A DNA stretch of 64,000 bases from Bacteroidota bacterium (lineage in GTDB: Bacteria; Bacteroidota; Bacteroidia; B-17B0; Aurantibacillaceae). The notes below the pieces were generated by a model that searched no databases, was not told the origin of the DNA, and worked only from the letters and a program-made list of their open reading frames with translations. Position 1 is the first letter of the stretch; the number at the start of each line of letters is the position of its first letter. A program made the translations under genes and the position numbers. Shown here piece by piece: positions 1 through 64,000 of this stretch. The DNA lies in the NCBI GenBank assembly GCA_020403265.1, contig JADBXZ010000051.1, positions 1 to 64,000 on the forward strand. The letters are read 5' to 3'.

Positions 1-64
1 TCTAATCGGTATAAACCACTGTAGCAAAAATAATTATTGGCATAATTATTTTTTCACATTGGTA
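1..64 (-). repeat. Partial copy (cut by window edge) of a MITE-like element; exact reverse complement of 29617-29680
   Basis: 64/64 nt match in inverse orientation (TCTAATCGGTATAAACC...TTTTTTCACATTGGTA); similarity stops at the TACC/GGTA terminus defined by the other copy. Confidence 0.85.
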
Positions 65-260
65 AACCCAAAAGGTGATTTTCTAAATCGGGCTTGCCTG
101 CCTTTAGTAGGCCTACCTGCAATAGGCAGTATAAACCCAAGTAATGCAGTTAGTTCGGCTCATGCTTCGCCTTCTAATGCATAAATTGGGTTTAAAAAAA
201 GAATTTAATCTAAGTGTTATGCTTCTCTTGTATTTTTATCTTAACTTTCAACTCAAATTC

Positions 261-2204
261 GTGATTAGACTAATAATATATAGTTTCATACTTATACTCT
301 CCTTTAAGTTGAATGCTCAAACTATTGATTCACTGAAAAATAGTTTGAAAAATCAAAATCATGATACAATTATCCTAAACACTTATTTAAAAATAGGACA
401 AGAATTTTACTATTCCGGAAATATTGATTCTGCTTTAAATAATTACAACATTGGATTAAAAAAATCAATCGCTTTAAATTTGCCCAAATACATATGCACC
501 TTTTACAGTGAATGTGGTTTAATGTACCGAGAAAAAGGTATTTACAATAAGGCCAACGAATTTCTTTTAAGTGCTCTTAAAGTTGCAGATGATCAAAATT
601 TTGAAATCAAAAAAGCAAGTTGTTATAATGGTATTGCAATCATATACTCTATTCAAAAAAACTACAACAAAGCATTTGAATTTTATAATAAAGCCATGGT
701 GATTTACCAAAAAAAAGGGAAATTGAGTGGGCAAGCCTCCATTAATAATAATTTAGGCTTAATTTATCTGGATCAAAAAAAATTTGATGAGGCCCTTGGT
801 TTATTTCATAGAGCCAAAGACTTAAACAAACAAAACAAAAACGACTATGGTTTGGCGGCCAATTTGGAGAATATAGGGATCATTCATGAAAACAAAAAAC
901 GAATGGACTCTGCGCAAACCTATTTAATAAAAGCTTATTCCATTTGGAAAAGTAGAAATGACACACATAGTCTTGCTATTAACATGAGTTATATTGGTAA
1001 TTTATTAATTAAACAACAAAAGTTTCAATATGCAATAGACACATTATTGAAAGCCTTGAATTTTGCGAAACGAATTCAGGTGAAAACATCCGAAAGAGAT
1101 TTGTCTTATTACCTATCTGGCGCATATGAAAAACTTGGCGACCTCAAAACTGCCTTAAATTATTACAAACAAGCAAAACAATTAGGAGATAGTATTTTAA
1201 ATGATGATAAGTTAAGAGAAATTACTGAAATGCAATTAAACTACGCCTTTAATAAAAGACAAATAGAAGATTCTTTAAAATATCAACTCGAAGTTGCAGG
1301 GAAAGAAAAAGAATTAATTGCGCAAAAGAAGAACACCGGAATCACTTTAGTTATCTTAGGTATTATTCTTATTCTTCTATTCTATGTTATTAAAGGATAC
1401 TTGGAAAAAAACAAAGCCAATACCTTGATTACGCAACAAAAAATACTAGTAGAGCAAAAGCAACTCGAAATTCTAGACTCAATTAACTACGCAAAAAAAA
1501 TACAAAATACCTTACTGGCAAATGCTGATTTTCTAAATCAAAATCTTAATTCATATTTTGTATATTACAATCCAAAAGATATTGTTTCAGGTGATTTTTA
1601 TTGGGCAACTAAAAGAGATAATAAGTTTTACATAGCAGCGTGTGATAGCACAGGGCATGGCGTGCCGGGCGCATTTATGAGTTTATTAAATATTGGCTTT
1701 TTATCCGAAGCAATTAATGAAAAAGGAATCGAAGAACCAAACTTAATTTTTGATTTTGTAAGAGAAAGCTTAACTAATAATTTGGGTAAAGATGGACAAA
1801 AAGATGGTTTTGATGGAATATTGATTTGTATGGATCAGAAGACAAAAACTATTACCTATGCCGCAGCTAATAATAAACCAATATTGATTATTAATGGTGT
1901 GCAACAAGAGCTACCTTCAGACCGTATGCCGGTTGGAGCCGGCGAACGCAAAGAGCCATTCAATCTTTACAGCATCGAAAAATCTAATGAGGCTGTTTTA
2001 TATCTTTACACAGATGGTTATGCTGATCAATTCGGTGGACCGAAAGGTAAAAAATTTAAATACAAACAACTTAACGAACTCTTATTAACTCATCACTCCA
2101 AATCAATGTTCGAGCAAAAAGAGATTCTTAAAACGACTTTTGACTCATGGAAAGGAAAATTGGAACAAGTGGATGATGTTTGTGTAATCGGAATAATAAT
2201 TTAA
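261..2204 (+). CDS. TPR-repeat, single-TM, coiled-coil protein with C-terminal SpoIIE/PP2C phosphatase domain
   Basis: GTG at 261 gives a clean signal peptide (VIRLIIYSFILILSFKLNAQ); TPR units; TM segment; SGDFYWA..DSTGHGVPGAFMS and YTDGYADQFGG motifs. ORF track start 144 lacks signal-peptide logic. Confidence 0.85.
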   Translation: MIRLIIYSFILILSFKLNAQTIDSLKNSLKNQNHDTIILNTYLKIGQEFYYSGNIDSALNNYNIGLKKSIALNLPKYICTFYSECGLMYREKGIYNKANEFLLSALKVADDQNFEIKKASCYNGIAIIYSIQKNYNKAFEFYNKAMVIYQKKGKLSGQASINNNLGLIYLDQKKFDEALGLFHRAKDLNKQNKNDYGLAANLENIGIIHENKKRMDSAQTYLIKAYSIWKSRNDTHSLAINMSYIGNLLIKQQKFQYAIDTLLKALNFAKRIQVKTSERDLSYYLSGAYEKLGDLKTALNYYKQAKQLGDSILNDDKLREITEMQLNYAFNKRQIEDSLKYQLEVAGKEKELIAQKKNTGITLVILGIILILLFYVIKGYLEKNKANTLITQQKILVEQKQLEILDSINYAKKIQNTLLANADFLNQNLNSYFVYYNPKDIVSGDFYWATKRDNKFYIAACDSTGHGVPGAFMSLLNIGFLSEAINEKGIEEPNLIFDFVRESLTNNLGKDGQKDGFDGILICMDQKTKTITYAAANNKPILIINGVQQELPSDRMPVGAGERKEPFNLYSIEKSNEAVLYLYTDGYADQFGGPKGKKFKYKQLNELLLTHHSKSMFEQKEILKTTFDSWKGKLEQVDDVCVIGIII

Positions 2205-2275
2205 TGTCAAAACTTGAACAAGGTTTTGATAAAGGGTCTTAATACGTAATTAAAGAGGAAAGTACTCTACAGAAA

Positions 2276-2632
2276 TTAAGTTTTTTCAATTAAATCCTTA
2301 ACCTCATTAAAGGCTTGTTTCAAGTTTTTCTTTTGTTCCTCCAAAACCTCTTTACTTTCAGCCTTACCTAAGGCGAGTTGTAGTTCCAGGTGCTCTAACT
2401 TACCTTTAATTTCGTCTTTTTTCCCTTTCGCTTGTTCAATTTTAGAATTTATTTTAGCTCTTAAATCGTTGTATTCGGTTCGCGATTCTTTTTTGAGCTC
2501 TTCAAAATAATCTGTTAGCTCTGCCTTGCCAAGAGCTGCCTGTACTTGTAATTCCTCAATTTTCTGCGTTGCTTTCTTTAAAAAGTCTGTGAACGCTTCT
2601 CCATAATGTGTCATATCTGATTTTTCAAGCAA
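2276..2632 (-). CDS. Small coiled-coil protein with internal duplication
   Basis: Charged helical composition; two related segments IEELQVQAALGKAELTDYFEELKKE / LEHLELQLALGKAESKEVLEEQKKN. Confidence 0.7.
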   Translation of the reverse strand: MLEKSDMTHYGEAFTDFLKKATQKIEELQVQAALGKAELTDYFEELKKESRTEYNDLRAKINSKIEQAKGKKDEIKGKLEHLELQLALGKAESKEVLEEQKKNLKQAFNEVKDLIEKT

Positions 2633-2713
2633 GTTAAGTCATCATTTTAATTTCACAACTAATAATCATCAGATTATCTTATGATTCTTATCAAACAGTT
2701 AACATCCGCAAAT

Positions 2714-3769
2714 CTATCGTCCGGAATAAACGGCTCCTCCAACACTATTTCTTCTTGCACCTGTAACGCTTTTTAAGGTGTTAGTTTGACCGTTTAATCT
2801 CAAATAACCTAAAAAGGCAAAAATTAAAGCTTCCTTAAAATCAATTATTAAACGATCCGGTACAATCAAACGGCATTGTGTTTTAGCTTGAATCAGTTCA
2901 ATCAAAAATTGATTATGCGTTCCGCCGCCGGTACATAGCACTTCCGGTATTTTATGTTTATTCAAATTAAGTGCAATTTGTTCGGCTAAATGATGGGTAA
3001 ATGTTGAAATTGCGTTTTTAACCTCTAGTTTATTCACTAATGGCTGAATCGACTTTTCAAAATCTTCTCTACCCAAACTTTTGGCGCCTTTTTTTGTATA
3101 ATAAGGTAATTGATTTAAGGTCGATAGTAAGTAAAGATCTAAACCATTTTCCCTTGCAATCAGGCCATTTTTATCGTAGGGCAAACTTAATTTTTGACAT
3201 AAATAGTTTAATGCGATATTAGCTATGGCAATATCATAGGCTATACGTTTACCATTTTTATTGAACGAAATATTGGCAATTCCTCCGATATTTAAGCAGG
3301 CAGCAAAATCGCCAAACAAAAGTTCGTCTCCAATCGGAACCAGCGGCGCACCTTGTCCCTTCAAAGCAACATCCAAACTTCTGAAATCACATATGGTTGT
3401 GAGGCCGGTATTAGCAGCAATTGTTGCACCACAGCCTATCTGTGTTGTGAATCCCTTAACCGGTTCGTGAAAAATGGTGTGACCATGACTGGCAATAAAA
3501 TGCGGGTGAACTTTTGTTTTTTTTATAAATTGATTACAAGACTTTGCTAAAAACTGACCATAGGTGACGTTAAATTCCAAAAAATCTCTTGCACTTAGCT
3601 GATGTGCAGATTTTAAAAATGATTCCACTTGATTTGAATAGGAAACAGTTTGAGCATCCAGTATCTGATAGTTTACTTTGCCCCTAATCATTCTAAACCT
3701 ACATAATGCTAGATCAAGCCCATCCAAAGAAGTACCACTCATTAAACCTAATCCTAAACTATCCTTCAT
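2714..3769 (-). CDS. anmK: Anhydro-N-acetylmuramic acid kinase
   Basis: MSGTSLDGLDLALCRF, GHTIFHEP, INIGGIANIS-like, CTGGGTHNQFL motifs. Confidence 0.93.
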   Translation of the reverse strand: MKDSLGLGLMSGTSLDGLDLALCRFRMIRGKVNYQILDAQTVSYSNQVESFLKSAHQLSARDFLEFNVTYGQFLAKSCNQFIKKTKVHPHFIASHGHTIFHEPVKGFTTQIGCGATIAANTGLTTICDFRSLDVALKGQGAPLVPIGDELLFGDFAACLNIGGIANISFNKNGKRIAYDIAIANIALNYLCQKLSLPYDKNGLIARENGLDLYLLSTLNQLPYYTKKGAKSLGREDFEKSIQPLVNKLEVKNAISTFTHHLAEQIALNLNKHKIPEVLCTGGGTHNQFLIELIQAKTQCRLIVPDRLIIDFKEALIFAFLGYLRLNGQTNTLKSVTGARRNSVGGAVYSGR

Positions 3770-3881
3770 TTTAATTGTTATTGAACATAAATTAGGGTTG
3801 AAAATAATTATAATTTTAATTGGATGGATGCCTCTACAAAGTTATATTTGCAACGCTTAATAAACCTTTAAAAACAGAAAT

Positions 3882-5021
3882 ATGCAGTTTGAACTAACCG
3901 AAGAGCATTTAATGATTCAAAAAGCAGCAAGAGATTTTGCTCAAAATGAATTAAAACCTGGCGTGATTGAACGGGATGAACACCAAAAATTCCCAACTGA
4001 ACAAGTTAAAAAAATGGCCGAATTGGGTTTCATGGGCATGATGGTAGATCCGAAATACGGTGGTGGTGGTATGGATGCAATTTCTTATGTTTTAGCAATG
4101 GAAGAAATAAGCAAAGTTGATGCGAGCTGTTCGGTAATTATGAGTGTTAACAATAGCTTGGTTTGTTGGGGACTTGAAATGTTCGGAACGGAAGAACAAA
4201 AACAAAAATATTTAGTACCCTTGGCTAAAGGAGAAAAAATTGGTGCATTTTGTTTGAGTGAGCCTGAAGCTGGTAGCGACGCTACTTCACAAAAAACAAC
4301 TGCGATTGATAAAGGCGACCATTACTTACTAAATGGTACTAAAAACTGGATTACAAATGGTAACAGTGCAAGCATTTATTTAGTAATTGCTCAAACAAAT
4401 GTTGAAGCCGGACATAAAGGTATTAATGCCTTAATCGTAGAAAAAGGAATGCCTGGGTTTGAAGTTGGTCCTAAAGAAAATAAAATGGGTATTAGAGCCA
4501 GTGATACACATAGCCTTATGTTTAATGATGTTAAAGTTCCTAAAGCTAACCGCATTGGTGAAGATGGTTTCGGTTTCAAATTTGCAATGAAAACATTAAG
4601 TGGTGGCAGAATTGGTATCGCATCTCAGGCATTAGGAATTGCAAGTGGTGCGTATGAATTAGCCTTACAATACAGTAAAGAACGTAAAGCTTTTGGCAAG
4701 GAAATCAGCAAGCATCAAGCAATTCAATTTAAGTTAGCTGATATGGCAACAAGAATTGAAGCATCCAGGCTTTTAATTTATAGAAGTGCTTGGTTAAAAG
4801 ACAATCATTTACCTATGGACAAAGAAAGTGCCATGGCTAAAGTTTTTGCAAGTGAAACTGCTATGTGGGTAACAACAGAAGCCGTTCAGGTACATGGTGG
4901 TTACGGTTATGTAAAAGAATACCATGTTGAACGTTTAATGCGTGATGCTAAAATCACTCAGATTTACGAAGGCACAAGTGAAGTACAGAGAATTGTAATA
5001 TCGAGACAAGTATTAGCCTAA
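3882..5021 (+). CDS. Acyl-CoA dehydrogenase (short-chain type)
   Basis: CLSEPEAGSDA, KNWITNG, ERKAFGKEISKHQAIQFKLADMA, QVHGGYGYVKEYHVERLMRDAKITQIYEGTSEVQRIVISR. Confidence 0.95.
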   Translation: MQFELTEEHLMIQKAARDFAQNELKPGVIERDEHQKFPTEQVKKMAELGFMGMMVDPKYGGGGMDAISYVLAMEEISKVDASCSVIMSVNNSLVCWGLEMFGTEEQKQKYLVPLAKGEKIGAFCLSEPEAGSDATSQKTTAIDKGDHYLLNGTKNWITNGNSASIYLVIAQTNVEAGHKGINALIVEKGMPGFEVGPKENKMGIRASDTHSLMFNDVKVPKANRIGEDGFGFKFAMKTLSGGRIGIASQALGIASGAYELALQYSKERKAFGKEISKHQAIQFKLADMATRIEASRLLIYRSAWLKDNHLPMDKESAMAKVFASETAMWVTTEAVQVHGGYGYVKEYHVERLMRDAKITQIYEGTSEVQRIVISRQVLA

Positions 5022-5050
5022 ACAGCCTTTAATATAGCCCAATTATCTGT

Positions 5051-5085
5051 AAAAGAGAACAAAATATGTTCTCTTTTATTTTTTT
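5051..5085 (+). terminator. Rho-independent terminator after acyl-CoA dehydrogenase
   Basis: AAAAGAGAAC-aaaatat-GTTCTCTTTT then T-rich tract. Confidence 0.75.
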
Positions 5086-5123
5086 GGCATTATATTTGCA
5101 AAGAAACGTTAAATCAATCTACC

Positions 5124-8100
5124 ATGAAAAACACATTAATCATTTTTTTAATCATATTCGCTGGCTTCATAGCGAAGTCACAAAGTACTTGTTCAAGCGC
5201 TGCACCTTTTTGTGCAGGCGGAACTTCCGGCGTAACGTTTCCTGCAACTGTCAATGGACCTGCTGCCCCATCGGGGCCTGCCTATGGTTGCCTTGGCACA
5301 CAGCCTAACCCGGCTTGGTATTATTTACAAATTAGTTCGCCCGGTAATCTTGACCTTTACATTGCCGGTTCAGGCGGAGCTGACGTTGACTTTATTTGTT
5401 GGGGACCCTTCACGAGTTTATCTGCTGCCTGTGCAAATTTAACTACACCAAACATTGTAGATTGCAGTTACTCAAGTAGCCCAACTGAAACATGCAACAT
5501 CGTTGGTGCAACAGCCGGATCGTATTACATGGTATTAATTACCAACTTCGCTAACATTGCTCAAAACATTATTTTTAATCAAATTGGTGGAACCGGTTCA
5601 ACTAACTGTAGTATCCTAGCATCCAGTAGTACAATTTGTGCCGGTTCAACGGCTGTAATAACGGCGAGTAATAGCAGTAATTTAACGAGTCCTGTTTATT
5701 CTATTAACCCAGGAAGTGGAACCAGCACTAATCCAAGCTTCACCGTTTCTCCGGCTGTAACCACTACTTATGTTGTTTCAGTAACAGGTTTAAATACATT
5801 AGGAGCAACTGTAACACAAACAGCTACTGCAATTGTTACAGTGTTGCCAAGACCAACCGTGGCACCAACTCTAACACAAGCTACCTGCACCAATCCATTC
5901 AATGCTTTTAATTTAAATCTAAACTTTCTCCCTCCTACCCCCGTCCCAACCTATACTATAGCATGGAATCCAACGCCTGCAGGGATTTTAACTAACACGC
6001 AGTTCACCTCTAATAACGTACCTGCCGGCACCTATAACGCAACAATAACTGCTCAGGGCGGCTGTACCGCAACTACAAGTATTAATTTAATTAATGTTAC
6101 TCCTCCAACACTCACCGTAACAAATACAACAGGGTCTTTTTCTATTACATGCGCCTCACCAAGTGTTTGTATGACAGCACAAACCACGCCTGCTAATTGT
6201 AGTTATCTCTGGACCAACTCAGGCGCAACTTTTACATCCAATGCTCAAAGTATTTGTACTGCAACTGTTGGTACATACACAGTTTTGGTAACTCATCCGT
6301 CTAATACTTGTACTGCCACACAAACCCTTTCAATTGCAATGAACACAACAGCGCCTAATGGTACAGTAAGTCCAACATCCGTAACCATTAACTGTAGTTC
6401 AAATGCTCCAACATTTACAGCAACAGCTATAACTCCAACTACAAACATGCAAATACAATGGTTTACCTCTACAACTGTTGGTTTGGTGCCAGGCCCGGTA
6501 TACATAAATACCATTTCTATTCAAGCCCTTGGTCCCGGAACACACATAGCCACCTTCTCAAACACAGTAAATGGCTGTATACAAACTCGAACGGTTACTG
6601 TAGTAACCACAACAACCTTTCCAACATTTATTCCAACCAGCAATACTAACTTTACAGTAGGTTGCGCGCCAACACATACTACGACGCTTTGTTTCGGATC
6701 CCCATTTTCAGTAAATGGATCTGTTGATTTTTGTTTTTACCCCGGCCCTACCATGACCACCTCTGTACCTTCGGGCTCATTCAGTGGCGGACCCGGCGCA
6801 TCATGTTTAACGACAAGCATAACAGGTCAATGGAACCTTGTTTTACGAGATGTTGTTAGTGGTTGTCAAACCTCTTTACCTGTATTTATTATAGCTAACA
6901 CGGTTCAACCACATGTGAGTTACACTTTGCCTACCTTCACTTTAATGTGCAGAACACCTTCGTTTGAAGCGGTTGGCAGCAGCACCACCGCCAATACAAA
7001 CGTCGTATGGAACTATCCTGTTCCACCTCCAAATACAACTACAGGTTCTTCCATCACAATTGGAGGTATTGGCTTTGGCCCTTCAACTTGTAGTAATTGT
7101 GCGGGTTCTTATGGCACATATACGGTAGTTGTAACGAATACAGTTAATTCATGTCGCAGCACACAAACTGTTGGAATTGACCAAAACTTTTTATTGCCTC
7201 GCATGGTCACTAATTTATCTACTCCAAATTTCTTCTCTTGTAAAACAACAACTGTTGGCATAAATGTATCCTTGGTTTATGTTGGAACAAGCACTGCCAA
7301 TGCAATAGCAGCTACCAATACATTTGTAGTTCCAGTAGGCACTTCAAGTTTATATACCTTAGGTGGTCCAGGTGTTGTTGCAGTAGTTGTTCCTGATATC
7401 CTTGTACCAAACACTTCAACAATCATTACTCAAGGTAACTTCAATGGCTGTATCTCAAACTCTGTTGTTACAATTAACGGCGATTATACCAAGCCTGTTA
7501 TAGCCCCATCGCAAAACTTTACCTTAGATTGTGCGGTAAGTGCTTCTGTTGTTGGAGTGCCGGTGCGCGTAGCGCTTAGCAATTCATTATCAGCATGGTC
7601 GGTTTTATTCAAAGCATATCCACAAGGAACTTCATTCTCGCCATTAAGTTTCATAACACCTCCGGTTGGTGCCACATGCTCTCCAGGGGCAATCAGTCCA
7701 ACAGTGGCTGTTGACAAAGCAGGCACTTATGAGTTTGTTGTGACTAATGATGTAACCGGCTGTACAGAATTCTCAACTTTAAATGTTATTCCAGGATTAA
7801 TTAATGCCGGATTAAACGCCTCCAGTGATTTTGGTTATGCACCCCTAACTGTTAATTTTAATAATACCAGCGCTTCTACAGGCACATTGAATCCTACTTC
7901 AAACGTCATCTCATCATGGAGTTTTGGTAATGGAACCTTTTCAACCTCTATTTCTAATTCTGTTTCAACAAGTGCTACATTTTTAAATCCTGGTACATAT
8001 ACAGTTTTATTAGTAAGCTCTAAGGGTGAGTGTATTGATAGTACTTTAAAAGTTATAAGAGTTGATATACCATCTAAATTAGAAATTCCAAACATTTTTA

Positions 8101-8354
8101 CCCCTAATGATGACAAAGCGAACGATGTGTTTTTTGTAAAAGCTAGTAATCTAACCAATATTGAGGCAGTTATTTTTGATCGTTGGGGAACCAAAGTTTA
8201 TGATGTAGTTTCAACCACCGGAAATATTGCCTGGGATGGTAAAAACTTTTCAGGTGTTGAATGCCCTGCAGGAACTTATTTTTACATCATCAAAGCAGAG
8301 GGTAAAGACGGTTCAGTTTACGAGAAAAAAGGAACGGTATCCCTTGTCAGGTAA
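5124..8354 (+). CDS. Large secreted Ig/PKD-like repeat protein with T9SS type B (gliding-motility) C-terminal domain
   Basis: Signal peptide MKNTLIIFLIIFAGFIAKSQ; PKD-like segment near C-terminus; IPNIFTPNDDKANDVFFV...FDRWGTKVYD...WDGKNFSGVECPAGTYFYII ending. Confidence 0.85.
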   Translation: MKNTLIIFLIIFAGFIAKSQSTCSSAAPFCAGGTSGVTFPATVNGPAAPSGPAYGCLGTQPNPAWYYLQISSPGNLDLYIAGSGGADVDFICWGPFTSLSAACANLTTPNIVDCSYSSSPTETCNIVGATAGSYYMVLITNFANIAQNIIFNQIGGTGSTNCSILASSSTICAGSTAVITASNSSNLTSPVYSINPGSGTSTNPSFTVSPAVTTTYVVSVTGLNTLGATVTQTATAIVTVLPRPTVAPTLTQATCTNPFNAFNLNLNFLPPTPVPTYTIAWNPTPAGILTNTQFTSNNVPAGTYNATITAQGGCTATTSINLINVTPPTLTVTNTTGSFSITCASPSVCMTAQTTPANCSYLWTNSGATFTSNAQSICTATVGTYTVLVTHPSNTCTATQTLSIAMNTTAPNGTVSPTSVTINCSSNAPTFTATAITPTTNMQIQWFTSTTVGLVPGPVYINTISIQALGPGTHIATFSNTVNGCIQTRTVTVVTTTTFPTFIPTSNTNFTVGCAPTHTTTLCFGSPFSVNGSVDFCFYPGPTMTTSVPSGSFSGGPGASCLTTSITGQWNLVLRDVVSGCQTSLPVFIIANTVQPHVSYTLPTFTLMCRTPSFEAVGSSTTANTNVVWNYPVPPPNTTTGSSITIGGIGFGPSTCSNCAGSYGTYTVVVTNTVNSCRSTQTVGIDQNFLLPRMVTNLSTPNFFSCKTTTVGINVSLVYVGTSTANAIAATNTFVVPVGTSSLYTLGGPGVVAVVVPDILVPNTSTIITQGNFNGCISNSVVTINGDYTKPVIAPSQNFTLDCAVSASVVGVPVRVALSNSLSAWSVLFKAYPQGTSFSPLSFITPPVGATCSPGAISPTVAVDKAGTYEFVVTNDVTGCTEFSTLNVIPGLINAGLNASSDFGYAPLTVNFNNTSASTGTLNPTSNVISSWSFGNGTFSTSISNSVSTSATFLNPGTYTVLLVSSKGECIDSTLKVIRVDIPSKLEIPNIFTPNDDKANDVFFVKASNLTNIEAVIFDRWGTKVYDVVSTTGNIAWDGKNFSGVECPAGTYFYIIKAEGKDGSVYEKKGTVSLVR

Positions 8355-8377
8355 CACTTTCTAAAATATTATTTAAA

Positions 8378-8407
8378 GCCCAGTAAGTTAAATTATTGGG
8401 TTTTTTT
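8378..8407 (+). terminator. Rho-independent terminator
   Basis: GCCCAGTAA-gttaaa-TTATTGGG followed by T7. Confidence 0.6.
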
Positions 8408-8479
8408 ATTTATTAGTGGATATTTAAAATAAAATATTAAATTTGAGGCTACAATAATTAGAGTTAATAACTATTTCAT

Positions 8480-9673
8480 ATGAACATTCACGAATATCAA
8501 GGTAAAAGTATTTTAAAAAGTTTCGGTGTTTCAATTCAAGAAGGTATTGTTGCAGAAACAGCAGAACAAGCAGTAGAAGCAGCAAAAAAATTAAAAACAG
8601 ATTATAATAGCGATTGGGTTGTTGTTAAAGCCCAAATACATGCTGGTGGACGCGGTAAAGGTGGTGGCGTTAAGTTAGCGAAAAATTTAGATGAGGTGAG
8701 AGAAAAAGCCGGACAAATTATCGGTATGAATTTAATTACTCCTCAAACCAGTGCTGAAGGTAAAAAAGTGCACAAGGTATTAATTGCTCAAGATGTTTAT
8801 TACCCTGGTGCTAATCCAACCAAAGAGTTTTACATGAGTGTTTTACTTGATAGAGCTAAAGGAAGAAACACATTCGTTTACAGTACAGAAGGTGGTATGG
8901 ACATTGAACATGTTGCGGAAACCACACCTGAAAAAATTTGGAAAGAAGAGATTGATCCACGTGTTGGTTTGCAAGCATTCCAAGCTCGCAAAATAGCTTT
9001 TAATTTAGGATTAAGCGGCAATGCATTTAAAGAAATGTCAAAGTTTGTTACAGCATTGTACAAAGCATATGAAAGTATTGATGCTAGTTTGTTTGAAATT
9101 AATCCTGTTTTAAAAACAAGCGACGATAAAATTATTGCAGTTGACAGCAAAGTAACATTCGATGGAAATGGTTTATATCGTCATCCGCAATACGAAGCTA
9201 TGCGCGATATTTCAGAAGAAAATCCAATTGATGTTGAAGCGCGTGAAGCAGAATTAAACTATGTACAATTAGATGGGAATGTTGGTTGCATGGTTAACGG
9301 TGCCGGATTAGCAATGGCAACTATGGATATTATTAAATTAAGTGGTGGTGAGCCTGCCAATTTTTTGGATGTTGGAGGAACAGCAAACGCTGAGCGTGTT
9401 GAAAAAGCATTTAGAATTATTTTAAAAGACAAAAACGTTAAAGCTATTTTAGTAAATATTTTCGGCGGTATTGTTCGTTGCGACCGTGTTGCGCAAGGTG
9501 TTGTAGATGCCTACAAAAATATGGGTAATATCAACGTTCCTATTATCGTTCGTTTACAAGGAACTAATGCCGACATTGCAAAAAAATTAATCGATGATAG
9601 TGGTTTAAAAGTATATTCAGCAATTGAGTTTCATGAAGCCGCTTCACTCGTAAATAAATTAATCAACAGTTAA
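8480..9673 (+). CDS. sucC: Succinyl-CoA ligase (ADP-forming) subunit beta
   Basis: MNIHEYQGKSILKSFGV, QIHAGGRGKGGGVKLA, NFLDVGGTANAERVEKAFRII, NIFGGIVRCDRVAQGV. Confidence 0.97.
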   Translation: MNIHEYQGKSILKSFGVSIQEGIVAETAEQAVEAAKKLKTDYNSDWVVVKAQIHAGGRGKGGGVKLAKNLDEVREKAGQIIGMNLITPQTSAEGKKVHKVLIAQDVYYPGANPTKEFYMSVLLDRAKGRNTFVYSTEGGMDIEHVAETTPEKIWKEEIDPRVGLQAFQARKIAFNLGLSGNAFKEMSKFVTALYKAYESIDASLFEINPVLKTSDDKIIAVDSKVTFDGNGLYRHPQYEAMRDISEENPIDVEAREAELNYVQLDGNVGCMVNGAGLAMATMDIIKLSGGEPANFLDVGGTANAERVEKAFRIILKDKNVKAILVNIFGGIVRCDRVAQGVVDAYKNMGNINVPIIVRLQGTNADIAKKLIDDSGLKVYSAIEFHEAASLVNKLINS

Positions 9674-9688
9674 AAAATCAATAATAAA

Positions 9689-10582
9689 ATGAAAAAATCA
9701 ATTTTATTTTGCTTATCTATCGCTACTGCGGTTTCTTTTACATCTTGCGGAAACGATTCAGACAAAACGGATGAAACAGAAAACATCGATACTGCGAAAG
9801 TAGATGAAACAAAAGTTTCTCCTATTTCAGAAACATTCTTTCAAGTTCCTTCTCCCGGCGAAATGTTAACATTCATCAAAATGATTGGTAACACCAGTAA
9901 GGATACAAAAATGTTAAATCCTGCTTCAAACGCCAAAAATTATTCAGATGCAAAAGCTAAAGCTCTTAACTTTGGTATTTACAGTTGTGATTTAAGCTAC
10001 TGTAGTATCTTTGAAATTGGTGCTGAAGCATTAAAGTATTTCCCGGTTGTAAAAAACTTAGGCGACCAAATTGGTGTTTCCACTGCAATTAAACCCGAAA
10101 TCTTAAAAAGATTGCAAGAAAACTTAGGTAAGCCGGATTCGTTGGCTTTAATCACAGATGATATTTACTTCTCATCATTTGAAACCTTAGAGGACAGTAA
10201 ACAAGGACCAACTTTAGCATGTGTTGTTGCAGGTGGATGGATCGAGAGTATTTACATTGCTACTCAGCTTGCTCAATATAAAGCCAACAGTCCTATTATT
10301 GACCGTTTAGCCGACCAAAAATACACATTGGAAAACATTATTGAATTTTTCAAAAAACATGAATCTGACCCTAATGTAGCTGCCGTGAAAGCTGATTTTG
10401 AAGGCTTATTGGCTGAGTTCAACAAAATTGCGGAAAAAGAGGCAGAAGCTTCCAAGCAAACAGAAGCTTCAAAAACCAAAATATTAGCAGGTGGAAAACA
10501 GTTAAATATCACTGAAGAAAACTACAACGCCATTAAAGAAAAAATTAAATCAATTAGGAACGGCTATGCTCAAATAAAGTAA
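9689..10582 (+). CDS. Predicted lipoprotein of unknown function
   Basis: Lipobox-like signal peptide MKKSILFCLSIATAVSFTSCGND. Confidence 0.75.
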   Translation: MKKSILFCLSIATAVSFTSCGNDSDKTDETENIDTAKVDETKVSPISETFFQVPSPGEMLTFIKMIGNTSKDTKMLNPASNAKNYSDAKAKALNFGIYSCDLSYCSIFEIGAEALKYFPVVKNLGDQIGVSTAIKPEILKRLQENLGKPDSLALITDDIYFSSFETLEDSKQGPTLACVVAGGWIESIYIATQLAQYKANSPIIDRLADQKYTLENIIEFFKKHESDPNVAAVKADFEGLLAEFNKIAEKEAEASKQTEASKTKILAGGKQLNITEENYNAIKEKIKSIRNGYAQIK

Positions 10583-10623
10583 GCGTTTTAAAATTCTAAC
10601 ATTAAAAATTAAATATGAATCCT

Positions 10624-11109
10624 ATGAAAAAACTTTTAAGTATAATCGTTGCAGTTTTAATTACTTCATCTGCATTCAGTCAGGCTGGAGTTTGTAGTAA
10701 TTTCCACAAAAAATATTGTGTTTTAGAAAAAGGTAAAAGCGAAAAATGGCAGTACAATGCCCAAAGTAAAAGTGGTTTGTTTAATCAAGGTATGGTTAGC
10801 AAATTACGATGTGTAATTTACAAAAACATGGATTACAGAATTTCGGTTTGTTGTGAAACTGTTCTTGGTGATAAAGTAAATTACAAAATTTATGATTCTA
10901 GAACTAATGAATTGTTATTTGATAATGCTACTGCGGAAGATACTCAAGTGTTCGAGTTTCAGAGCGTTGGTACGCGTCAATTAATTATTGAAGTGGTTGT
11001 GCCTCAAGGTGCAACAGAAAAAGATAAACATAAAGCTGCAGATGGCGCTTGTGTTGGCCTTCTTATTGAACATAAAGTAAGTGATAAGCAAGGTTTTTCT
11101 ACTTATTAA
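10624..11109 (+). CDS. Secreted hypothetical protein
   Basis: Signal peptide MKKLLSIIVAVLITSSAFSQ (second ATG of ORF 10615). Confidence 0.65.
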   Translation: MKKLLSIIVAVLITSSAFSQAGVCSNFHKKYCVLEKGKSEKWQYNAQSKSGLFNQGMVSKLRCVIYKNMDYRISVCCETVLGDKVNYKIYDSRTNELLFDNATAEDTQVFEFQSVGTRQLIIEVVVPQGATEKDKHKAADGACVGLLIEHKVSDKQGFSTY

Positions 11110-11127
11110 TTAAATACAAACCTTATG

Positions 11128-11160
11128 AAAGGCTGTTTCAGTATCTGAAATAGCCTTTTT
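11128..11160 (+). terminator. Rho-independent terminator
   Basis: AAAGGCT-g-TTTCAG-tat-CTGAAA-t-AGCCTTTTT. Confidence 0.8.
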
Positions 11161-11172
11161 AATTTACCGCAA

Positions 11173-11931
11173 ATGGATACAAAGTGGATGGAACGCACAA
11201 GCTTGTTGGTTGGCGCCAAAGGCTTAGAGAAATTAAATAATGCTCATGTATTAATAGTTGGTTTGGGAGGAGTAGGCTCATACGCCGCAGAAGCTATTGC
11301 AAGAAGTGGTATTGGAAACATGACTATTATTGACGGAGATGTTGTTGACCCTACAAATAGAAACAGGCAATTACAAGCCTTAAGCAGTACACATGGCATG
11401 AAAAAAGCTCACTTAATGGGTGAACGAATTCAATTAATCAATCCTGAAATTAAATTGGATGTAATTGACAGATTTAAGAATCCCGATGAAATGCAGCTGT
11501 TACTTAAAAATAAATTCTCGTACGTTATAGATGCAATTGACAGCATTTCACCAAAACTTTACTTGATACAAACTGCTTATTACAATAATCAACGAATCAT
11601 CAGTAGTATGGGTGCCGGCGGTAAAATGGACCCTACAAGAATTAAGGTGGTTGATTTAGCTAAAACCAGAATTTGTCCGATGGCATATTATGTTAGAAAA
11701 CGACTCCGCTACATGAATATTTACAAAGGCATAAAATGTGTATTTAGCGACGAACCTGCCGCGAAACACTCCATCATGAGAACAGATGGAAGCAATTACA
11801 AACGCTCTGCGTATGGAACAATCTCTTATTTACCCGCTGCATTTGGTTTAACTTGTGCTTCGGTAGTTATACGTGATATTGCCGGCTGGAAGGAACCAAA
11901 ATATGGTGTAGAGAAGGAAAAAAATAAGTAA
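11173..11931 (+). CDS. tcdA: ThiF/E1-like, TcdA-type tRNA threonylcarbamoyladenosine dehydratase
   Basis: LIVGLGGVGSYAAEAIARSGIGNMTIIDGDVVDPTNRNRQLQAL; DAIDSISPKLYLI; ~250 aa. Confidence 0.85.
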   Translation: MDTKWMERTSLLVGAKGLEKLNNAHVLIVGLGGVGSYAAEAIARSGIGNMTIIDGDVVDPTNRNRQLQALSSTHGMKKAHLMGERIQLINPEIKLDVIDRFKNPDEMQLLLKNKFSYVIDAIDSISPKLYLIQTAYYNNQRIISSMGAGGKMDPTRIKVVDLAKTRICPMAYYVRKRLRYMNIYKGIKCVFSDEPAAKHSIMRTDGSNYKRSAYGTISYLPAAFGLTCASVVIRDIAGWKEPKYGVEKEKNK

Positions 11932-12047
11932 AACAAGCCTTAAAGACCTTCATCTTAAATTGCAACATACTGATTAAGTTTTTTACTAAGCACAGATAGC
12001 ATAGGCTTTGGATCAGCTAGCATCATGCAACTAAATTAGTCATTGTT

Positions 12048-13061
12048 CTAAAAGGCATTAACACCTTGCACCGTTGTGTATTTCATTGTGTATTTAATCC
12101 CTGGATTCATATATTTATAAGCGCTGTGACTCATTAACGCAGCTTCATGAAAACCACATAAAATCAATTTCAATTTGTTTTTATAAGTGTTAATGTCTCC
12201 AATTGCATAAATCCCTTCTACATTGGTACTATAATCATCTGTATTTACTTCAATAGCGTTTTTGTCCAAATTTAACCCCCAATTTTCTATCGGCCCAAGC
12301 TTTGGACTTAAACCAAATAATGGAATAAGATGATCCACATCAAAATTACTAACTTCGTTTGTTTTAATATTCTTAATTTGAACAGCTTCTAATCTATCTG
12401 TACCGGAAACACTTTCAATTGCACTGTTAAGTAGTAGATTAATTTTTTTGGATTCTGCAAGCTTCATCACCTTGTTAACACTATCCGGTGCACCTCTAAA
12501 ACTTTCGCTGCGGTGCACCAAGGTTAATTCACTACAAACTTCTGAAAGAAAAATAGTCCAATCCAAAGCACTATCCCCACCTCCAGCGATTAACATTTTG
12601 CTACCACGGTATTTTTCAGGATCTAAAATCATGTAGTTAACGCCTTTGCCATTCTCAAATTTTTCAAGTCCACTAACCTCTGGTTTTCTAGGCTCAAAAC
12701 AACCTAATCCACCGGCAATTACAACTACCTTTGCAAAAACGCTTGTCCCCAAGTTAGTTTCAACAACAAAATCTCTTTCTCCTCTCTTCTCAAGTTTCTC
12801 AACACGTTCCCCTAAAGTGAATGTTGGTTTAAAAGGCTCTGCCTGCTTCATTAAATTATCAATTAACTCTTGGGCTAAAACTGTAGGGTAGCCCGGAATA
12901 TCATAAATTGGTTTTTTAGGATAAATTTCAGATAATTGACCACCAACCTGCGGCAAGTAATCAATCAAATGGCATCTTAACTTTAGTAAGCCGGCTTCAA
13001 ATATTGCAAATAATCCAACAGGACCGGCGCCAATGATAACAATATCAGTTTCTATTTTCAT
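12048..13061 (-). CDS. Ferredoxin--NADP reductase, thioredoxin-reductase-like type
   Basis: IVIIGAGPVGLFAIFEAGLLKLRCHLIDYLPQVGGQLSEIYPKKPIYDIPGYP; GGGDSALDW; GIYAIGDINTY; start moved to MKIETD. Confidence 0.9.
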   Translation of the reverse strand: MKIETDIVIIGAGPVGLFAIFEAGLLKLRCHLIDYLPQVGGQLSEIYPKKPIYDIPGYPTVLAQELIDNLMKQAEPFKPTFTLGERVEKLEKRGERDFVVETNLGTSVFAKVVVIAGGLGCFEPRKPEVSGLEKFENGKGVNYMILDPEKYRGSKMLIAGGGDSALDWTIFLSEVCSELTLVHRSESFRGAPDSVNKVMKLAESKKINLLLNSAIESVSGTDRLEAVQIKNIKTNEVSNFDVDHLIPLFGLSPKLGPIENWGLNLDKNAIEVNTDDYSTNVEGIYAIGDINTYKNKLKLILCGFHEAALMSHSAYKYMNPGIKYTMKYTTVQGVNAF

Positions 13062-13168
13062 AAATTTTAGGCAAATATAGGGGATTAATACGGTGTTAAA
13101 ACTTAAAAAAAAGAACAATTGTAATAGAATTTTGTTTAATTTAGTATTCTATTAACAAAATTAAAAAG

Positions 13169-15361
13169 ATGAAAAAAACACTACTTACAATTTTAACAGC
13201 TGGCGCATTATTAAGTGCCAATGCTCAGGTGCCGAGTCCGGCATGGGCAACCTTGCAAAACACTAATTATACTTTAGCTGCAAGTTTTTCGAGCAAATTT
13301 TTGGATGTGATTAATTCAAATGTAGTTTGGTCAATTGGTTACAGTGGTGCTAACGTAAGCCAAAACTTTGTTAATTTCTCCAGAACAATTAATGGTGGAA
13401 CAACGTTTAATACAGGTGCAGTGTATGCAAGTACATTAAACCCGGCAGTTGGTGACACCAATACATACGTAATAGCCAATTTAGATGCTATTGATGCCAA
13501 TACTGCTTGGGTATCAGCATATTTAAAAGGTCCCGGTGCTCAAGGAGCTATCCACAGAACAATTGATGGTGGCGCAACTTGGCAAAACATGACTGCTCCC
13601 GGTATGTTTACAAACTCAGCTTCATTCTGCAATGTAGTTGCTTTCTTAACACCTTCAATTGGTGTTGCACAAGGTGACGGCCACCCTGGAAATGCTAATG
13701 AATATGAAATTTGGAGAACCAACAATGGCGGTACAACTTGGACAATTGTTCCTGGTGCCAATATTCCAAACCCAACTTCTGGTGAGTACTTTTTAGTTAA
13801 TGTTTACGAAAAACAAGGTACAACCAACCTTTGGTTTGGTACAAATAAGGGTCGCGTTTTCCGCTCAATAGATGCAGGTTTAACTTGGAGCGTAAGTGTA
13901 TTACCAAGTGCGCCGTCTGCCAGTATTTCGGTAAGCGATATTGCTTTTTGCAATGCGAACATGGGTATTTGTACGGCATTTAATACTTCTGTTACTCCAG
14001 GAGTTTTCGAACAATTCATCACATCTGATGGTGGTGCTACTTGGACAAAAGTAACTTCGATTGATCCAAACTTTGGAAGAAACGATGTTGCCGGTGTACC
14101 GGGCACAAATGTGTTTGTAAGCGCTGCTAACAGCACAACAGCTACTTCAGGTTTCCTCTCTTACTCAAGTGATGGTGGGCTTACCTGGACCAACTGGGGA
14201 GGTAGTGCTATTCCATACTTAGCAATCGATTTCGCTGATGCAACTTCCGGATGGGCTGCGACGTTCCAAACTTCTCAAACTGCTCCTACCGGTGGTATTT
14301 ACAAATTCAACGGTGCTACTTCTATTTTTAATGCTCCAAGTGCTGTATGTTTTACATCACCTTCTACAACAGTTAATCCAATTAACTGGTCTTTAGGTAA
14401 CTCAACTGTTACTTATTCTTGGTCAGTTTCTCCTGCTGCCACTATTTCGGCACCAACGGCAACTAATCCAACATTAACATTCACTGCTCCAGGTAATTAC
14501 GTTGTAACGCTTGCTGCTACAAACTCATCAGCAAGTTCAAGCAGCAGCAGAACAATTAATGTAACGGCATGCTCTACTCCAACGGCAGATTTTACAGTAC
14601 CTTCCGGTACGTTATGTAATAATGTAGCATTAAACTTTACCAACGTTACTACAGGAACACCAACTCCAACTTATACTTGGTCTACCATTCCTGCAGCCGG
14701 TGTTACCATAAGCCCTAATGCCAATGCAACAAGTCCTGCCATTACGTTCAGCGCCGGTGGAACATACACAGTTAATTTATTAGCATCAAGTGTTGCCGGA
14801 TCTGTTGTTGTTAGTAAAACTATTACAGTAAATTCTTGTACTGCCAGTCCTTCATTCTCTATACCTGCAGCTTTATGCTCAACTGCAATTGTTACACCTA
14901 ATAATAGTACAACTGGTCCTGGGCCAATTTCTTATACATGGTCTACAGCTCCATCATCAAGTGTTGCTTTTGCGCCTAATGCAGTTGCTGCTTCTCCATC
15001 AATTACAATAAGTGGTATTGGAGTTTATACAATTACTTTAAGAGCAGGTAATGCTTCTGGTGTTTCTATTACAACTCGAACAATTGATGTTCAAAATTGT
15101 GTAGGTATTAATGAAACTAAATTTGCTAACCTTACTGATGTTTCTCCTAACCCAACTAATGGAAACTTAAACATTACATTACCAACAAATGGCGATTATA
15201 ATTTAGTTGTAGTAGACGTTTTAGGTTCTGTTATCGTTTCTGAAAAAATCATCAACAGTAACATAGCTAACATTAACTTAGCCGGAAAAGCTAAAGGTGT
15301 TTATTTTGTTACAGTATCTAACAAAGTTGATAAGGTAACCAAGAAAATTGTTTTAGAATAA
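13169..15361 (+). CDS. Secreted BNR/YCF48-like propeller + PKD-domain protein with T9SS type A CTD
   Basis: Signal peptide; SIDAGLTW, SDGGATWT repeats; PKD-like repeats; VSPNPTNGNLNITLP...AKGVYFVTVSNKVDKVTKKIVLE. Confidence 0.85.
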   Translation: MKKTLLTILTAGALLSANAQVPSPAWATLQNTNYTLAASFSSKFLDVINSNVVWSIGYSGANVSQNFVNFSRTINGGTTFNTGAVYASTLNPAVGDTNTYVIANLDAIDANTAWVSAYLKGPGAQGAIHRTIDGGATWQNMTAPGMFTNSASFCNVVAFLTPSIGVAQGDGHPGNANEYEIWRTNNGGTTWTIVPGANIPNPTSGEYFLVNVYEKQGTTNLWFGTNKGRVFRSIDAGLTWSVSVLPSAPSASISVSDIAFCNANMGICTAFNTSVTPGVFEQFITSDGGATWTKVTSIDPNFGRNDVAGVPGTNVFVSAANSTTATSGFLSYSSDGGLTWTNWGGSAIPYLAIDFADATSGWAATFQTSQTAPTGGIYKFNGATSIFNAPSAVCFTSPSTTVNPINWSLGNSTVTYSWSVSPAATISAPTATNPTLTFTAPGNYVVTLAATNSSASSSSSRTINVTACSTPTADFTVPSGTLCNNVALNFTNVTTGTPTPTYTWSTIPAAGVTISPNANATSPAITFSAGGTYTVNLLASSVAGSVVVSKTITVNSCTASPSFSIPAALCSTAIVTPNNSTTGPGPISYTWSTAPSSSVAFAPNAVAASPSITISGIGVYTITLRAGNASGVSITTRTIDVQNCVGINETKFANLTDVSPNPTNGNLNITLPTNGDYNLVVVDVLGSVIVSEKIINSNIANINLAGKAKGVYFVTVSNKVDKVTKKIVLE

Positions 15362-15380
15362 TTTTAAACCATTTTAATAA

Positions 15381-15414
15381 AAAGAGGTTGTTCATTGGAC
15401 AACCTCTTTTTTTA
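15381..15414 (+). terminator. Rho-independent terminator
   Basis: AAAGAGGTTGT-tcattgg-ACAACCTCTTTTTTT. Confidence 0.85.
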
Positions 15415-15452
15415 TGCATATCCTCAAAATTTGAGTAATTTCCAACATTATT

Positions 15453-17657
15453 TTGAAATCCATTTTTAGTCTAATATTCATTGCTTTTTTTTACACTGGT
15501 TATGCACAGAACTTATCCAAAAGCATTCAAGCTAAATATATCACTTCGGATATTAAAGTTGATGGGGTTCTTAATGATAGCATCTGGCAACTTTGTAAAC
15601 CAAGCGGAGATTTTTGGGAAAACTTTCCAGACGATACGTCCATAGCCTTATCAAAAACTGAGGTGAAAATGTGTTATAACGCAAAGTATCTTTATATTGC
15701 TGCTATTTGTTATGACTCCTTACCAGGAAAATACATCGTTCAAACATTAAAACGAGATTTTTCATATCCAATCAGCGATGCTTTTGTTGTTAGTATAGAT
15801 CCATTTAGCGATGGACAAAATGGATTCAGTTTTGGTGTAAATCCATATGGCGTGCAACGCGAAGGCTTAATTGCGATGGGCGGCGGCCAAGGCGTTACAA
15901 CTAATTGGGACAACAAATGGTTCACAGAAGTAAAACGCTACGCCAACTATTGGAGTGTAGAAATGGCTATACCTTTTAAAACCTTAAGGTTTAAGGAAAA
16001 GTTAAAAGAATGGAAAGTAAATTTTGCTCGAAATGATTTAAAACGAAATGAAAACAGCACATGGGTAAAGGTGCCAAGACAGTTTAACATCTCATCACTT
16101 GCCTTCATGGGTTCTCTGGAATTTGAAACACCTCCGCAAAAAAACGGTGGTAATATCTCTATCATACCATATTCTATTGGACGTTTCACAAAAGATTATA
16201 CGACCAATTCAAAAAATTTAATTGAAGGTAATTTTGGTGCTGATGGTAAAATTGTGTTGGGTAATTCCCTGAATCTTGATTTAACTATAAATCCGGATTT
16301 TAGTCAAGTGGAAGTTGACAGGCAAATCACAAACCTTACTCGTTTTAGTCTGTTCTTTCCTGAGCAAAGACAGTTCTTTATTGAGAATAGTGATTTATTT
16401 GAACGCTTCGGTTTCAGGCAAATTAGACCTTTTTTCTCAAGACGAATTGGATTAGATGACGGAAACATCATCCCAATTGTTGGAGGCGCAAGGTTAAGTG
16501 GCAAACCAAATAAAAACTGGCGTGTAGGTTTAATGAACATTCAAACAGCCAAAACATCATTTAACTTTCAAGATGTGTACTCACAAAACTATTTGGTGGC
16601 AGCTGCATCGCGTAATGTATTCAAAAGAAGTAACCTATCTGCTATTTTTGTAAACAGGCAACAATTGGATTCTTCAGGTTTTTCGGCTACAAATTTTAAC
16701 AGGGTTGCCGGATTGGATTTCAACATTTCAAGTGCCGACAATAAATTAAACGGGAAAATATTTTACCATCATTCCTTTTCCAATAATTTCAATAATAATG
16801 CATTTGCCCACGCCTCTTGGTTAGATTACACTACTCGAAATTTCACATTAGATTGGAATCACGAGTATGTAGATAAAAATTATAACGCCGAAGTTGGTTT
16901 TACACCACGTATTTTTCAAAGAGATTCTTCCAACCAAATTAAACGATTAAGTTATTGGCGCTTTGAACCCTGGATAAAATATAATTTCTATCCGAAAAAA
17001 TCAATTATCAATAGAATTACACCAAATGTTTATGGTGACCATTATAGAAATGAAAGATTCGTTAATACAGATTTTTTAATAAACCCAGGGATAGATATTT
17101 TTTTTAACAACTCTGCATATATTAACCTTGATTATAACACCAACTATACTAAGTTACTTTATAACACAGATGTTACCTTTAGTGGACAATCCAAAAAATT
17201 AATTGCCGGAGATTATTATTACCAAAATGCTGCAATCAAATTAGGAAGCAACGTTCGTCGACATTTATACGGCGCTATAAGTTCAAATATCGGTTCGTAT
17301 TTTTCAGGCACAAAGTTCTCATACGGTTTGGAGTTAAGTTATCGATTAAAGCACTATGCTATTTTTTCAGTAAACTATACAAGAGATGACATACAAGTAA
17401 GTTATCTTGATAAACCTGTTACCTTAAATCTTATAAGCCCTCGGATAGATTTTACTTTTTCTAAAAGTTTATTTTTAACCTTATTTGGTCAATACAACAG
17501 TCAGGCAAAAAACATGAATTTTAATGGTAGACTTCAATGGCGGTTTAAACCAATGAGTGATTTATTTATTGTATACAGCGATAATTATACATCTGATAAT
17601 TTATTCATAAAAAATAGAGCCATTGTTTTAAAATTTATTTATTGGCTTAGCGTGTAA
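15453..17657 (+). CDS. DUF5916-type outer-membrane protein with N-terminal carbohydrate-binding-9-like domain
   Basis: TTG start with signal peptide KSIFSLIFIAFFYTGYAQ; IKVDGVLNDSIWQ..., GVNPYGVQREGLI, TINPDFSQVEVDRQITNLTRFSLFFPEQRQFFIENSDLF. Confidence 0.87.
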   Translation: MKSIFSLIFIAFFYTGYAQNLSKSIQAKYITSDIKVDGVLNDSIWQLCKPSGDFWENFPDDTSIALSKTEVKMCYNAKYLYIAAICYDSLPGKYIVQTLKRDFSYPISDAFVVSIDPFSDGQNGFSFGVNPYGVQREGLIAMGGGQGVTTNWDNKWFTEVKRYANYWSVEMAIPFKTLRFKEKLKEWKVNFARNDLKRNENSTWVKVPRQFNISSLAFMGSLEFETPPQKNGGNISIIPYSIGRFTKDYTTNSKNLIEGNFGADGKIVLGNSLNLDLTINPDFSQVEVDRQITNLTRFSLFFPEQRQFFIENSDLFERFGFRQIRPFFSRRIGLDDGNIIPIVGGARLSGKPNKNWRVGLMNIQTAKTSFNFQDVYSQNYLVAAASRNVFKRSNLSAIFVNRQQLDSSGFSATNFNRVAGLDFNISSADNKLNGKIFYHHSFSNNFNNNAFAHASWLDYTTRNFTLDWNHEYVDKNYNAEVGFTPRIFQRDSSNQIKRLSYWRFEPWIKYNFYPKKSIINRITPNVYGDHYRNERFVNTDFLINPGIDIFFNNSAYINLDYNTNYTKLLYNTDVTFSGQSKKLIAGDYYYQNAAIKLGSNVRRHLYGAISSNIGSYFSGTKFSYGLELSYRLKHYAIFSVNYTRDDIQVSYLDKPVTLNLISPRIDFTFSKSLFLTLFGQYNSQAKNMNFNGRLQWRFKPMSDLFIVYSDNYTSDNLFIKNRAIVLKFIYWLSV

Positions 17658-17699
17658 CTAATTAGAATTATATTTGATGCCGGATAACATCAATCAAAA

Positions 17700-18653
17700 A
17701 TGAAAATAATTTTTATGGGAACACCCGAATTTGCGGTGGCCTCATTAGCAGAACTTATTAAACAAAACTATAAGGTAGTTGGAGTGATTACTGCGCCGGA
17801 TAAACCCGCGGGCAGAGGACAGCAATTACAACAAAGTGCGGTTAAACAATTTGCTCTTCAGCACGGCTTAAAAGTTTTACAACCTGAAAATTTAAAAAGT
17901 GAAACATTTATTCAGGAATTACGATCATTAAATGCAGACATACAAATTGTAGTAGCGTTTAGAATGCTTCCTGAAATTGTTTGGAACATGCCAAAACATG
18001 GTACTTATAATTTACATGCCTCGCTTTTACCAAAATACAGAGGGGCTGCACCAATAAACTGGGCAATTATTAATGGCGAAAAAACAACAGGTGTAACTAC
18101 CTTTAAATTGAAACACGAAATCGATACCGGAAATATATTGTTTCAGGAAAAAGTTGAAATTGAAGAAAATGAGACAGCGGGAAGCTTACATGATAAATTA
18201 ATGAATAATGGAAAACATTTAATAATCAAAACAATTGAAGCGGTTAACAGATGTATTACAAATAATGTTGAATTAAATTTTATTGTACAAGATGACAGTA
18301 TTGCATGCCATGCTCCAAAATTGTTTAAAGAAAATTGTAAAATTAATTTTGCATTAGATGCGCAATCAGCCCATAATTTGGTAAGAGGGTTAAGTCCTTA
18401 TCCTGCGGCGTACACTTCCATTGTTAATGATGGTAAAGCACAGCAATTAAAAATATTCAGTTCAAGAGTTGAGGAATGTAATAAATCAGGAAAACCAGGC
18501 TCTATTTATAGTGATGGCAAAACTTATTTTAAAATACAATGCAAAACTAATTTACTAACGGTTTACGAGTTACAGTTAGAGGGGAAGAAAAAAATGACAA
18601 CCCCTGATTTTTTAAGAGGCTATAAATTAAATTCTGATTCTTATTGTGTTTAG
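17700..18653 (+). CDS. fmt: Methionyl-tRNA formyltransferase
   Basis: MKIIFMGTPEFAVASLAELI, VVAFRMLPEIVWNMPKHGTYNLHASLLPKYRGAAPINWAIINGE. Confidence 0.97.
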   Translation: MKIIFMGTPEFAVASLAELIKQNYKVVGVITAPDKPAGRGQQLQQSAVKQFALQHGLKVLQPENLKSETFIQELRSLNADIQIVVAFRMLPEIVWNMPKHGTYNLHASLLPKYRGAAPINWAIINGEKTTGVTTFKLKHEIDTGNILFQEKVEIEENETAGSLHDKLMNNGKHLIIKTIEAVNRCITNNVELNFIVQDDSIACHAPKLFKENCKINFALDAQSAHNLVRGLSPYPAAYTSIVNDGKAQQLKIFSSRVEECNKSGKPGSIYSDGKTYFKIQCKTNLLTVYELQLEGKKKMTTPDFLRGYKLNSDSYCV

Positions 18654-18809
18654 TGAGGTTGTAGGAGTTTCAAACTTCAAAATACGTGTGTTATTAACAG
18701 AATAAACCGTTATTCACAAAAAAGGTGCTGTTTTTAGGGCATTACAAGGTGTTTTTATTAACAAAATGCCTATTTATCAACAAAATAATTAAAAAATAAC
18801 TCAAAACAC

Positions 18810-18839
18810 TTGACAAACAAGGATTCTGTGTTACATTTG
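18810..18839 (+). promoter_or_regulatory. Bacteroidota-type promoter upstream of HU gene
   Basis: TTG (18810-18812) - N19 - TACATTTG (18832-18839), matching -33 TTG / -7 TAnnTTTG. Confidence 0.65.
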
Positions 18840-18880
18840 CCATACAATTAACAAAAGTTTAACCCTTAAAAAACAAAAAA

Positions 18881-19162
18881 ATGAACAAAGCAGAATTAAT
18901 CGATGCTATCGCATCTGGTGCTAAGTTAACAAAAGCTGACGCTGGTCGTGCTTTAGATGCAACAATTGAATCAATCCACAAAGCCTTAAAAAAAGGTGAT
19001 CGTATTGGTTTAGTGGGTTTTGGTTCTTTCTCAGTAGCTAAACGTGCTGCTAGAACAGGCCGTAACCCTCAAACTGGTAAAGAAATTAAAATTGCTGCTA
19101 AAAAAGTAGTTAAATTTAAAGCTGGTTCTGATTTAGCTGGTTCAGTTAACAAAGGAAAATAA
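18881..19162 (+). CDS. HU family DNA-binding protein
   Basis: [32 protein letters not shown]...[26 protein letters not shown]. Confidence 0.97.
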
Positions 19163-19184
19163 TTGCTAGACAATTGTTAAAAGG

Positions 19185-19217
19185 GCTACCTAATTTTTAT
19201 TAGGTAGCTTTTTTTTT
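19185..19217 (+). terminator. Rho-independent terminator of HU gene
   Basis: GCTACCTAA-ttttta-TTAGGTAGC + T9. Confidence 0.85.
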
Positions 19218-19334
19218 ATAAAAGGTTTTTTTTAATGAAAAAAAAACGTTAACTTTACGATATCTAGTGATAGATTGTTATAACTAATTAAAGCAAATTA
19301 ATTAAAATAATATTAACTAAAACAAACAGTAAAC

Positions 19335-21527
19335 ATGAAAAAACAACTACTATTTGGTTCAGCTTTAGTTACTGCTTTTGCAGTAAACGCTCAGAACCAC
19401 AGGGTAAAACCCACTGGGATTGTTAAAGCGCCTAAACCGAATGAACTTTCTTATTCGCCGGTAGAGCCTACAATGTCATCTTCTACAGGTTCACAAAACC
19501 AAACACCTGCTTTATTAGCTAATAAAGAAGCTGTATCCTCTGGTACAGTGCCTACTACTTGGCAAGCTTTTGCGGCTTCTCAAAACGTGTTTGGTCATTT
19601 AGTGCCAAACTCAAGAATTATTAACTATGATGAAAATTTAGATGTAGTATCTTACATTTACCGTAAGCCTTGTAGTTATACTATTTCACCAATTTCAGAA
19701 AGTAATTCAGGTGCTATTTTGGCTAAAATTATCAGAAACTGGAATCCTATTGCTGTAAACGGAACATTCCAACCGCAGTACGATAGTACAGCTTTTGGTT
19801 CAGACGCTACTAATTTAAAGCGTTATCCTCAAGGTGGTATTTACAACCCACCGGGTAACACCAATATTAACAACGCTTACATCGTTGGTTGCGGTCCTAC
19901 TACAGGTGGTAGTGGATGGACAGGTAACTGGTTCTCAAGTAAACAATTAGGAAGTGCTAATTACAATAATATACCAAGCACTACTCCAAACGCTCAGCAA
20001 TGGGTGCCAAATCCTCCGGGATCAAATCCATTGAAAGGTATGAACTTTAACCGTTATAACTTTTCAATTACTGATGATGGTTTAGTTAGATCAGTTGCAA
20101 CTGTTGGTACTGATAATCCTGGTGCATCTCAAGCAGCTCCTGGCGATACTTCACTTTATATTACTACCGGAACATTTGCAGGTGGTACATTTAGCTGGAC
20201 AGGTACGGAATTATACCCGGATTTCCAAAAAGCACCTTCTGATGGTACAACCAACATGCAAGATGTATTGATGGCCTGGAACGAAGCAGGTACTGTTGGA
20301 TACGCTATTGTCATTGGTCAAAACAAAACCACAACTGTAACTGTAAACCGTGGTATTCAACCTCGTGTATGGAAAACAACCAATTCAGGTGCAAGCTGGG
20401 CAGCTATTCCTAATATGGATTTTGCTTCTCCAAGCTTAACAATGGTAACTAATGATTTACCTGCGGCATTGAGCGTTAACAATGCCGTAGCAGTTCCTTG
20501 GTTCAGAAGTAGTGAAGGTATGGATGCAGTTGTTGATAAAGACGATCGTTTACACTTCGTTTCAACAGTTGTATCACATTCAAGTGTTCATCCTGACTCT
20601 ACCTACTTCATTTTCTCATTTAACACTACAGACAGATATTACTTCCCACATGTACCGGGTGCACGCCCATACATATATGATTTTACTACAACTGGTACAA
20701 CATGGTCTGTTCGTAAAATTGACTCTTTATCTTCGGAAGCTCCGCGCGGAAGTGCTGCTGCTGCTGGTAGCGGAACAGGTTATACTGAAAATCCTTGGAC
20801 TGAAGATGCAAGTTCTAAGCCGGTTTCATCGTCTCGTATCCAATTAGGCAGAACGGTTAATGGTAATCAAATTTACTATAGCTGGGCAGAATCTGATACT
20901 TTGATTACAAATGGTAACAAAAAATGGAACACCTTCCCTAATGTTAAAGTGCGTATTTTAGATGTTGCTACTAACTCTCTAAGTCCTGAATTTAACATTA
21001 CTAGCCCTGCTACATCATTGGGTACAAATAACACGGTTAAAAACCGTGCGTTCTTCCACTACACTTCACCAAAATCTCCTAATTTAGCTGGAAGTTTTGC
21101 AGGTAACTACACTTTAGCTATACCTGCTTCAGTTACAAACAACCAATCATTAAATGGTAGTGGTGTTTGTTCACCTGAAACGCCGGTAATTCACTTCTTT
21201 AATGCTGCTACTATTACTAATGCTGGTGTAATATACGTAAATCCAACTGTAGGTATCAATGAGCGAAGCAAAACGTTAACTAACATGCAAGTAATTCCAA
21301 ATCCTGCATCTAACAATGCTAATTTGGTATTTGATATGTTAACTGATGCTAAAGTATTAGTTAGTGTAACAGACGTAACAGGTAAAGTTGTAAAAAGCTT
21401 AACTGCTAATTCTACTTTAGGTCAAAATACAATCAACATTAATGTTGCTGATTTAACAGCAGGTATTTACTTTGTAAGTATTTCTGCTAACAACCAAAAA
21501 ACAACTGCTAAGTTAATTGTTGAGTAA
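19335..21527 (+). CDS. T9SS type A sorted secreted protein (paralogue 1)
   Basis: Signal peptide MKKQLLFGSALVTAFAVNAQ; CTD IPNPASNNANLVFDML...LTAGIYFVSISANNQKTTAKLIVE. Confidence 0.85.
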   Translation: MKKQLLFGSALVTAFAVNAQNHRVKPTGIVKAPKPNELSYSPVEPTMSSSTGSQNQTPALLANKEAVSSGTVPTTWQAFAASQNVFGHLVPNSRIINYDENLDVVSYIYRKPCSYTISPISESNSGAILAKIIRNWNPIAVNGTFQPQYDSTAFGSDATNLKRYPQGGIYNPPGNTNINNAYIVGCGPTTGGSGWTGNWFSSKQLGSANYNNIPSTTPNAQQWVPNPPGSNPLKGMNFNRYNFSITDDGLVRSVATVGTDNPGASQAAPGDTSLYITTGTFAGGTFSWTGTELYPDFQKAPSDGTTNMQDVLMAWNEAGTVGYAIVIGQNKTTTVTVNRGIQPRVWKTTNSGASWAAIPNMDFASPSLTMVTNDLPAALSVNNAVAVPWFRSSEGMDAVVDKDDRLHFVSTVVSHSSVHPDSTYFIFSFNTTDRYYFPHVPGARPYIYDFTTTGTTWSVRKIDSLSSEAPRGSAAAAGSGTGYTENPWTEDASSKPVSSSRIQLGRTVNGNQIYYSWAESDTLITNGNKKWNTFPNVKVRILDVATNSLSPEFNITSPATSLGTNNTVKNRAFFHYTSPKSPNLAGSFAGNYTLAIPASVTNNQSLNGSGVCSPETPVIHFFNAATITNAGVIYVNPTVGINERSKTLTNMQVIPNPASNNANLVFDMLTDAKVLVSVTDVTGKVVKSLTANSTLGQNTININVADLTAGIYFVSISANNQKTTAKLIVE

Positions 21528-21554
21528 TCCTTCAATTAATTTAAATTTAAAAAA

Positions 21555-21581
21555 CCCGCGAGTTTTCTTGCGGGTTTTTTT
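21555..21581 (+). terminator. Rho-independent terminator
   Basis: CCCGCGAG-tttt-CTTGCGGG + T7. Confidence 0.85.
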
Positions 21582-21597
21582 ATTTTTTATATCTTTG
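21568..21597 (+). promoter_or_regulatory. Bacteroidota-type promoter for 21642 gene, overlapping the upstream terminator stem
   Basis: TTG (21568-21570, inside CTTGCGGG) - N19 - TATCTTTG (21590-21597). Confidence 0.55.
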
Positions 21598-21641
21598 ATA
21601 TAAACAAAAACTCTTTTTCAGTTTCAAAATAGTTTAATACA

Positions 21642-23759
21642 ATGTTTATGAAAAAGATCATCCTACTTAACCTTACAGCTATTCTAACAGCAAGTATTTG
21701 CTTTTGTCAGAACCAATCACAAATATCCGGTAATCAAAAAACAAACGAGCAAAACTTCAACACATTGTTTACTTGGCAACCTTTCGCTTCTTCTATGGAT
21801 TTAGGCGGAAATTTAAATCCGAATTCACGAATAATTAATTATTGTGATGAAATTGATGTTGTTTCATTTATTCATCAGAAAACATGTACCTATTCAATAA
21901 CCAATATTGGTCAAAACAATTCGGGAGTAATGGTAGCCAGAATTATACGAAATTGGAATCCCCTATTTAAAAACGTAAGTTGCCCAGCAGCATATGATAG
22001 CACTGCCCTCGCATCAAACTCAATGAATTTCCCTCGCTCTCCCAATGGTGGAATTTACAATCCTCCAGGTAATTCACATATAAACAATGCTTATATTGTA
22101 GGGTGTGGACCAACCACTAACGGCATTGAATGGAGCGGAAATTGGTATTCAAGCAAACAATTAGGTTTTGCAAATTATAACAATACGACTCCCACTCAAC
22201 CCAATTCACAACAATGGTTTGGAAATCCATCAACTGGAAGTATACAAGGACATAATTTCAGTAATAACAATTTTAGTGTAACAGACGATGGCATCATAAG
22301 AACGCTAGCTAAATTAGGAACAAGCTATAATGGTACTTTACAGCCGGGTCCAGGCGACACTTCTTTGTATATTGTAGCAGGGGTGTTTGGAGGTGGCACA
22401 TTTAATTGGACAGGTACTGCCCTTCACCCTAGCTTTGAAAAATCCTCTAGCACTAATAAAGCTAATTTTTCTAAAGCAATAATGGCATGGAACGAAGCCG
22501 GAACTGTTGGATACGCCATTGCTATAGGACAACATAAAAATGCAGGAAATATTGTAAACAGGGGCATGCAGCCAATGGTTTGGAAAACAAGCAATAGTGG
22601 CGCCAGTTGGGTTGCCATACCTAATATGGATTTTGCCTTACCAACTTTTTCAATGGTGATTAATGATTTGGCATCAACGCTAAATACAAACACTAACATT
22701 GCTGTGCCATACTTTAGAGAAATAGAAGGCATGGATGCTGTTGTAGACAAGGATGATCGCTTGCATTTTGCAACAACAATCGTGTCACATGCCTCTGTTC
22801 ATCCTGACTCTATTACTATAGTAAAAAAACATGGATCCGATTACTATTATTGGCCACATACCCCCGGCAAGCGCCCATTTATTTATGACTTTACAACTAC
22901 CGGAACAACATGGGCTGTCAGAAAAATTGATTCGTTATCCACAGAAGCACCATTATCAAAATTAGAAGAGCAAGATCTTGGAACAGGTTACGATGAAAAC
23001 CCATGGGTAGCGTCAGGTACTGAAAAACCGGTGTCCTCAGCGCGAATACAATTAGGAAGGACAGTGGATGGCAAACAAATTTATTTTACCTGGGCAGAAT
23101 CTGATACGTTAATTACAAACGGAAATAGAAAATGGAACACCTTTCCCAACGTAAAAGTAAGGGTATTAGATATCTCAACAAATTCATTAAGTATTGAGAT
23201 GAATGCCACTTCTCCAATAGGAACTTTAGGGCTTAACTCTAAAGTGAGAAACTATGCTCACTTTCACTCTACTTCGCCAAAAACAACTAATATCCTTGGA
23301 AATTTCCCAACCAACTATACTATGGCAATTCCAATGAGTGTTTCTAACAATCAATCATTAAATGGATTTGGTAATTGCATCAACCCTTCTTCCATTACTC
23401 ATTATTATAATGCCGTTACAATTTCAAATTCAGTCATTGGTCAAATTATGTATACATGTTTCGCTCCAAACCCTTGTCCGCTTGCGATTAATGAAATAAA
23501 CCAAAAACATACTAGTATTAAAATTTTCCCAAATCCCAGTGTGGGCAAAGCACAAATAATTTTTGAGCCAACCACAAATGGTTATTCCGCAATTCAAATA
23601 ACCGATTTAACAGGTAAAATTATTCGAATTTTAAAACACTTAAATACTGAAGGGGAAAATTCGATTGTGATAAATACTTCTGATTTAAGTCAAGGTATAT
23701 ATTTTGTAAACTTGCTCTTTAACAACCAAAAAACAACTGCTAAGTTAATTGTTGAGTAA
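21642..23759 (+). CDS. T9SS type A sorted secreted protein (paralogue 2, tandem duplicate of 19335-21527)
   Basis: Full-length similarity to upstream ORF (GGIYNPPGN, YIVGCGPTT, RIQLGRTV, ESDTLITNGN.KWNTFPNVKVR); identical C-terminus NNQKTTAKLIVE. Confidence 0.85.
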   Translation: MFMKKIILLNLTAILTASICFCQNQSQISGNQKTNEQNFNTLFTWQPFASSMDLGGNLNPNSRIINYCDEIDVVSFIHQKTCTYSITNIGQNNSGVMVARIIRNWNPLFKNVSCPAAYDSTALASNSMNFPRSPNGGIYNPPGNSHINNAYIVGCGPTTNGIEWSGNWYSSKQLGFANYNNTTPTQPNSQQWFGNPSTGSIQGHNFSNNNFSVTDDGIIRTLAKLGTSYNGTLQPGPGDTSLYIVAGVFGGGTFNWTGTALHPSFEKSSSTNKANFSKAIMAWNEAGTVGYAIAIGQHKNAGNIVNRGMQPMVWKTSNSGASWVAIPNMDFALPTFSMVINDLASTLNTNTNIAVPYFREIEGMDAVVDKDDRLHFATTIVSHASVHPDSITIVKKHGSDYYYWPHTPGKRPFIYDFTTTGTTWAVRKIDSLSTEAPLSKLEEQDLGTGYDENPWVASGTEKPVSSARIQLGRTVDGKQIYFTWAESDTLITNGNRKWNTFPNVKVRVLDISTNSLSIEMNATSPIGTLGLNSKVRNYAHFHSTSPKTTNILGNFPTNYTMAIPMSVSNNQSLNGFGNCINPSSITHYYNAVTISNSVIGQIMYTCFAPNPCPLAINEINQKHTSIKIFPNPSVGKAQIIFEPTTNGYSAIQITDLTGKIIRILKHLNTEGENSIVINTSDLSQGIYFVNLLFNNQKTTAKLIVE

Positions 23760-23786
23760 TCCTTCAATTAATTTAAATTTAAAAAA

Positions 23787-23815
23787 ACCCGTAAGAAAAC
23801 TTGCGGGTTTTTTTA
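23787..23815 (+). terminator. Rho-independent terminator
   Basis: CCCGTAAG-aaaa-CTTGCGGG + T8. Confidence 0.85.
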
Positions 23816-23868
23816 TTATAGTTTTATTTTATTAATTCAAAAACTTTTAGATTATAATATCGAATAAA

Positions 23869-24732
23869 TTACCCCAAATACTGTTGTAACAATTTACTTC
23901 TGCTGCTATGACGTAAACGGCGAATGGCCTTTTCTTTAATCTGACGAACACGCTCACGTGTTAACTCAAATTTATCACCAATCTCTTCTAAAGTTAAACC
24001 GTGGTTTAAGCCTATTCCAAAGAATAGTTTAACAACATCGCGTTCTCTATCCGTTAAAGTACTTAAAGCTCTGTCAATTTCCTTGCTTAAACTTTCGTTC
24101 ATTAAACCTGTATCTGCTTTTGGGGAATCAAAATTAACTAATACATCTAACAAACTACTCTCTTCACCATTTGCAAAAGGTGCATCCATACTTACATGGC
24201 GTCCGCTTACTTTCATAGTATCGCTTACTTTGTCAATTGGCAAGTCTAAGATATCCGCTAGTTCTTCAGCACTTGGCTCACGTTCAAATTCTTGCTCTAA
24301 TTTACTGTAAGCTTTATTTATCTTGTTTAATGAACCAACTTGATTTAATGGTAAACGCACGATACGGCTTTGTTCTGCTAAAGCCTGTAAAATACTCTGA
24401 CGAATCCACCATACAGCGTAAGAAATAAATTTAAAACCACGTGTTTCGTCAAAACGACGAGCAGCTTTAATTAAACCTAAATTACCTTCGTTAATTAAAT
24501 CGGGTAAACTTAAACCCTGATTCTGGTATTGTTTGGCCACCGACACCACAAAACGTAAATTTGCTCTGGTTAGTTTTTCAAGTGCTGTTTGATCACCGTC
24601 CTTAATTTTTTTTGCTAAAATTACCTCTTCCTCAGCTGTAATTAACTCTTCTCTTCCTATTTCCTGTAAATATTTATCTAAGGATGCACTTTCACGATTG
24701 GTAATCGACTTGGTAATTTTAAGCTGTCTCAT
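23869..24732 (-). CDS. rpoD: Primary RNA polymerase sigma factor, RpoD/SigA family (Bacteroidota type)
   Basis: [94 protein letters not shown]. Confidence 0.97.
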
Positions 24733-25111
24733 AGTTGAATGATATAGATGTTAAGATTAAGTTAAACAACAAAATTAGTAAAAAAATAGGAGTTTTTTTA
24801 TTAAAAACGATAAAAAAGCGCATTTGTTTAACGGAATTAGGTTTTTGTACGACCATTTTAATAAAATGTTTCACTTGCTAGATACTTTTTTTATTAACCA
24901 TGTTAATGGAACATTAAACTAATGTGAATTCTGACGCCCCCCAATATGGTGTATTTTGAACATTAAAATCGCTGCAAGCCAGTAAAATAAGGGAAAATTC
25001 ACAAAAAGTAATTAACAACTGATGTTTAATATCAAAGGCCGCAATTAACAAATCACTGTTTGGTGTTTATGCTAACCCCTTGTTTTACACGCAACTAACT
25101 TATGTATTTTT

Positions 25112-27646
25112 ATGAAAACCAAACCTCATTTTATGAACGGACAAGAAATTAAAGCTGATTTGCAGCAGGTGCTTGATAGCGATATTCAATTACGTAAAGA
25201 ATTTGTTGAATTAAAACGCTCATTGGGAGAGTATCGCAATCAATTAATTATGCGTGAAGAGGATTGTAAACGTCTCCAAGTAACCATAGACGTGCTAAAT
25301 ACCAAATTAGCAGTTATGGAGCGCGACAACACCAACTACAAAGCCGAATTAACAGCTTTTAAAGAGCTGAGAGGTAATATTAAAGAACAATTACAGGCAA
25401 AACAAGACGAAATTGATGCGCGTTTGCTGGAAATTGAATCCTTGAAAAACGAACTTTCGGTAATTGGAGAGAATTACGAACAACAAATAGCGGAGGTTAA
25501 ACTATCTGCCAATCAAAACTTGGAATCTGTTTCTGCTCAATTTCAGCTACAAATAGATGAATTGAAATCAAACTCCCACTATAAAGAAAGTGGTATTAAG
25601 CAAGAATTTGAGAATGAACTAAATTTATTGAGTGCATCATTTGCAGATAAAGAACAAGCCTTGTTGTTAAATCATGCCGAAGAATTGCTCACTCTTAAAA
25701 ATAATCATGAAACGGAATTAACCTTCCTGAAAAACGAACATAGTCAGCAACTTAATCAAATTCAATCCGCAAATTCCGAAGAAATAAACACACTTCAACA
25801 CTCACACAAAGTAACTATTTCTAAACTAGAAGAAGATTTTACAAAAAAATTAGAATCATCAGAATATACATTTAAGAATGAAATAGCTGCTTTAAAATTA
25901 CAAATTGAAGAGCAACGTCATCAGTTGACTACAAATCATCAAAACGAAATTGAAGCTCTTAAGAGAACCTCATCAGAGTTTGAGCAAGCTTTAATTGAAC
26001 GATACGAGTCACAACTACTAAGTCTTCAAAACGCCGGCAGTGAATCAACTTTGCTAATTCAGCAACAATTTGAACAACAAATTACCGACTTAAAATTACA
26101 ACATGCAGAAAAGTTAGCAGAATTGCGTTCGGAATTTGAACAAAATTTATCTACAACTACAAATGAGTACGAGTTAAAATTAAGTAATACACTTATCCAT
26201 AGCAACGAGCAAAATTCTAAACTTACCGAAGAGCTCAATAAATTAATTCTTCAAACAAATGATTTACAATCGCAAGTGAAAGAATTAAGTTTAATCATCG
26301 AAACAAATAATTCTACTATTGGTGAATTAAGAACATCTAATGCAGACCTTATCATCCAATTTGAAAACGAAAAACAGTCTCACTTAACTATTAGTCAGGA
26401 ATTCGAGAGTTTCAAACACACCTCCTCTCTATCATCGTCTGAGCAAGTTAACACGTTAAACCAGCAAATTGAAAGTTTAAATAACGAATTACAAAACGTT
26501 GGTAAATTATTCGAAGACAACACCAATATTTTAGCTGAAACTGAAAATAAACTGGATGAGTCAATCGAAACTATAAACACTTTAAATAACATTCAGTCGG
26601 AATTAAAGATAGAATTGGAAAGCCAACTATCTAAAATAGATGCTTTAACAGAAACTGCATATAACAACGAAATAACTATTACCTCACTGCAAACAGAAGT
26701 TGATAATTTAACTACTGCCAATACCTTTTTGCAAAATGAATTGGTGAGTTTACAAACCACCAACGAAGGATTAACGAATCAACTTCAAACTCAAAAAACG
26801 GATTTTGAAATCATATTAAATCAAAGCACCAATAACCATGGTATTGAATTTGAAAAATTGTTGGCTGAAAACACTAATTTAATTTCAGAAATAGAAACAC
26901 TGCAATCTAATTTCGAAGCTAAAGGCAGTGAACTTGAATTGTTAAAAAATGAATTAGATGAACTAAGCAGCAGAAATAGCGGTAAAATTGAAGACTTAAA
27001 AGAAACACTTCAGACTAAAAATTTCGAGTTGACTAACTTAATTGGAACCAATGCTGCAATTAATGCAGAAAATGAACAATTAAAGTCAGAAATTGAATCG
27101 TTTAAAATGAGTTTAGAAAATGCAAGCTTCGCCAACGAAAATTTAAACGCTATTCAGTCAAACTTAGAGCAGTTGAGTTCAGAAAAAGCTGGTTTATTGT
27201 CAGAAATTTCAACATTACGTTCAGACATGAGTGGTTTACAAGACACGATAACTAACTTAAACTTAAAAATTACGAATTATGAATCTGAAATAGAGAACCT
27301 AAAATCGGCCACCAATTCGTCAGACTTAAGCTTAAAATTAGAACAACAGGATGCTTACATTGATAAATTGTTTAAACAAATTGATTTGTTGAGCGACGAG
27401 CGTCTAAACTTGTTAAGTGAAAAAGAGCAAATGGCCAATCAGTTATTAAAAATGAATGACGTGATCGGTGAGATTTCTCAACAAGTTGAAAGTGAGAACA
27501 TTAACGTAAATGATTTGAATAATCACAGAAAAAACATTATCTTAGCAAACGGTTCTAGTAAGACAAGTGACAGTGGTCCTATTAAACAACAAATAAACGA
27601 TTTAGTGCGTGAAATTGATAAGTGTATTGCTTTGTTAAGTGCTTAA
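25112..27646 (+). CDS. Giant coiled-coil protein directly upstream of zapA
   Basis: 844 aa, almost continuous E/K/L/Q/N heptad-like composition; C-terminus INDLVREIDKCIALLSA; 17-nt gap to zapA. Confidence 0.8.
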   Translation: MKTKPHFMNGQEIKADLQQVLDSDIQLRKEFVELKRSLGEYRNQLIMREEDCKRLQVTIDVLNTKLAVMERDNTNYKAELTAFKELRGNIKEQLQAKQDEIDARLLEIESLKNELSVIGENYEQQIAEVKLSANQNLESVSAQFQLQIDELKSNSHYKESGIKQEFENELNLLSASFADKEQALLLNHAEELLTLKNNHETELTFLKNEHSQQLNQIQSANSEEINTLQHSHKVTISKLEEDFTKKLESSEYTFKNEIAALKLQIEEQRHQLTTNHQNEIEALKRTSSEFEQALIERYESQLLSLQNAGSESTLLIQQQFEQQITDLKLQHAEKLAELRSEFEQNLSTTTNEYELKLSNTLIHSNEQNSKLTEELNKLILQTNDLQSQVKELSLIIETNNSTIGELRTSNADLIIQFENEKQSHLTISQEFESFKHTSSLSSSEQVNTLNQQIESLNNELQNVGKLFEDNTNILAETENKLDESIETINTLNNIQSELKIELESQLSKIDALTETAYNNEITITSLQTEVDNLTTANTFLQNELVSLQTTNEGLTNQLQTQKTDFEIILNQSTNNHGIEFEKLLAENTNLISEIETLQSNFEAKGSELELLKNELDELSSRNSGKIEDLKETLQTKNFELTNLIGTNAAINAENEQLKSEIESFKMSLENASFANENLNAIQSNLEQLSSEKAGLLSEISTLRSDMSGLQDTITNLNLKITNYESEIENLKSATNSSDLSLKLEQQDAYIDKLFKQIDLLSDERLNLLSEKEQMANQLLKMNDVIGEISQQVESENINVNDLNNHRKNIILANGSSKTSDSGPIKQQINDLVREIDKCIALLSA

Positions 27647-27663
27647 TTTAATCGCCATCAACT

Positions 27664-27975
27664 ATGAGCGAAGTTAACATAAAGGTTGAAATTGCAGGAA
27701 GTACCTTTCCTGTAAAAGTAAACATAGTTGACCAAGCCAACATAGAAGAAGCGATCGATTTAATAAATACAAAAATTGCGGAGTTCGAAAAAAACTATGC
27801 AATAAAAGACAAAAAGGATGTTTTGGCAATGGTAATGTTGCAGCTTGTAGCCCAGCTCTATAAACAAGCAACAACAGCCGAAACAGAATTAAGCAATTTA
27901 AAACAAGTGTTGGAAGATGTTAAGGTAATGCTGGCTCAGCATAACCAAGACATTATAAACATAAACAATGAGTAA
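27664..27975 (+). CDS. zapA: Cell division protein ZapA
   Basis: MSEVNIKVEIAGSTFPVKVNIVDQANIEEAIDLINTKIAEFEKNYAIKDKKDVLAMVMLQLVAQ; position just before rny. Confidence 0.88.
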   Translation: MSEVNIKVEIAGSTFPVKVNIVDQANIEEAIDLINTKIAEFEKNYAIKDKKDVLAMVMLQLVAQLYKQATTAETELSNLKQVLEDVKVMLAQHNQDIININNE

Positions 27976-28001
27976 AGAGTAAGTTTACTTTTTACCGATA
28001 A

Positions 28002-28047
28002 CGCACAAAATTAAAAGCAGAAATGCATTTGGTTTTGTGCGTTTTTA
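28002..28047 (+). terminator. Terminator-like hairpin between zapA and rny
   Basis: ACGCACAAAA ... TTTTGTGCGT followed by T-rich tract. Confidence 0.55.
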
Positions 28048-28065
28048 ATTTAAAAAAAGAAGAAA

Positions 28066-29616
28066 ATGGAAATACTAACAATTGGACTGATAGCAGGCGC
28101 ACTCATTTTAGGTGTTTTAGCCGGCTTTTTTATTGCAGGGAGTAAATTAAACGCCACAGCTACTAAAGAAAAAGAAAACATGTTAAAAGAGGTGGAAGTT
28201 AAAGCAGAAGCCACCAAACAGGAAAAAATCTTACAAGCAAAAGAGAAATTCCTGCAATTAAAATCCGAACATGAAAAAGCTGTGCAAGAAAAAAACAGCC
28301 AAATTGCCCAGCATGAAAATAAGATTAAACAAAAGGAAAGTGAATTAAACAAGAAACTGGAAGATTTAAATCGAAAAAATAAAGAAGCCGAAGAACTTAA
28401 AAATCAGGCCAGTCAGCAAATCGAAGTATACAAACACCGCACGGATGACCTTGAAAAATCGCACCGTAAACAAGTTGAAATACTTGAAAAAATTAGTGGT
28501 ATGAAAGCCGAAGATGCCAAATTACAATTGGTAGAAAGCATTAAAGGTGAAGCCAAAACGCAGGCCATGGCTTACGTGAAGGACATCATGGATGAAGCCA
28601 AATTAACTGCAAACAAAGAAGCTAAAAAAATAGTTATTCAAACCATTCAGCGTGTTGCAACGGAAGCCGCTATTGAAAATAGCATTTCTGTTTTTCACAT
28701 TGAAGGTGATGAGACCAAAGGAAGAATTATTGGTAGAGAAGGGCGAAACATCCGTGCATTAGAAGCAGCAACCGGAGTTGAAATTATTGTTGATGATACA
28801 CCGGATGCCATTACGTTAAGTTGCTTCGACTCTATCAGAAGAGAAATTTGTCGATTGGCATTACATCAATTAGTAACCGATGGTCGTATTCATCCGGCCA
28901 GGATTGAAGAGGTGGTTGAAAAAACCAAGAAAATGCTGGAAGAAGAAATCATTGAAACCGGTAAACGCACTTGTATTGATTTAGGCATCCATGGTTTACA
29001 TCCAGAATTAATACGAATGGTGGGCCGTATGAAATACCGTTCTTCTTACGGACAAAATTTATTACAACACAGTCGTGAGGTAGCAAACCTCTGTGCCATA
29101 ATGGCCAGCGAAATGGGCTTAAACCCCAAATTAGCCAAACGCGCAGGTTTATTACATGATATTGGGAAAGTACCTGATGAGGAACCAGAATTACCACACG
29201 CCTTACTTGGTATGAAATTAGCCGAGAAGTACAAAGAAAAGCCTGAAGTTTGTAATGCCATTGGTGCTCACCACGATGAAATTGAAATGACAAGTTTGTA
29301 CTCGCCAATCATTCAGGTATGTGATGCCATTAGTGGTGCAAGACCGGGCGCAAGAAGAGAAATTGCGGAACAATACATGAAACGCTTAAAAGACCTGGAA
29401 GCTTTAGCACAAAGCTACGAGGGTGTTGAAAAAACTTATGCTATTCAGGCAGGACGAGAGTTGCGTGTAATTGTGAGCAGCGACAAAGTTAACGATGGAA
29501 GAGCAGAACAATTAGCTTTTGAAATTAGCCAACGTATCCAAACAGAAATGACCTATCCCGGACAAGTAAAAGTAACGGTTATAAGAGAAGTAAGAGCGAC
29601 AGGTTACGCGAAGTAA
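28066..29616 (+). CDS. rny: Ribonuclease Y
   Basis: N-terminal TM + coiled coil; [34 protein letters not shown] (KH); [13 protein letters not shown] (HD domain). Confidence 0.97.
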
Positions 29617-29739
29617 TACCAATGTGAAAAAATAATTATGCCAATAATTATTTTTGCTACAGTGGTTTATACCGATTAGAAATAAGTTTGGCGCAATGAA
29701 GTGAAACAAAATTGGACCATTGCTTATTTCACTTCGGTA
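29617..29739 (+). mobile_element. MITE-like non-autonomous element (123 bp)
   Basis: Imperfect terminal inverted repeats TACCAATGTGAAA / TTTCACTTCGGTA; possible 3-bp TAA duplication; internal palindromes; second copy at 1-64 whose boundary coincides with the TACC terminus; no ORF. Confidence 0.65.
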
Positions 29740-29761
29740 TAAAAAGGTAACAAGGCAATTT

Positions 29762-29985
29762 GATTTTCAATCTCGGTACCAAACAACCATTAATGCCTCT
29801 GCAGAAAGGTATGGGCAGCTTTAACAAAACCTGAACTTGTAAAACAGTATTTTTTGGTACAGATTTAATTACAAATTGGTTACCTGGTAGTCCGCTTAAT
29901 TTTAAAGGTGAGTGGCAAGGCCAGCCATACGAGGACTAAGGAACTGTTTTAGAATATGAACATTGCAAAACTTTAACCCGAAACA
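29762..29985 (+). pseudogene. Decayed AHSA1/SRPBCC-family gene
   Basis: Frame-shifted reading: TTINASAERYGQ / AALTKPELVKQYF / FGTDLITNWLPGSPLNFKGEWQGQPYED*GTVLEYEHCKTL, interrupted by stops and frameshifts. Confidence 0.75.
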
Positions 29986-30059
29986 AACAACTGAAAACAT
30001 TCAACTGTCTAAGATCTAAGTGTTTGTAAGCATTTCAAGCTTATAAGTATTCTAAGAAC

Positions 30060-30331
30060 AAAACCAAAGCCAGAATCCCACAGAATAATGGAATTTGCTA
30101 ACTATTTAATAGAGCTATTCAAGATGAGTTTTATATCATCGCCTTCAAAATAAAAATTTACTCTTCATTGGAGGAGGTGCAAAAAGATCTTGATTAATGG
30201 ATGATTTAATACATTCAGGGAAGAGCGCACAAAAGAAAATGTTATTTTGAAAAACTACTCTTCAAACTTTCCAGAGTTAACTATCCTTGGCGAAAGAAAA
30301 ATTGTTGCACAAAAATTTAATAGAATCCTAA
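30060..30331 (+). pseudogene. Decayed IS481-type (rve-fold) transposase, C-terminal fragment
   Basis: Reads KTKARIPQNNGIC*LFNRAIQDEFYIIAFKIKIYSSLEEVQKDLD*WM...; later frame LSLAKEKLLHKNLIES*; resembles C-terminal region of IS481-like transposases. Confidence 0.7.
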
Positions 30332-30395
30332 AAAAAGGTCTTTTTTTAGATTAAGCTTTGACTATTACAATTAAATTTTTTTCAAGGTTTATAAA

Positions 30396-31934
30396 TTAAT
30401 TTTTTAAAATAGTTTTCATTTCTTCTATATTGGGAGCTTTTTTGATTAACTTTTCTAATTCTTTAGATTCTTTATCTTCGATTACATTGGAAAGTTTTAT
30501 TAAAATACTAATAAATTCTTTACCTTTTGATATTTTATCAGATGATTCAGAGAATTCAATATTTAGTGAATTTATAAGTTGATTGCCTTTTAGGCAGATA
30601 TCCTTTTTACTTTTTAGTTCAATATATTTAAGTGAAAGTGAATCATAATATTGTTTTCTTTTACTTATAGTATAATTGATTGATTTTGTTAGAAGTTGTT
30701 TTCTGTCTTTTGCGGATAAGGAATCGTTAGAGAATAAAGAATCATTGTATTGATAATTTTTTTGTTCAAGTATTTTATAGATTTCTTTGTTAATAAAATC
30801 AATTTTGGAAATTACTTCTTTTTTACGTGAATCGAAATAATAAGTTGGATAAGTAAGTTGTTTGTCAAATTTTTGATTATTTGTATCTATTAACATTTTG
30901 TAAGCTATTCTTAGTTTATTTTTAGATTTTTTCCAATCACTATTTTTAGCAAGATTATCTGCATCGGTTATTATAACTTCAATGTTTTTCTTAACGGAAT
31001 CAAATTTTAATTTTTTTTGGTTTTCTAATTTTTTCTTTTCATCTAATTCCATTTTTCGTTTTATTTCATTTTCTTCATATTTTTTATTTGCTTCTTCGTT
31101 TTCTTTCAATCTTTTCATTGTATTTTCAAAATCAATCATTTCAGTTGTTTTATTGCCTTTATCATCATAAGATTCAAGAAAGCCTGGTTTTTCTCCTTTT
31201 ATAATAGTTCCATTTTCTCGATACTCATATTTAAAATCATTGCCAATCATGTGTAATTTTAACTTGCCTGAATTGTAAAATTCTCTCAATGAATCTGGTG
31301 ATTCTTCCTCACCTTTTTTATTTATAGTTTGGCAATTAGCACAATAAAATTTTAAACTCAATATTTTACCATTAACATAATAGGTTATTACTTTTTTGTA
31401 GTTATCAGCTTTAATAATTTCCCTGTAAATTTGCTTATTTGAGTAATAATATTTATTAACTTCTGAACAATTGCCATCTGTACATGAAGTTGTTCCAGTG
31501 GCATATGAGTATGGCCCTTGATTATCATTACTTGTTCTAATCGATAAATTCCATATTCCTGTCATTTTATCATCCTTAAAGTTTCCTTGCTTTAAAATAA
31601 CGTTATAATCATTTAAAACATAGCTTTTATATTGGCCATTTAAAATGCCATCTTTATAATTTATAACTTCATTAGGATATTGTCTACCGGAAATAAAAAC
31701 AAAAGATTCATAAGTTCCATTTAATCTACCATTTAAAAAAATAGCTTTCACAATTAATGAAATACCATCATTCGCATATTTTTTATACCAACCATTTTTC
31801 TCACCATTTCCATTAACTTGAAACTCTTCTTTAAGAGTTGTTTTTAAGTATTCGTCATAATAGGTTTTTTTATTTGTCTGTGATATACTATTGTATCCAA
31901 TAATAATTATCATTATGAGAATTTTTACTCGCAT
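30396..31934 (-). CDS. Secreted MORN-variant/YwqK-like repeat protein with C-terminal coiled coil
   Basis: Signal peptide; GEKNGWYKKYANDG, NGRLNGTYESF, KDGILNGQYKSY, FKDDKMTGIW repeats; Lys/Glu coiled coil. Confidence 0.75.
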   Translation of the reverse strand: MRVKILIMIIIIGYNSISQTNKKTYYDEYLKTTLKEEFQVNGNGEKNGWYKKYANDGISLIVKAIFLNGRLNGTYESFVFISGRQYPNEVINYKDGILNGQYKSYVLNDYNVILKQGNFKDDKMTGIWNLSIRTSNDNQGPYSYATGTTSCTDGNCSEVNKYYYSNKQIYREIIKADNYKKVITYYVNGKILSLKFYCANCQTINKKGEEESPDSLREFYNSGKLKLHMIGNDFKYEYRENGTIIKGEKPGFLESYDDKGNKTTEMIDFENTMKRLKENEEANKKYEENEIKRKMELDEKKKLENQKKLKFDSVKKNIEVIITDADNLAKNSDWKKSKNKLRIAYKMLIDTNNQKFDKQLTYPTYYFDSRKKEVISKIDFINKEIYKILEQKNYQYNDSLFSNDSLSAKDRKQLLTKSINYTISKRKQYYDSLSLKYIELKSKKDICLKGNQLINSLNIEFSESSDKISKGKEFISILIKLSNVIEDKESKELEKLIKKAPNIEEMKTILKN

Positions 31935-31938
31935 ATTT

Positions 31939-32160
31939 TTAATCTTTTGGGACTAATATTAATTTAATTTTATTTGAATTTTGACTTGACAAATCGCCTG
32001 ACATAGAAACTATAAAACTACCTTTAGCTCTGGCAGATTTTGTTTTTTTAATATTTACCTCCATTACAACTTCTTTAATTAAATATGAATTTTTTTCAGG
32101 ATATCGCTGAGCTTTATTAATTTGTTGTAGTGTTTCTTTTACTAATTCAGATAATTCCAT
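31939..32160 (-). CDS. 73-aa protein resembling trypsin-co-occurring domain 2 (Trypco2)
   Basis: MELSELVKETLQQI ... VVMEVNIKKTKSARAKGSFIVSMSG.....NKIKLILVPKD: short helix then beta-rich segment ending in I-K-L-x-L-x-P; 4 nt upstream of 31934 ORF. Confidence 0.5.
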   Translation of the reverse strand: MELSELVKETLQQINKAQRYPEKNSYLIKEVVMEVNIKKTKSARAKGSFIVSMSGDLSSQNSNKIKLILVPKD

Positions 32161-32210
32161 TATATGATTTATTAATTGATTTATAAGGCTAAAATAAGAA
32201 AGTTTTTTTA

Positions 32211-32232
32211 ATTATAGCACAAGTGCTATAAT
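32211..32232. promoter_or_regulatory. Operator-like palindrome 1
   Basis: ATTATAGCAC-AA-GTGCTATAAT, 10-bp perfect arms, between divergent genes. Confidence 0.6.
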
Positions 32233-32240
32233 ATTTCTAT

Positions 32241-32252
32241 AGCATATATGCT
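32241..32252. promoter_or_regulatory. Operator-like palindrome 2
   Basis: AGCATATATGCT perfect 12-bp palindrome, centre 25 bp from palindrome 1, sharing AGCA..TGCT core. Confidence 0.55.
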
Positions 32253-32263
32253 CTATTTGATAT

Positions 32264-32524
32264 GTGAGAAAACCAAAGAAAAATAAAGCAAAAAGGGTCT
32301 TAATTTACGATGAAATTGGCTTAAAATTACTAGCTAAGAAATTAAAAGAAGTCAGAACCAAAAAAGGCTATACTCAAGAAGAATTAGCATATAAGGCAGA
32401 AATAACATTATCACAAATCGCCAGAATTGAAACAGCAGTGACAAATCCAACTGTTAGTACAATATTTTGCCTAGCTAAAGCATTAGAAATTAATACAGCA
32501 GAATTATTCGATTTTAGATTATAG
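32264..32524 (+). CDS. XRE-family helix-turn-helix transcriptional regulator
   Basis: GTG start; LKEVRTKKGYTQEELAYKAEITLSQIARIETAVTNPTVSTIFCLAKALEINTAELFDF. Confidence 0.9.
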   Translation: MRKPKKNKAKRVLIYDEIGLKLLAKKLKEVRTKKGYTQEELAYKAEITLSQIARIETAVTNPTVSTIFCLAKALEINTAELFDFRL

Positions 32525-32841
32525 AAATTTTAATATATATCTTGAATTAAATATTTGAGGTGTATTGATTCATTTTCTTTTAATATAGAATTAGAGTTTA
32601 TTAATTACGTTTGGAAATATATAGTTATAAGAAACCAGCCGGACAATTTCGTTATGACAAGACAATTCATCCTGCCACTAATCACCCGTAGACTTTGATC
32701 TTAACATTGGACTGTTTCTCTCAGACAGGTGCAATATTTTTTCCTTAACAAATGGACGCTATTTATTAAGCCAGATATATGAACAAAAACTGAGACCCAA
32801 AGTATAAATTCGTAAATTTGTTTAGCTTAAAAATTAAACCT

Positions 32842-33069
32842 ATGAAAAAAGCGACTTTAAAAAACATTGTTTACAAACAATCAGGAGAATTTGAAATATA
32901 CTTAGAAACAGATTCGGGACAGGAAATGAATTATTTCGTCAATAACATTGATGGACAGCGAGCTACCAGTGTGCAATTAAACTCCTTAAAAGGAAAACAA
33001 ATTTTCTTTGATATTCATAAGGAACAATACACTAACTCAAAATCCTCAATAGACATAGAAACGAATTGA
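32842..33069 (+). CDS. Small hypothetical protein
   Basis: 75 aa from MKKATLKN; no recognised family. Confidence 0.45.
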   Translation: MKKATLKNIVYKQSGEFEIYLETDSGQEMNYFVNNIDGQRATSVQLNSLKGKQIFFDIHKEQYTNSKSSIDIETN

Positions 33070-33247
33070 CCTGTGTGAGGACAAGCTGTGTGCGTCTGGC
33101 AGCTTATAACACCAAGCCAAGCGGCGGGATAACAAGGGCTTCGGCTTAAATCAAAGTCCTCCTCTCTTCGCATCGTCGGGACGCTCTTTTGTTTTTGCCT
33201 CCGCTAAAAAACATGTATCTTCTTATGTAAGTATAGTGCGGGTATAC

Positions 33248-33453
33248 TGATGAATTTTCATAAAGGCGCCTGCGCCTGCTTGCAAAACGATAACTCTTAT
33301 CCTAACAAAACGGATTTAAATGAATTAATTTCTCTAAGTGAGAATAGCCAAAATTTTTCGAAAAAATTGTTTCTTATTGTCCTGTTATTAAAAATAAAAA
33401 ACAAATTACCTCTTTGTTCCTTAATTAAATCTTGATATTATGAAAATTCATCA
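33248..33453. mobile_element. Possible MITE-like element with 16-bp perfect inverted terminal repeats
   Basis: TGATGAATTTTCATAA (33248-33263) and TTATGAAAATTCATCA (33438-33453); interior has no credible gene. Confidence 0.45.
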
Positions 33454-33519
33454 ATTTTCCAACTGTATTCTGAGACAGTACATTTAAAATCAATATAACT
33501 AGTTTATAATTTTTTTAAA

Positions 33520-34209
33520 TTAATCTCTAATTATTTTAAGTGTTTTAAAATTAGTTACATCTTCTTGAAAATTGACAAAGTAAACACCTTCTTGAAAAGT
33601 AGATAAATCCAATTTAAAATTATTTTTACCTTGCAGAGCATTTAGATTTTTTACCAATAACTCTCTACCTAATAAATCTGTTACAATTATTATTAGGTTT
33701 TGGTTTTTGGTAAAAGTTGAGTTTATATTAAAAATACCTTTGCTTGGATTAGGATAAACATTAACATTAATTAAATTATCAGCAACTTCTTTTAATGAAC
33801 TACTTGTGCTTACCGTAAAAGTGATTGACTTTAAAACACTGTCTAAATAATTACAATTTGATAAAGGTAGACTACTATAATATGCCATAAAATTAAGTGT
33901 CCAAGTACCCGCAGGCAGAATACCAATACTCGTAGTATCTCTGTAATTGAAAGGTGTAAAAAGCGAACCATCACAATACGAATTTTTCAATATAATTAGA
34001 TTATTGGAATAATTAACATTGAAGCTAGTTGAAGTTAAAGTACCAATCATAGCTGGTAAAAAAACATGAGTTGCAACTTTAATATTACTGTTAGTTATGG
34101 GACTACTAGGTATAATACTTGGATTAGAAACACTTATAAAAGACAGCTGGGAATATGTAGTTAGACATAATAAAAGTATAAGTAAAACAGAAGAAATTTT
34201 TTTATTCAT
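33520..34209 (-). CDS. Small T9SS type A sorted secreted protein (paralogue A)
   Basis: MNKKISSVLLILLLCLTTYSQ signal; CTD NVYPNPSKGIFNINSTFTKNQNLIIIVTDLLGRELLVKNLNALQGKNNFKLDLSTFQEGVYFVNFQ. Confidence 0.8.
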   Translation of the reverse strand: MNKKISSVLLILLLCLTTYSQLSFISVSNPSIIPSSPITNSNIKVATHVFLPAMIGTLTSTSFNVNYSNNLIILKNSYCDGSLFTPFNYRDTTSIGILPAGTWTLNFMAYYSSLPLSNCNYLDSVLKSITFTVSTSSSLKEVADNLINVNVYPNPSKGIFNINSTFTKNQNLIIIVTDLLGRELLVKNLNALQGKNNFKLDLSTFQEGVYFVNFQEDVTNFKTLKIIRD

Positions 34210-34249
34210 AACTATAAATTTAATTTAACTAGTTAGTAATTTTTTCAAA

Positions 34250-34945
34250 TTAATCTTTAATAATCTTAACTGTTTTAAAATTAGTTGCACCTTCTTGAAA
34301 ATTGACAAAGTAAACACCTTCTTGAAAAGGAGATAAATCCAATTTAAAGTTATTTTCACCTTGAAGAGCATTTTGATTTTTTACCAATAACTCTCTACCC
34401 AACAAATCCGTTACACTAATTGTTAAGTTTTGATTTTTGGTAAAAGTTGAGTTTAAATTAAAAATACCTTTACTTGGATTAGGATAAACATTTACATTAA
34501 TTAAATTATCAGCAACTTCTTTTAGTGAACTACTTGTGCTTACCGTAAAAGTGATTGACTTTAAAACACTGTCACTTACATTACAACTAGTGAAAATTTG
34601 ACTGCCGTAATAAGCATTAAAGTTTAATGTCCACACACCTGCGGCTAAAGTTCCAATACTTGTTGTATCTTTCATTATATGTCCAGCTGTTAATGCGCCA
34701 TCACAGTATCTGATTTTTAACGTAACAATATTATTAATGTTATCAACAAAAAAATTATTTGAGATCTTCCAGCCAATATTTGGAGTTTTAACTTGCGTTG
34801 CTACTTTTATTATATTATTTGAAGTAGGCTGATTGGGTATGATTGTTGGATTTTCAACGCTCAAAAATACAAATTGTGCTTTGACTAAAATTATTTGAAA
34901 AAAACACAAATACAGCATCAGTTTTGTTTTATACATATAATTCAT
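34250..34945 (-). CDS. Small T9SS type A sorted secreted protein (paralogue B)
   Basis: Similarity to 33520-34209 (DTTSIG.L.AG.WTLNF.AYY, CN..DSVLKSITFTVSTSSSLKEVADNLINVNVYPNPSKG). Confidence 0.8.
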   Translation of the reverse strand: MNYMYKTKLMLYLCFFQIILVKAQFVFLSVENPTIIPNQPTSNNIIKVATQVKTPNIGWKISNNFFVDNINNIVTLKIRYCDGALTAGHIMKDTTSIGTLAAGVWTLNFNAYYGSQIFTSCNVSDSVLKSITFTVSTSSSLKEVADNLINVNVYPNPSKGIFNLNSTFTKNQNLTISVTDLLGRELLVKNQNALQGENNFKLDLSPFQEGVYFVNFQEGATNFKTVKIIKD

Positions 34946-34951
34946 AAAAAT

Positions 34952-37900
34952 TTAGTATTTTATTATTTTAACTGTTTTGAAATTAGTTGCGGCTTCTTTA
35001 AAATTGACAAAATAAACACCTTCTTGAAAAGTAGATAAATCCAATTTAAAGTTATTTTCACCTTGAAGAGCATTTTGATTTTTTACCAATAACTCTCTAC
35101 CCAACAAATCCGTTACACTAATTGTTAAGTTTTGATTTTTGGTAAAAGTTGAGTTTATATTAAAAATGCCTTTACTTGGATTAGGATAAACAACTAAATC
35201 TGAAATAGGATTGTGTGTGTCATTAATGCCCATTACCCCTGTTGGATCATAGATGTAAAGTGATGCGGCAGTGTTTACAATTGAATTATCAGCCGGGTAA
35301 AATTTATTGTGAAGTGTAGAATAATGAAACCAAGTACGCATCACAACCTGACTTTGCGAAAAAGATACAATTTCACAATAATAAGGTCTATCAACCCTTA
35401 TTGTACTTGAATCTCTGTTCCCGATACATTCCTTAGTATGCGGCCAAACAGCAACCAAACTCTGTGTTGGTGATAATGAAAAATTTAAAGTAGTTGTTTG
35501 TTCATAAACTATTGTATTGTGTGTACCTTGTGGCACACCTTGTAATTGTGGCCAATTCCTTGGCACATTAACAGCAATGGGTGTAGAACTTTTTACACCT
35601 GTAGCAAAATGATTTAAATCTGCATGTTTAACAGTGTAAAAACCCTTTTTTAATTTTGAAATTGCCCTGTTAACATTAACTCTACCCCAGCCTGTCGCTT
35701 CATCATAACCAACCGTTTCAGAATAAGTTCCAGTTGTAATATCGGTGGCCGTTCTTTGTAAAATATATTCGCAATCCTCACCAGCTAAATTATCCCAAGA
35801 TGGTAAAGGTGAATTTATATAACTCATCATTAAAGCCGATGCACCTGAGACATGAGGAGTAGCGAATGAAGTTCCATCATCCTTTATGTAGGTATTTCCA
35901 ACATAAAGAGTTTTAACAAGCGAGTCAGTTCCTGGTGCGATAAAATCGATATTAGTTCCGCGGCCAGAATTGTTCGAACAGTTTGTCCCAAGTACACAAT
36001 AATTTCCATCAGTGCCTGAAGAACCAACAGCCATAACCACTTCGTCACCAATGTCTGCTGGGAAAAGTATCAATATAGCATTAAAATTTCCTTTTGCCGC
36101 GCATATTGCTGCACCGTGTTTGTTGGCAAGATTAATTTGTTCTGTTTCCGGCCAGTACAAATTAAAAGGATTATTTGCACCGCCTGTTCCAATACTAAAA
36201 TTAAGAACATTTAATCCATTACCCCCAATACTCGGACTCGTAACCTCATTAAAAACACCTTGTATAAAACTACTTGTATAACATACGCTAAATGCGCATA
36301 TTTTACAATCATGCATAGTAACACCCTGTTTGCCTATACTAGCATCGCCACCCGCTATACCGGCAATTCCAATACCATTGTTGCGCACAGCACCTATTAT
36401 GCCTGAAACAGCTGTCCCATGATTTCCCTCATCTAAGTTAGACAAGGAAGTGTTGTTTACATAATTGTAACCACCGGTTGTAACGCCTGTATAATCTGAA
36501 TGATTAAACTCAATTCCAGAATCAAAAACACCAACTTTAATATTGTTTTCGCCTGTTGTAAAAGCCCAAGCAGAATCAACATTAACATACCCATTTGGGT
36601 AGCTTGCAGATTGATTTAAACTGTGTTGCAAAACATACTCAGGATCATTACTTGCAAAAGTCCTATAAACTCTATTATAATTGGCGCTGATTATATCAGT
36701 ATATAATTTCATAAGCCTTCTTCCAATTGTATCTATACCAAGGCATTCAGGTAACTTAATCAATAATGAACTATAAACCGGCGGTAGCTTAACAGTGTCA
36801 CCCATTCTACTTATGGACAATGTATCGTTGGACGTTGCCTTATAAAAAATTTTTCTTGTCTCAATTTCCGCACTTTTGAATTGACATTTACCTCTTAAAA
36901 TAGAATCCATTTTACTGCAAGTTGAATCTTGAATAAAGTCATTTAACTTTCCAAACAAAAAGTCCTTATTATTGATTGCACCTAATTTCAATGTAGCCTT
37001 ATCAAATCGAACAATCAATTCCTTACTTTCAATCTCTTCATTTGCGTTAAGAAAAACAGGAGTTTGGTTAAAATCTTTGTATTCATATTTTACCGTTACA
37101 TTCTGGTCAATAATGCCGTTAAATGATTTTGCACTTAACACCACAAAATTACCATCCACAAGCATGTCTAGTAATTCATCTTTAAGATTACTGGACCCGT
37201 TATAAATGGCCTCTAAATTTTGAACACCATTTACATTGAATCTTAATAATGCAGCATCTTTATTACTATTTTTGGTATAGTTTGCGCCAACAAATACTTC
37301 GTTTGTGTTTTTAATTATAACTTTTATTCCTTCTGCATCACTTTGGTTAAAAACTGGTTGCTTTTTTGTTAAATATAATTGCGTTCCTGCCGTGTTATAC
37401 TTCAATAATACGAGTTCCTTGGTAAGGTTTGGTCTCGTAAAATAACCTGTTACATAAACATTTCCACTAGGATCAACAGTTACGTCATTTCCTTGATCAC
37501 TTTTTCCATAACCATCAACAATTTTCGACCATAATAAATTCATACTCGCATCATACTTAAGGAGTTGAATGTCAAAATCAATTCCATTGCTACTTGTACT
37601 ACCGGTAACGTATATGTTACCAAAGGCGTCTTTAAATTGTCCGGTAACAATATCTTTCGCATTCCCAACATTGGCCTGCCTTTGAACTTGCATTTGAGCA
37701 CCTGTATTAGAATTATATTTAACAGTTGTAAAATCCATATTGTTATTAAATGAACTAGATGAACTGCTACCACTGACAATAATATTATTTGAGTTGTCAA
37801 TACAAATACCTGTTGGTAAATCTAAACCATTGCTAAAGTTGTATCTACTTACCCATTGTTGAGTACCTGCAGAATTAAATTTGATCGTTACATAATCTAC

Positions 37901-38398
37901 TTGAGCGAATAAACCACCAAAACTTGCACCACTAACATAAACGTTATTACTTGCATCTATAACTACACTTGTGGCAACATCATAATTATTGCCCGGTCCA
38001 TTATAATACTTAACCCAAATGGGCGAACCACCTGTCGGTGCATACTTCACAACCGTTAAGTCATAACCATTCAATCCATTCACATAAGCAGCGCCTACAA
38101 CAATAATATTCCCTGCATTATCTTTAGTATTAAATGTACTAAAGGCCTTACCGGTTCCGGCAGTATGTTGTTGATTCCATTGTATAATAATGTTTCCGTT
38201 TAAGCAAGTTGTCTGCATATTGTTTTGTGTACTCGTCACTTTTTGGTTAGAGCTTACAACGTAACTGTTTGCACCAACCTTCAAAATGGGACCTAAATTA
38301 GCAGTGTCGGTATTTCCAGTTACTACTTCACTAACTTTTTGTACTAAACCGGTAGTAGTTGTTTGGCTATTTGATAACTTAATAATTGCCAATGACAT
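34952..38398 (-). CDS. Subtilisin-like S8 protease with N-terminal SBBP/propeller-like repeats and T9SS type A CTD
   Basis: VGVFDSGIEFNHSDY, NHGTAVSGIIGA, DGTSFATPHVSGASALMMS catalytic motifs; GSVYVTGYFTR-like repeats; CTD. True start probably 38424 with a 1-nt frameshift in A6. Confidence 0.87.
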   Translation of the reverse strand: MSLAIIKLSNSQTTTTGLVQKVSEVVTGNTDTANLGPILKVGANSYVVSSNQKVTSTQNNMQTTCLNGNIIIQWNQQHTAGTGKAFSTFNTKDNAGNIIVVGAAYVNGLNGYDLTVVKYAPTGGSPIWVKYYNGPGNNYDVATSVVIDASNNVYVSGASFGGLFAQVDYVTIKFNSAGTQQWVSRYNFSNGLDLPTGICIDNSNNIIVSGSSSSSSFNNNMDFTTVKYNSNTGAQMQVQRQANVGNAKDIVTGQFKDAFGNIYVTGSTSSNGIDFDIQLLKYDASMNLLWSKIVDGYGKSDQGNDVTVDPSGNVYVTGYFTRPNLTKELVLLKYNTAGTQLYLTKKQPVFNQSDAEGIKVIIKNTNEVFVGANYTKNSNKDAALLRFNVNGVQNLEAIYNGSSNLKDELLDMLVDGNFVVLSAKSFNGIIDQNVTVKYEYKDFNQTPVFLNANEEIESKELIVRFDKATLKLGAINNKDFLFGKLNDFIQDSTCSKMDSILRGKCQFKSAEIETRKIFYKATSNDTLSISRMGDTVKLPPVYSSLLIKLPECLGIDTIGRRLMKLYTDIISANYNRVYRTFASNDPEYVLQHSLNQSASYPNGYVNVDSAWAFTTGENNIKVGVFDSGIEFNHSDYTGVTTGGYNYVNNTSLSNLDEGNHGTAVSGIIGAVRNNGIGIAGIAGGDASIGKQGVTMHDCKICAFSVCYTSSFIQGVFNEVTSPSIGGNGLNVLNFSIGTGGANNPFNLYWPETEQINLANKHGAAICAAKGNFNAILILFPADIGDEVVMAVGSSGTDGNYCVLGTNCSNNSGRGTNIDFIAPGTDSLVKTLYVGNTYIKDDGTSFATPHVSGASALMMSYINSPLPSWDNLAGEDCEYILQRTATDITTGTYSETVGYDEATGWGRVNVNRAISKLKKGFYTVKHADLNHFATGVKSSTPIAVNVPRNWPQLQGVPQGTHNTIVYEQTTTLNFSLSPTQSLVAVWPHTKECIGNRDSSTIRVDRPYYCEIVSFSQSQVVMRTWFHYSTLHNKFYPADNSIVNTAASLYIYDPTGVMGINDTHNPISDLVVYPNPSKGIFNINSTFTKNQNLTISVTDLLGRELLVKNQNALQGENNFKLDLSTFQEGVYFVNFKEAATNFKTVKIIKY
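35033..35157 (-). repeat. CTD-coding segment identical to 34331-34455 over 125 nt
   Basis: Direct alignment by eye, 125/125 identical; third, more diverged copy at about 33601-33725. Confidence 0.9.
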
Positions 38399-38491
38399 TA
38401 AGATAAATAGAATTGTTTTTTCATCGTTTGTTGTTTTTTAAGGTTTAAATAATCTTCCCCTAAAAAAAGGGGGCGTAATTTCAAAACTACT

Positions 38492-38603
38492 ATTCTCAGG
38501 AACAGCGACGAACCCTTAACACAGATAGTATGAAACACGCCCTTTCGGGCGTTTTCATTAACTGTTTCTGTGTTAATTCTTTTTTTGTCGCTGTTTTGAG
38601 AAT
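38492..38603. repeat. 112-nt segmented fold-back (imperfect palindrome) element
   Basis: Paired blocks: ATTCTCA/TGAGAAT, AACAGCGAC/GTCGCTGTT, TTAACACAGA/TCTGTGTTAA, ATGAAA/TTTCAT, ACGCCC/GGGCGT with TTTC loop. Confidence 0.8.
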
Positions 38604-38762
38604 TAATTTTCAGTTAGGAAAACGCATTATTTTAAAGTTGGTTTTTATTTCATTTAATATTCAAATTTTAATCAAATTTAAAACAAATTTTGAGAATTCC
38701 AAACTTAACTTAAAATTAAGGTACTTTTATTTAATAAGCGATGTTTATAAAAGTTCTAAAAA

Positions 38763-40835
38763 TCAAATCTTCACCCCAATCACACACACATCATCAACTT
38801 GCTCCAAATTTCCTTTCCATTGGTTGAAAAAATGTTTCAAGGCATTGGCCTGTTCGCTTGGCGGAGACTGGCAATTAGCAACTAATACATCGCAAAACTG
38901 TTTGTATTTTAATTTCTTACCTTTTGGTCCGCCAAATTGATCTGGATATCCATCGGTAAACAAATAAATGGTATCGCCTTTTTCAACGTCTAATTTTTGA
39001 GTAGTAAACTTTTGTATATTATCTTCTATAAAAGCACCTACCGGAAACTTATCCCCTTTTACTTCAATAATTCTGCCATCCTTTTTCAAATGATAAATAG
39101 GATTGTTGGCACCGGCAAAGCGCACTTCCCCGCTCTTTTTATTAATTGAAACTAGGGTAATATCCATCCCGTCTTGAATGGATGATTCGTTGTAACTTTG
39201 GTGTAAAGATTGGGTTAGGTATTCATTAACCGTATCGAGAATTTTACCCGGCTCGTAAATGTTTTTCTCTAACACAGCCTTATTTAATAAATTATAATTA
39301 ACGATGCTCATCAAAGCACCCGGAACGCCATGTCCGGTGCAATCAGCTGCTGCCACAAATACATATTCCTCTGTTTGCTCCAACCAATAAAAATCACCAC
39401 TTAAAATATCCTTTGGTTGGTACAACACAAACGAGTCGGGTAAAACAGTACGCCAATATTTTAAAGGTGGTAAAATAGCTTCCTGAATGCGTGTGGCGTA
39501 CTTAATACTATCGTTAATGTCTTTGTTCTTTTCCTCAACCAAATGCTTTTGCAGTTCAATGATGCTATTTTTTTCGCTAAGTAAGTTGTTTGCATGACGT
39601 TGTTTTGTAACACCCCTTACCAACAAAAATGAAACGCCAATTAAAAGCAAACAACCTCCCAAAGCTGCGTATATAATCAATTGCTTGTTGTTGGCCTCTA
39701 ATTCTTTTTTCTCCAGTTCTAATTTAGTTTTAGCCGTTTCATACTTGGTTTGCATGTCGTTTAAAGACTTAATACCTTCACGAGAATAAATACTGTCCTT
39801 AATTGTTAAGCATGAATCCTGAAAAGCAAACGATTTAGGGTAATTCCCTAATTTGTGGGCCACCTCAGCTAAATTATAATATAAATTTTCTTTTACTGCC
39901 AAATCATTTTGGTCAACATACTTTAATGCTTCATCGTAGTATTTTTCGGCGTTTACAAAATCTTTATTATTATAAGAAATATTGCCAATATTAATGTAGC
40001 AAATTGCAATAGCATTAAGTCGGTTATACTTTTTATTTATTTCAATTGCTTCAAAATAATATTTATTGGCAGTAGTATACAATTTTTTAGCTGAAAAAAC
40101 CGTACCTAAATTTGCAAGTAACACTGCTACTTCTACATCGTGTCCACGACTTCTCCGAATTTTTAAGGCTCTTTCATAATATTCAATAGCTAAATCATTA
40201 TTATTTTGATTAGAATAAATGTTTCCCAAACCTACATATGCAGCGGCAACATGGCTACTGAATCTATTCGACTTAGCTAATTCCAAAGATTTATTATAAA
40301 ACTCAATGGCTTTAGCAATATTTTTAAGTTTGTAATTAATTAACCCGATTTGAAAATAAGCCGAAGCTATAAAATTTTGATCTTGTTGCTTTTCAAAATC
40401 TTTTAAAGAAGAAAAAAACAAATCTATTGCCGTTTTATAATCGTTTGTTTTTAAATAATATTTGCCCAAGGCATAATTAGCTTTGGCAAGGTGTTGTTGC
40501 TTTTTAAATTCCTGTGATTTTAGTTTCAATTGAGATAAGGTTGTAAATGCTTTATTGAGTTGATTTAGTCTTATGGCATAAGTGCCATAATAATAAGCAG
40601 CATTCAAGTAATTTACTGTGTCGTACTCTTTTACCTCAAAATATAGTCTCTCTGCTAATTTGCTCCCCTCTATTTCATCAACATAAATAAACTCTTCTAA
40701 CATTTGCCACTGTAGAGCGATTTTACAATTCTCTGTTTTGCAATTGGAAAGTTCCTGCTTAAGAGAATCAACAGATGGCTGAGCCCAAGCCTGAGTCAGA
40801 AAAACAAAAAAAACTATGAATAACCTGTATTTCAA
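38763..40835 (-). CDS. TPR-repeat, TM protein with C-terminal SpoIIE/PP2C phosphatase domain
   Basis: SGDFYWLEQ...ADCTGHGVPGALMS, YLFTDGYPDQFGGPKGKK; TPRs; TTG start at 40835 gives LKYRLFIVFFVFLTQAWAQ signal peptide; tool start 40862 lies inside a terminator hairpin. Confidence 0.85.
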   Translation of the reverse strand: MKYRLFIVFFVFLTQAWAQPSVDSLKQELSNCKTENCKIALQWQMLEEFIYVDEIEGSKLAERLYFEVKEYDTVNYLNAAYYYGTYAIRLNQLNKAFTTLSQLKLKSQEFKKQQHLAKANYALGKYYLKTNDYKTAIDLFFSSLKDFEKQQDQNFIASAYFQIGLINYKLKNIAKAIEFYNKSLELAKSNRFSSHVAAAYVGLGNIYSNQNNNDLAIEYYERALKIRRSRGHDVEVAVLLANLGTVFSAKKLYTTANKYYFEAIEINKKYNRLNAIAICYINIGNISYNNKDFVNAEKYYDEALKYVDQNDLAVKENLYYNLAEVAHKLGNYPKSFAFQDSCLTIKDSIYSREGIKSLNDMQTKYETAKTKLELEKKELEANNKQLIIYAALGGCLLLIGVSFLLVRGVTKQRHANNLLSEKNSIIELQKHLVEEKNKDINDSIKYATRIQEAILPPLKYWRTVLPDSFVLYQPKDILSGDFYWLEQTEEYVFVAAADCTGHGVPGALMSIVNYNLLNKAVLEKNIYEPGKILDTVNEYLTQSLHQSYNESSIQDGMDITLVSINKKSGEVRFAGANNPIYHLKKDGRIIEVKGDKFPVGAFIEDNIQKFTTQKLDVEKGDTIYLFTDGYPDQFGGPKGKKLKYKQFCDVLVANCQSPPSEQANALKHFFNQWKGNLEQVDDVCVIGVKI

Positions 40836-40838
40836 AAC

Positions 40839-40866
40839 AAAAAAGCCGGTGCACATGTGCACCGGC
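40839..40866 (-). terminator. Rho-independent terminator of 40884-41288 gene
   Basis: Perfect palindrome GCCGGTGCACATGTGCACCGGC followed on minus strand by T6. Confidence 0.85.
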
Positions 40867-40883
40867 CTCTAATTTAATCATTT

Positions 40884-41288
40884 CTATTGATTAGCAGTTA
40901 ATCTCAATGAAGTTGCTTTTGGTTTTCCACCTACATTCACCATGATGTATCTCACATTGCTGTTCACCACAAAACCCATCTCTTTTGCAAATGCCTGTTC
41001 AAATTCTATTGGATTACCAAATCGGTCATTTAAAACACCAATTCCGGTTTCGTAATTAATACTTTGTATGGTGCCGCGCTCAACAGGATCCAAAGATGCA
41101 CCGTAAGTAACACCACCTGATACAACAGTTTCAAATTGTACAATCATGTCTTTTACCAAACCCAATTGTTCCCCATAGGGTTGTACGTATGGGTAATCCA
41201 CTCGCGTTGATGTATCGGTTACTGTTCCTGTTGATCGCATTGAACCCGGGTCTGTTTTTACGTCTTTTACTTTTCCTCTAATGGCCAT
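40884..41288 (-). CDS. Conserved-looking hypothetical protein
   Basis: 134 aa, intact ORF with its own terminator; no family recognised. Confidence 0.65.
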   Translation of the reverse strand: MAIRGKVKDVKTDPGSMRSTGTVTDTSTRVDYPYVQPYGEQLGLVKDMIVQFETVVSGGVTYGASLDPVERGTIQSINYETGIGVLNDRFGNPIEFEQAFAKEMGFVVNSNVRYIMVNVGGKPKATSLRLTANQ

Positions 41289-41464
41289 AGTTTTATGTTT
41301 TTAATTGGTTAATTGCCTCTAATATAAACCTAATTAATTAAAAACAAAAGTTCATTAAACAACTATTTTACAAGTGGAGAAATTTGATTACAGATGTTAT
41401 TATTTGGTAACATCTGCTCAATCTATTATTAACAATTAATTCATTAGGCCGACTGTGAAACGTT

Positions 41465-43966
41465 TTACTTACCAAAATCCAAACCATCCTGGTTACCTTG
41501 GTTTTGATCGCCCATACCTTTCATCTGTTTACCTCGTTTAAAAATACTGGCATCCATTTTACCAAATAAATAGGTAACAGTAAATCTAAAAAATCGGTTT
41601 TCTCTTCGTCTGCTTAACTCCTGTATGTAAAAAGGTGTCTCATAATAAGTTCCCATTCTTCGAGTATTCATCACATCGCTTACAGTGGCATTAAATATCC
41701 ATTTCACACCAATCATTTTATTTACACTCACATCAAAGCCATAATTAGGTTGAGAATAACCTAGTAATAAAATTCGTGGCGACTCATAACTGCCATTCAT
41801 TTGAAGTGTAAAGTTTTTAGGAAACTTATAACTAATGGTTGATTTGACGTTATAAGCATAACCAGTAGATGTAACAACGGGTTCAGTTGGCACCACCAAT
41901 CCGCGCAAATAAATATAAAAAGCGTTGGCGTTTAGCATTACATCTAAGTTTTTAAACAGCGTATACTTGAAGGTATGCTCCATTCCGTATCGGATACTAT
42001 TGGAACCATTAACCGTTGTATTGACCAAAACATTTGGATTATTTGGATCAGGATACGCCACATCCGTAATTGGTTGCTCCTCGTATCTAAAATAACCGCT
42101 GCCTAAATAGTTCCCCTTTTCAAAAATTTTATTGTAATTCAACTCAGCAATGTTTTTAAACTCCGGTTTTAATTGTGGATTCCCAATACGGTAATTTTGC
42201 GCATCGGCAAACATTACTACGGGCATTAATTGAAAGAAATTTGGTCTCTGAATTTTTCTGCTGAAATTTAATTGAAGTTCTTGTTGCTTTGCTAATTTCT
42301 TTGAGAAATATATGCCGGGGAAAATGGATTTTAAAATGTCATTGGTTGTTGATGGGTAATTGTATGAAAACGAAATATTTTTGTCTGTTATATTTCCAAG
42401 ATAATACGATTGCTCAAAACGCAATCCGGCTTGATAACCTATACCCCAAATGGTTGTACTATTATAGTTAACATAGGCAGCGTTAATCATGTCGTCTATC
42501 ACATAAATATTACTCATGGCACTGTCTCTCACATATTCGTTTTTTGAATAACTGTAATTAGAGGTCGTATTTGCTTGTGTTGTTTGTTTGTAATAGGCTT
42601 TAACACCTGCCTCAAACTTTTTAGTTTCTGAAATAGGATTAACGTAATCTAATTGAAAAACCCCTTGATTGGCATAATTAGTTCCCTTGTTATTTTGCAA
42701 ACTCACCGGGAAATTAGGCAAATAGGTAGAAAACAAAAAACCATTATCTGCAATTGTTCTGTTGTAACTTACATCTGCCGTAAGCTCTTTACCAACCTTA
42801 GGATATGTTTTTTTATAAAGAAGTTGCGCGTTATAATTATAAAATTTCGCAAATTGTTCATTTACGCGTTCTGCACTTAATAATGAAACTTTATCCTTAT
42901 CCAATAATTCAAAACTTTGATCGTCACTAGATTTAATTTTTCCGGAAACTATCATCCCGTTTAAAGAAATCATGTTACGGATATTTATATTATAATCAAT
43001 CCCCAATCTACCAAAATTAAAAACGTTTTGGAAATTTGTATTATTCTCTTGATTAAAATAACCGGTAACCGTTTTATTTTTTGCCGTATCCAGTTGTGTT
43101 CTGTTTGTAAAACCTTTGGTTCTGTTCATTTGTTGGTTATAGGAGTACATTCCACTGATATTCCAACGACCTTCTTTTACATTTAAATTCATCATGCCAC
43201 CATAGCGATCGCCGGTTCCAACGTAGGCCATTGCCATACCATTATAACCCGGTTTTAAATTCTTTTTCATGATGATATTTAAAATACCACCGGTAGCATT
43301 GGCATCAAATTTTACAGATGGATTAGTGATGATTTCTACCCTGTCTATTTGATCGGCCGGGATTTGTTGTAAAGTTAAATTACTTGGTCTTCCATCAACA
43401 AAAATAATCGGACTTTGATTTCTTAACTGAGCGTTACCATCTGCATCTACCGTTACACCGGGCACATTTTTCATTACATCAACACCAGTTCCGCCTTTCA
43501 CTGATAAATCCTTATCAACATTATAAACACGTTTATCAATGGATAAGTTAACAGAACTTTTTTGAGTCGTCACTTCCACCTCACCTAATAATTTTTCATC
43601 AGGCTCTAACTTCATGTCTCCTAAATCAACCTCTAACTTATTAGGCACTTGAATAAAAAACTTAGAAATACTCGTCTTATAGCCAATCTGACTTATTTTA
43701 AGTCTAAAGCCACCCATTGGAGGCAAATTTTCGATATTGAACTCACCATTATCTTTTGCTAAAACACCATTTAAAATACTGTCTTTATTATACCAAAGCA
43801 CAACAACCGATGCAAATTCAACCGGCTTTTTTGTTTTAGAATCTATTACCTTTCCGTAAACACGACCTTTCAAATCTTTCATGGCTTTCATCATCGGATT
43901 ATTACCTTGTGAGAAGCATAAGCTAGTGATGAAGATACTTAGAAAGAGGGGAATTATTTTTTTCAT
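41465..43966 (-). CDS. TonB-dependent receptor-like outer membrane beta-barrel protein with carboxypeptidase-regulatory-like domain
   Basis: GRVYGKVIDSKTKKPVEFASVVV; GVDVMKNVPGVTVDADGNAQLRNQSPIIFVDGRPSNLTLQQIPADQIDRVEIITNPSVKFDANATGGILNIIMKK. Confidence 0.92.
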   Translation of the reverse strand: MKKIIPLFLSIFITSLCFSQGNNPMMKAMKDLKGRVYGKVIDSKTKKPVEFASVVVLWYNKDSILNGVLAKDNGEFNIENLPPMGGFRLKISQIGYKTSISKFFIQVPNKLEVDLGDMKLEPDEKLLGEVEVTTQKSSVNLSIDKRVYNVDKDLSVKGGTGVDVMKNVPGVTVDADGNAQLRNQSPIIFVDGRPSNLTLQQIPADQIDRVEIITNPSVKFDANATGGILNIIMKKNLKPGYNGMAMAYVGTGDRYGGMMNLNVKEGRWNISGMYSYNQQMNRTKGFTNRTQLDTAKNKTVTGYFNQENNTNFQNVFNFGRLGIDYNINIRNMISLNGMIVSGKIKSSDDQSFELLDKDKVSLLSAERVNEQFAKFYNYNAQLLYKKTYPKVGKELTADVSYNRTIADNGFLFSTYLPNFPVSLQNNKGTNYANQGVFQLDYVNPISETKKFEAGVKAYYKQTTQANTTSNYSYSKNEYVRDSAMSNIYVIDDMINAAYVNYNSTTIWGIGYQAGLRFEQSYYLGNITDKNISFSYNYPSTTNDILKSIFPGIYFSKKLAKQQELQLNFSRKIQRPNFFQLMPVVMFADAQNYRIGNPQLKPEFKNIAELNYNKIFEKGNYLGSGYFRYEEQPITDVAYPDPNNPNVLVNTTVNGSNSIRYGMEHTFKYTLFKNLDVMLNANAFYIYLRGLVVPTEPVVTSTGYAYNVKSTISYKFPKNFTLQMNGSYESPRILLLGYSQPNYGFDVSVNKMIGVKWIFNATVSDVMNTRRMGTYYETPFYIQELSRRRENRFFRFTVTYLFGKMDASIFKRGKQMKGMGDQNQGNQDGLDFGK

Positions 43967-44069
43967 TAAAATTAAAAATCAAGAACACAAAAATAAAGGA
44001 ATGGTTTATAATTTCAGCCGATTTTTCGTTAAATGGCAGCTTTAGATATAAAAACGGCGTTAATAGATG

Positions 44070-44783
44070 TTAATAAATTAACTCCGCGGCAAAAAGCGAT
44101 TCGAAATGGTTAAGCAAAAACTTTTTTACTTCTTTCATATCAACTGAATGATTAAGTTCTTTTTGAATACTTGTTACTGCCTTATCTGTAATACCACAAG
44201 GGATAATATTGTTGAAATAATTTAAGTCTGAATTTACATTCAATGCTAAACCGTGCATTGTTACCCATCTACTGCATTTAACACCCATTGCACAAATTTT
44301 TCGTGCCTTACCAGGCGCATCAGGTTCAAGCCATACACCGGTTTCCCCTTTGCTTCTTTCCCCAACAATTCCAAACTCTTTTAAAGTTAAAATTACAGTC
44401 TCTTCCAGTAAACGCAGGTATTTGTGAATGTCTGTAAAAAAATGATCCAAATCCAATATTGGATATACAACCAATTGGCCGGGCCCATGATAAGTTATGT
44501 CTCCTCCTCTATTTATCTTATAATACGATGCGTTATTTTCTTTAAGTTCTGATTCATTTACCAATAAATTTTTTTCATCCCCACTTTTTCCAAGTGTGTA
44601 AACATGCGGGTGTTCTACCAACAACAAATAATTTTTTGTTGTGATTGAATCTGGTTCCTGAAGGTGTCGATTTTTGGTTTTTTGTTCAACAATTGAATTA
44701 AATAAGGCCTCTTGGTAATCCCAACAAGCCTTGTAATCCATCAATCCTAAATCTTTTACTATTACGTGTTTGGAATTAATCAA
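44070..44783 (-). CDS. lipB: Lipoyl(octanoyl) transferase
   Basis: YTLGKSGDEKNLL, INRGGDITYHGPGQLVVYPILDL, KICAMGVKCSRWVTMHGLALNVN. Confidence 0.95.
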   Translation of the reverse strand: MINSKHVIVKDLGLMDYKACWDYQEALFNSIVEQKTKNRHLQEPDSITTKNYLLLVEHPHVYTLGKSGDEKNLLVNESELKENNASYYKINRGGDITYHGPGQLVVYPILDLDHFFTDIHKYLRLLEETVILTLKEFGIVGERSKGETGVWLEPDAPGKARKICAMGVKCSRWVTMHGLALNVNSDLNYFNNIIPCGITDKAVTSIQKELNHSVDMKEVKKFLLNHFESLFAAELIY

Positions 44784-45763
44784 AATTTACTTAATTCATT
44801 TTTCAAATGATTAATGACGTTCACCTCAACTGGGTCAACATTTTTATTTTCTGCAATGTAACAGCTAACGTAATCGCCAATGTTGATTAAATAAAAAAAC
44901 TGTTCTAGCTTCGTATTGCCTTTAGCTTCAATATCAATAACTTTGGCGGAGAATTTTTGAAATAAAGGTTTACAAACTTCATAACGTTTTTTTGTTCTGC
45001 TAAAGTCAAAGGAAGTGTGAAAAGTAACTACAACCAAATTCTCATTTCTTTCAGTCCAACCTACTAATTCATTATGGTTCATTTCAGGAAAAACATGATG
45101 CCAGCATAATTGTTTGCCATTCTCATTCACTTGCTGTCTGAATCTTACGCATACACCCTCACTTCCACCTAAACTATAAATCACGGCTAATTTACCGGTT
45201 AAATCATCAGCTATTGTTTTAGCTTCATTTTTAATTTGACTGTTAAAGTCAATTAAAAGTTGTTGTGATTGTTCAACCTCCTCTAACAAAGAAGCAGGAG
45301 CTAATTTCTTTTGTATGAAAATTTTAATGAGTTGCACTAAGGAAAAACCAATGCAAGAGCGTGGCGGCTGTCCCCCTGGAATCTCAATGAATTCAATTAA
45401 ATTTTGCTTTGCCAATTCTAAAATTTTCCCTCCACTTGTTACACAAACTATTTGAGCATGCTTGCTCATAGCTTGTTCCATGGCCTGCACTGTTTCTTCT
45501 GTGTTACCGGAGTAACTCGACACAATCAATAATGTATTTTCATTAACGAAAGCAGGCAAAAAATAATCCTTATTAATTAAAACAGGCACTTTAACAGAAT
45601 CCATTAATACTTCTGTAAGTATAGTTCCTCCAATACCAGATCCCCCTAAACCAGTCACTACTACATTATGTATTGGCTTATTTGGCTCGCTGACTACAGC
45701 TGAATTGGCTATCGAAAGGGCTTCTTTTAATTGATTCGGAAAATTATCGACAAGTTTAATCAT
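44780..45763 (-). CDS. Bifunctional phosphoglucose/phosphomannose isomerase-like SIS-domain protein
   Basis: VVTGLGGSGIGGTIL, SSYSGNTEETVQAM, FPEMNHNELVGW; 4-nt overlap with lipB. Confidence 0.85.
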   Translation of the reverse strand: MIKLVDNFPNQLKEALSIANSAVVSEPNKPIHNVVVTGLGGSGIGGTILTEVLMDSVKVPVLINKDYFLPAFVNENTLLIVSSYSGNTEETVQAMEQAMSKHAQIVCVTSGGKILELAKQNLIEFIEIPGGQPPRSCIGFSLVQLIKIFIQKKLAPASLLEEVEQSQQLLIDFNSQIKNEAKTIADDLTGKLAVIYSLGGSEGVCVRFRQQVNENGKQLCWHHVFPEMNHNELVGWTERNENLVVVTFHTSFDFSRTKKRYEVCKPLFQKFSAKVIDIEAKGNTKLEQFFYLINIGDYVSCYIAENKNVDPVEVNVINHLKNELSKF

Positions 45764-45800
45764 AGACTTACAAATTTAAAAAATTCAATTAAATTTTCAA

Positions 45801-46358
45801 TTAAAATTTTCCTTCGTTTAACAACAACTTTGTTTTCAAAACACCAACCATGCTTAATGAATCTGTTATTTCGCCATTCATTACCATTTGATACACAGTT
45901 TCAAAAGGTAATTTTTTAACAACCAACTCCTCACTCTCCTCGGGTTCAGATTCTTCAAAAGAAAGGCCTTGTGCAAGATAAATGTGACAATATTCGTCTG
46001 TTGCAGAATTACTGGTATGCATATTACAAAGCAATGTAAATTTGTTAGCAACAATGCCGGTTTCTTCTTTCAATTCACGCTTTGCAGATTCCAAAGGGCT
46101 ATCATTTAATGGCCCGCCACCTTCAATGATTTCCCAACTATAAGAGTTAAGTGGAAATCTCCATTGACCTACGATCCAAGTATTATGATCTTCATCTAAT
46201 GGAATTATACCAATAGCCAGATTTTTGAAGTGAATTGTTCCATAAATTCCAGGCCTAGAAGCAGGATTAATCACTTCATGATGATTTACCTCTATCCATG
46301 GCGATTCATAAACTTTTTTAACAGAATTAATTTTCCATGGATTTGTTTGGTGGCTCAT
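45801..46358 (-). CDS. NUDIX hydrolase
   Basis: GGGPLNDSPLESAKRELKEETGI Nudix box. Confidence 0.92.
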   Translation of the reverse strand: MSHQTNPWKINSVKKVYESPWIEVNHHEVINPASRPGIYGTIHFKNLAIGIIPLDEDHNTWIVGQWRFPLNSYSWEIIEGGGPLNDSPLESAKRELKEETGIVANKFTLLCNMHTSNSATDEYCHIYLAQGLSFEESEPEESEELVVKKLPFETVYQMVMNGEITDSLSMVGVLKTKLLLNEGKF

Positions 46359-46402
46359 AATATAGATTAGTCTAAAGATTAAAAATAATTATCACACTTT
46401 TT

Positions 46403-46418
46403 ATTTGTCTCGACAAAT
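46403..46418. promoter_or_regulatory. Inverted repeat upstream of SprB-like gene
   Basis: ATTTGTC-TC-GACAAAT, immediately upstream of a TATATTTA -7-like box (46424-46431). Confidence 0.4.
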
Positions 46419-46474
46419 TTTACTATATTTATCGATATAATTTTATAGGTTGTAAAAATACGTTAAAAAAATTT

Positions 46475-49400
46475 ATGCGCCCTTTTGGTTCTATAAAACA
46501 GCTTTTACTAAACGCTAGTCTCATGCTTTGTAGTTTTTTAACATTTGGGCAGGATTTGTATTGGATTGGCAGTTCAGGAAGTTTTAATGACCCAAATCAC
46601 TGGAGCTTGACAAAAAATGGAGTGTCAGCCGGCATAATACCGAATAAAAATATAACCATACATTTTGAAAAAGAAGAAGCAGGAACAATTGTAGTTAGTT
46701 TCGTTGGGGCATCTAACTTCAAAAAGTTACAGGTTCTTAATTCTTTAACACAATATCATTTTATTTTTTCCAATTTTTCTGAAACTAGTATATGGGGTGA
46801 CTTTGAATTAGCTCCTAACAGCAAAATAAGCGGCTCAGGTAAGTTCATTTTCAATAACGAAGGATCACTTTCTAAAATTAATTTTTTAAATCAGAGTTAT
46901 GACGGAGACATCCTATTTAAAGGTGGAAATTGGCAAATAAAATCAATTAATACCTCCGACGATAACAGTTTAGTCTTGGAAGAAGGAAAATTCAATTTGA
47001 ATAATGCAAGAATCAATACAGGTAATTTCGTTAGTAAAACAGGTAACGTTCAAATTAACAATATTAATTCAATACTAGATGTAAAAAAAAGTTTCGAAAT
47101 AGGAAACTCCACACAATTTAACTCAAATGGCTTATATGTTAAAACTCCGCTTGACCTAGAACATTACAAAATATCAAATGGCGTAAACTTTGGTTCAAAC
47201 TATAAAACTTTAAACTCAACTTTTGCTGTTTGCGGGGCAACATTAAGTTCAGTTGGGATTTCTTGTTCAGGCGTTTGTGATGGTACTTTAGTTTTAAATA
47301 TTGATCCTACTTGTCCGGGTGCGCCATACACTTTAAATTGGAGTAATCCTTCATGTGCGTTGCCAACTCTGAATAATGTTGGGCCTGGTACGCATACCAT
47401 CACCGGACTTTGCGCTTGTGCAGACTTTTACAGCGTGTTGGTTTTTGATAACATTGGTAACTTACTTACAATATCGAACCAAGTTAATATTCCAGGACAA
47501 TCAGCTATCAACTTTGTGCCAATTGCTTTTGTTCAACCACTTTGTTTTGGGAATTGCAATGGTTCAATTACTGCCAATTTAAGCGGTAGTGTTGGTCCTT
47601 ATACAGTTACCATAAATGGAAGCTCGGTTGTACCGGTTCCTTCCGGTAACACAACTTATTCTATGCTTTGTGGCGGAACAAATTCCTTTTCTGTAATTGA
47701 CACAAAAGGCTGTGTTCGTAACTTCACGATTAATTTAAATCAACCGCCCACTTTAACACTTACGTCTGTTACTTCAAGCATTAATTGTAACAGTGTATGT
47801 AATGGATCAGTTGTTATTAATCCAGTTGGTGGTACACCAAATTACACCGTTGTAAGCTCCATACCTACAACAAGTAATGTGTCCACAGGAGGTTCAGTTG
47901 CATTAACAGGGCTTTGTCAGGGTGTTGTTACCACAACTATAACAGACTTTAGAGGCTGCATCAGAACTTCCACATTTACAATTAATCAGCCTCCTACTTT
48001 AACTGTTACATCAACACAGACAAATGTTGCTTGCTTTGGCTCTTGCACAGGAATTGGTTCAGTTACTCCTTCAGGAGGCACAGCTCCTTACACTTTTACC
48101 TGGACACCGGGTGGGAATAATTCCCCGATAAATTCAACACTTTGCGCAGGTGTTAACACTGTAACCATTCGGGATAATAACAATTGTACATTAGTTCAGA
48201 CTTTAACAATAACACAATCTCCTTCTATAAGTATTTCAGCAACCCAAACCAATGTACTTTGCAATGCTCAATGCAATGGTGCTGCAAGTGTGACAGCATC
48301 AGGAGGCGCTGGTGCATTTACGTTTACATGGGTGGCACCCGGAAACACAACCATTTCAACAACTCAAAGCGCAACCGGACTATGTGCAGGTGTTTACACG
48401 GTCTTTGTTAGAGATTTAAATAATTGCTTAACACAAAGTTTAGTTACAATTAACCAACCTCCAGCTTTAACAATAACGGCGCAAACACAAAGCATTCAAT
48501 GCTTTGGAGTTTGCAGTGGTGCCGCAACTGTAGTTGCAAGCGGAGGAAATGGAGCACCGTATAACGCCACATGGACACCAACAGGGTCAGGTACAATCAG
48601 CAATGCACTATGTGCCGGAAATTATACTGTAGCAGTTACAGATGCTTCAGCATGTCCTATAAGTACTGTTTTTACGATTGTTCAACCAGCATCAATCACT
48701 ATTAATGTTAGTACAACTAGTTTAAGTTGTAATGGTGTTTGCAATGGATCTATAAGTTTCACAACCTCTGGCGGTTTAGCACCAATAGCAACTCCTACGC
48801 TCCTAACACCAACAGGTTCAATTGTTGCTAATCCTCCGTATAACGCTCTTTGTGCTGGAAACTATACAATTATTGTTAGAGATGCTTCAAATTGCGTTCA
48901 AACCAGAACCGTTACTTTAGCTCAACCAAATTTATTAACAAGTAATGTTGTAACAAATTCCGTTACTTGTTTCAATGCTTGTAATGGATCGCTTTCAGGA
49001 AGCGCTGTTGGAGGTACACCAAGTTATACTCTGAGCTGGTTAACTGCAACAAGTGTTATTCCCGGAGGGTTAGTTGCCGGGGCTTGTGCTGGTACTTACA
49101 CTTTTCAAATAACAGATGCTAATGGTTGTACAAGTAATTCTGTTGTAACAATTAACCAACCGCCTGCAATCACCACCACTATTAATGCAACCAGTCCACT
49201 ATGTTTCGCAGGATGTAATGGTGTGCTAAACGCAAATGTTTCGGGTGGTGTCCCCGGTTACACATTAAATTGGTCTAATGGCTTTACTGGCAATCCAAAT
49301 ACCAATCTATGCGCCGGTGGATATACTTTGACAGTAAACGATGCGAATGGATGTACTTCAAGTTTTACTGCGGCCGTGTTGGCACCATCACCTATGACGA

Positions 49401-52400
49401 TTAATGTCTCCACCTCCTCTGTTACATGTGCTGGTAATTGTAATGGTTCTGCCACAGTTACTGTTACAGGTGGTGCTCCGGGCTATACGATGAATTTTAA
49501 TACTATTCCGGTAGTTACAAATACTACAGGAATAGTTGGGGGCCTATGTGCAGGTCCATTTATAGTAAGCGTAAATGATATAAATGGTTGTGTTCAAAAT
49601 CAAAACTTCATAATCACTCAACCTATTGCTTTAAGTGCTGCCATTACAGGAACTCAAAACAGTTGTAATGCTTGTACCGGCGCAGGAACAGTCACTGCCT
49701 CTAATGGAACGCCACCTTACACTTATTCTTGGACCAATTCTCTAAGTGTAGTTGTTTCAACTTCAAGTGTTGCATCTAATTTATGCCCTGGTAATTATAC
49801 TGCCACTGTTACAGACTCTCAAGGTTGTAATACAGCTGTAAATTACTCTGTATCACAAGTAGTAACCGTAATTGTTGTTGCCAGTGGAACAGCAATTCCG
49901 TGCTTTGGTATTTGTTCAGCAACTGCGCAAGCCAATGCTCTTGGCGGCACCTTACCTTATACTTATACCTGGAACGTAACTGCACCAACACAAACAACGC
50001 AAACAGCTACCAACTTGTGCGCTGGAAATTATACAGTTACTGTTGCTGATGCATTGGGTTGTGCAAATACAGCTACAGTTAGCTTTGCAAATCCGCCAGC
50101 AATTGTTATTGCTCCTACACTTACAAATGTTACTTGTTTCGGACAATGTAATGGTATTCTTAATTCTAATGCTACAGGAGGAACCGGTGCGTTAACATAC
50201 ACATGGCTTCCAGGTGGTCAAAACACCAGCTCTATCACCGGGCAGTGCGCCGGAAACTACACTGTTATAGTTAGAGATGCTAATGGCTGTACCCAAACTG
50301 CAACAATGTCCATTACCCAACCTCCAACATTGAATGGTACATTGAATGCAACTAATCCAAATGCTTGTATTGTTAATAACGGAAGTATTTGTGTTACACC
50401 TTCAGGTGGCTCCGGTCCTGTTTACTCATTTACATGGTCACCAGCCGGTGGTAGCGGAATAAATAGTAACTGTTATACAAATTTAGGGGCAGGTTTATAC
50501 TCTGTAGTTGTGTCTGATAACGTTGGATGTATAAGAACATTCACTGCCAATCTTAGTTCGCCAACAGGTCCAACACTTGCAATAAGTACAAATTCAATTA
50601 ATTGTTTTGGAGGTTCAAATGGGTCAGCAACTGTTACAGCAAGCGGTACACCAGCATTTACTTTTACTTGGACACCTGCTGTTGCTTTTGTCAATATTGG
50701 TAACACAAGTACCGCTACCGGTATGTTGTCTGGAACATATAATATCGGCGTTACTGATGGTAATGGGTGTATCCGAAATCAAACTATAAGTATTGTACAA
50801 TCCCCTTCATTAATTGTTAACTCTTCGGTATCAAATGCATTATGTAATGCAAGCTGCAATGGCTCAATTACATTATCAACCAGTGGCGGTACCCCAACAT
50901 ACACATTTTCCTGGTTACCTTCCTTGCCTCCAATTACCGGTCAGGGAACGCAAACAGTTACAAATCTTTGTGCCGGAAATTATACTGTCAATATTACTGA
51001 TGCTGCGAGTTGTATCGTGACTAGAACCTTCGCCATTACCCAACCTGCGGCGATTAATGTAACAGCAACGCCAAGCAATTTATTATGTAACGCAGTTTGC
51101 AACGGATCAATTACTACATTAGCTTCTGGTGGAACTGCACCATTAACATACAGCTGGGCTCCTGCAGGAAGTTTTCTTGGAGCGGTTACTCCAACTATAA
51201 TTAATCTTTGTGCGAATGTTTATACATTAACTATAACTGATGCTAATTTGTGTACTAGAATTGTAACTACGCAAGTTAATCAGCCAACTGCATTAACAAG
51301 CACTGTTAACTTTTTAGGTGCAACTTGTTCAAATTCATGTAATGGAACTGCCACAGTAACTGTCTCGGGTGGTACACCAACTTATAGTTACACTTGGAGC
51401 AGCAGTCCTTCAACCTCAAGCATTGTTAGCACATTATGTGCAGGCAATGTTGTTTCTACTGTTACTGATGGAAATGGCTGTACAGTTAATAACAGTTTTA
51501 CAATTACAGCTCCTCCAATATTTTCCTTAAATCTAAGTCCGTTTAATCCACTTTGTAATGCAGCTTGCAATGGCAGTATATCTACCTCTACGGTTGGTGC
51601 TCAAGGAGCAGTAAGTTATGTTTGGAATCCCGCAGGAAGTGGACAAAACCCTACAGGCCTATGCGCAGGTAACTACACCGTTGTTGCAACCGATGGTGCA
51701 GGCTGTGTTGCTAATTCAGCAGCTATTTTAAATAACCCACCTGCAATTTTAGCTAACGTTACATTTACTAACCCGGCTTGTAACAGTAATTGTAATGGCA
51801 TTGCTGTAAGCACACCAACCAATGCAGTTGGTGTTGTTAGTTATACTTGGCTTCCGAGTGGCACTTCCACAACATTAAATACTTTAAATGCTCAATGTGC
51901 CGGAAATTATACAGTTCAGATTCAGGATGCTAATGGTTGTGTAGATGTGCAAACCTATACATTAATAAATCCTCCTGTTTTGAATATAAATTCTTCTGTT
52001 GGTCCATCAGCTTGCTCTCCGCCTAGCGGATCCATTACTGTTTTAGCAACGGGAGGAACACCAAGTTACACCTATACCTGGTTGCCACCGGTAGTAAGTA
52101 CAAGTTCAGTATTAACCGGATTAACGGCCGGTGTTTATACAGTTGTGGTTAATGATGCTAACAATTGTACAAACACTGTTGCTATTCCGGTATCAAGTTC
52201 AAATGGACCAAGCGCGGCAGCAATTACAGTTACAAATATTACATGTAATGGACTTTGCACAGGTGCAGCATCTGTCACAACAATCACAGGAGGAACACCG
52301 GGTTATACTATTTCCTGGGTAAGTCCGCCTGCACCAGGTCCGAGCAATCCAATTTCCGGACTCTGTGCCGGTAATTATACAGCACAGATTACTGATGCTA

Positions 52401-55027
52401 ATAATTGTATTTTGTTTGCGGGAGCCACAATAACTCAACCTTCACCAATAACCATTTCACCAAGTTTTACTTTGCCAACGTGTACTGGTTTATGCAATGG
52501 TGCCATTGTTCTTAATCCAAGCGGCGGAACAGGCGGTTTTAATTATACCTGGACACCTTCAGCGCCAAATAGCGCAACTTTAACTAGCTTGTGTACCGGA
52601 AACTATAGTGTGCAAATTGCAGATGCAAATAATTGTACATCTACTCAATCTATTTCCTTCCCTGCACTTACTAATATTGCAGCTTTAACTACTTCAACTA
52701 ATAATTTATGTTTTGGTAATTGTAATGGTAATGCAAATGTGGCTGGCTTTTCAGGCGGTTTACCTCCATATACAATAAATTGGAATACCGGACAAACAAC
52801 AGGGTTCATTAGTAGCTTATGCAATGGAAGCTATACAGCCACGGTTAATGATAATCAAGGTTGTACCAACACATTTACGGCTCTAATTTCCTCGCCAAGT
52901 GCAATCACTGCAACAACCTCAGCCAGCCAACCATCTTGTGGTTTATGTAATGGCTCTTCAACTGTAATAGCCGCCGGAGGTGTAGGCCCTTACGCATTGT
53001 CTTGGACCAATGGAAGTTCAGGTACAACCGCAAGTAGTTTGTGTGCAGGGATTTATCAAGTAAACATTGTCGATTTTAACGGTTGCAGCAGCCTTCAGAA
53101 TGTATTAATAAACAGCTCTAATGGCATTACTGGTCAAACATTTAATAACCAAAATGTTTTATGTGCAGGTAACTGTAATGGTTCAACAACTGTTTCGCCA
53201 ATTGGAGGTACTGCCCCAATTACTTATAGTTGGGTTGCTCCAGCATCTACTAACAGTTTTGTATCTGGTTTATGCCCTGGTAATTATTTTGTTCAAATGA
53301 CTGATGCGCAAGGATGTATCAGAACTGCCAGTACTGCAATTAACGCAGCAACTAACCTCACATTAACACCAAGTGTCACTAATCCTTCTTGCGCTGCCAC
53401 TAATGGCAGTATTAACGTTAATGTAACAGGAGGCACAGCTCCGTACACATATACTTGGTCACCTGGTGGAGCAAACACAAGCAGTTTAACAAACCTAGGT
53501 GTTGGAAGTTATACTTTACTAACCCAAGATAATAATGGTTGTGCCTCGTCGCAGCAATTTAATTTAACTAACCCTACAGGCCCTGTATTAAGTTTTACAC
53601 AGTCGAATATCAATTGTTTTAATGCTTGCACAGGTTCTATTGTAGTTGTGGGCACAAGCACTAGTTTACCAATAACTTATAATTGGAGTAATGGCTCTAC
53701 TTCACAAACTGTTACCGGTCTATGTAACGGTATAATTACAGTTACTGTATCAGCAGGTGGATGTTTAACCATACGTAGTTTTACAATTACGCAAAATCCA
53801 GAACTTAACTTAAGTCTTTCAAATATTAATGAGCCTCGTTGTAATAATGATTGCAATGGCTCTGTAACGCTTATACCTTTTGGAGGAACCCTGCCTTATA
53901 CTTTTAGTTGGAATACTGCGCCAACAAGCAGTCTTAACCCACAAACTGCTTTATGTAGTGGAACTTATATTGCAACTGTAACTGATAACAGAGGTTGTGT
54001 AAGAACACAAACGGTCAATCTTCAAAACCCTGCCAGTTTAACTGTTACCAATACATTTAGTAATAGTACCTGTAGTAATAGTAATGATGGAAGTGCTACT
54101 GTTACTGTTTCAGGAGGTACACCAACCTATAATATTCTTTGGAATGGCCCAGCCACATTTACATCCAACTCTGCTACAATAACAAATATTCCAATTGGTA
54201 CATATACTGCGACTGTTGTTGACAGCAGAAGTTGTGCCAACACAAGCACACTACAAATAATTCCAACAACCACGCTTGTTGCGATTACAAATACGCCAAG
54301 CGCCTGTATTGGAAATTCAGTTGTTTTATCCGGAACGAATTCGATTGGAGCTAATACTTACAATTGGTTTCTATTGCCTGATTTAATTAATCCTGTTTCT
54401 ACTAATTCGCTCTTCACAATACCATTCGTTACTAATACAAGTTCATATGTTTTGCAAGTTGTGTCAACCGTAACTACCTGTATAGATACAAGAACGGTTG
54501 TTGTTTCTGCTTTGCCATTTCCGATTGTAAATGCCGGACCTTCATTCACCATTCCTTTATTCTCAACCGTAACAATTGGTGGTAATCCCACATCTCCAAC
54601 GGCTTTAAGTTATACTTGGATGCCACCATTTACTTTAGATAACTCCAATACACCTAATCCAACTGCCTCTAACACTGTTAATACGATTTACACAGTTACG
54701 GTGCAGGATGCAAATGGATGTATAGCCACTTCAACTGTTGGCGTTGATATTTATCCGGAAATTGATATTCCGAATGGATTTAGTCCAAATAACGACGGTA
54801 AAAATGATGTTTGGATAATAGACAATATTGAGCAGTTTGTGGATTGTACGGTAGAAGTTTATAATCGTTGGGGAGAACAACTATTCTTTAACCGTGGTTA
54901 TACCAAAAAATTTGACGGGAAATACAACGGCAAAGATCTACCAGTTGGAACATATTATTATGTTATTAATTTAAATCATCCTGTATATACTAAACCATAT
55001 ACCGGGCCATTAACTATTTTTAGATAA
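46475..55027 (+). CDS. Giant SprB-repeat adhesin-like protein (2850 aa, about 30 repeats) with T9SS type B C-terminal domain
   Basis: About 30 units of C-x3-C-(N/S/T)-G ... GG.P.YT..W ... LCAG.YTV.V.D..GC; C-terminal IPNGFSPNNDGKNDVWII...VEVYNRWGEQLF...GTYYYVI. Confidence 0.92.
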   Translation: MRPFGSIKQLLLNASLMLCSFLTFGQDLYWIGSSGSFNDPNHWSLTKNGVSAGIIPNKNITIHFEKEEAGTIVVSFVGASNFKKLQVLNSLTQYHFIFSNFSETSIWGDFELAPNSKISGSGKFIFNNEGSLSKINFLNQSYDGDILFKGGNWQIKSINTSDDNSLVLEEGKFNLNNARINTGNFVSKTGNVQINNINSILDVKKSFEIGNSTQFNSNGLYVKTPLDLEHYKISNGVNFGSNYKTLNSTFAVCGATLSSVGISCSGVCDGTLVLNIDPTCPGAPYTLNWSNPSCALPTLNNVGPGTHTITGLCACADFYSVLVFDNIGNLLTISNQVNIPGQSAINFVPIAFVQPLCFGNCNGSITANLSGSVGPYTVTINGSSVVPVPSGNTTYSMLCGGTNSFSVIDTKGCVRNFTINLNQPPTLTLTSVTSSINCNSVCNGSVVINPVGGTPNYTVVSSIPTTSNVSTGGSVALTGLCQGVVTTTITDFRGCIRTSTFTINQPPTLTVTSTQTNVACFGSCTGIGSVTPSGGTAPYTFTWTPGGNNSPINSTLCAGVNTVTIRDNNNCTLVQTLTITQSPSISISATQTNVLCNAQCNGAASVTASGGAGAFTFTWVAPGNTTISTTQSATGLCAGVYTVFVRDLNNCLTQSLVTINQPPALTITAQTQSIQCFGVCSGAATVVASGGNGAPYNATWTPTGSGTISNALCAGNYTVAVTDASACPISTVFTIVQPASITINVSTTSLSCNGVCNGSISFTTSGGLAPIATPTLLTPTGSIVANPPYNALCAGNYTIIVRDASNCVQTRTVTLAQPNLLTSNVVTNSVTCFNACNGSLSGSAVGGTPSYTLSWLTATSVIPGGLVAGACAGTYTFQITDANGCTSNSVVTINQPPAITTTINATSPLCFAGCNGVLNANVSGGVPGYTLNWSNGFTGNPNTNLCAGGYTLTVNDANGCTSSFTAAVLAPSPMTINVSTSSVTCAGNCNGSATVTVTGGAPGYTMNFNTIPVVTNTTGIVGGLCAGPFIVSVNDINGCVQNQNFIITQPIALSAAITGTQNSCNACTGAGTVTASNGTPPYTYSWTNSLSVVVSTSSVASNLCPGNYTATVTDSQGCNTAVNYSVSQVVTVIVVASGTAIPCFGICSATAQANALGGTLPYTYTWNVTAPTQTTQTATNLCAGNYTVTVADALGCANTATVSFANPPAIVIAPTLTNVTCFGQCNGILNSNATGGTGALTYTWLPGGQNTSSITGQCAGNYTVIVRDANGCTQTATMSITQPPTLNGTLNATNPNACIVNNGSICVTPSGGSGPVYSFTWSPAGGSGINSNCYTNLGAGLYSVVVSDNVGCIRTFTANLSSPTGPTLAISTNSINCFGGSNGSATVTASGTPAFTFTWTPAVAFVNIGNTSTATGMLSGTYNIGVTDGNGCIRNQTISIVQSPSLIVNSSVSNALCNASCNGSITLSTSGGTPTYTFSWLPSLPPITGQGTQTVTNLCAGNYTVNITDAASCIVTRTFAITQPAAINVTATPSNLLCNAVCNGSITTLASGGTAPLTYSWAPAGSFLGAVTPTIINLCANVYTLTITDANLCTRIVTTQVNQPTALTSTVNFLGATCSNSCNGTATVTVSGGTPTYSYTWSSSPSTSSIVSTLCAGNVVSTVTDGNGCTVNNSFTITAPPIFSLNLSPFNPLCNAACNGSISTSTVGAQGAVSYVWNPAGSGQNPTGLCAGNYTVVATDGAGCVANSAAILNNPPAILANVTFTNPACNSNCNGIAVSTPTNAVGVVSYTWLPSGTSTTLNTLNAQCAGNYTVQIQDANGCVDVQTYTLINPPVLNINSSVGPSACSPPSGSITVLATGGTPSYTYTWLPPVVSTSSVLTGLTAGVYTVVVNDANNCTNTVAIPVSSSNGPSAAAITVTNITCNGLCTGAASVTTITGGTPGYTISWVSPPAPGPSNPISGLCAGNYTAQITDANNCILFAGATITQPSPITISPSFTLPTCTGLCNGAIVLNPSGGTGGFNYTWTPSAPNSATLTSLCTGNYSVQIADANNCTSTQSISFPALTNIAALTTSTNNLCFGNCNGNANVAGFSGGLPPYTINWNTGQTTGFISSLCNGSYTATVNDNQGCTNTFTALISSPSAITATTSASQPSCGLCNGSSTVIAAGGVGPYALSWTNGSSGTTASSLCAGIYQVNIVDFNGCSSLQNVLINSSNGITGQTFNNQNVLCAGNCNGSTTVSPIGGTAPITYSWVAPASTNSFVSGLCPGNYFVQMTDAQGCIRTASTAINAATNLTLTPSVTNPSCAATNGSINVNVTGGTAPYTYTWSPGGANTSSLTNLGVGSYTLLTQDNNGCASSQQFNLTNPTGPVLSFTQSNINCFNACTGSIVVVGTSTSLPITYNWSNGSTSQTVTGLCNGIITVTVSAGGCLTIRSFTITQNPELNLSLSNINEPRCNNDCNGSVTLIPFGGTLPYTFSWNTAPTSSLNPQTALCSGTYIATVTDNRGCVRTQTVNLQNPASLTVTNTFSNSTCSNSNDGSATVTVSGGTPTYNILWNGPATFTSNSATITNIPIGTYTATVVDSRSCANTSTLQIIPTTTLVAITNTPSACIGNSVVLSGTNSIGANTYNWFLLPDLINPVSTNSLFTIPFVTNTSSYVLQVVSTVTTCIDTRTVVVSALPFPIVNAGPSFTIPLFSTVTIGGNPTSPTALSYTWMPPFTLDNSNTPNPTASNTVNTIYTVTVQDANGCIATSTVGVDIYPEIDIPNGFSPNNDGKNDVWIIDNIEQFVDCTVEVYNRWGEQLFFNRGYTKKFDGKYNGKDLPVGTYYYVINLNHPVYTKPYTGPLTIFR

Positions 55028-55028
55028 G

Positions 55029-55946
55029 ATGAGAAAAAGTAGTTTCATTCTTTGTTTTTTCCTTTTGGCATTTGTGCTTGATGCCCAACAATTGCCGCAG
55101 TACACCCAATACATGCTGAATGAAATGGCCATTAATCCTGCTGTTGCAGGAAAAGATGAGTTTGCGGATGTAAGATCTAATAACCGATACCAATGGATTG
55201 GTATAACAGATGCTCCTAGAACCTATATGTTAACCTTGCATGGCCCAATTAAGGATAAAAACATGGGACTTGGAATGCATTTATATACGGATATTGTTGG
55301 ACCTACCAGAAGGACAGGACTAAATGCAAGTTATGCATACCATTTAAAGCTTAAGAAAGATTTATTTTTGTCGATGGGCTTAACAGCAGGTATTATGCAA
55401 TGGGGAATTGACGGGCATAAACTAAAGTTACATGATTCAGGAGATGAGAATTTGTTGGTTTCCTATCAAACAACTTATGTACCCGATTTTGGAACAGGCT
55501 TGTATTTTCATAAAAAAGATGTGTTTTATTTTGGGCTATCAGTTCCACAAATTTATCAAGCTCCGATTGGGCTTTATCCAAACAGTTCAAGCACCAGTAA
55601 ACTTGTAAGTCATTTTAATTTAAATGGTGCTTACAAATTTGTATTAAGTGATGATTTTAAAGTAGAACCTTCGTTTCTGCTAAAATACGCTTCACCTGCA
55701 CCACCAAAAATTGATGGAGGTATTCGTGTAATTTATCAGGAACAGATTTGGTTAGGCGGTGCTTACAGACACAACGATGCTTTTACAGCTTTGATTGGAT
55801 ACTTTTATAAAAACTATTTGATGATAGGATATTCATATGACTTTACAACTACAAATATTAAACGCTATACAACCGGCACGCACGAAATTATGCTGGGTTT
55901 AAGATTCTCGCATAAACAAGCAGCTACCTGGGAACAGCCCAAATAA
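55029..55946 (+). CDS. PorP/SprF-family type IX secretion system membrane protein
   Basis: QQLPQYTQYMLNEMAINPAVAGKDEF; GLGMHLYTDIVGPTRRTGLNASYAYHLKL; start 1 nt after SprB-like stop. Confidence 0.93.
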   Translation: MRKSSFILCFFLLAFVLDAQQLPQYTQYMLNEMAINPAVAGKDEFADVRSNNRYQWIGITDAPRTYMLTLHGPIKDKNMGLGMHLYTDIVGPTRRTGLNASYAYHLKLKKDLFLSMGLTAGIMQWGIDGHKLKLHDSGDENLLVSYQTTYVPDFGTGLYFHKKDVFYFGLSVPQIYQAPIGLYPNSSSTSKLVSHFNLNGAYKFVLSDDFKVEPSFLLKYASPAPPKIDGGIRVIYQEQIWLGGAYRHNDAFTALIGYFYKNYLMIGYSYDFTTTNIKRYTTGTHEIMLGLRFSHKQAATWEQPK

Positions 55947-56027
55947 ATTTAAGTTATACAAAACTTAGCTTTACTGTTGCATTATTAAACTTATTTTACT
56001 TAATTTGAGAGATTAATTATCAGAACT

Positions 56028-57512
56028 ATGTCTATTTGGAGATTAAAACCAGTGTCAGCTTTTGAGGCTGATATGAAAAAAAATGATTTAAAACGCGTAT
56101 TAACCAAATGGGGCCTAACATCATTAGGAATTGGTGCAATTATTGGTGGCGGAATTTTTACGCTTACAGGTATAGCGGCACACGATTACGCCGGACCGGC
56201 TTTAGCTTTGTCCTTTGTAATTGCGGGTATTGGTTGTTTATTTGCTTCGTTGTGTTATGCAGAATTTGCTTCTGTATTGCCAGTTGAAGGTAGTGCTTAT
56301 GCTTATGCCTACGGAACAGTTGGTGAACTTTTTGCCTGGTTCATTGGCTGGAATTTAATTTTAGAATACATGATGGGCGCCACAACTGTTGCGGTAGCTT
56401 GGAGTGGATATTTTGTTAAACTTTTGCATTTATTTCATATTGAATTTCCAATTTGGTTATGTAACGATTTGGCAACTGCCATTGAAAAATCAAAGGAAAT
56501 GGGCTTAGCTGCTCCTAGTTTTGCTTTTAACCTACCCGCCTTTATTATCACTTGGATTGTAACAGCTATTTTGGTAAAAGGAATTAAAGAAGCTGCTAAA
56601 ACTAATAATATCATTGTTGTCGTTAAAATAGCTGTTGTCCTTTTTGTAATTATTGTGGGTGCTTTTTATATCAACACCGAAAATTGGACACCTTTTATTC
56701 CTGATGAAGTACCTGCATTAGATAAAGAAGGAAATGCAACCGGAAAAATGAACTTTGGTTTTGGCGGAGTTTTAACTGCCGCTACAATTGTGTTTTTTGC
56801 ATACATTGGCTTCGATGCAGTGTCCACTCAAGCAGGTGAGGCTATTAATCCTAAAAAAGATGTTCCTTTTGCAATCGTAGCCTCTTTAATTATCTGTACA
56901 CTTTTATACATTCTGGTGTCGCTTGTATTAACCGGTATGGTTAAATATTCTGAATTAGATAAAGCTGCACCGGTTGCTTCTGCATTTTCCGGAATTGGAA
57001 TAAATTGGGCCGTTCTCATTATTACAATAGCTGCTACAGCAGGTTTAACATCTGTAATGCTAGTAATGATGCTTGGTCAAACACGTATCTTTTTAGGTAT
57101 GGCTAAAGATGGATTACTACCGAAATTTTTTAAAGCACTTCACCCTAATTTTAAAACCCCGCATAAGAGTACTATTTTAGTCGGTGGTATTATCTCCCTT
57201 GTAGCTGCATTTACACCAATTGATAAAGTTAGTGAGATGTGTAGTATGGGAACCTTGTTAGCCTTTGCTATGGTTTGTGTTGCAGTAATGATTTTAAGAT
57301 ATAAAAAACCAGAATTAGAAAGACCTTATAGAACTCCAGCGGTATATGTTATTGGTACTTTAGGAGTTGCCTTTAACTTATTTCTAATGACTCAAGTAAG
57401 ATTAGCAACTTGGAAGTTCTTTATTGTATGGGGCGCATTAGGTGTGATTGTATACTTCCTTTACAGCAGGAAAAACAGTAACCTAAACAATAAAGATGTT
57501 GAAGAACTTTAA
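56028..57512 (+). CDS. APC-family amino acid permease
   Basis: LGIGAIIGGGIFTLTG; multiple TM helices; FFAYIGFDAVSTQAGEAINPKKDVP. Confidence 0.93.
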   Translation: MSIWRLKPVSAFEADMKKNDLKRVLTKWGLTSLGIGAIIGGGIFTLTGIAAHDYAGPALALSFVIAGIGCLFASLCYAEFASVLPVEGSAYAYAYGTVGELFAWFIGWNLILEYMMGATTVAVAWSGYFVKLLHLFHIEFPIWLCNDLATAIEKSKEMGLAAPSFAFNLPAFIITWIVTAILVKGIKEAAKTNNIIVVVKIAVVLFVIIVGAFYINTENWTPFIPDEVPALDKEGNATGKMNFGFGGVLTAATIVFFAYIGFDAVSTQAGEAINPKKDVPFAIVASLIICTLLYILVSLVLTGMVKYSELDKAAPVASAFSGIGINWAVLIITIAATAGLTSVMLVMMLGQTRIFLGMAKDGLLPKFFKALHPNFKTPHKSTILVGGIISLVAAFTPIDKVSEMCSMGTLLAFAMVCVAVMILRYKKPELERPYRTPAVYVIGTLGVAFNLFLMTQVRLATWKFFIVWGALGVIVYFLYSRKNSNLNNKDVEEL

Positions 57513-57518
57513 ATTAGT

Positions 57519-58328
57519 TTAAACTGAAACATTATGCTCTCTTAAAGCATCATTTAAACTTGTTTTTAAATCGGTGCTTGCTTTCCGTTTACCAATTATT
57601 AGAGCGCAAGGCACTTGATACTCACCTGCGGAAAATTTTTTCGTATAACTTCCGGGAATTACTACGCTTCGCTCAGGCACATAGCCTTTTGTTTCAATAG
57701 GTTTTTCACCGGTAACATCAATAATTTTTGTGCTTTGGGTTAATACAACGTTGGCGCCTAACACTGCTTCCTTTCCTACTCTAACACCTTCCACAACAAT
57801 ACAACGGCTTCCTATAAACGCATCATCTTCAATTATCACAGGTGCAGCCTGAACAGGCTCCAACACGCCACCAATTCCAACCCCACCACTTAAATGCACA
57901 TTCTTACCAATCTGTGCACAACTTCCTACAGTTGCCCAAGCATCAACCATACTACCACTATCAACATAAGCCCCTATATTTATAAAACCAGGCATACAAA
58001 TTACACCCTTATTCACAAAACTCCCATAACGAATGATAGAGCCCGGAACAGTTCTAATGCCTGCTGCTTCCATTCCGGTTTTTAATGGAATTTTATCATA
58101 GTATTGTTCCGGTCCTTCTTGCATGATTTTCATTGGCATTGTAGGAAAATAAAGGATTACAGCTTTTTTTACCCAATCATTTACTTGCCAGCTGCCATCT
58201 TGCTTTGGTTCCGCTACCCTAATTAAACCTTTATCTAAGCTTTCAATCACATCATGTATTACCTTTACGTTCGATGCGTCTTTTAGTAGCTCTCTATCGT
58301 TCCAAATTTGTTCAATTAAGTGTTGCAT
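57519..58328 (-). CDS. dapD: 2,3,4,5-tetrahydropyridine-2,6-dicarboxylate N-succinyltransferase
   Basis: GSIIRYGSFVNKGVICMPGFINIGAYVDSGSMVDAWATVGSCAQIGKNVHLSGGVGIGGVLEP. Confidence 0.97.
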   Translation of the reverse strand: MQHLIEQIWNDRELLKDASNVKVIHDVIESLDKGLIRVAEPKQDGSWQVNDWVKKAVILYFPTMPMKIMQEGPEQYYDKIPLKTGMEAAGIRTVPGSIIRYGSFVNKGVICMPGFINIGAYVDSGSMVDAWATVGSCAQIGKNVHLSGGVGIGGVLEPVQAAPVIIEDDAFIGSRCIVVEGVRVGKEAVLGANVVLTQSTKIIDVTGEKPIETKGYVPERSVVIPGSYTKKFSAGEYQVPCALIIGKRKASTDLKTSLNDALREHNVSV

Positions 58329-58385
58329 AGCCTTTTTTTTGCAAAACTACTAAATAATAATTTATCAACTAAATAAGTTTAGTTG

Positions 58386-61300
58386 ATGCAACTTTTACTT
58401 ATCTTTAATCTTATCAAAAAAATCAAAATATTACTTCTATTTGGTTTAGTGGCAAACTACCTGCTGGCTCAAAACATAATTGACTTAAACTTTAAAAATA
58501 TTGAGCCGGAAGCCATTGGTGTAAAAGCAATATATAGAGGGCTTTATAGTAAAAAACACAATTTCATGTGGTTAAGTACTAATGAAGGCTTAGGAATTTA
58601 TAATGGGTATTATTACCGTAAAATGATCAACCCCAACGACAGTAATGATAAACCGCTATCCAAACGTATTCTTACACTTTATGAAGATAAAGATGGGTTT
58701 TTATGGATTGGTTACCAGGATTCAATTGGTTTTACCGGTTTTGATTACGAAACGAAACACTTTACCCATTTTAAACCAGACAAATCCAATAAAGATGTTT
58801 TTGCTAAAGAGTTTATCCCCTCTCAATTCTATCAGGACCTTGAAAATCGAATTTGGATTGCAACCTGGGGCGGAGGCCTGCTTCAATATAATAAAATCAC
58901 TAAAAAATTTAAATGTTATAATACCGAGACTAAATTTACCAATAACGCAAAAATTGTTTGTGCCACGGTAAGAACAATTTTTGAACTTGAAAAAAACAAG
59001 TTTTTAATTTGCTTTTTTCAAGAACGACCTGCTGCCTACCCGAGTATTTTAGATTTAGATAAAAATACTTTAACAGAATTTCCCATTGAAAACTATGCTA
59101 AAAATTTAAGCCCACTTGGATTAGCTCAATTAAAAAGTTTTTCAACCATTATTCATAAAACTTTTTACGATCAACAAGACCAAAAAATTTGGTTTGGAGG
59201 TTACAGTTGTGTCTTCTATATCGATTTAAAAAATAAGCAAAGTAAAAGAGTTTCACCTCGAACATTTAAGCAAGAAGATGACATTAATCTGGATAATGTA
59301 TCAGATTTTATTAAATGCCGAGACGGTAATATCTGGGCAAGCACTACAAATAGTGGGATAATGATCATTAATCCTGTTACACTAAGAGCGAAATATCACA
59401 AGCAAGATGGGAATTGTGCAACATGTGTGGGTGATAATGCAATTCGAAATTTTACATGCGATAAAAACGATAACATTTGGGTATTTAATGTTTCCAATAA
59501 AATAAGTGTTAACACACCATTCGCTCAAGAAATAAAGGTTAAAAAATGGAGCGAATTAAATTTAGATTACTTAAACGCATCGCACCAAGCTGTACCCGTT
59601 TCTCAAATGCTGGCTCATTCAACACACAAAATTTACCTGGGCAGTTCAAAAGGACTTAGTGTTTATGATTATCAAAATGATTCGTTACTTAAGACAATTA
59701 CCTTTGGAAAAACTTCATACGAAAACAGCATTCAAACCTTCAAATTTGGCAAAAACAATACGGTTGAATTTGCAAGAAATAACCCTAAAAAAAACTATAG
59801 TCATTTTGCAATTCATAATCTAAATACAGACAAAACCACCAATGAAAAAACATTACAGCACATTTATAGTGTTAATTTTTTAAATGATTCAGTTTCAGGA
59901 ACCTATGCCTTCTCAAAGTACTATACAGATTTATTCAAATACAATTATTTCAAAAACACATTTGATACTTTTTTTGTTTTCCCTCCAGAAAAAGCCCCGG
60001 AACCCAGCTATGGATTGAAAATAAACGATAATAAATTTTTATTCTACACCGATAAAAAAGGCTTTACACTTCTTGATTCAAAATTAAAAAAAGTCACCAC
60101 CTTTAAACCAAACAAAGGAGATAAGTTTTTTCCTGACAGCATTCTTACTAGTTATTATTTCAACAACAAAAGTAGTTTATGGATAGGAACTAAAAATGGC
60201 TTATATGAATTCAATACCAACACAGAAACCTTCGTCGATCATTCGATTTACCTTAATATTAAAAACAACATTATATATAATGTTTTCGAAGATCCGTCCG
60301 GCGTTGTGTGGTTCACCACATCTAATGATTTATTTAGATACGAACCGCGTAAAAAACAGTTTACGGTATTTAATAAAAATATAGATGCTACAAACTTTGT
60401 CTTTAATATAGTAGACTTTAAACTAACTGTTGCAAGTGATGGAGATTATTTATTTTTACCGAGTAAAAAAGGATTAATGTATTTTAATACTAAAAGCCTT
60501 AAATTACCATCGGATACACCCCTTATTTCCGTTTTTGAATTATCAGTTAATGACAAATTACGTTCTATACCTATAAATGAAATTGATTTGAAGTATAATG
60601 AAAACAATCTTTCAATCAAATTAATAACTAACGAACTATACCGTTCGGCTCAGGGAACATTTAGCTATTCATTACTGGGCTTGGATGACAAAGTCAAACC
60701 ATTAAAAATAAACGAAATTGAACTTCAGAACCTACCGCCGGGCAGATATGAACTGAACATCTTCTATAAAAATTCGTTTGGTTATTTTGCTCAAAAATTA
60801 ACTTATGTAATTAACGTAAATGCACCATTTTGGAAAAGATGGTGGTTCCTTTTAATTATCGCTATTTTGATTATTGCATTAATACTTTATGGCGTTAAAC
60901 AGCGTGAAAAAAACTTATTAAAAAAACAACAGCAATTGGAAAATATTGTAAGTGAAAGAACACAAGAACTTGTTATTAAAACAAAGGAAATAACACTTCA
61001 AAAGCACGTGATTGAAGAAAAACAAAAAGAAATAGTTGACTCAATTATTTATGCCAGAAGAATACAGAATGCTTTATTAGCCAGCAAAACTTTGTTAAAC
61101 AAACACTTAAAAAACTATTTCATTTATTTTAATCCTAAAGAATTGGTAAGTGGTGATTTTTACTGGGCTACTGCGTTAAATAATAAATTTTATTTCATGA
61201 TTGGAGATAGTACCGGACATGGTGTTCCGGGTGCATTTATGAGTTTGTTAAATATCAACTTTTTAAATGAAGCGATTAATGAAAAAGGAATTGAAAAGAC

Positions 61301-61781
61301 AAATGAAATATTAAACTATGTTAGAAATAAATTAATTCTCAGTTTAGCAGAAGACGGAAGTCAAGACGGTGGAAAAGATGGAATGGATTGTAGTTTATTA
61401 TGTTTTGACTTCGAAAAAATGGTACTTGAATTTAGCTGTGCAAATAACCCTATCATCCTTATTAGCAAAGGACAATTAACCGAATTTAACGCAGACAGAA
61501 TGCCGGTTGGTAAATCGCCTAAGGATAATATTCCTTTTTCATGCAACAGTATAAACTTAAACCCGGGAGATATAATTTATGCATTAACAGACGGTTTTGC
61601 TGACCAGTTTGGAGGACCTACCGGAAAAAAAATGAAACACAAGAATTTAAGGAATCACCTCCAAAAAATAAGCCATGAAACTTTAACCGAGCAACAAGAA
61701 TTATTGAAAACTGAATTTAACAGGTGGAAAGGAAATTTGGAGCAAATTGACGACGTTTGTATTATTGGAATTAAGGTTTAG
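58386..61781 (+). CDS. Two-component-regulator-type propeller + TM + SpoIIE/PP2C phosphatase sensor protein
   Basis: LYEDKDGFLWIGY, ENRIWIATWGGGL, SSLWIGTKNGLYEFN repeats; Y_Y_Y-like region LPPGRYELNIFYKNSFG; SGDFYWA...DSTGHGVPGAFMS. Confidence 0.87.
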   Translation: MQLLLIFNLIKKIKILLLFGLVANYLLAQNIIDLNFKNIEPEAIGVKAIYRGLYSKKHNFMWLSTNEGLGIYNGYYYRKMINPNDSNDKPLSKRILTLYEDKDGFLWIGYQDSIGFTGFDYETKHFTHFKPDKSNKDVFAKEFIPSQFYQDLENRIWIATWGGGLLQYNKITKKFKCYNTETKFTNNAKIVCATVRTIFELEKNKFLICFFQERPAAYPSILDLDKNTLTEFPIENYAKNLSPLGLAQLKSFSTIIHKTFYDQQDQKIWFGGYSCVFYIDLKNKQSKRVSPRTFKQEDDINLDNVSDFIKCRDGNIWASTTNSGIMIINPVTLRAKYHKQDGNCATCVGDNAIRNFTCDKNDNIWVFNVSNKISVNTPFAQEIKVKKWSELNLDYLNASHQAVPVSQMLAHSTHKIYLGSSKGLSVYDYQNDSLLKTITFGKTSYENSIQTFKFGKNNTVEFARNNPKKNYSHFAIHNLNTDKTTNEKTLQHIYSVNFLNDSVSGTYAFSKYYTDLFKYNYFKNTFDTFFVFPPEKAPEPSYGLKINDNKFLFYTDKKGFTLLDSKLKKVTTFKPNKGDKFFPDSILTSYYFNNKSSLWIGTKNGLYEFNTNTETFVDHSIYLNIKNNIIYNVFEDPSGVVWFTTSNDLFRYEPRKKQFTVFNKNIDATNFVFNIVDFKLTVASDGDYLFLPSKKGLMYFNTKSLKLPSDTPLISVFELSVNDKLRSIPINEIDLKYNENNLSIKLITNELYRSAQGTFSYSLLGLDDKVKPLKINEIELQNLPPGRYELNIFYKNSFGYFAQKLTYVINVNAPFWKRWWFLLIIAILIIALILYGVKQREKNLLKKQQQLENIVSERTQELVIKTKEITLQKHVIEEKQKEIVDSIIYARRIQNALLASKTLLNKHLKNYFIYFNPKELVSGDFYWATALNNKFYFMIGDSTGHGVPGAFMSLLNINFLNEAINEKGIEKTNEILNYVRNKLILSLAEDGSQDGGKDGMDCSLLCFDFEKMVLEFSCANNPIILISKGQLTEFNADRMPVGKSPKDNIPFSCNSINLNPGDIIYALTDGFADQFGGPTGKKMKHKNLRNHLQKISHETLTEQQELLKTEFNRWKGNLEQIDDVCIIGIKV

Positions 61782-61849
61782 ACAATTTTAAAGCCTATTT
61801 TTTTATTTTTTTCTTTATAAAAATAGTTGTATATTTGTAGCCCAAAAAT

Positions 61850-61923
61850 GGCTTCGTAGCTCAACTGAATAGAGCACTTGACTACGGATCAAGAGGTTAG
61901 GGGTTTGAATCCCTTCGAGGTCA
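61850..61923 (+). tRNA. tRNA-Arg(ACG)
   Basis: 74 nt; acceptor GGCTTCG/CGAGGTC, anticodon arm CTTGA-CTACGGA-TCAAG, T-arm GGGGTTTGAATCCC; no encoded CCA; -7 box TATATTTG at 61830-61837. Confidence 0.93.
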
Positions 61924-61925
61924 CA

Positions 61926-61957
61926 AAAAAATCCTGAAACAAGTTTCAGGATTTTTT
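61926..61957. terminator. Bidirectional terminator between tRNA-Arg and the convergent gene
   Basis: AAAAAATCCTGAAAC-aa-GTTTCAGGATTTTTT. Confidence 0.85.
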
Positions 61958-61977
61958 ATTTAAGCTAAATAAATATT

Positions 61978-64000
61978 TTAATCTACAATAACCAATCGTT
62001 TTGTTTCTCTTTTCAAGTCAACTATACCTTCTATTAAATAAACACCGGGAGACATACCCTTCAGGGAAACTATCGAATTATTAGCGTCTAAAGTCTGCTC
62101 ATAAACTTTCTTCCCTATAGAATTATAAATTCGCAATTCTACTAAAGACGAAGATGTGCTGATACTGAATTCTCCGTTCGAAGGATTCGGATAAACAATA
62201 AAGTGTGACGCTTGATTTAAGGTTTTAGAATCTATATCTGTACATGGAGATACAGATTGAGAAATTATTGCACTTGCAGAACAATTCAAAGTATTAGTTC
62301 CTGTAACTGTATAATTTGTTGTTACAGTTGGACTAATAACAATAATGACTGTATTGGCACTTGTATTCCAAGTATAAGTTGATGCTCCGCTAGCAGTTAA
62401 AGTTGCGCTGTATCCGGCACATACATAGTCTGTATTGCTGCTTACTGCATTAATAATTGGCACTGGATTAACAGTAACGTTCGACACTACCGGAGTTCCA
62501 ACACAACCGGCATTTGAACCTGTAACGGTGTAAGTGCTATTTGCCGTAGGACTCACCACAGCAGAACCTCCACTGTAAGTGTAATTTGAAGCGCCACTTG
62601 GTGTGATTGTAAATGAATTACCTGAGCATATAGCACCGCTATTAACGGTAATAGTTGGTATTGCATTAACAGTTACAATATTAACTGCAGAACTAACACA
62701 ACCTACAGTATTGGTGCCGGTTACGGTATAAGTAGTATTGACTGTTGGCGTAACTGAAATTGAATTAGTATTAGCACCTGTACTCCATGTATAAGTAGAT
62801 GCACCAGTAACATTAAGTGTTGTGCTTCCACCAGCACAAATAGACAATGTTCCAGAAGTTACGTTCAATGTTGGACTTGGTAAAACGTTTATCGTTTGAG
62901 ATAAAGAAGATGTTACACAATTAGTACCGTTTGAAATGCTTACATTGTAATTACCATTAGTTGATGGTGCAAAGGTATTTGAAGTAGCACTTGGAATTAA
63001 TGTTGATCCGTTATACCATTGATAGACAGCACCTGAAACCTGATTAACGGAAATTGTAGAAGAATTCGGACAATTAGTTGTACCTCCACTTACACTTAAA
63101 GAACTTGATAATGGAATGGTGCAACCCGGAATACCCCAAATACTCAAAGTACTACTAATTTCATTGGCAGCAATAACAAGGTGCATTCCATTTGGACTTT
63201 GTGATTGAGGTATAAAAATGATCCCCTCTGCACCTCTATCTGGTCCGTTAGACAAAACATTTCTATTATTAACATAAGTTACAAATACAGGCGCTAATGG
63301 ATTAGACACATCATATACCATAACACCGCCAATTCGCTCAAGAGCTATAAATGCATAAGTATTTCCATTAATACTACCAATGGCTACCCCTTCAGGTTCC
63401 GGTCCTTTATCATCACTTCTATCTTTAGCAGCTGCACCGGTATTACTTGCATTAAACATTACAGAAAAACTTGTATTAGCCGTAATACGCTCAAAATCAT
63501 CTTTACTATCGTACACCATTACACCCGTATTAGCGTTCCATATAGAAAAAGAACGCGAACCAAAACAAAAAACAGAATCAATATCACCATCATTGTCCGT
63601 ATCTCCATTTTTATTTGTGCAAACTAATCTACCTAACACATTGTTATTTTTCAAATCAGCTTGATTAGGAAATTTTGTTGGATCTAAACTTAAGGTGGCG
63701 AAGCGTCCCTCTTCATTCATTCCGCTGTATGCACGGGCATCACCTTCGTTGGCAATTATATAATAATTAACGCCTCCAACTGTATAACTTGCAATAGCAT
63801 CAGGCAAGAAGAAACCCTTTACAGGGAAATTGCTCAAGTTAATACCTTTGGTTAAATTCGAAACATCCATACCATTATTGAGCAGAGAAGCATCTTTTGT
63901 TCCAAGCGCTTTAATTGAAGTAATAGTATTTGTCAATAAATTAATTTCAACTACAGCATTATTTTCTTGTAACGTTACCCAGGCTTTTGAGTCATCTTTA
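61978..64000 (-). CDS. Choice-of-anchor-I-like domain + Ig/PKD-like repeats, T9SS type A sorted protein (5' part beyond window)
   Basis: Frame open to window edge (KDDSKAWVTLQENNAVVEINLLTNTITSIKALGTKD); GPEPEGVAIGSINGNTYAFIALERIGGVMVYDVSNP; CTD FIVYPNPSNGEFSIST...GVYLIEGIVDLKRETKRLVIVD. Confidence 0.88.
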   Translation of the reverse strand, partial: KDDSKAWVTLQENNAVVEINLLTNTITSIKALGTKDASLLNNGMDVSNLTKGINLSNFPVKGFFLPDAIASYTVGGVNYYIIANEGDARAYSGMNEEGRFATLSLDPTKFPNQADLKNNNVLGRLVCTNKNGDTDNDGDIDSVFCFGSRSFSIWNANTGVMVYDSKDDFERITANTSFSVMFNASNTGAAAKDRSDDKGPEPEGVAIGSINGNTYAFIALERIGGVMVYDVSNPLAPVFVTYVNNRNVLSNGPDRGAEGIIFIPQSQSPNGMHLVIAANEISSTLSIWGIPGCTIPLSSSLSVSGGTTNCPNSSTISVNQVSGAVYQWYNGSTLIPSATSNTFAPSTNGNYNVSISNGTNCVTSSLSQTINVLPSPTLNVTSGTLSICAGGSTTLNVTGASTYTWSTGANTNSISVTPTVNTTYTVTGTNTVGCVSSAVNIVTVNAIPTITVNSGAICSGNSFTITPSGASNYTYSGGSAVVSPTANSTYTVTGSNAGCVGTPVVSNVTVNPVPIINAVSSNTDYVCAGYSATLTASGASTYTWNTSANTVIIVISPTVTTNYTVTGTNTLNCSASAIISQSVSPCTDIDSKTLNQASHFIVYPNPSNGEFSISTSSSLVELRIYNSIGKKVYEQTLDANNSIVSLKGMSPGVYLIEGIVDLKRETKRLVIVD

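Follow-up and report, generated by a model that had tools for sequence, protein, structure and literature searches.

A recurring XRE regulator-operator unit in Bacteroidota, a probable controller-protein-like switch opposite variable cargo genes

A conserved unit of about 360 bp, made up of a GTG-start, apparently leaderless XRE regulator gene together with its operator, recurs in Bacteroidota opposite divergent cargo genes. It is limited by the cargo promoter on one side and by the XRE stop codon on the other. In the window, the name used here for the whole 64,000-nucleotide stretch of Bacteroidota DNA that was analyzed, the cargo is a two-gene operon encoding a probable Trypco2-domain protein and a secreted MORN-like/coiled-coil protein. 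Read from the sequence and by analogy, the unit is probably a compact, autoregulated switch resembling the controller (C) proteins, with operators that would cover both its own promoter and that of the cargo. The genes and the larger features are:

32264-32524, + strand: XRE/HTH_3 regulator, 86 aa, with a GTG start (open reading frame listing)
31939-32160, - strand: first cargo gene, 73-aa Trypco2-domain protein (open reading frame listing, PF19631 match)
30396-31934, - strand: second cargo gene, 512-aa exported MORN-like/coiled-coil protein (open reading frame listing, export signal)
29619-41462, unstranded: strain-variable island with the cassette inside (comparison with genome G021)
29973-30058, unstranded: fragment of a MITE-like dispersed repeat (seven other genome copies)

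Checked against the sequence and its open reading frames, the three genes and two palindromes lie where the first-pass annotation had placed them. The XRE gene is divergent from the operon, in which the 73-aa reading frame comes first and is separated from the 512-aa one by the 4-nt gap already noted. The view of this module as a self-contained regulated cassette gains more support than that annotation could see, as the XRE gene and its operator recur together elsewhere; the trio of genes, in turn, is not the conserved unit.

The regulator, its operators and the changing cargo

The 86-aa protein belongs to the HTH_3/XRE family (Pfam E 9.8e-13), and in a profile search the closest solved structures were C.AhdI (E 1.6e-12), followed by C.Esp1396I and C.BclI. 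Relatives that are 57-68% identical occur in Flavobacterium and uncultured Bacteroidota, and all 20 intact XRE loci examined, the window included, begin with GTG. This type of XRE is patchy, since a phylum-wide sample yielded it only in the window's own genome. The Flavobacterium cases come from a separate scan of named genomes by exact short peptides, so their number is a lower bound biased to close relatives. Across the host family, Flavobacterium and uncultured Bacteroidota, the XRE relatives stand opposite genes other than the cargo of the window.

Two putative operators occupy the region between the divergent genes, 25 bp apart from centre to centre:

32211-32232, unstranded: O2, putative operator ATTATAGCACAAGTGCTATAAT, centre about 42 bp upstream of the XRE start codon, with the core palindrome TATAGCACAAGTGCTATA exact at 32213-32230
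32238-32255, unstranded: O1, putative operator TATAGCATATATGCTCTA, 13/14, overlapping the XRE -7 element

The operator consensus, ATTATAGCAnnnnTGCTATAAT, spans 22 bases with the half-site TATAGCA. O2 carries all of its half-site bases (14/14) in the window and in 20 of 22 aligned loci, and the distance from the operator centre to the XRE start downstream is 41-43 bp in 20 loci from Flavobacterium and uncultured Bacteroidota. O1 is kept in L039, L041 and L055 and is degenerate in Flavobacterium. The motif was built from the aligned loci, the scan of the remaining genome sequence being the independent part; exact copies in 87 relatives amounted to five sites, each adjoining an XRE gene of the window type. 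Among 18 further genomes the exact operator was present in 16, one of which has an additional copy. Taking both sets together, nearly all exact copies adjoin an XRE gene of this type, and the operator is close to unique in each genome. By an order-3 Markov estimate, TATAGCACAAGTGCTATA is expected by chance 0.03 times per genome. In L044, where the XRE is more divergent, both arms of the operator are altered together (TGACAGCA...TGCTGTCA), as a protein binding the dyad would need. Elsewhere in the window's own genome, at L047:3643-4917 (contig C69), one more XRE gene has a perfect TATAGCATATATGCTATA operator; opposite it, in divergent orientation and at a contig end, is the gene for a secreted protein of T9SS type (CHU_C).

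The genes opposite the regulator change even where the regulator hardly does. Of the 72 pairs of loci whose XRE DNA is 75% identical or more, only four have their cargo in common and four their downstream DNA, and the divergent cargo differs even at 80-89% XRE DNA identity. The cargo ranges over MORN proteins, an M43 peptidase with a T9SS tail and several lipoproteins (one PKD, one RHS-repeat and others unassigned); a DUF6175 operon occurs as well. By a simple hydrophobicity rule, and with several loci closely related, an export signal is predicted in 15 of the 19 distinct genes that come first in the cargo, the background rate being 33% among 214 open reading frames (p ~6e-5); L061, L065 and L066 are near-duplicate Flavobacterium loci, as are L062 and L070.

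Divergent regulator-target pairs are common in bacteria, and the cargo differences could reflect turnover at shared variable sites in place of movement of the switch. The XRE might be an ordinary local autorepressor that has remained next to an accessory gene and has neither an activation step nor special mobility or cargo preference. We consider this unlikely: conservation stops at the cargo promoter on one side and at the XRE stop codon on the other, nearly all pairs differ beyond both of these limits, and the cargo is biased toward export. A bolder proposal is that the cassette of regulator and operator is portable and spreads among Bacteroidota as a unit, having been joined repeatedly, within islands of defence or polymorphic-toxin genes, to secreted or envelope proteins of unrelated kinds, the cargo being expressed on entry and then shut off. 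This stays tentative, a possibility that we would entertain without expecting it to hold. No earlier description of the module was found in the open-access literature.

Toxin-antitoxin systems offer another comparison, in which the XRE would be an antitoxin and the divergent cargo its toxin. HipB- and HigA-type antitoxins of similar size do match the XRE profile, and many loci carry recombinases or transposases (L041, L058, L066, L068, L069 and L070). A type II antitoxin, however, is normally co-transcribed with its toxin. Here the two genes are divergent, and the cargo is unrelated between loci and mostly exported. By organisation the XRE and its cargo are not a toxin-antitoxin pair, and we regard the idea as highly improbable.

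A proposed switch between two promoters

In F. johnsoniae the promoter -7 element extends from T-12 to G-5, and the -33 motif is weak (PMC6847099). Laid over the TTTTGATAA-GTG arrangement found at the XRE genes, this geometry would let transcription begin on the GTG or right beside it and give a leaderless message. The corresponding element in the window is:

32252-32259, + strand: putative XRE promoter -7 element TCTATTTG, its last G falling at -5 for a transcript that begins with the GTG (geometry from PMC6847099)

On the other side, TATATTTG occurs in the Flavobacterium cargo promoter some 15 bp past the centre of O2, so that O2 would span the cargo -33 region; the cargo promoter of the window is without the clear TATATTTG of Flavobacterium. 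A sigma-70 promoter scan gave no more matches than chance, Bacteroidota using another consensus, and Rfam returned no match within 29.6-33.6 kb.

In the switch proposed here, an XRE dimer would sit on O2, between the two divergent promoters. With O2 over the cargo -33 region, the bound regulator would block cargo transcription. A centre near -42 is the position typical of activators, and from this distance to the leaderless XRE promoter the same dimer may raise its own expression, while O1, which overlaps the -7 element of that promoter, would set an upper limit. The cargo would be on after arrival of the module in a cell that has no XRE, or after loss of the XRE, and off once the regulator accumulates. 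Switches of the controller type delay restriction enzymes in a newly entered cell, and the logic would be that of the restriction-modification C proteins with exported proteins in place of the endonuclease. The cargo would presumably bring its benefit at the cell envelope, be it in competition, in conflict with phages and mobile elements, or under stress.

The two halves of this model are not equally firm. Repression of the cargo appears to be the safer half, even if blocking by O2 is argued from position, the -33 motif of F. johnsoniae being weak; the weaker half appears to be that the XRE activates its own promoter. Negative feedback by way of O1 would not be a general feature, given the degenerate O1 of Flavobacterium.

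The cargo of the window and the conflict-system question

The 73-aa protein had been likened to Trypco2, and it does match Pfam PF19631 (E 1.1e-5, 26.0 bits against a curated cut-off of 24.2) over essentially its whole length, residues 1-71 aligning with model positions 1-78. The match is marginal: in one whole-genome profile search the protein scored 24.4 bits and in a second it was missed. Profile-profile comparison by hhalign against four other Bacteroidota Trypco2 proteins reached only a 55% probability. Membership in the family is thus probable from the sequence but not secure. An AlphaFold model is of low confidence (pLDDT 58) and too poor for a fold search. As the first cargo protein of the window, it is not exported.

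Beyond the window's genome, Trypco2 carriers number one among 87 host-family genomes and four of 396 in the phylum sample, and none of these five has a MORN or XRE partner near the gene, which in G200 lies at the contig end with only one flank visible. No relatives were found in viral contigs, plasmids or phages. The trio is not supported as a functional unit, Trypco2 co-occurring with the XRE or the MORN-like protein in no other genome searched. Two outcomes had been named beforehand as speaking against the original reading, a missing profile match and a missing trio in other genomes; the second was found, and the first was not.

The 512-aa partner has an N-terminal export signal by the hydrophobicity rule. 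Its predicted structure combines a MORN-like beta sheet (residues 20-134) with a helical C-terminal half, and the model has no PDB match below E 1e-3, its resemblance to MORN sheets such as SET7/9 reaching E 7e-3. No significant Pfam match, MORN_2 included, is present in the protein, and three aligned relatives give weak MORN_2 matches. It is like the exported MORN_2 or YwqK-like proteins of Bacteroidota in its repeat-like N-terminus and export signal and in the MORN_2 matches of its relatives, and differs from them in its long helical C-terminus and its lack of a significant Pfam match. Relatives in G057 and G080 also stand opposite XRE genes; none were found in 84,980 species genomes or in viral contigs. 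MORN-type cargo is repeated in the window, L044 and L056. A different XRE opposite an exported MORN protein occurs at L020:5611-9155, adjoining a BfiI-type restriction enzyme (BfiI_DBD E 8e-76); this pair was set apart, its XRE being only 26% identical and bordering the restriction gene.

For Kaur et al. (PMC7159879), Trypco2 is defined by adjacent trypsin-like peptidases within VMAP systems, and stray Trypco2 genes lie near other putative conflict genes (PMC10907252). Together with the PF19631 match, the low GC content and the island setting, these reports give some footing to a reading in which an NTP-dependent conflict system, regulated by the XRE, uses Trypco2 as its adaptor and the secreted MORN protein as either sensor or effector. 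The link to such systems is not supported here, though. No trypsin-like peptidase gene is present among the window's open reading frames, VMAP-C has no match anywhere in the genome, and PADLOC returned no match for either cargo protein. With the trio also confined to this genome among those searched, we consider this reading decidedly unlikely. The locus resembles VMAP-type NTP-dependent systems in that its 73-aa protein passes the PF19631 cut-off; it differs from them in that its Trypco2 gene belongs to an XRE-controlled operon with a secreted protein. It is not a VMAP system, and a conflict role of the cassette is possible.

Island setting and comparison with controller proteins

The description of the region as an island marked by mobile elements holds in part. 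In its favor are the low GC content (24-26% in the cassette against 33-39% in the flanks), the MITE-like fragment, a broken AHSA1 gene at the edge and absence from the nearest relative. This relative, G021, whose RNase Y is 97% identical, lacks 29.6-41.4 kb, and its corresponding flanks enclose only a methyltransferase-like gene of 208 aa; the strain-variable stretch around the module measures 11.8 kb. The MITE-like repeat is about 200 bp long, its dispersed copies being 74-83% identical and some of them lying at contig ends. The AHSA1/SRPBCC fragment is located at 29830-30010, between RNase Y and the cassette (Pfam E 1.2e-5, reading through a stop). A suspected transposase fragment near 30.1-30.3 kb has no Pfam match and is not claimed. 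Further along the same island, 33520-38398 encodes three T9SS-sorted proteins whose C-terminal tails are nearly identical, among them a subtilase with beta-propeller repeats.

Neighbours of the switch elsewhere give the impression that its loci lie in defence islands. For instance, L057 adjoins a GajB homologue (E 1e-250, Gabija-like), and weaker PADLOC matches occur near L056, L058, L069 and L072, where ATPase matches may cross-react. In three Flavobacterium genomes (L064, L066 and L071), RHS core fragments that resemble displaced polymorphic-toxin tips are found close to the XRE module.

If nearly the same switch serves interchangeable exported proteins, the 22-base operator next to a GTG-start XRE gene would be a simple marker with which to find accessory envelope proteins of Bacteroidota that are still uncharacterised. 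The exchange of one regulator between cargo genes that are unrelated could then also be put to the test. The locus would also warn against inferring function from a single instance of a gene trio, Trypco2 being just the cargo of the window strain.

The closest known systems are the C proteins, among which C.AhdI and C.Esp1396I act by activation and then repression through paired operators (PMC3758141, PMC3115060). The differences are clear. The half-site TATAGCA stands in place of the GAC of C.Esp1396I (PMC3758141), with GAC/GTC boxes absent; the operator centres lie 25 bp apart, whereas the whole site of standard C systems measures about 35 bp (PMC3115060); and the target gene is divergent, variable and mostly exported. 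No linked endonuclease or methyltransferase genes were found in the window module or opposite the XRE relatives. Because a check for GAC boxes and for linked restriction genes found neither, the XRE is not filed as a C protein. The likenesses are nevertheless extensive: a small, single-domain XRE with C.AhdI, C.Esp1396I and C.BclI as its best structural matches, two palindromic operators at its own promoter (14/14 and 13/14), a patchy distribution in accessory loci, and operator positions (O2 near -42, O1 over -7) from which both activation and repression are plausible. By this analogy the XRE appears to work like a C protein, although it is not classed as one.
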